A program made the translations under genes and the position numbers. From the IMG/VR virus record IMGVR_UViG_3300004807_000972, positions 1 through 21,814 of that record: a stretch of 21,814 bases of DNA; one strand, written 5' to 3'. Shown here piece after piece: positions 1-21,814 of the stretch; position 1 is the stretch's first letter; each line of letters starts with the position of its first letter. Origin of the DNA: a virus. The notes below the pieces were generated by a model. The model was given only the letters and a program-made list of their open reading frames with translations. It was not told the DNA's origin and did no database searches.

Positions 1-25
1 TATTAGCGGTGTAGGAGTGACCTAA
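1..25 (+). CDS. 3' end of an upstream gene (partial)
   Basis: Reading from base 2, the codons give Ile-Ser-Gly-Val-Gly-Val-Thr and then a TAA at 23-25, one base before the ATG of the LamG gene. The other two forward frames close earlier (TAG at 4-6 and at 12-14), so this frame gives the usual tight spacing of the module. The AGGAG that serves the next gene (13-17) would lie inside this reading frame, as also happens at 4626-4630 in the 206-aa gene. Seven residues are too few to assign a function. Confidence 0.35.
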
Positions 26-26
26 T

Positions 27-3000
27 ATGGCTGGAGCATTAACAGCAACTCGTGGTACACTTGTACCTGCCGGCGGCGGCGGCTTCTTGCCGTTCGATTT
101 TACAGGCCCGCCACAGAGAGTCAGTGCTAGTTTTAACGGATCAAATCAATACCTAAGTGCTCCAGCTACAGGTACACGTGGCACATTTATCTTTACAGGT
201 GATTTCACAGTTGAAGCATGGTTTTATCCAACAAACTTAACCGGAACCCATACACTGTTTTCATTAGGCACAGAAGCCACTAACAGATATAATCTAGCTC
301 TAAATGGTGCCACAATAAATTCAAATTTGTTTGGATCAAGTTCTGTAGCTTACACCACTTCAGGAGCCTCTCTTTCTACTAGCACATGGTATCACATTGC
401 TCTAGTGCGTAGTGGTAGTACAGTGACCGTATACGTCAATGGCACAGCAGATGCTACAACAGATACACAAGCTGGAACGATAGGCAACGGTGTAGTACGT
501 GTCGGAGCAAACGGAAGTGGCGGCGGGCTATATCAAGGTAGTATGTCAAATTTTAGAACAGCGGCAACAGCAGTTTATACTGGCAACTTTACTCCGCCTA
601 CTAAACCACTGCCGCTGGTTTCTTATACAACCTTGGGTGGTAGCGCGGCCTTCAACGGTTCACAACTACAAGCTCTTACCATACCGGCCAATGCGGCATT
701 CGCTACAGGCACTAATAATTTCACCATAGAGTATTGGTTGAATCAATACTACCGTGGACCATACGACAGTCCGTTTGGATATACAAGTGCCGCCCATTCT
801 TTTTATTGGCCAATAGGTACAAGTCAAAACTTTCCTTATATGAGCGGTACTGGTACTTGGTCTATCACAGGTGGAACTTTACCACCATTGAATAGTTGGA
901 ATCACTATGCACTAGTTCGTAATGGCACTACTATGAGCTATTACCTAAATGGTGTTCTTGTGGGAACTACTACAGCTAACTTTAACCTTGACTCACCGAC
1001 TTCACCCATAGTAATAGGCGCACAAGCAAACAGCGCAGGCACCAACGTGCTGTTCGGCAACATAACTAATTTTAGATGGGTTAACGGTCTGGCAGTTTAT
1101 ACTAGTGCCTTTACTCCACCAACAGCGGCACTGACAGCTATTTCAGCTACAGCAACATCTATTGCTGGTGGTAGTTTATCGTTTACCACAAGAGGTACTA
1201 CCAGTGTAGCCACTTACGCAACATTGAGCCCAGCTATTACATTTGGAACTAGCAGTTGGACTATTGAAGCGTTTGTTTATTTCAATGATACTGGTGTTCA
1301 AAATATTATTGGTACTAGTGCGACTCCTGGTATGATGTTTTACTTTCAGGCTGGAACCGGCTGTTCAGTACAAAACAATTATGGCCAAGCAATAAGCTGG
1401 AGTTATAACTACGCTTTAAACACTTGGTACCATGTGGCCGCCAGTTATGACGGTACTTATGTTAACGTTTGGGTCAACGGCAACCAGCTGGCCACTGGCA
1501 GACAAGCCTGGTCGAATGGTAGTTTTGCAACCGGTAACCAAATAGCTTCTAACTCTTGGAGCGGAGCAAGTGCTTACGGCTCTAACATGTCGATAACTAA
1601 CCTACGAGTAGTTGTTGGGTCAACTGTATACGCTACGAGTTCAACTACGATTACAGTACCCACAGCACAGTTAACTGTTTATAATAGTGTTAATAATAGC
1701 GGCAGTGCTCAATTTAACGGCTCTAATTATCTATCGTCAAGTGTGCCGTTCAGTATGGGCACTGGAGCATATACTGTAGAATGTTTTGTTTATCTAACAG
1801 CAACCGTTAGTTCAACAGCCGCAATTCTTGGAGCAACTGTTGCGGGCGGTAGTAACGGATTTAGTTTAGCTATTGCAAACATGACCACTATCCAAACAGA
1901 TCGTTCAGGGTCTGCGTCAAATCAATACACAATACCTACATTAACTCTTAATACATGGCATCATATAGTAGTAACTAGAAGCTCAACCATCAGTCAAGAA
2001 ACTGTATTTGTTGATGGAGTTAAATCTAGCACAGGATATGGAAGTGCCCAAAACTATGCTGGCAGTACTGGGTACCTGGGAAGTTTTGGCGGAAGTGCTT
2101 GGCCATTTACTGGATACATATCACAACTTAGAGTGGTGGTCGGATCAAACGTGTATGATCCAACACAGTCGACAATTACAGTTCCAACCAGTGCGCTAAC
2201 CAGTGTTGCTAATACAAAATTATTATTATTATTTGCATCAAGTGCCGCGTTGCTAACTGATACAAGCGGTACACAAACAATGACCAATACTGGATCCGTA
2301 GCTTGGAGCCAAACAGGACCGTTTAGTGTTAATGTCACACAGTTATTAATGCAAGTGAATGCATCTGGAACTGCTTTCACTGATACTGCTGGTATCACAA
2401 CTGTTACCAACGTTGGTGGCCGTGCTACATACAGTTCAACACCTTATTCTTATGGAGCATACAGTACAGCATTATTATTGAACACCACTGATAGCGCAGG
2501 ATTACTAACTGATTCAAGTGCTAATAATTTTACAGTAACTAACAGTCTTGCAGTCGCGTTTAGCAGTTCATCACCGTTGCCTTCTGTAAGACAATTTTTA
2601 TTATCGTTAGGTGTTTATCCTATTGTAGACAACTCATTAAATACGATTGCTCTAACTAATAATGGTATTGCAAGCGGATCAATTACTGGGCTATCTCCAT
2701 TCTCAGCAAACTGGGTAGATAGTGTATCAGGCATTGTTGCCACAGTCGGAGTCGGTAACGCCGGCCAACCAACTTATACTTCCAGCTATGGCGGAGGTAT
2801 TAACGTTGAAGAAGCTGTAAGACCATATGTTGATGTTCCTACTACACGAACAGGTGTAGGCGGATACACTATCAGTATGTTAGCTAACATCCCTACTGCA
2901 CCCAGCCACTATGTTCCATTGTTTACTGGCAATAACTTAGCAGTTGGATCTGGTGGCAGATCTGGGAATTATATCTATGCTAGAAAATGGACAAACTTTG

Positions 3001-3959
3001 AAACAGGATCATTTGCAAGTCCTACCACTAATATTGATTTAAACTTTACAGCTGGTGCACTGACCAATCCTCCAGCTTGGTATGATTTTGTCTATAATGG
3101 AACTAGCGTTACAGTTTATAGAAATGCACAATTAATAACTAGCTTTACTATGACCGCAGCCGCAGGTTGGTCAAGTCCTTTACGATTTGCTGGCGATGAA
3201 AGTTCAAGTACAGGCAATAGTATGGCCATTGGTACCTTGTATAGAATGAAACACCAAACAACTGCTTTAAGTAGTTCAGGAATCTCCGCCCAATTTGAAA
3301 CAGTTAGAACTCTTACAGGCGGTGGAACACTAGCTGGCAGTTTAAGTTTCCCCGGCGGTGTAGCCGGTACACGTATGTTAGATTTATCTACAGGATTTAC
3401 ACTTGGAGCAGGATCGTACACTGTTGAAGGGTGGTTCCAGCTGCCGGACTTTGCTAACCAATATGCCTTGTTTGGCGCAAACGCCAGCGCCGGCGACGGC
3501 ACAGGCATGATGAACTTAATAGTATCTAGTTCAACAAATATATTCTCGGACAAGAACGGTGGCGGCGGAAGTTTTAGCTATACAGTACCAACAATGTCAG
3601 CTAACACTTGGTATCACTTTGCCCTGACCCGTAACGGCACAACTGAAGCATTGTTTATTAACGGTGTACGATGCGGAGCTACTCAAACTAATGCACTTAA
3701 CTATACTGCCGCTACAACACGTATAGGTATGAGTTATGTGCGTAGCTGGCCTGGATTAATGACCAATATGCGAGTTGTTGTAGGATCGTATGTTTATGAT
3801 CCAGCTTTTTCGTTCTGTACAGTACCAATTGGCCCACTAACTTTCATAACAAATACCAAGTATTTGATGACAGGTGCAGATCCAAGACAAGATGCTAGCA
3901 ACTTTAATAATATAACAAATACAGGTTCAGTAACAACTTCAGCAAGTAAACCATTCTAA
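27..3959 (+). CDS. Giant multi-LamG (concanavalin A-like lectin) virion adhesin
   Basis: This 1310-aa protein is a probable virion adhesin that binds surface glycans. It contains at least five LamG-type beta-sandwich repeats, starting near residues 30, 203, 381, 557 and 1099. Each opens with a G-S-x-x-F-x-G-S type strand, continues with a TVE-x-(W/F)-x-Y strand, then an (N/S)-T-W-Y-H-x-x-(L/V)-x-R stretch leading to a V-N-G or I-N-G turn, and closes with a TN(L/M/F)R-V-V-x-G-x-x-V-Y segment followed by T-x-P-T. A more diverged sandwich-like stretch lies at about 930-1090. Residues 731-892 hold four short degenerate repeats listed separately. No signal peptide or membrane segment is visible. 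The ATG at 27 has an AGGAG 9 bases upstream. The fold call is from motif recognition. The receptor, and whether the protein sits on the tail, neck or capsid, are unknown. Confidence 0.8.
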   Translation: MAGALTATRGTLVPAGGGGFLPFDFTGPPQRVSASFNGSNQYLSAPATGTRGTFIFTGDFTVEAWFYPTNLTGTHTLFSLGTEATNRYNLALNGATINSNLFGSSSVAYTTSGASLSTSTWYHIALVRSGSTVTVYVNGTADATTDTQAGTIGNGVVRVGANGSGGGLYQGSMSNFRTAATAVYTGNFTPPTKPLPLVSYTTLGGSAAFNGSQLQALTIPANAAFATGTNNFTIEYWLNQYYRGPYDSPFGYTSAAHSFYWPIGTSQNFPYMSGTGTWSITGGTLPPLNSWNHYALVRNGTTMSYYLNGVLVGTTTANFNLDSPTSPIVIGAQANSAGTNVLFGNITNFRWVNGLAVYTSAFTPPTAALTAISATATSIAGGSLSFTTRGTTSVATYATLSPAITFGTSSWTIEAFVYFNDTGVQNIIGTSATPGMMFYFQAGTGCSVQNNYGQAISWSYNYALNTWYHVAASYDGTYVNVWVNGNQLATGRQAWSNGSFATGNQIASNSWSGASAYGSNMSITNLRVVVGSTVYATSSTTITVPTAQLTVYNSVNNSGSAQFNGSNYLSSSVPFSMGTGAYTVECFVYLTATVSSTAAILGATVAGGSNGFSLAIANMTTIQTDRSGSASNQYTIPTLTLNTWHHIVVTRSSTISQETVFVDGVKSSTGYGSAQNYAGSTGYLGSFGGSAWPFTGYISQLRVVVGSNVYDPTQSTITVPTSALTSVANTKLLLLFASSAALLTDTSGTQTMTNTGSVAWSQTGPFSVNVTQLLMQVNASGTAFTDTAGITTVTNVGGRATYSSTPYSYGAYSTALLLNTTDSAGLLTDSSANNFTVTNSLAVAFSSSSPLPSVRQFLLSLGVYPIVDNSLNTIALTNNGIASGSITGLSPFSANWVDSVSGIVATVGVGNAGQPTYTSSYGGGINVEEAVRPYVDVPTTRTGVGGYTISMLANIPTAPSHYVPLFTGNNLAVGSGGRSGNYIYARKWTNFETGSFASPTTNIDLNFTAGALTNPPAWYDFVYNGTSVTVYRNAQLITSFTMTAAAGWSSPLRFAGDESSSTGNSMAIGTLYRMKHQTTALSSSGISAQFETVRTLTGGGTLAGSLSFPGGVAGTRMLDLSTGFTLGAGSYTVEGWFQLPDFANQYALFGANASAGDGTGMMNLIVSSSTNIFSDKNGGGGSFSYTVPTMSANTWYHFALTRNGTTEALFINGVRCGATQTNALNYTAATTRIGMSYVRSWPGLMTNMRVVVGSYVYDPAFSFCTVPIGPLTFITNTKYLMTGADPRQDASNFNNITNTGSVTTSASKPF
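2217..2702 (+). repeat. Four degenerate ~40-aa repeats inside the LamG adhesin
   Basis: Residues 731-766, 772-808, 814-852 and 855-892 follow one pattern: a hydrophobic LLL-type start, then a D-x-S or D-x-A turn, then an (I/V)TN-x-G-like strand, ending near a S-P or P-F-S. The same header recurs once more at the C-terminus (about 1278-1310, ending K-P-F). Repeats of this type normally precede a LamG barrel. Here four stand in tandem with no barrel between them, which suggests loss of lectin domains or header duplication. DNA identity between copies is low, so these are old repeats. Confidence 0.6.
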
Positions 3960-3987
3960 TAGATTAAACTAGCACATTATGAAAACA

Positions 3988-3995
3988 GCTAAATA
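3988..3995 (+). promoter_or_regulatory. Candidate T4-type late promoter octamer (GCTAAATA)
   Basis: GCTAAATA resembles the T4/cyanophage late -10 element (N)ATAAATA with one mismatch. It ends exactly 20 nt before the ATG at 4016, the same spacing as at 8193 and 11182. With T4-like geometry transcription would begin near 4001, leaving the purine-rich AAGAGAGA ribosome site in the leader. It lies in the 56-bp gap after the LamG gene. The call is tentative because the octamer is imperfect. Confidence 0.35.
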
Positions 3996-4015
3996 CAAGA
4001 TAAAGAGAGATTGAT

Positions 4016-4636
4016 ATGCAGACTAAAGACGCAACAGGAATTCATATTGAGGGTCATATTAAGATATTTGACCCTGAATCTAAAGAAATCTACATTAATA
4101 AACGTAACGCTATCCACTATGAAAACATGAGTATTGCCCTGGCAAATACTATGGCTAACACTGGACAAGGTACTGTTTATCAAATGGCGTTTGGTAACGG
4201 CGGAACAGCAGTCGACCCAACTGGTATCATTACCTATTTGACTCCAAATAGTAGCGGAAGTAATGCTAGTCTTTATAATCAGCAATACTCGAAGGTTGTA
4301 GATGCAACTAGCAGTAATAATACAGATCCTACAAGAAATTATATACAAACTCGCCACGTTACTGGAACTAGTTATACTGATATTTTTGTTACTTGTTTAT
4401 TAGACTACGGTGACGGCAACGGAATTCAACAAGCATTTGATAATGCAACTAATACTAACGGCGCTTTTGTTTTTGATGAATTAGGATTGATCGGAAACCC
4501 TGGACCAAATTCAACATCAACTGGCTTATTATTAACCCATGTTATTTTTAATCCTGTACAAAAAAGTTTAAATCGTTTGATCCAGATAGATTATACTGTA
4601 CGTATTCAGAGTTTAACCGGCCTAGCAGGAGTGTAA
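4016..4636 (+). CDS. Unknown phage structural-module protein (206 aa)
   Basis: I do not recognise a named family. The N-terminus is charged and ordered-looking (residues 1-45, with an H-I-E-G-H-I-K-I-F-D-P segment and N-K-R-N-A-I-H-Y-E-N). It is followed by a Gly/Asn/Ser-rich middle and a C-terminal beta-rich part ending in L-T-G-L-A-G-V. There is no signal peptide, membrane segment or catalytic motif. It sits between the LamG adhesin and the collar-domain fibre in the same direction, so a baseplate, fibre-connector or adhesin role is plausible from context only. A purine-rich AAGAGAGA lies just upstream of the ATG. The ribosome site for the next gene (AGGAG, 4626-4630) is embedded in its last codons, so the two genes are probably translated together. 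Confidence 0.75.
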   Translation: MQTKDATGIHIEGHIKIFDPESKEIYINKRNAIHYENMSIALANTMANTGQGTVYQMAFGNGGTAVDPTGIITYLTPNSSGSNASLYNQQYSKVVDATSSNNTDPTRNYIQTRHVTGTSYTDIFVTCLLDYGDGNGIQQAFDNATNTNGAFVFDELGLIGNPGPNSTSTGLLLTHVIFNPVQKSLNRLIQIDYTVRIQSLTGLAGV

Positions 4637-4639
4637 TAG

Positions 4640-6835
4640 ATGTCATATACCGTTACATTTACCGAAACCAATAATGCTGCCAAAGCTCCTATTATTGTTG
4701 CAGATCAAACAATTAATACACAAACTGATGTTACCTTTGTAGGTAAAAATTATTCAGGATACGGACCTTTAATAGCAGAAAACTTTTTACACTTACTAGA
4801 AAATTTTGCTAGTCCTTCTCAGCCTGCCAATCCTGTACAAGGACAATTATGGTTTGACAACACAAGCGGAGTAAGTCAATTAAAAGTTAACATTGACGGA
4901 ACTTCAACTGGCTGGCAAGCCGCAGGTAATGTTCGTAAAGCAACAAGTGCCCCTGCTATTGCAAACAGTATCCAAGGTGATTTATGGGTCGATACTGTTA
5001 ACCAACAATTAAATTTATACACTGGTTCGAGCTGGTTATTAGTTGGCCCGCAATACAGCGCAGGAACAAAAACTGGTCCGTTAGTAGAATCAATTGTAGA
5101 CACAACTAATGTTAGTTATATAGTACAAAGTATATTTGTAAACAATACACGTTCGGCAATTATTGCCGATAACGCATTTACTCCTAAGACAACAATATTG
5201 GGTTTTAGTACTATCAAGAAAGGTATTAATCTTTATACCGATTCCAGTAACAGCTCGAACACATATAAACTAACAGGTGTTGCAAGTCAAGCCGATACAC
5301 TAACAGATCCAAATAACAGTCTAGCACCAGTTAGTATTACAAGTTTGTTACGTTCAGATCAACCTAGCGTAACAAACTATGGACTTACAGTGCGTAATGC
5401 AACTGGATTGACTGTTGGTAGTGATACTGGATCGTTAAGTATTTTTACAGATACAAATAATACCGCGGCATTTTATGCTAAAACTGGTAATAATATTGAA
5501 TTCAGAGTTAATTATAGTAACAGTGGCCCTGCTACTGTTGTTCATATTGATTCAAATAGATTTGTTGGCGTCAATAAATCTAATCCAACACAAAGTTTAG
5601 ACGTTAGTGGTGTTATACAAACTGACAGTAAAATTAAAATTAATGGCACTTCGAGTGATAGTCTTGTTACATCAGGCGGATTACAAGTTGCTGGCACAAC
5701 AGAATTAGACGGCATAGTTAATTTGTTAGGTGGTGCATCTGGTAATACAGTCAATTTAGGTGCAAATATTCAACCAACTTCCAATGAAACATGGTCTATT
5801 GGAGCAGATCCTGCGGTAAGTAGTTCTAATAACCGATTGTCTGCAATTTATGCTAAGAATTTTTATGGAAACTTTAACGGTGTCTTTACAGGAACTATTT
5901 CAGGTAGCGTAAGTGGTACTGCGGCACGTTTAGCTCAAGCAATTAACCTAACATTATCTGGAGATGTAAGTAGTAACGTTATTGTTACTGACGGTTCTAA
6001 TATTACATCATATCCAAGTTTAGGAGTTGCTAATAATAGTAATCAAACAATTACATTTAAAACATCTTTATCTCCAACACTATTTCAAACTGCATCACAA
6101 TCTGCTTCACCAGCTAGCACTGATCTTATTTTGTTCTATCGCCAAGGATCAACGTCTCTTAATACAATAACTAGAGATAATTTAGTAAGTGGTTTACAAG
6201 TTCCTATTGGAACAATATTGCCATATGCAGGAACTGTTCTTCCTCCAGGATATCTATGGTGTGATGGAAGTGAAGTTTTAATTAAAACATATGGTGCATT
6301 AAACAATGTGATTGGATCTAACGTTGGCTATCCTTATAAACCAGCGGCGCAATTAGTAGGTTATCCAACAGGGAGTACATTTGCTCTTCCTGACTTGCGT
6401 GGACGATTCCCGCTTGGTTTAGATAATATGCTAAACGGATTTACAGTTACTACAGATGCAAGTAAAGATACACAAAGTGCTGGCGGCGGAGCCGCAGGCC
6501 GTTTAGGCAATGCAGTAACTAGTCAGCAACTAGGTGGCGCATCTGGTGCATACCAAGTTACACTAAGTAAATCAAATTTACCAGCTCACACTCATACTTT
6601 AAAAGGATCTGCAGGTACTCAGTATTATGCAATACGTCCAATAGCAGGAACTCCTCAAGACAGCGACGCTACTGCTCAAAGCGGTCCAGCCGCCTTAGCC
6701 GCTAACCAAGCACAGTATTTGTCAAATTCTGGACCTGTGTCAGTAGATTCTGGTCAGACTATTGGCAATCCGTTTAATTCTATGAATCCATATCTAACTA
6801 TTAATTATATCATCTATACCGGAGTTTATTCATGA
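4640..6835 (+). CDS. Collar-domain tail fibre protein (short-tail-fibre-like)
   Basis: This 731-aa protein is probably a receptor-binding short tail fibre. Residues 1-200 are the N-terminal region shared with the next two genes: V-G-K-N-Y-S-G-Y-G at 34-42, E-N-F-x-x-L-L-E-N-F at 47-56, G-Q-L-W-F-D at 68-73, then a second G-D-L-W-V-D-x-x-N-Q-Q block. A repetitive beta-rich shaft follows, including an L-D-V-S-G segment. From about 521 there is a phage tail collar domain: V-P-I-G-T-I-L-P-Y-A-G, P-P-G-Y-L-W-C-D-G, and D-L-R-G-R-F-P-L-G at 585. Then comes L-P-A-H-T-H (H650 and H652), which matches the HxH pair that binds zinc in the T4 gp12 trimer, and a final N-P-Y-L-T-I-N-Y-I-I-Y-T-G. The start follows the previous stop by three bases and uses the AGGAG at 4626. 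The stop overlaps the next ATG. Confidence 0.88.
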   Translation: MSYTVTFTETNNAAKAPIIVADQTINTQTDVTFVGKNYSGYGPLIAENFLHLLENFASPSQPANPVQGQLWFDNTSGVSQLKVNIDGTSTGWQAAGNVRKATSAPAIANSIQGDLWVDTVNQQLNLYTGSSWLLVGPQYSAGTKTGPLVESIVDTTNVSYIVQSIFVNNTRSAIIADNAFTPKTTILGFSTIKKGINLYTDSSNSSNTYKLTGVASQADTLTDPNNSLAPVSITSLLRSDQPSVTNYGLTVRNATGLTVGSDTGSLSIFTDTNNTAAFYAKTGNNIEFRVNYSNSGPATVVHIDSNRFVGVNKSNPTQSLDVSGVIQTDSKIKINGTSSDSLVTSGGLQVAGTTELDGIVNLLGGASGNTVNLGANIQPTSNETWSIGADPAVSSSNNRLSAIYAKNFYGNFNGVFTGTISGSVSGTAARLAQAINLTLSGDVSSNVIVTDGSNITSYPSLGVANNSNQTITFKTSLSPTLFQTASQSASPASTDLILFYRQGSTSLNTITRDNLVSGLQVPIGTILPYAGTVLPPGYLWCDGSEVLIKTYGALNNVIGSNVGYPYKPAAQLVGYPTGSTFALPDLRGRFPLGLDNMLNGFTVTTDASKDTQSAGGGAAGRLGNAVTSQQLGGASGAYQVTLSKSNLPAHTHTLKGSAGTQYYAIRPIAGTPQDSDATAQSGPAALAANQAQYLSNSGPVSVDSGQTIGNPFNSMNPYLTINYIIYTGVYS

Positions 6836-8184
6836 GTTACACAGTATACAAATCAAATGGCATCCAGTTAACTCAGGTATTAGATGGCCAAGTAGATCAA
6901 GTTTCTTCAAGTATAACACTAGTTGGAAAAAATTATTCAGGCTACGGTACATTTGTAAATGAAAATTTTGTTTACCTTTTAGAAAATTTTGCAAATTCTT
7001 CGTCACCTAAAACTCCTATTACTGGACAACTTTGGTACGATACAAATGCCGGTAGATTAAAAGTATACGATGGCAATTTGTTTAAAGTCACGGGCGGTGC
7101 TCTTGTAAGTGCAACACCTCCTGCTCAACTTGCCGCAGGCGATATTTGGATCGATAGTGCTAATCAACAGATGTATTTTAATGACGGATCAAGTACAGTG
7201 CTGGCCGCTCCGATATATACTAAAACGCAAGGACAATCCGGATTTAAGACTGTAACAGTATTAGACCAGTATAGTATTCCGCATACTGTATTATTCTTAT
7301 ATCTTGCTACCACCTTAGTTGGAATTTATAGTTTAGATTCGTTTACACCATTAACTCCAATTGTAGGTTATACAACTGGATCTTTTACAGGATCTCAATC
7401 AGGAACAACATTAACTATTACTGCTACAACTACCGGACAAATCAGTATCGGACAAATTTTAACTGGTTCAGGTATGAGCGCCAATACTATAGTTACTGGA
7501 TTTAAAACAGGAACAGGCGGTGTAGGAACATATAGTGTTAGTACTAGTGCATCAGTATCTAGTACAACAATTACTGCAAACAATAAGATAATAAATCCAG
7601 GATTTAATATTAGTTCTTATCCTGGATTGACATTTAATGTTCAATCTACAACGGCTACTAATCTTATTGCGAGTGATGGTACGTTTAAAACTCCTAGTAA
7701 TTTTATGAGTTCGGGCGACACTATAGTTAATTCAGATGGATCTATTAGTTATGGTCAAAGTATTACACTCAATCAAGTTAGTATTGCTAATGATAATGCT
7801 TTACAACTAGGTAGTCAGCAAAGTGCTAAAATTACTTCTTCAATCAGTGTATTTGGATTGCAATCAACTGCTCCAGGCGCGGCATTTCAACTAAGTGTTG
7901 TACCTACTGGCGGCAGTTCAACTACTGCATTCTACGTTAACACTAACCAGGGTAATATTGGTCTTTATACATCTTCTCCACAAGCAACTTTAGATGTTAA
8001 TGGAAACACGATTGTACGTGGAAATCTAAGCGTAACTGGAACAAATATTACACTAGCAACGTCCCAAACTCCTGCAAGCAGTAGTGCTGTAGGATCCATT
8101 GGACAAATCCAGTGGGATTCTAGCTATTTGTACGTTTGTACAGCGGCAAACACATGGAAACGTGTTGCCCTAACTAGCTTTTAA
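6832..8184 (+). CDS. Tail fibre paralogue with a short C-terminal tip (450 aa)
   Basis: This is a probable virion fibre component. Residues 1-180 match the shared N-terminal region of its neighbours (V-G-K-N-Y-S-G-Y-G at 31-39, E-N-F-x-x-L-L-E-N-F at 44-53, G-Q-L-W-Y-D near 65-70). Residues 183-250 form a Gly/Thr/Ser-rich beta module with the pattern I-G-Q-x-L-T-G-S-G-M-x-A-N-T-I-V-T, typical of small modules that recur in phage structural proteins. The neighbouring paralogues lack it at this position. The C-terminus holds A-T-L-D-V-N-G-N and then G-Q-I-Q-W-D-S-S-Y-L-Y-V-C-T, a familiar ending of phage fibre proteins. The ATG at 6832 overlaps the previous stop by 4 bp (ATGA), with GGAG just upstream, so translation is coupled. 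Confidence 0.82.
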   Translation: MSYTVYKSNGIQLTQVLDGQVDQVSSSITLVGKNYSGYGTFVNENFVYLLENFANSSSPKTPITGQLWYDTNAGRLKVYDGNLFKVTGGALVSATPPAQLAAGDIWIDSANQQMYFNDGSSTVLAAPIYTKTQGQSGFKTVTVLDQYSIPHTVLFLYLATTLVGIYSLDSFTPLTPIVGYTTGSFTGSQSGTTLTITATTTGQISIGQILTGSGMSANTIVTGFKTGTGGVGTYSVSTSASVSSTTITANNKIINPGFNISSYPGLTFNVQSTTATNLIASDGTFKTPSNFMSSGDTIVNSDGSISYGQSITLNQVSIANDNALQLGSQQSAKITSSISVFGLQSTAPGAAFQLSVVPTGGSSTTAFYVNTNQGNIGLYTSSPQATLDVNGNTIVRGNLSVTGTNITLATSQTPASSSAVGSIGQIQWDSSYLYVCTAANTWKRVALTSF

Positions 8185-8192
8185 TTGGTAGC

Positions 8193-8200
8193 GATAAATA
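8193..8200 (+). promoter_or_regulatory. Candidate T4-type late promoter octamer (GATAAATA)
   Basis: GATAAATA is a full match to the NATAAATA late -10 element described for T4-like cyanophages and is one base from T4 TATAAATA. It sits in the 36-bp gap before the 505-aa fibre gene and ends 20 nt before its ATG. With T4 geometry transcription would begin near 8206, leaving a short leader that still contains the GAGGA ribosome site (8209-8213). No sigma70 -35 element is needed or seen. Confidence 0.55.
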
Positions 8201-8220
8201 TAAAAAACGAGGAATAACTG

Positions 8221-9738
8221 ATGTCATATACGATTCTTAATTCTAGAGGAACCCAGCTAACAGTAGTAGCTGATGGTACTGTAGATAATACACTACCTAT
8301 TAAACTGATAGGTAAAAATTACGCAGGTTACGGCGAAATTCAAAATGAAAACATGGTATACATGTTGGAAAATTTCGCCAATGCTAACGGCCCAAATAAT
8401 CCAGTTACAGGTCAACTTTGGTTTGATACCAGCGCAGGAAAAATGCGTTTTTGGGACGGCAGTAGATATCGTGTTGCTAGTGGCTGTGAAGTTACTGCTA
8501 CAAATCTACAACCAAGCGGCGCCAAACCTGGAGAATTTTGGTTTGATACAGTTAACCAACAAGTTTATGTTTATACCGCAAGTGGTTATGTTTTAGTTGG
8601 CCCACAAGGTGTTACAGGATCTGGCACTACACAAATGCAGTCAGTATCAGTTACTGATGTATCAGGCGGATCCCACTCAGTTATTCTAGCTTACGTTGCA
8701 GGACAAGTAGCTTATATTATTAGTTCACAAGCATTTACATTAAATCCTAATATTCAAAGTAATCCAACAAATGGATTTTCAGATATTAGACAAGGAATTA
8801 CACTAGTCAATTCTGCTGCCAGTACCGTTGATACTGTGTCAGTATTTTCAACTGCTAACACAGGAGACACTACACATAGATTCTGGGGAACAGCTAGCGA
8901 TTCAGACGCACTAGGCGGCCATCCTGCCAGTTCATACCTACGTAGTGGAGCTGCCGGATTTAGTAATCGTGTTCAATTTGGCGATCAAGGTTTTTATCTA
9001 GGTGCTTCTAATCAAATCTTATTTGACATTGCTAGCGGTGTGCCTACAATGGCTAACCTACAAGGCAATACTATTGTTTTCCAAACAACAGTTAATAATG
9101 CACAGGTTAGTCCTTTAACAATTTCTGGAACTACAATTATTCCAGATATAAATTTATCTAACATTGCTAATATTGGATCACAAACACATCCTTACAATAC
9201 AATGTATGCTACAAACTTTGCAGGCACAGCTAGCCAAGCAAGTAGTTTATTAGAAAGCGTTAGTAATGGTTACAGAACTGGTAATACTGGTTCGGTACAA
9301 AATACAGTTGCAGTTAGAGATAATAACGCAAATCTTTATGCAAACATTTTCCAAGGTATTGCAAGTTCTGCAGACTATGCTGACTTAGCAGAAAAATATC
9401 TAACAGATGTGGAGTACCCAGTTGGTACAGTTATATGTGTTGGCGGCCCAGCAGAAGTTAGAGCGGCAACATTTGGCGACACACCAATCGGCGTAGTCAG
9501 CGGAAATCCAGCTTTTAGAATGAACGAAGGATTAGAAGGCGGCACTTATATTGCATTAAAAGGCCGTGTTCCAGTATTTGTTTTAGGCCCAGTCGCAAAA
9601 GGTGACGCATTAGTTTCAACAGGACATGGTTATGCAATGTCTGACCAAGAAAATCCATGTGGTAATAGACAGTTTGGTATATCATTAGAGGATGATGATG
9701 GTATGGGTGTTCGTTTAATCGAATGTGTAATCCTATAA
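8221..9738 (+). CDS. Tail fibre paralogue with DLAEKY-type C-terminal domain (505 aa)
   Basis: This is a probable virion fibre or adhesin. Residues 1-200 repeat the shared N-terminal region (I-G-K-N-Y-A-G-Y-G, E-N-M-V-Y-M-L-E-N-F, G-Q-L-W-F-D, then G-E-F-W-F-D-x-x-N-Q-Q). The middle carries a D-A-L-G-G-H-P-A-S-S-Y-L-R-S motif seen in shafts of phage fibres. The C-terminal domain (about 385-505) begins A-D-Y-A-D-L-A-E-K-Y (D388), then Y-P-V-G-T-V-I-C-V-G-G, G-V-V-S-G-N-P-A-F-R-M-N, L-K-G-R-V-P-V and A-K-G-D-A-L-V. This globular tip is recurrent in T4-like phage structural proteins. It recalls, but is not clearly the same as, autoproteolytic fibre domains. The GAGGA at 8209-8213 fixes the start. 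Confidence 0.82.
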   Translation: MSYTILNSRGTQLTVVADGTVDNTLPIKLIGKNYAGYGEIQNENMVYMLENFANANGPNNPVTGQLWFDTSAGKMRFWDGSRYRVASGCEVTATNLQPSGAKPGEFWFDTVNQQVYVYTASGYVLVGPQGVTGSGTTQMQSVSVTDVSGGSHSVILAYVAGQVAYIISSQAFTLNPNIQSNPTNGFSDIRQGITLVNSAASTVDTVSVFSTANTGDTTHRFWGTASDSDALGGHPASSYLRSGAAGFSNRVQFGDQGFYLGASNQILFDIASGVPTMANLQGNTIVFQTTVNNAQVSPLTISGTTIIPDINLSNIANIGSQTHPYNTMYATNFAGTASQASSLLESVSNGYRTGNTGSVQNTVAVRDNNANLYANIFQGIASSADYADLAEKYLTDVEYPVGTVICVGGPAEVRAATFGDTPIGVVSGNPAFRMNEGLEGGTYIALKGRVPVFVLGPVAKGDALVSTGHGYAMSDQENPCGNRQFGISLEDDDGMGVRLIECVIL

Positions 9739-9748
9739 GGAATTAAAA

Positions 9749-11158
9749 ATGTCATCATCAGGATCAATAGTACTAGCGGCAGATTACAATAACGTTTGGA
9801 ATTTAACTAATACAATATTAGGAACAGGCGTAGGACAGTACGGCTACGGCCAAACTCTTAGTAGTAATCAAGTTAATGTAAATGCTCAAGTAAAATTACT
9901 AGACTGGGTCAATTTACGTAGCGACCTAGTACGTATAGCTACTCATCAATTAGGTACAGCTCCAACTTCAGCAACATTGCCAGTTCCTGGAAATTTAAAA
10001 CCAATAACTATCAGTAGTGCTACTAATCCAGTATTAAGTAACGGATTATATTCAATTACATTTGCTATTCCGATTCAAACTGTTGCTCCTAGCGTTGGAG
10101 CAAGTTATAAGATTACAGGATGTAAAAATAATAATTATAACGGGACTTATGTTTCTACAGCAAGTACAGTTACCAGTGTAACTTTAACCTATGCTAGTAA
10201 TCCAGGTACATACGATCCTAGTAATCCTGTAGTTATTGCCAGTGTATTAACTTATGATTTAGTTAACAAATATCAATCATATGTACAAACATTATACACT
10301 AATGCATTTAATCCTACTATAAACATTACTGGAACTATTAGCGGCGGAACTACAACACTAGCAACTTCGTCGGCTGATATTTTAATGTTAAACGGTGCTG
10401 TCACTGGGCCTAGTATTCCTGCAAATGCAACTGTAACTGCGGTTAATCCTGGAATTAGTATTACACTAAGTGCCGCGGCACAGGGTAACCAAACTAATGC
10501 TTCCTTTGCAGTTATAGTAACTACCGGAGTTAAAACCGTAGCTAATAATCAATTGTCTAGTGCTAGTTTAACTAGTGTTTCGAGAAATACAAGTTGGAAC
10601 CAAGATATAAGTACCACTGCTACATTTATCTTTAGAGATAGCAATGGAAATCCAAGTGCTGATGTGGCCAGAGCATTCTTTAATGCAGGAAGCCAAATTG
10701 AAATCGCTCCAAGTTTAACAGGAACATTTAGTTCAGGATCGACTATTAAAGATCAAACTTGGGCAACTATGTTTACTCAAGTTGGGCAAATTATTTTTAA
10801 AGCTAACAGTACTACACAAAACAATACAAGTACAGGTGGTTCAGGATTAGATAATAATTCTAGTAGTCCAAGCATTCCAAGTAGTGTCGGATGGTTTACT
10901 TTGAGTACATTCCCTCGTTTAATTTTTATTAAAAATGCACCAAGCGGAGCCTATAGCACAAATGCTTTAAACGTTTATGCTAGTAAAGATTCAACTGGAA
11001 CACAACTTATTATTACAGTTCGATTCCAAGATGATGCTACTGGTAATGTAGACGAAAATGTCGATGGAACACTAGCTGTTACATTTACAAGTACATACGC
11101 TAGCGGCTCGAACGTTTCTACTCCATTCCCAATAGCTAGTGCTACACCAATTCAATAA
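9749..11158 (+). CDS. Virion structural protein, fibre/adhesin paralogue A (469 aa)
   Basis: No named family is recognised. Residues 8-70 contain A-D-Y-N-N, Y-G-Y-G-Q-T-L, a W-V-N-L-R-S-D-L-V segment and H-Q-L-G. The next gene repeats this block (A-G-D-Y-N-S, Y-G-Y-N-Q-T-L, W-Q-N-L-A-R-D-L-V, H-Q-T-G). Two Ser/Thr-rich beta modules are inserted here, at about 80-165 and 194-260, and are absent from the paralogue. The conserved C-terminal half resumes with a W-N-Q-D-I stretch, F-F-N-A-G-S-Q-I-E-I, L-T-G-T-F and D-Q-T-W-A-T-M-F. There is no signal peptide or membrane segment. AAGGA lies upstream of the ATG, 10 bp after the previous stop. A role in the tail or baseplate periphery is inferred from context. 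Confidence 0.72.
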   Translation: MSSSGSIVLAADYNNVWNLTNTILGTGVGQYGYGQTLSSNQVNVNAQVKLLDWVNLRSDLVRIATHQLGTAPTSATLPVPGNLKPITISSATNPVLSNGLYSITFAIPIQTVAPSVGASYKITGCKNNNYNGTYVSTASTVTSVTLTYASNPGTYDPSNPVVIASVLTYDLVNKYQSYVQTLYTNAFNPTINITGTISGGTTTLATSSADILMLNGAVTGPSIPANATVTAVNPGISITLSAAAQGNQTNASFAVIVTTGVKTVANNQLSSASLTSVSRNTSWNQDISTTATFIFRDSNGNPSADVARAFFNAGSQIEIAPSLTGTFSSGSTIKDQTWATMFTQVGQIIFKANSTTQNNTSTGGSGLDNNSSSPSIPSSVGWFTLSTFPRLIFIKNAPSGAYSTNALNVYASKDSTGTQLIITVRFQDDATGNVDENVDGTLAVTFTSTYASGSNVSTPFPIASATPIQ

Positions 11159-11181
11159 GCTATCCAGTAATTTTTTACTGA

Positions 11182-11189
11182 GATAAATT
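11182..11189 (+). promoter_or_regulatory. Candidate late promoter octamer (GATAAATT)
   Basis: GATAAATT differs in the last base from NATAAATA and ends 20 nt before the GTG start at 11210, the same distance as at 3988 and 8193. Transcription would start near 11195, just ahead of AGGA (11199-11202). A 6-bp stem CAGTAA/TTACTG with a TTTT loop lies directly upstream (11165-11180), but it is too weak to call a terminator. Confidence 0.4.
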
Positions 11190-11209
11190 ATATATAATAG
11201 GAAATAACA

Positions 11210-13519
11210 GTGTCAACAACAGTCAGTTCAGTAACGTCCGGTGGTATTTTAACTGTAGCCTCGTCTACTGGTTTCAGTGTCAACGAGTCGGTACAACTAA
11301 CTGGAACACCATTTGGCGGACTAGTTGCTAATTCTACCTACTGGATTATAAGTACAACTTCTAGTACTATTACACTAAGTACATCTCTTTACGGATCTGC
11401 TATTTCAATAACAGGCGGTTCTGGATCTATGACACTTACCGCTTATAGACAAAGCGGCCCAGGAGTTGGAAATACTATTACAGCTAATACTGCTGGCGAT
11501 TATAATTCCATACAAGCTATTGCCGCTAAAGTTTTTGGGCCAGCCGCAGATGCTACTCCAACTTACGGATATAATCAAACACTACTAAGCTCACAAGTTC
11601 CAGTAGTAGGTACTGGCGGCGCAAAAATCACTCAACTAGAATGGCAAAATCTAGCACGAGATTTAGTATACGCTCGTATTCACCAAACTGGTAACGTAAA
11701 CGAAGCAAATAACTTACCGTATCCTACAACATCAAATTCAATAACTGAATCTTTTAGAAGTGCTTATTATAATTATGCACAGCTTGTTCTTGCAAACGCT
11801 CAAACAGCAGATGCTGGACAAATATTACCAGTTACAGTTGGCACCGCTCAGAGATTTAATGAGTGGAACGGGGACATTTATAGTACAGTAACACTAGACT
11901 TTGGTAGTACCGCAGCCGCTAGAGGGTTTTATAATGCTGGCGGCAGTATACAAATTACTTGTTCGCTAACTGGTTCGTTTGGTCCAAAGAGTACCGCTAA
12001 AGATAATACATGGGCTGCCATGTTTGGTGCCGCAGGAACTATCACAATAGGAAGAAATTCTACATTTACAACAGGCGGTCTTGGTACTAGCGGATATACA
12101 AGCACACCTACTAATATTGGTTTCTTTCAATTAACAACAGCATCTCAGTTGGTGTTTACAGAAACACCTCCATCAGGATCTTATGCGGCCAATAGTTTTA
12201 AAATATTTGCATATTTAGATGCTACTAGTCGTTACATGTATCTTAACATACAGTATAATGATGACAGTACATCAACAGCAGGATCTGCAGTACAATGGGC
12301 AGGCGATGAACCTATAGATGGACTGCTAACGCAAAATATTAGTTGTAATAGAGCTAATGGTTCCTATGTGTCATGCCCACCACCAACAATATATTTTGCA
12401 GGCGATTTGACAAACATGTCTGGACTACCAGGATTATATGGACTAAGTGCTAGTGCATATAATGTCAATGAAGGCGACACTTTTATTGTCTATTTACAAA
12501 CGCAAAACGTTAATAATGGTACACAAGTATACTATACTGTTTCTGGTATGGGTAATACTCCTAACGGAGTTGCTAGATATACGGCCACTAGTCCGTACTT
12601 TATAGTAGATGCATCTGGAAAAGGAACTGTACAATTTACTATTGCAAATGATTTGTATTCTGACGGTTTGAGTACTATGACTATAACATTGTCTAATACA
12701 CTAGCTAGCGTTACAGTATATGTAAATGATACATCTAAAACACCAACTAGTTATGTAGTTGTTGGAACAAACAGTAATTTTTCTGGCCCAGGTACTGCAC
12801 AAATGTCTGGCAACACATTTACCGTTCCTGCCGGTATATATTCTATACACGCTTACTTAATAGGTGGTGGTGGCGGCGGCGGAAACTGGGCAGGCGGAGG
12901 CGGAGGCAGCGGACAATTAATAGGCCCGCTGACTATTCCGGTCACTCCAGGGCAAACACTTAGTGCATTGGTTGGCGCTGGCGGCAATCAAGGGCAAGGC
13001 GGCGGCACAACTTATTTTGGCGCATATACAGCAGTCGGTGGAAGTACTGGAAATAATGGTTCAGGCGGCAGTGGCGGTAGTGGCGGCGGAAATGGTAATG
13101 GTTACGGCGGCGGATCCGCAGTAAGCGTTCCTAATGCCTACTATTATTTAGGCGGTGGTGGCGGTGGAGGAACTGCTGGCGGCGGCGCAAACGCTTCAGG
13201 AGCATCTGGCGGTCCAGGCGGAGCTGGTACAAATCTTCAAAATTTTGGTGGCGGAATAAATTCTTACTTTATAGGTGGCGGTGGCCAAGGTGGCGGTTCT
13301 GGTGCAGACACATACGGCTCTGCTGGATATGGTGGCGGCGAAGGTGGTGGCTCGGGATCAAACGGATCTAATGGTATTGATGGAACCGGCGGCGGTGGTG
13401 GTGGTGGCGGTGCGACCGTTTCAGGCGGAACATTCAGCGGCAGATATAGTAATTCTACCATTACTGGTAATGCAGGCGGCAAAGGCGGTGCTGGCGCTAT
13501 ATGGATCAGCTGGCCATAA
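11210..13519 (+). CDS. Virion adhesin paralogue B with Calx-beta-like and glycine-rich C-terminal domains (769 aa)
   Basis: This is a probable receptor-binding structural protein. Residues 1-80 are a Ser/Thr-rich module (T-G-F-S-V-N-E-S-V-Q-L-T-G, then Y-W-I-I-S) with no counterpart in the previous gene. From about 85 to 400 it parallels that gene: D-Y-N-S, Y-G-Y-N-Q-T-L, W-Q-N-L-A-R-D-L-V, F-Y-N-A-G-G-S-I-Q-I, L-T-G-S-F, D-N-T-W-A-A-M-F. Around 411-505 a Y-N-V-N-E-G-D-T-F-I-V-Y segment looks Calx-beta-like. Residues about 525-769 form a glycine-rich phage domain: F-T-V-P-A-G-I-Y-S-I-H-A-Y-L-I-G-G followed by long G-runs broken by S, N and A. Such domains build polyglycine-type helical adhesin tips in tail proteins. 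The start is GTG with AGGA 7 nt upstream. Confidence 0.78.
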   Translation: MSTTVSSVTSGGILTVASSTGFSVNESVQLTGTPFGGLVANSTYWIISTTSSTITLSTSLYGSAISITGGSGSMTLTAYRQSGPGVGNTITANTAGDYNSIQAIAAKVFGPAADATPTYGYNQTLLSSQVPVVGTGGAKITQLEWQNLARDLVYARIHQTGNVNEANNLPYPTTSNSITESFRSAYYNYAQLVLANAQTADAGQILPVTVGTAQRFNEWNGDIYSTVTLDFGSTAAARGFYNAGGSIQITCSLTGSFGPKSTAKDNTWAAMFGAAGTITIGRNSTFTTGGLGTSGYTSTPTNIGFFQLTTASQLVFTETPPSGSYAANSFKIFAYLDATSRYMYLNIQYNDDSTSTAGSAVQWAGDEPIDGLLTQNISCNRANGSYVSCPPPTIYFAGDLTNMSGLPGLYGLSASAYNVNEGDTFIVYLQTQNVNNGTQVYYTVSGMGNTPNGVARYTATSPYFIVDASGKGTVQFTIANDLYSDGLSTMTITLSNTLASVTVYVNDTSKTPTSYVVVGTNSNFSGPGTAQMSGNTFTVPAGIYSIHAYLIGGGGGGGNWAGGGGGSGQLIGPLTIPVTPGQTLSALVGAGGNQGQGGGTTYFGAYTAVGGSTGNNGSGGSGGSGGGNGNGYGGGSAVSVPNAYYYLGGGGGGGTAGGGANASGASGGPGGAGTNLQNFGGGINSYFIGGGGQGGGSGADTYGSAGYGGGEGGGSGSNGSNGIDGTGGGGGGGGATVSGGTFSGRYSNSTITGNAGGKGGAGAIWISWP
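12859..13500 (+). repeat. Low-complexity GGT/GGC/GGA glycine-codon tract
   Basis: Runs of glycine codons (GGT, GGC, GGA mixed) encode the C-terminal glycine-rich domain of the 769-aa protein. The synonymous mixing argues against recent slippage, but the tract is locally repetitive and richer in G+C than its surroundings. The antisense strand reads as a proline-rich open frame here, which is an artefact of the composition. Confidence 0.7.
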
Positions 13520-13537
13520 AACATCCTTTCTAACAGC

Positions 13538-13574
13538 TTGACCTGATAACTATTAGAGTGTATTATAAACACTC
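13538..13574 (+). promoter_or_regulatory. Sigma70-type promoter with overlapping palindrome (possible operator)
   Basis: TTGACC (13538-13543) and TATTAT (13561-13566) are separated by 17 bp, each one base from consensus, so this is a good host sigma70-type promoter. Transcription should begin near 13573. A perfect 6-bp inverted repeat, GAGTGT (13556-13561) and ACACTC (13569-13574), is centred on the -10 and could be an operator. An outer pair TGATAAC (13544-13550) and GTTATCA (13582-13588) also flanks it. TATAAACA (13564-13571) is one base from the late octamer, so a late start is an alternative. The promoter is inferred to drive the glycosyltransferase cassette. Confidence 0.5.
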
Positions 13575-13577
13575 AGC

Positions 13578-13582
13578 TGAGG
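13578..13582 (+). promoter_or_regulatory. Ribosome binding site deciding the 13588 start
   Basis: TGAGG lies 5 nt before the ATG at 13588. The alternative in-frame GTG at 13558 lies inside the promoter region, upstream of the predicted transcription start, and has no comparable site. The ATG is therefore preferred. Confidence 0.6.
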
Positions 13583-13587
13583 TTATC

Positions 13588-13938
13588 ATGGACGAAAAAA
13601 TTGAAAAAGCATTTGGTGTAGCAAATTATATGGCTACCCTTTCAAATCAACGTAGAATTATTTTGGAAGAGTATACTCAAAAATTAGTATATTATACCAA
13701 CGGCGCGACATTTAAAGTTGATTATAATTTAATTAATTTTGCCAAAAATTTAATAGATCTAGGGCATACTGAAGACATTGCTTTTGTCGACGCTAACAAC
13801 CAGCCTGTTATTATTTCTAATGTACAAGACTTTTTAGATAATATTGTATCAGTTTATTTTGAAGCAGTGAACGCATATCATACTAAGTTTGCAGAAATAA
13901 AACGTAAAAGAAATGTAAAAGATTTAGTTGATCTATGA
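13588..13938 (+). CDS. Unknown 116-aa protein, first gene of the glycosyltransferase cassette
   Basis: The family is not recognised. The protein is Lys/Glu-rich with predicted helical stretches: K-I-E-K-A-F-G-V-A-N-Y-M near the N-terminus, F-A-K-N-L-I-D-L in the middle, and a long helix-like C-terminal third ending in K-R-K-R-N-V-K-D-L-V-D-L. There is no signal peptide, membrane segment or metal motif. I chose the ATG at 13588 rather than the GTG at 13558 because of the TGAGG site and because the GTG lies within the likely promoter. Its stop overlaps the ATG of the next gene by 4 bp (ATGA), so it is translationally coupled to the first glycosyltransferase. It may be an accessory or chaperone for the cassette, which is context inference only. 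Confidence 0.72.
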   Translation: MDEKIEKAFGVANYMATLSNQRRIILEEYTQKLVYYTNGATFKVDYNLINFAKNLIDLGHTEDIAFVDANNQPVIISNVQDFLDNIVSVYFEAVNAYHTKFAEIKRKRNVKDLVDL

Positions 13939-14780
13939 CAACAGGATGTGTAATATTTGCTCAAAACACTGTTGGAGTAGACTATATTAAACTAGCTCTG
14001 TTTGCCGCCAAACGAGCGAAAGAATTTTTAAAAATTCCAGTTACTCTTGCTACAGATAGTTTAGATTATCTAGACTTTTATCCCGAACATACAGATGTAT
14101 TTGATAAAATAATTCCTATATACGGAAATACAAATCAACAAAAAAAGTTCTATGATGGCACCCTAGCCTTTAAAACTGCCGAATGGAAAAACCTTACTAG
14201 GAACCAAGTATATGATATTACTCCTTATGATCGTACACTTGTCATTGACAGCGATTTTATTATTAATTCTAACACGCTTGTAAAAGCATTAGAAAACGAT
14301 TACGAATTTCAAATTTATAAAAAGAACTTTGATCTTTCTGGTTGGCGCCCAGAAGCATTTGCTAGAATAAATCAGCACAGTATTCCTTTCTATTGGGGTA
14401 CAGTTTTCATCTTTGAAAAAACTAACAGCACTAAAGCGTTCTTTGATCTTATAGAATATATTAAAACCAACTGGGAATATTTTAGAGTTGTTTATAAAAT
14501 TGATAGTCCTTTATTTAGAAATGACTATGCGTTTAGCATTGCTATACATATTATGAACGGACAAACAGAAGGTGATTTTGGCTGGGAATTGCCTGGCCGC
14601 ATGAATTTTGTTTTAGATAGAGATATACTAGTTAGTATGCAAGATACCAGTATGCAGTTTCTAGTAGAAAAACAATACTATCCTGGAGAATATACCTTAA
14701 TAAAAACTGAAGGTATAGATGTACACGTAATGAACAAACAAAGTCTTACTCGTTTTATAGATGGAGGCTACGGTGTCTAA
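13935..14780 (+). CDS. GT-A-type glycosyltransferase-like protein, pair A member 1 (281 aa)
   Basis: This is a probable nucleotide-sugar-dependent glycosyltransferase of GT8-like layout. The N-terminus C-V-I-F-A-Q-N begins a Rossmann-like strand. A helix then leads to I-P-V-T-L-A-T-D, and D-V-F-D-K-I-I-P-I follows. A D-S-D metal/nucleotide motif stands at 105-107 within T-L-V-I-D-S-D-F, preceded by T-P-Y-D. Later come W-G-T-V-F-I-F, an N-D-Y-A-F-S-I-A-I-H segment and D-V-H-V-M-N-K near the C-terminus. The same order is seen in the next gene, so the two are paralogues. Donor and acceptor sugars cannot be read from the sequence. Translation is coupled to the preceding gene by ATGA; the ribosome site is weak. 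Confidence 0.75.
   Translation: MTTGCVIFAQNTVGVDYIKLALFAAKRAKEFLKIPVTLATDSLDYLDFYPEHTDVFDKIIPIYGNTNQQKKFYDGTLAFKTAEWKNLTRNQVYDITPYDRTLVIDSDFIINSNTLVKALENDYEFQIYKKNFDLSGWRPEAFARINQHSIPFYWGTVFIFEKTNSTKAFFDLIEYIKTNWEYFRVVYKIDSPLFRNDYAFSIAIHIMNGQTEGDFGWELPGRMNFVLDRDILVSMQDTSMQFLVEKQYYPGEYTLIKTEGIDVHVMNKQSLTRFIDGGYGV
14763..14767 (+). promoter_or_regulatory. GGAGG ribosome binding site deciding the 14773 GTG start
   Basis: A full GGAGG lies 5 nt before the GTG at 14773, inside the 3' end of the preceding gene. The in-frame ATG at 14761 overlaps this site and has no good site of its own. Starting at the GTG also aligns the protein with its paralogue: V-S-K-G-x-x-I-F-A-x-N against M-T-T-G-x-x-I-F-A-x-N. 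Confidence 0.75.
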
Positions 14781-15606
14781 AGGATTTTTAATTTTTGCTG
14801 AAAATAAAGATAATATTAATTATGTAAAACAGGCCTACGCACTGGCTCTAAGTATACAGGCCACGCAAAAAGATGTTAAATCTATTTCTATAGTTACTAA
14901 CGATTCAGTTGAATACACAGATGTCTTTGATCAAATAATTCCAATTCCTTGGTATGATAAATCTGGCGGTGAACTATCAGCAGAACATCGTTGGAAATTA
15001 TATCACGTTACACCTTATGATGAAACAATAGTACTAGACGCAGATATGTTAATGATTCAGGATATACACGACTATTGGTGGTATGCTCAAGATCACGATT
15101 TATTATTCTGTAATAAAACACTTAATTATAAAGGCGATATAATTAATAGCAGTATGTATAGAAAAACATTTACTGAAAATCAATTACCTGATACTCATTT
15201 TGCACTTCATTATTTTAGAAAAAGTGAAACGGCAGAATACTTTTATAAAACTTTAGAATTTGTAGTTAATAACTGGCAATGGTGTTACGGTAAATTTGCC
15301 CCCGAACAATATCAAGACTGGCTTAGTATGGATTTGGCCGCCGCCATTGCACTAGAAATGACCGGGCTAAATTATTGTGCAGATGAATGCAGTCCGTTTA
15401 GATTTGTACATATGAAACCGGGTGTGCAAGACTGGAATCCAGTGCCATTAAAATGGACGCATACTATACCTCACATTTATACTTCAGACGGAGAATTAAT
15501 TGTAGGTAATATTAAACAACACAATCTGTTTCATTATGTAGAAAAAGATTTCGTAGATGACGGCAATATAATATCAAAACTAAAAGGATTAATCGATGGA
15601 AGATGA
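14773..15606 (+). CDS. GT-A-type glycosyltransferase-like protein, pair A member 2 (277 aa)
   Basis: This is a probable glycosyltransferase, paralogous to the preceding gene. Shared landmarks from the GTG start are K-G-F-L-I-F-A-E-N at the N-terminus, S-I-V-T-N-D, D-V-F-D-Q-I-I-P-I, and T-P-Y-D-E-T-I-V-L-D-A-D with the D-A-D motif at 89-91. Later come H-F-A-L-H-Y-F, M-D-L-A-A-A-I-A-L-E and a histidine-containing C-terminal N-L-F-H-Y. An R-F-V-H-M-K-P segment near residue 210 may contribute to donor binding. There are no membrane segments, so it is probably cytosolic. It overlaps the upstream gene by 8 bp and the next by 11 bp. An upstream ATG at 14761 would add four residues and is considered less likely. 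Confidence 0.75.
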   Translation: MSKGFLIFAENKDNINYVKQAYALALSIQATQKDVKSISIVTNDSVEYTDVFDQIIPIPWYDKSGGELSAEHRWKLYHVTPYDETIVLDADMLMIQDIHDYWWYAQDHDLLFCNKTLNYKGDIINSSMYRKTFTENQLPDTHFALHYFRKSETAEYFYKTLEFVVNNWQWCYGKFAPEQYQDWLSMDLAAAIALEMTGLNYCADECSPFRFVHMKPGVQDWNPVPLKWTHTIPHIYTSDGELIVGNIKQHNLFHYVEKDFVDDGNIISKLKGLIDGR

Positions 15607-16201
15607 ATACCTAACAGATAAACAAATTTTTGATATTTGGAATCACAAGCATATTGACGAGTATCGGGTTTATTTTACAAAAGATACCGGAGACATTTAT
15701 GCTATTTCCAATGAAATATTACCGGTAGATTGTGCTAGTGTAGAAGTTGAATTTTTAGCCATAGAGCGATTTGTCACCGGCAAAGACCATATCACATTTT
15801 TTAGAATTGAAATAGACGACGAAGGTGCAGTAAAATTTATACACAAAAAAGAAAGCCCAGTTCTTTTTAAAAGTAATATTATTGAATATATACGTGTTGT
15901 CGAAAACAATAATGCTACTTTAAAAGTTGAATGGACTAAAAGTGCCTGGATATTTTCTGTAGCTGACAAGTTTTTAGACAATGCTCGTAGTAAGAGTCTT
16001 AACAGCAAAATTAATTTTTTTGTAACATTGGAAAACAATATTAATTATCTAATTAGGCAGTTAGATGTGCAAATTGGAGATCTAGTAAAAGGCCCAGTTA
16101 CTATTCCGTTTGAAACTGCGGAAGAATCAAACATTAAAAAAATATCAATGTTTACATTGCCATTTTTTGAAACATACGGAATGACTATAAATGAAAATTA
16201 A
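15596..16201 (+). CDS. Unknown 201-aa protein between the two glycosyltransferase pairs
   Basis: No family is recognised. The sequence is acidic and mixed alpha/beta in appearance. The N-terminus has an I-W-N-H-K-H-I-D-E-Y-R-V-Y-F stretch. Hydrophobic and charged residues alternate through the middle (F-F-R-I-E-I-D-D-E-G). Residues from about 115 form a helix-like K-F-L-D-N-A-R-S-K-S-L-N-S-K segment, and the end is G-P-V-T-I-P-F then F-F-E-T-Y-G-M. No D-x-D, P-loop, cysteine cluster or transmembrane segment is visible. AAGGA (15584-15588) lies 7 nt before the ATG. It overlaps both neighbours by 11 bp, so it is made together with the glycosyltransferases and may be an acceptor, scaffold or accessory protein. 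Confidence 0.72.
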   Translation: MEDEYLTDKQIFDIWNHKHIDEYRVYFTKDTGDIYAISNEILPVDCASVEVEFLAIERFVTGKDHITFFRIEIDDEGAVKFIHKKESPVLFKSNIIEYIRVVENNNATLKVEWTKSAWIFSVADKFLDNARSKSLNSKINFFVTLENNINYLIRQLDVQIGDLVKGPVTIPFETAEESNIKKISMFTLPFFETYGMTINEN

Positions 16202-17084
16202 AATTATAGAACAAGACATTATTTTTCTCAGCTATGATGAACCTAACGCTGAAAAAAACTATGCAGATTTATTAAGCAAAGCTCCTTGGGCAAAACGTGT
16301 ACATGGAGTTAAAGGCAGCGATGCCGCACATAAAGCCTGTGCCGCACTAAGTGAAACAGAATACTTTGTTACAGTAGATGCAGATAATATTGTAGATCCT
16401 AAATTTTTAGAAGTTGAAATAGATTTAGAAGAACTTGGACTAACACCTGACCATGTTTTTAGTTGGTGTGGTCGAGTGCATGTTAACAATTTAGAATACG
16501 GTAATGGCGGTTTAAAAATGTGGACACGTAAATTTGTTAATGAAATGCGTACACATGAAAATTCAGATCCAAGTGATACTAAAGGTTTAGTTGAGTTTTG
16601 CTTTGATGACAAGTACTATCAATTTAATGAAAACTACAGTGAAAGTTTTACCAACGAAAATCCATTCCAAGCATGGAGAGCAGGATTTCGAGAAGGCGTC
16701 AAGATGTCACTTGACCAAGGTGCAAAAGTTTCTAATTTAAAAAATATCTGGTGGCAAAATTATCATAGATTATTAATTTGGTCCAGCGTTGGTGCAGACG
16801 TCAAACACGGCATTTGGAGTATATTAGGTGCAAGAGAAGGTTGCTGGAAAACTAATTGTACAGATTGGGATTACAGTAATGTTAGAGATTTTGAATATCT
16901 TACAAATTTATGGGAAACTACTCATGCACTTGCAGAGCCTGAAGAAATAACAAAATACATAAATTTCTTAGGACAAGAACTTAAAGAAAAATGCAAATTA
17001 GAAATCGCCAATTTAGATCCAGCCGGTAGTAAATTCTTTAAGACTGTTTATACAAATACACCGCGTATTGTTAGGAAAAGATAA
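16191..17084 (+). CDS. Glycosyltransferase-like protein, pair B member 1 (297 aa)
   Basis: This is a probable GT-A-fold (GT2-like) transferase. After D-I-I-F-L-S-Y-D-E-P-N-A-E-K-N-Y comes a short helix, an R-V-H-G-V-K-G stretch, and T-V-D-A-D-N with D-A-D at 63-65. Downstream are N-L-E-Y-G-N-G-G-L-K-M-W, then P-F-Q-A-W-R-A-G-F-R-E-G, then a W-S-S-V-G-A-D and G-I-W-S-I-L-G-A-R-E-G block. The next gene repeats all of these. The pair differs from the D-S-D/D-A-D pair upstream in length and motif order. There are no membrane segments. It overlaps the upstream gene by 11 bp, and its TAA shares one base with the next ATG (TAATG). The substrate is unknown. The enzymatic call rests on the D-x-D context and is moderately secure. 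Confidence 0.68.
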   Translation: MKIKIIEQDIIFLSYDEPNAEKNYADLLSKAPWAKRVHGVKGSDAAHKACAALSETEYFVTVDADNIVDPKFLEVEIDLEELGLTPDHVFSWCGRVHVNNLEYGNGGLKMWTRKFVNEMRTHENSDPSDTKGLVEFCFDDKYYQFNENYSESFTNENPFQAWRAGFREGVKMSLDQGAKVSNLKNIWWQNYHRLLIWSSVGADVKHGIWSILGAREGCWKTNCTDWDYSNVRDFEYLTNLWETTHALAEPEEITKYINFLGQELKEKCKLEIANLDPAGSKFFKTVYTNTPRIVRKR

Positions 17085-17794
17085 TGTACGATATAATTTT
17101 TATCAGTTATAATGAAACTAATGCAGAAGAAAATTTTGCTCGTTTACAAAAACGTTTTAGTGCCCCTACGCTTAAACGTGTAGATGGTGTTGAAGGCATA
17201 CACAATGCTCATATTGCCGCCGCTAGAAAAGCAATGACTAAGATGTTTTGGGTAGTCGACGGTGACGCACAAATCTTAGATTCTTTTAACTTTGACTATC
17301 AAGTGCCTAACAGCGATCTAGAAATGGTTCATGTTTGGCGCAGTATTAATCCAATTAACGATTTAGAATATGGATACGGCGGCGTCAAATTATTGCCTAA
17401 AAAATTAACTATGAATATGAATACTGGTAATATTGATATGACAACAAGTATTAGTACTCTTTTTAAACCAATGCCTGAAGTTAGTAATGTTACAGCATTT
17501 AACACTGATCCATTTAGTGCTTGGCGCAGTGGTTTTAGAGAATGTGCAAAACTTGCCAGCAATATTATTGACAGACAAGATGATGTTGAAACACTTCAAA
17601 GATTAGTTACTTGGTGCAGTACAGGCGATGATAGATCTTATGGAATATTTTCCATAGCTGGTGCGCTAGCAGGAAAAGTTTACGGAGAAAAAAATGCCTC
17701 TAATAAAGAGGCATTGTGTAAGATTAACGATTTTGCTTGGTTAGAAGAACAATTTAATTTACAACAAGCTGTTCAGCAAGCGGAAAAATCTTAG
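17084..17794 (+). CDS. Glycosyltransferase-like protein, pair B member 2 (236 aa)
   Basis: This is a shorter paralogue of the preceding protein. It shares D-I-I-F-I-S-Y-N-E-T-N-A-E-E-N-F, R-V-D-G-V-E-G, a D-G-D motif at 59-61 in F-W-V-V-D-G-D-A, D-L-E-Y-G-Y-G-G-V-K, P-F-S-A-W-R-S-G-F-R-E-C and W-C-S-T-G-D-D then G-I-F-S-I-A-G-A. It lacks the C-terminal extension of about 60 residues present in its partner. The last 41 bp overlap the 3' end of thyX on the other strand. An intrinsic terminator for that strand lies inside its coding sequence (17688-17715), where it encodes N-A-S-N-K-E-A-L. The substrate is unknown. It ends the + strand cassette. Confidence 0.68.
   Translation: MYDIIFISYNETNAEENFARLQKRFSAPTLKRVDGVEGIHNAHIAAARKAMTKMFWVVDGDAQILDSFNFDYQVPNSDLEMVHVWRSINPINDLEYGYGGVKLLPKKLTMNMNTGNIDMTTSISTLFKPMPEVSNVTAFNTDPFSAWRSGFRECAKLASNIIDRQDDVETLQRLVTWCSTGDDRSYGIFSIAGALAGKVYGEKNASNKEALCKINDFAWLEEQFNLQQAVQQAEKS
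17688..17715 (-). terminator. Rho-independent terminator of the - strand operon, inside a + strand gene
   Basis: Read on the - strand, AATGCCTCT (17715-17707), a TTATT loop and AGAGGCATT (17701-17693) form a perfect 9-bp stem, immediately followed by T residues (positions 17692-17688; seven T in all with the two that end the stem). It lies 38 nt past the thyX stop. On the + strand the hairpin is followed by GTGTAAG, so it is directional for the - strand. The + strand bases also encode part of the last glycosyltransferase. Confidence 0.85.
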
Positions 17795-18422
17795 CAATAA
17801 CTTGAGCACAAGCAACAGCTACATCCCGATGTTCCTTTTGTGTTCCGTTAGCACTACGTAGTTCAATAAAGTGTACCCAACTACGTAAGGTACCATTCAT
17901 ATAAATTCTACTTTCAATTAGTCCTTCTGGTAATACAGCACGAGCTTGTTCTTTGGCAATGCCTTTAGCAATAGCTTCTTCGTAGATTAACCGACTATGT
18001 TCAATAATGAACTTTTGCTTGGCATCCCACCATGCTTGTAACTCTGCATCGCCTGTACTGATACTGTTCTGTCTATTTTTTGCATCTTGGAGTCGTGCTT
18101 CTCGCAATACAAACGACAAGCCTTTAGTAGGGTCAGCATATCGCTGACTGAACTCTTGGAAACTGAAACTTCTGTGTCTAAGTATCTGTCTTGCAATATC
18201 TCTTGTTGTTGTAATTTCGATACAGGCACTGACCATTTCGAGTGGACTCCAGTGCTTGTGTCGTACAAGGTATTGTATAAGTTTTTCGGATGTTTCTGTG
18301 TTAAGTTGATTGCTTGGATTGGACACACGGGCGCAATACGCAATGAGTTCTTGCGCATCCGTGATGCCCAAATCTGCAAATTCCTGTGTAGGTTGGGAGT
18401 AACTGAGTAATTGAACATGCAT
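17754..18422 (-). CDS. thyX: Flavin-dependent thymidylate synthase ThyX
   Basis: ThyX makes dTMP from dUMP using FAD, NADPH and methylene-tetrahydrofolate, supplying thymidine for phage DNA replication. The 222-aa length fits the family. The signature RHRx7S is complete: R82-H83-R84, then S-F-S-F-Q-E-F, then S92, followed by Q-R-Y. Upstream are E-M-V-S-A-C-I-E-I and R-D-I-A-R-Q. Downstream the expected A-R-A-V-L-P-E-G-L and W-V-H-F-I-E-L-R lead to an E-H-R-D-V-A segment that completes the dUMP/FAD pocket. The ATG follows the preceding stop by 3 bp with only a weak AGAAG site, so it probably depends on translation from upstream. It is the last gene of the - strand operon and its 3' end overlaps the convergent glycosyltransferase by 41 bp. 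Confidence 0.96.
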   Translation of the reverse strand: MHVQLLSYSQPTQEFADLGITDAQELIAYCARVSNPSNQLNTETSEKLIQYLVRHKHWSPLEMVSACIEITTTRDIARQILRHRSFSFQEFSQRYADPTKGLSFVLREARLQDAKNRQNSISTGDAELQAWWDAKQKFIIEHSRLIYEEAIAKGIAKEQARAVLPEGLIESRIYMNGTLRSWVHFIELRSANGTQKEHRDVAVACAQVIAKIFPLAEQLVVN

Positions 18423-18425
18423 TAT

Positions 18426-18746
18426 TTATAGCTTCTTTTTCTTTAAAAATTGACTACTAGCTTTTTCTATGTCTTTTTTGACACGAATGGTATCGAGTTT
18501 AAAATCCACATTATCGATAGAGTCTTCGTAATTTTTGACAAGCTCACTTAATTGCTTTTCAAAGACTACCCATCCTTCCCTGCGGGCCTCGGCTGTGATT
18601 TTAACTTCCCATTTCTTGCCGTCCTTGAAATTGATCATAACTGCATTCAAGTATTTGATCGGCAGTACATTTAACTGTATTTCCGCAAATACTTCAGGCC
18701 AACAATCGATTACATCTTTGGGAAGAGTTTTCCCATGCGATGTCAC
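18426..18746 (-). CDS. Unknown small phage protein (106 aa)
   Basis: No family is recognised. The protein is Lys/Glu-rich and probably alpha/beta. It has a W-P-E-V-F-A-E-I segment, a short hydrophobic L-P-I-K-Y-L-N-A-V-M-I-N-F stretch, a W-E-V-K-I-T strand, and a charged helical C-terminal half ending in F-L-K-K-K-K-L. There are no catalytic or metal motifs. The start is GTG and overlaps the stop of the upstream 202-aa gene as GTGA (4 bp); no ATG in this frame would give a sensible start. It sits between the 202-aa gene and thyX in one operon. A basic C-terminus could suit nucleic-acid contact, but this is speculative. Confidence 0.75.
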   Translation of the reverse strand: MTSHGKTLPKDVIDCWPEVFAEIQLNVLPIKYLNAVMINFKDGKKWEVKITAEARREGWVVFEKQLSELVKNYEDSIDNVDFKLDTIRVKKDIEKASSQFLKKKKL

Positions 18747-19351
18747 TTTGCTTTTTTAGTCGGTGCTAGTTCTTCAGCTTTACGACGCATTTCTGCGGCT
18801 TCTTTGCTTAATTTATCTGCTTGACTACGATAAAACTTGGCTTCGGCTTCTGGACTATCAAATGTAGTAGGTTGAGTAGCAGTCTGTGCTGTTGGCACGT
18901 TCTGTACAGTAGCAACTTCTTCTACTTTTGTTTTAGGATCTGTTTTAGGTGCTTCGGTGATTCCTGATTTCAATGACAATGCATCAACAGTTGTACCTAA
19001 TTGTTCAGCAATAATTTGATTTAATTCTGACAATTGAATATTAACGCTATTGTTAGGAGTCATTTCAATTTGATCTGTTGAAACTTTTACCAAACGATTC
19101 TGCGTATGTAATGCTGATAGCATAGTGCTTCCATCTGGGAATTGGCTACGTGCCAATACTTCTCCAAATTCATTAGCACTTTGACCGCTTGGACTTTCTA
19201 CCAAGTTAATCAATGCGTCATGATATGAATCAGGAAGATTTTCAGTAGGTGCAATTAAACAATTAAATGCATCGCCTGGCAAAGTACGGAATACAACTAC
19301 ACACTTCTTATTGGTAGCTTTAACTCTACCTACGTGTTTTAATTCGGCCAT
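18743..19351 (-). CDS. Unknown phage protein with disordered C-terminal tail (202 aa)
   Basis: The sequence resembles conserved proteins of unknown function in T4-like marine phages, but I cannot name the family with confidence. Residues 1-115 look folded: K-H-V-G-R-V-K-A-T at the start, V-V-V-F-R-T-L-P-G-D-A, then an L-V-E-S-P-S-G-Q-S-A-N-E-F-G-E segment, then I-Q-L-S-E-L-N-Q-I-I-A-E-Q. Residues about 130-165 are Pro/Thr/Gln-rich and probably disordered. The end is a charged helix (K-L-S-K-E-A-A-E-M-R-R-K) that may form a coiled coil. A strong AAGGAG precedes the ATG. It starts 2 bp after the 83-aa gene, and the two small proteins may work together. Confidence 0.78.
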   Translation of the reverse strand: MAELKHVGRVKATNKKCVVVFRTLPGDAFNCLIAPTENLPDSYHDALINLVESPSGQSANEFGEVLARSQFPDGSTMLSALHTQNRLVKVSTDQIEMTPNNSVNIQLSELNQIIAEQLGTTVDALSLKSGITEAPKTDPKTKVEEVATVQNVPTAQTATQPTTFDSPEAEAKFYRSQADKLSKEAAEMRRKAEELAPTKKAK

Positions 19352-19353
19352 AA

Positions 19354-19605
19354 TTAGGCTCCTTTTGTTTGTGCTTGAGCTTGTTGTTTAGCTACAGCAT
19401 CTAAAAATGTACTAAGTTTGTTGTAAACAGTACCTACCATCATCATTTCAGCTGGCTTAAATGCACCACGTGTGCTAGCTACATCGATGATAGATTTCAT
19501 TGCGCTCAAGTCCTGGATGCTTAAATCTGCACCTTGTTCTTGTTGCGGTTGCTCTGTAGTTTGAGCTTGTTGTTCTGGTTGTGTGTTTTCTACGGTATCG
19601 GTCAT
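19354..19605 (-). CDS. Small unknown phage protein (83 aa)
   Basis: Residues 1-25 are Gln/Glu/Thr-rich and probably disordered. They are followed by a helical core (L-S-I-Q-D-L-S-A-M-K-S-I-I-D-V-A, then G-A-F-K-P-A-E-M, then V-Y-N-K-L-S-T-F-L-D-A-V) and a Gln/Ala-rich end. Cores of this kind are common in small T4-like cyanophage proteins of unknown function, a tentative recollection. A strong AAGGAG lies 6 nt before the ATG. The 32-bp gap upstream contains a 15-bp sequence also found before the 769-aa gene. Confidence 0.75.
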   Translation of the reverse strand: MTDTVENTQPEQQAQTTEQPQQEQGADLSIQDLSAMKSIIDVASTRGAFKPAEMMMVGTVYNKLSTFLDAVAKQQAQAQTKGA

Positions 19606-19634
19606 GATATCTCCTTATGTTAATCTACACATAT

Positions 19635-19642
19635 AATTTATC
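19635..19642 (-). promoter_or_regulatory. Possible late-type octamer (GATAAATT) before the 83-aa gene
   Basis: On the - strand GATAAATT overlaps the stop codon of the 95-aa gene and ends 29 nt before the ATG of the 83-aa gene. It is part of a 15-bp stretch (TGAGATAAATTATAT, 19645-19631) identical to 11179-11193 on the + strand. The spacing differs from the + strand candidates, so this call is weak. Confidence 0.25.
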
Positions 19643-19925
19643 TCAATAAATTCATAGGACAGGCAATCTTGAAGAAACTGAGTTCTTTCTCTTGCTCAAA
19701 TCCAATTTTTGTAATGTATATAATAGAATTGTTATGATCTAATGCTAGATCCTGGCCAATGTAATATCGGCCATTTAAATTGTCTTTAATCCAACGATCT
19801 ACGTTCTTGGCAATAACGGGTTTAAAATCGTCTAGTACCGTATACTTAAAGTGTGGAGCGGCAAACTCAACCCTACGTAAGCCAAAATAATTTAGAGGAT
19901 TGGGTTTGCCATTTTTTAATGCCAT
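19638..19925 (-). CDS. Unknown 95-aa protein coupled to the VWA gene
   Basis: No family is recognised. The protein is basic at its N-terminus (A-L-K-N-G-K-P-N-P-L-N-Y-F-G-L-R-R-V), with alternating beta-like segments (F-K-Y-T-V-L-D, Y-Y-I-G-Q-D-L-A-L-D, I-I-Y-I-T-K-I-G-F) and no metal or catalytic motif. The ATG shares one base with the TAA of the VWA/metallopeptidase gene (TAATG), so it is almost certainly translated by coupling. A role as partner or regulator of the ATPase/VWA pair is possible from position alone. Confidence 0.7.
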   Translation of the reverse strand: MALKNGKPNPLNYFGLRRVEFAAPHFKYTVLDDFKPVIAKNVDRWIKDNLNGRYYIGQDLALDHNNSIIYITKIGFEQEKELSFFKIACPMNLLR

Positions 19926-21109
19926 TACGCCGCCTCTTTAGCAAATTCGTAATAAGCATATTCTCCAAACGGTGGAACAATTTTATCAGTGCCGTGGATG
20001 ATGAATACTGTATCGCAGTAATCCGGATCACCCCAACTGCCCCAAGGATAACCATCAGTAAACATAATAAACTTTTTAGGGTTAATGTCATGTTCTTTCA
20101 TGTATTCCCAGTTGGCATCAAACTCAGTTCCGCCACCACCCATAACTTCGTAGTCATCAAACTCGTCCATAGTGTAACCACTGAAGTCTTGTTCGTTATA
20201 TACTTTTGTATCAAAGCACCATAGCTTAATATTAAAGTCTTTGTACTCTTGCATAATGCCTTTAATTTCACTTAAGAAATCTTTAGCTTGGTCATCTCCA
20301 ATTGAACCGGACATATCGATAGCTACGCAGATATCAATTGTTTCCTCAAAATTCATACCTGGAAGTATTGCACCCATGTGCCAACCTTTACGATTAGGAC
20401 GTTGGAAAGTAAAATCGTTACGGATGACGCTTTGAATTTGTTGACGTAGAATTTCACGCCAATTCATTTTAGGTTCTGTAAACTCTTTAATCATGCGTTG
20501 TACGCCAGCTGGAGTATTACCTGCACCTGCGGCTTGTGCCGCTTGAATTGTAGCTTCACGAATTTCGTCACGAATTTTCTTCAATTCGTCTTTACTGTAA
20601 CTTGGGCGGCCGTCTTTTCCGTCTTTACCCCAGTCGATGTGATCATCTAATAGTTGACCCAACTGGTTAAGTTGTTCCTCATCCATTTCGTCAAAGATGC
20701 GATCATAAACTTCTTCAGCACCCATGCCATAGTATTTTTGATCATGGAAGATTTTAATGCCTTCAATGGTATGATCACCGATTTTATCACGTACAATTTG
20801 TCCGTTTACGCAATAGTCTGCGGCAATGTTAAAAATAGCAGGATTACGTCCTTCTCGGCGACTCATATGATCGAACACGTTATGCAAAATTTCGTGTGCA
20901 ATAACAAACTCAATTTGTTTGATACTTAGTGGCTCGAAGAATTTACGATTAAAATAGATGGCACGACCGTCTGTAGCCGCTGTATTACACCATTCCTCTG
21001 CTTCTTTAATTTGTAAGCGAGTGGCTAGATTACCAAAAAATGGATGACGTAGCAATAACCCTACACGGGCTACAATAATTTTATCGATAATTGGATCTGC
21101 GTGTGACAT
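19925..21109 (-). CDS. VWA-like domain metallopeptidase family protein (DUF2201-type), MoxR partner
   Basis: This 394-aa protein has an N-terminal zinc-peptidase-like domain and a C-terminal von Willebrand A domain. H72-E-I-L-H76 is the HExxH motif. It is followed at about 92-102 by F-N-I-A-A-D-Y-C-V-N, whose Asp is a candidate third ligand as in DUF2201 proteins. After a helical, charged linker (140-215), the VWA domain begins near 256. Its MIDAS is D265-M-S267-G-S269, with G-G-G-G-T328 and a T-D352-G completing the metal site. Proteins of this type usually work with a MoxR AAA+ ATPase, and that gene lies directly upstream here. The ATG is preceded by AAAGGA and a consensus promoter. Whether the peptidase site is active is unknown. 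Confidence 0.9.
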   Translation of the reverse strand: MSHADPIIDKIIVARVGLLLRHPFFGNLATRLQIKEAEEWCNTAATDGRAIYFNRKFFEPLSIKQIEFVIAHEILHNVFDHMSRREGRNPAIFNIAADYCVNGQIVRDKIGDHTIEGIKIFHDQKYYGMGAEEVYDRIFDEMDEEQLNQLGQLLDDHIDWGKDGKDGRPSYSKDELKKIRDEIREATIQAAQAAGAGNTPAGVQRMIKEFTEPKMNWREILRQQIQSVIRNDFTFQRPNRKGWHMGAILPGMNFEETIDICVAIDMSGSIGDDQAKDFLSEIKGIMQEYKDFNIKLWCFDTKVYNEQDFSGYTMDEFDDYEVMGGGGTEFDANWEYMKEHDINPKKFIMFTDGYPWGSWGDPDYCDTVFIIHGTDKIVPPFGEYAYYEFAKEAA

Positions 21110-21134
21110 GTATGTTCCTTTATGCTATGTATAT

Positions 21135-21163
21135 ATTATAACAGGACCCGAAGGTCCTGTCAA
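21135..21163 (-). promoter_or_regulatory. Consensus sigma70 promoter with extended -10
   Basis: On the - strand TTGACA (21163-21158) is followed by a 17-bp spacer and TATAAT (21140-21135). Both hexamers match consensus exactly, and a TG one base before the -10 makes it an extended -10 as well. Transcription should start near 21128, leaving a leader of about 20 nt with AAAGGA before the VWA gene ATG. The 17-bp spacer is made of the C(UUCG)G hairpin. It is likely to be read by unmodified host RNA polymerase, that is, early in infection. Confidence 0.8.
21141..21160 (-). terminator. C(UUCG)G hairpin after the ATPase gene
   Basis: ACAGGACC (21160-21153), TTCG and GGTCCTGT (21148-21141) form a perfect 8-bp stem closed by the very stable cUUCGg tetraloop on the - strand RNA. 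It begins 19 nt after the ATPase stop. It is not followed by a clean T run but by TATAATATATA, so it may be a terminator, an mRNA 3'-end stabiliser or a processing signal. T4 is known to use C(UUCG)G hairpins between genes. Confidence 0.55.
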
Positions 21164-21179
21164 CTAACCCTAAACCGAT

Positions 21180-21814
21180 TTATTTCTCAGTTGCGGCGCT
21201 AATATACTTACCAAATTTAGCATGGAAGTCATCAAAGCATTTGATTTCATCTGGGTCTAGCGGTAGTTTGTAGCTAGATAATGCTAGTTTAGTACCCATA
21301 ATAACCAATTCTGTTTCAAAATTATTCATCATAAATTCGAAGAAGTTATTAACTTGATCATTCCAGTTTTTAGCTTTCTTTTCACAAGCATCTTTTAACT
21401 CATAGCACAAAGATACTGTCAAAGAATACATAGCTGAAATTTCTTTTGAATCCATCTTTTTAACCTTACCGCTCAAAATATCGCTTGGGTTAGGCATCTT
21501 GCTTGCAACTTTACGGTGAGCCATAAATTTAATAGCAAGACCTTCTCCAATTGAACCACATGCCAAATCGGTAAGTGTATTCACGTCAGTGTCATCATCT
21601 GTAAGCAATTCGCTTACAAAACTCCAAGAGCGAGGTGTGGCAAAAGCACGTGAGCTAGACTTTGGATCGAAATCGTAAAGTTCTTTTTTGGCAAAAGTAA
21701 GGAAACCAACAACATCCTTATGGATCTTGTTTTCAGTAGCCCAGTCAAACCAGTCATCCCAATCTACCGTCATTTCCAAGTGTACAAAACGATTGGCCAA
21801 CGGAGCAGGCATAC
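21180..21814 (-). CDS. MoxR-type AAA+ ATPase, C-terminal part (truncated by window edge)
   Basis: The frame is still open at the window edge, so the N-terminal part with the P-loop and Walker B lies beyond it. An ATG at 21812-21810 is internal: P-A-P-L-A-N-R-F immediately follows it, the conserved MoxR/AAA+ box that carries the arginine near the end of the ATPase core. The remaining roughly 200 residues form a helical lid-like domain: W-D-D-W-F-D-W-A, D-V-V-G-F-L, then A-T-P-R-S-W-S-F-V, which matches the post-core (T/S)-P-R segment of MoxR sensor 2. MoxR proteins act as chaperone-like ATPases with VWA partners, and the VWA/metallopeptidase gene follows downstream. The function in the phage cycle is unknown. 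Confidence 0.85.
   Translation of the reverse strand, partial: MPAPLANRFVHLEMTVDWDDWFDWATENKIHKDVVGFLTFAKKELYDFDPKSSSRAFATPRSWSFVSELLTDDDTDVNTLTDLACGSIGEGLAIKFMAHRKVASKMPNPSDILSGKVKKMDSKEISAMYSLTVSLCYELKDACEKKAKNWNDQVNNFFEFMMNNFETELVIMGTKLALSSYKLPLDPDEIKCFDDFHAKFGKYISAATEK

Follow-up and report, generated by a model that had tools for sequence, protein, structure and literature searches.

The closest described counterparts of the element analysed here are the PeSLs, which Arbiol et al. 2010 and Comeau et al. 2014 are said to have reported from the T4-like phages RB49, phi1, PST and nt-1, RB49 being the phage in which they were described. Terminator activity was reportedly found in RB49 and phi1. 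The abbreviation stands for "promoter early stem loop", and PMC4503421, which discusses these elements, presents it as a composite promoter-terminator motif of T4-like phages. The title of Comeau et al. 2014, as cited there, likewise speaks of promoter-terminator motifs. In the RB49 sequence, 12 consensus-type promoters have a spacer hairpin of at least 7 bp, against 0.17 expected, and all 12 hairpins start 0-14 nt past a stop codon; none of them is followed by a U-tract. A scan of KVP40 gave just one spacer hairpin of at least 7 bp, so not every T4-like phage uses them.

The window, as we call the whole stretch of DNA analysed, is a complete 21.8-kb IMG/VR virus record (IMGVR_UViG_3300004807_000972, 21,814 nucleotides) and is probably a genome fragment. 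On its minus strand, a 29-bp element lies between an ATPase gene and a VWA gene. The features of this junction and of the genes around it are as follows.

21180 to 21812, minus strand: upstream gene, a MoxR-like AAA ATPase (phrog_1297) truncated by the contig end to its C-terminal part
21158 to 21163, minus strand: -35 hexamer TTGACA, whose ACA doubles as the base of the hairpin stem
21141 to 21160, minus strand: hairpin ACAGGACC-TTCG-GGTCCTGT, 8 bp, inside the promoter spacer (from the fold and covariation)
21142 to 21143, minus strand: extended -10 TG, which in the hairpin pairs with the C and A of the -35
21135 to 21140, minus strand: -10 hexamer TATAAT (from a promoter scan and direct reading)
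21128, minus strand: predicted transcription start of the VWA unit, placed 7 nt past the -10 by promoter geometry
21116 to 21121, minus strand: likely ribosome-binding site of the VWA gene, AAAGGA, picked out by eye
19925 to 21109, minus strand: downstream gene, a DUF2201 metallopeptidase-like/VWA-like protein (phrog_1314)
17693 to 17715, minus strand: hairpin AATGCCTCTTTATTAGAGGCATT with a T-run, about 40 nt beyond the thyX stop codon, within the end of a convergent plus-strand ORF

Read directly from the window, the minus strand from 21163 to 21135 is TTGACAGGACCTTCGGGTCCTGTTATAAT, that is, TTGACA-GGACCTTCGGGTCCTGT-TATAAT with a spacer of 17 nt. All 12 hexamer positions match the consensus, and a TG precedes the -10. 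An earlier note on this DNA had described just such a promoter, with its extended -10 TG and an 8-bp, TTCG-capped stem running into the -35, and the reading agrees with it exactly. The stem, ACAGGACC/GGTCCTGT, consists of eight Watson-Crick pairs, or ten if one G-U and one U-A pair are counted; ACA from the -35 and TGT from just ahead of the -10 are part of it, and its loop is TTCG. Among cUUCGg hairpins with a stem of more than three pairs, it is the sole case in the window. Folded as RNA, it has a predicted energy of -16.5 kcal/mol (z = -5.6) and beats all 200 shuffles.

About 0.012 perfect hexamer pairs with 17-nt spacing are expected by chance in the window, and the chance probability of a stem of at least 8 bp, given the hexamers, is about 0.001. 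Exact matches at all 12 positions occur twice in the window, at the junction element and at 11216-11187. The second pair (11187-11216, minus strand) has an 18-nt spacer without a hairpin, is antisense to the two plus-strand tail-region ORFs between which it lies and is possibly due to chance.

Since the junction loci were gathered through similarity of the VWA protein, and not through the motif, the junction counts are not circular. At a VWA identity of at least 66.5%, the element is present in 120 of 127 junctions, in 35 distinct forms, and the seven junctions without it represent two forms from sister lineages. In the scoring, five junctions of the closest group fell under "hp_other" because the true hairpin scored below a longer, spurious one; L032, L212, L171 and L061 are junctions of this type that do contain the element. 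The earlier note had suggested a search of related ATPase/VWA junctions, and across those of the clade the hexamers are kept as well as the pairing, the latter through compensatory changes. Over the 35 distinct forms, pairing is maintained in 97.9% of cells, and changes on both sides of the stem are found in 60 cells, compared with 21 +/- 3 in shuffles. The covariation score is 0.543, as against 0.136 for shuffled data and at most 0.175, i.e. threefold lower, for slid structures; relatedness is retained by the slid structures and lost in the shuffles. Given this covarying conservation in 35 distinct forms and the chance probability of about 0.001 for the stem, a chance overlap of promoter and hairpin, to which we assign a negligible probability, is rejected. 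To judge from these comparisons, the overlap is not chance.

The nature of the variation bears on what the palindrome is for. Among the forms, GG/CC is swapped for CC/GG and the middle pairs vary. At L302, where the element lies upstream of the VWA match, the -35 becomes TTGACG (A to G) and the stem partner changes from T to C, so that the pairing is preserved at the expense of one consensus promoter base. Repressors and MerR-type activators classically bind at palindromes placed between -35 and -10, and the spacer palindrome of the junction occupies this position; it might therefore be a DNA operator, with a phage or host protein dimer on the spacer blocking or activating the promoter. A single conserved operator would, however, keep its letters, whereas here the letters of the stem differ between relatives while the pairing stays, and the conserved palindrome sequence expected of an operator was not found among the relatives. 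In addition, the loop keeps a UNCG, which is relevant in RNA, the sister junctions described below have an upstream hairpin instead, and the spacer is 17 nt long as opposed to 19-20 in MerR-type promoters. We consider the operator reading very unlikely.

The loop points in another direction. It is a UNCG in 91 of the 120 element-bearing junctions, and a UNCG loop is specially stable in the RNA of one strand only, here the minus strand. Because this stability is confined to RNA of the strand that is made when polymerase continues past the ATPase gene, selection appears to act on the hairpin as an RNA structure in ATPase read-through transcripts, the last step of this argument being deduced from the sequences.

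The promoters of the ATPase genes in the same clade serve as an internal control. They lie 43-64 nt ahead of the start of the protein match and are of the sigma70 type, the hexamers matching at 10-12 of 12 positions in 87 of 87 distinct cases. A spacer hairpin of at least 6 bp is absent from 86 of these 87 promoters and present in one. Since these promoters are good and yet all but one have no such hairpin, palindromic spacers are not a general property of these phages, and the hairpin belongs to the ATPase/VWA junction. The ATPase gene having its own promoter, ATPase transcripts would begin 1.2 kb ahead of the junction and meet the hairpin at their far end. Exact consensus hexamers had been called unusual in the earlier note; they are not, since one relative has 18 exact pairs, with spacers of 15-19 nt, and the ATPase promoters come as close as just described. 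The same control bears on the proposal that the hairpin acts as a DNA cruciform within the promoter, as in the promoters of the virion RNA polymerase of phage N4. The self-complementary stem inside the promoter would suit such a role; against it, the hexamers follow the consensus for the host's sigma70, they recur without a hairpin in the neighbouring ATPase promoters, and the conserved UNCG points to RNA. This makes the cruciform a still more improbable explanation than the operator.

We judged the membership of the element among PeSLs on sequence, by direct comparison with RB49. Like the RB49 elements, it joins a sigma70-consensus early promoter and a stem-loop immediately past the stop codon of a gene with the same orientation, and RB49, too, has the hairpin within a 17-nt spacer, for example TTGACAGGGGATCGGTGATCCCCTATAAT. 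By its sequence, the promoter is a strong sigma70-like early promoter (12/12, 17 nt, extended -10), it shares one short cassette with the stem-loop as in RB49, and the -35 begins 16 nt past the ATPase stop codon, between co-directional genes. It is also carried by T4-like phages, to go by the relatives that encode gp23: the gp23 T4-type major capsid family was found in five of seven long relatives bearing the element, and none was found in the window, itself a fragment. The differences concern style and copy number. In the window, the stem extends into the promoter sequence itself, to ACA in the -35 and to TGT ahead of the -10, and is capped by a UNCG loop, whereas RB49 has GGGGATC-type stems with loops of 3-5 nt; and here one conserved copy sits at a fixed ATPase/VWA junction, while RB49 has many copies. 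Given its RB49-like layout, we class the element with the PeSLs, with its own style of stem and loop. The architecture as such is already known from T4-like phages.

The motif is found beyond this junction. Among the matches listed to the hexamer pattern, 84 of 119 viral ones have a stem that is paired throughout, versus 2 of 117 bacterial ones, and at least 30 fully paired viral copies do not lie ahead of VWA genes, a few of these 30 being cut off by a contig end before the next gene. Most of the non-VWA copies among the matches listed begin no more than 25 nt past an upstream stop codon, and some precede genes for a clamp loader, a single-strand-binding protein, the small subunit of ribonucleotide reductase or a DNA ligase. 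On two other viral contigs (L135 and L226), a 29-mer identical to that of the window stands ahead of unrelated genes. As to the multiple copies, in plastic regions prone to recombination, that are expected of PeSLs, the relative G002 has three spacer hairpins of at least 7 bp, including that of the ATPase/VWA junction, and the relative G005 has one. In G002 (L240), a 185-kb relative, the early region has additional promoters whose spacers are palindromic but form different stems (TTGACAGGGCACCCAAAGCCCTGTATAAT, TTGACTGCCTTACCAAAAGGCAGTACAAT), at 27324, 29284 and 36244.

More distant junctions show the two signals in another arrangement. In 56 of 84 distinct junctions with a VWA identity below 68%, a hairpin lies upstream of the -35 and is followed by a sigma70 promoter; the remaining ones include promoter-only cases. 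The distance from hairpin to -35 is mostly 1-28 nt, and many of these hairpins have a T-rich tail; two distances, 46 and 49 nt, coincide with poor promoter matches and are possibly spurious. At the homologous junction, sister phages and Sinorhizobium phage Phosso thus have the same two signals in the same order, but as separate modules, usually 1-28 nt apart and often with a T-rich tail on the hairpin.

In a tree of 147 VWA proteins, built by a quick search without bootstrap and with the root not fixed, 68 fused rows fall into one 70-row clade (SH-aLRT 98), and clades with a separate hairpin and promoter adjoin it. Two rows inside the clade depart from this: in L283 the outer stem has decayed, and in L286 the hairpin is kept and the hexamers are weaker. 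The simplest reading of this distribution is that the clade of the window fused hairpin and promoter in one merger, although the direction, from separate to fused, can be taken only from the distribution because the root is not fixed.

What does the hairpin do at the end of the ATPase gene? As regards an intrinsic terminator, the stable G+C-rich hairpin is present (-16.5 kcal/mol), while a U-tract directly 3' of the stem is absent, TATAATAT coming next, and a terminator scan of the window did not call the junction hairpin. In two straboviruses, Morganella phage MP1, where a terminator is annotated, and Escherichia phage VR26, a cUUCGg hairpin with a near-identical core, GGACCTTCGGGTCC, also lies at a co-directional junction, but there a T-run follows the hairpin and TTGACA and TATAAT do not flank it. 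The dual signal put forward in the earlier note, a 3' end and a new start at one site, holds in that both signals are conserved and stand as separate neighbouring modules at distant junctions; its element of true termination does not fare as well, as the hairpin has no U-tract, and its further suggestion that the junction may set the ATPase:VWA ratio is speculative.

A hairpin of this kind could instead be a signal for 3'-end protection or processing, with polymerase continuing and exonucleases or an endonuclease leaving an ATPase mRNA that ends there. The great stability of the UUCG hairpin and its want of a U-tract would fit, but the hairpins of the sister junctions often have T-rich tails, and the spacer hairpins of RB49 also lack a U-tract, yet PeSLs are promoter-terminator motifs by the title, at least, of Comeau et al. 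2014. We regard this reading as possible but rather unlikely; it is a sub-case of the composite-element explanation and does not exclude it. The hairpin may either terminate transcription or merely protect the 3' end, U-tracts being absent both here and in RB49.

The explanation that we favour, and hold to be probable, is that the 29 bp form a composite of a 3'-end hairpin and an early promoter that divides the ATPase and VWA units, its activity as a promoter and its part in termination or 3'-end formation both being predicted. Host sigma70 polymerase would start the ATPase unit at the ATPase gene's own promoter. In the RNA read through from that gene, the promoter spacer would fold into the UNCG-capped hairpin, which would form or protect the 3' end of the ATPase mRNA, by termination or as a block to 3' exonucleases, so that the RNA would end, or be trimmed back, just before the VWA unit. 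As DNA, the same element would serve the VWA unit as a strong sigma70 promoter of the extended type, and that unit would start 7 nt past the -10 and probably extend to the hairpin at 17715-17693 past thyX, the probable terminator of this minus-strand unit from VWA to thyX. The promoter's own RNA would exclude the hairpin, which is expected only in ATPase read-through RNA.

More tentatively, and as something that we would entertain without favouring, one merger in a T4-like lineage may have given rise to the 29-bp element, in which promoter and stem have bases in common and the promoter would therefore coevolve with the RNA hairpin; the hairpin, devoid of a U-tract, would still yield efficient 3' ends because the AT-rich -10 acts as its tail.

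With the junction as a PeSL-type element, the known range of this architecture comes to include a large group of T4-like phages that are uncultured, and the compensatory changes provide comparative evidence that the hairpin half is selected as an RNA structure. The contrast of fused and separate signals at one homologous junction would also provide a natural experiment on whether 3' ends can form at a hairpin that has its bases in common with a promoter and is not followed by a U-tract.
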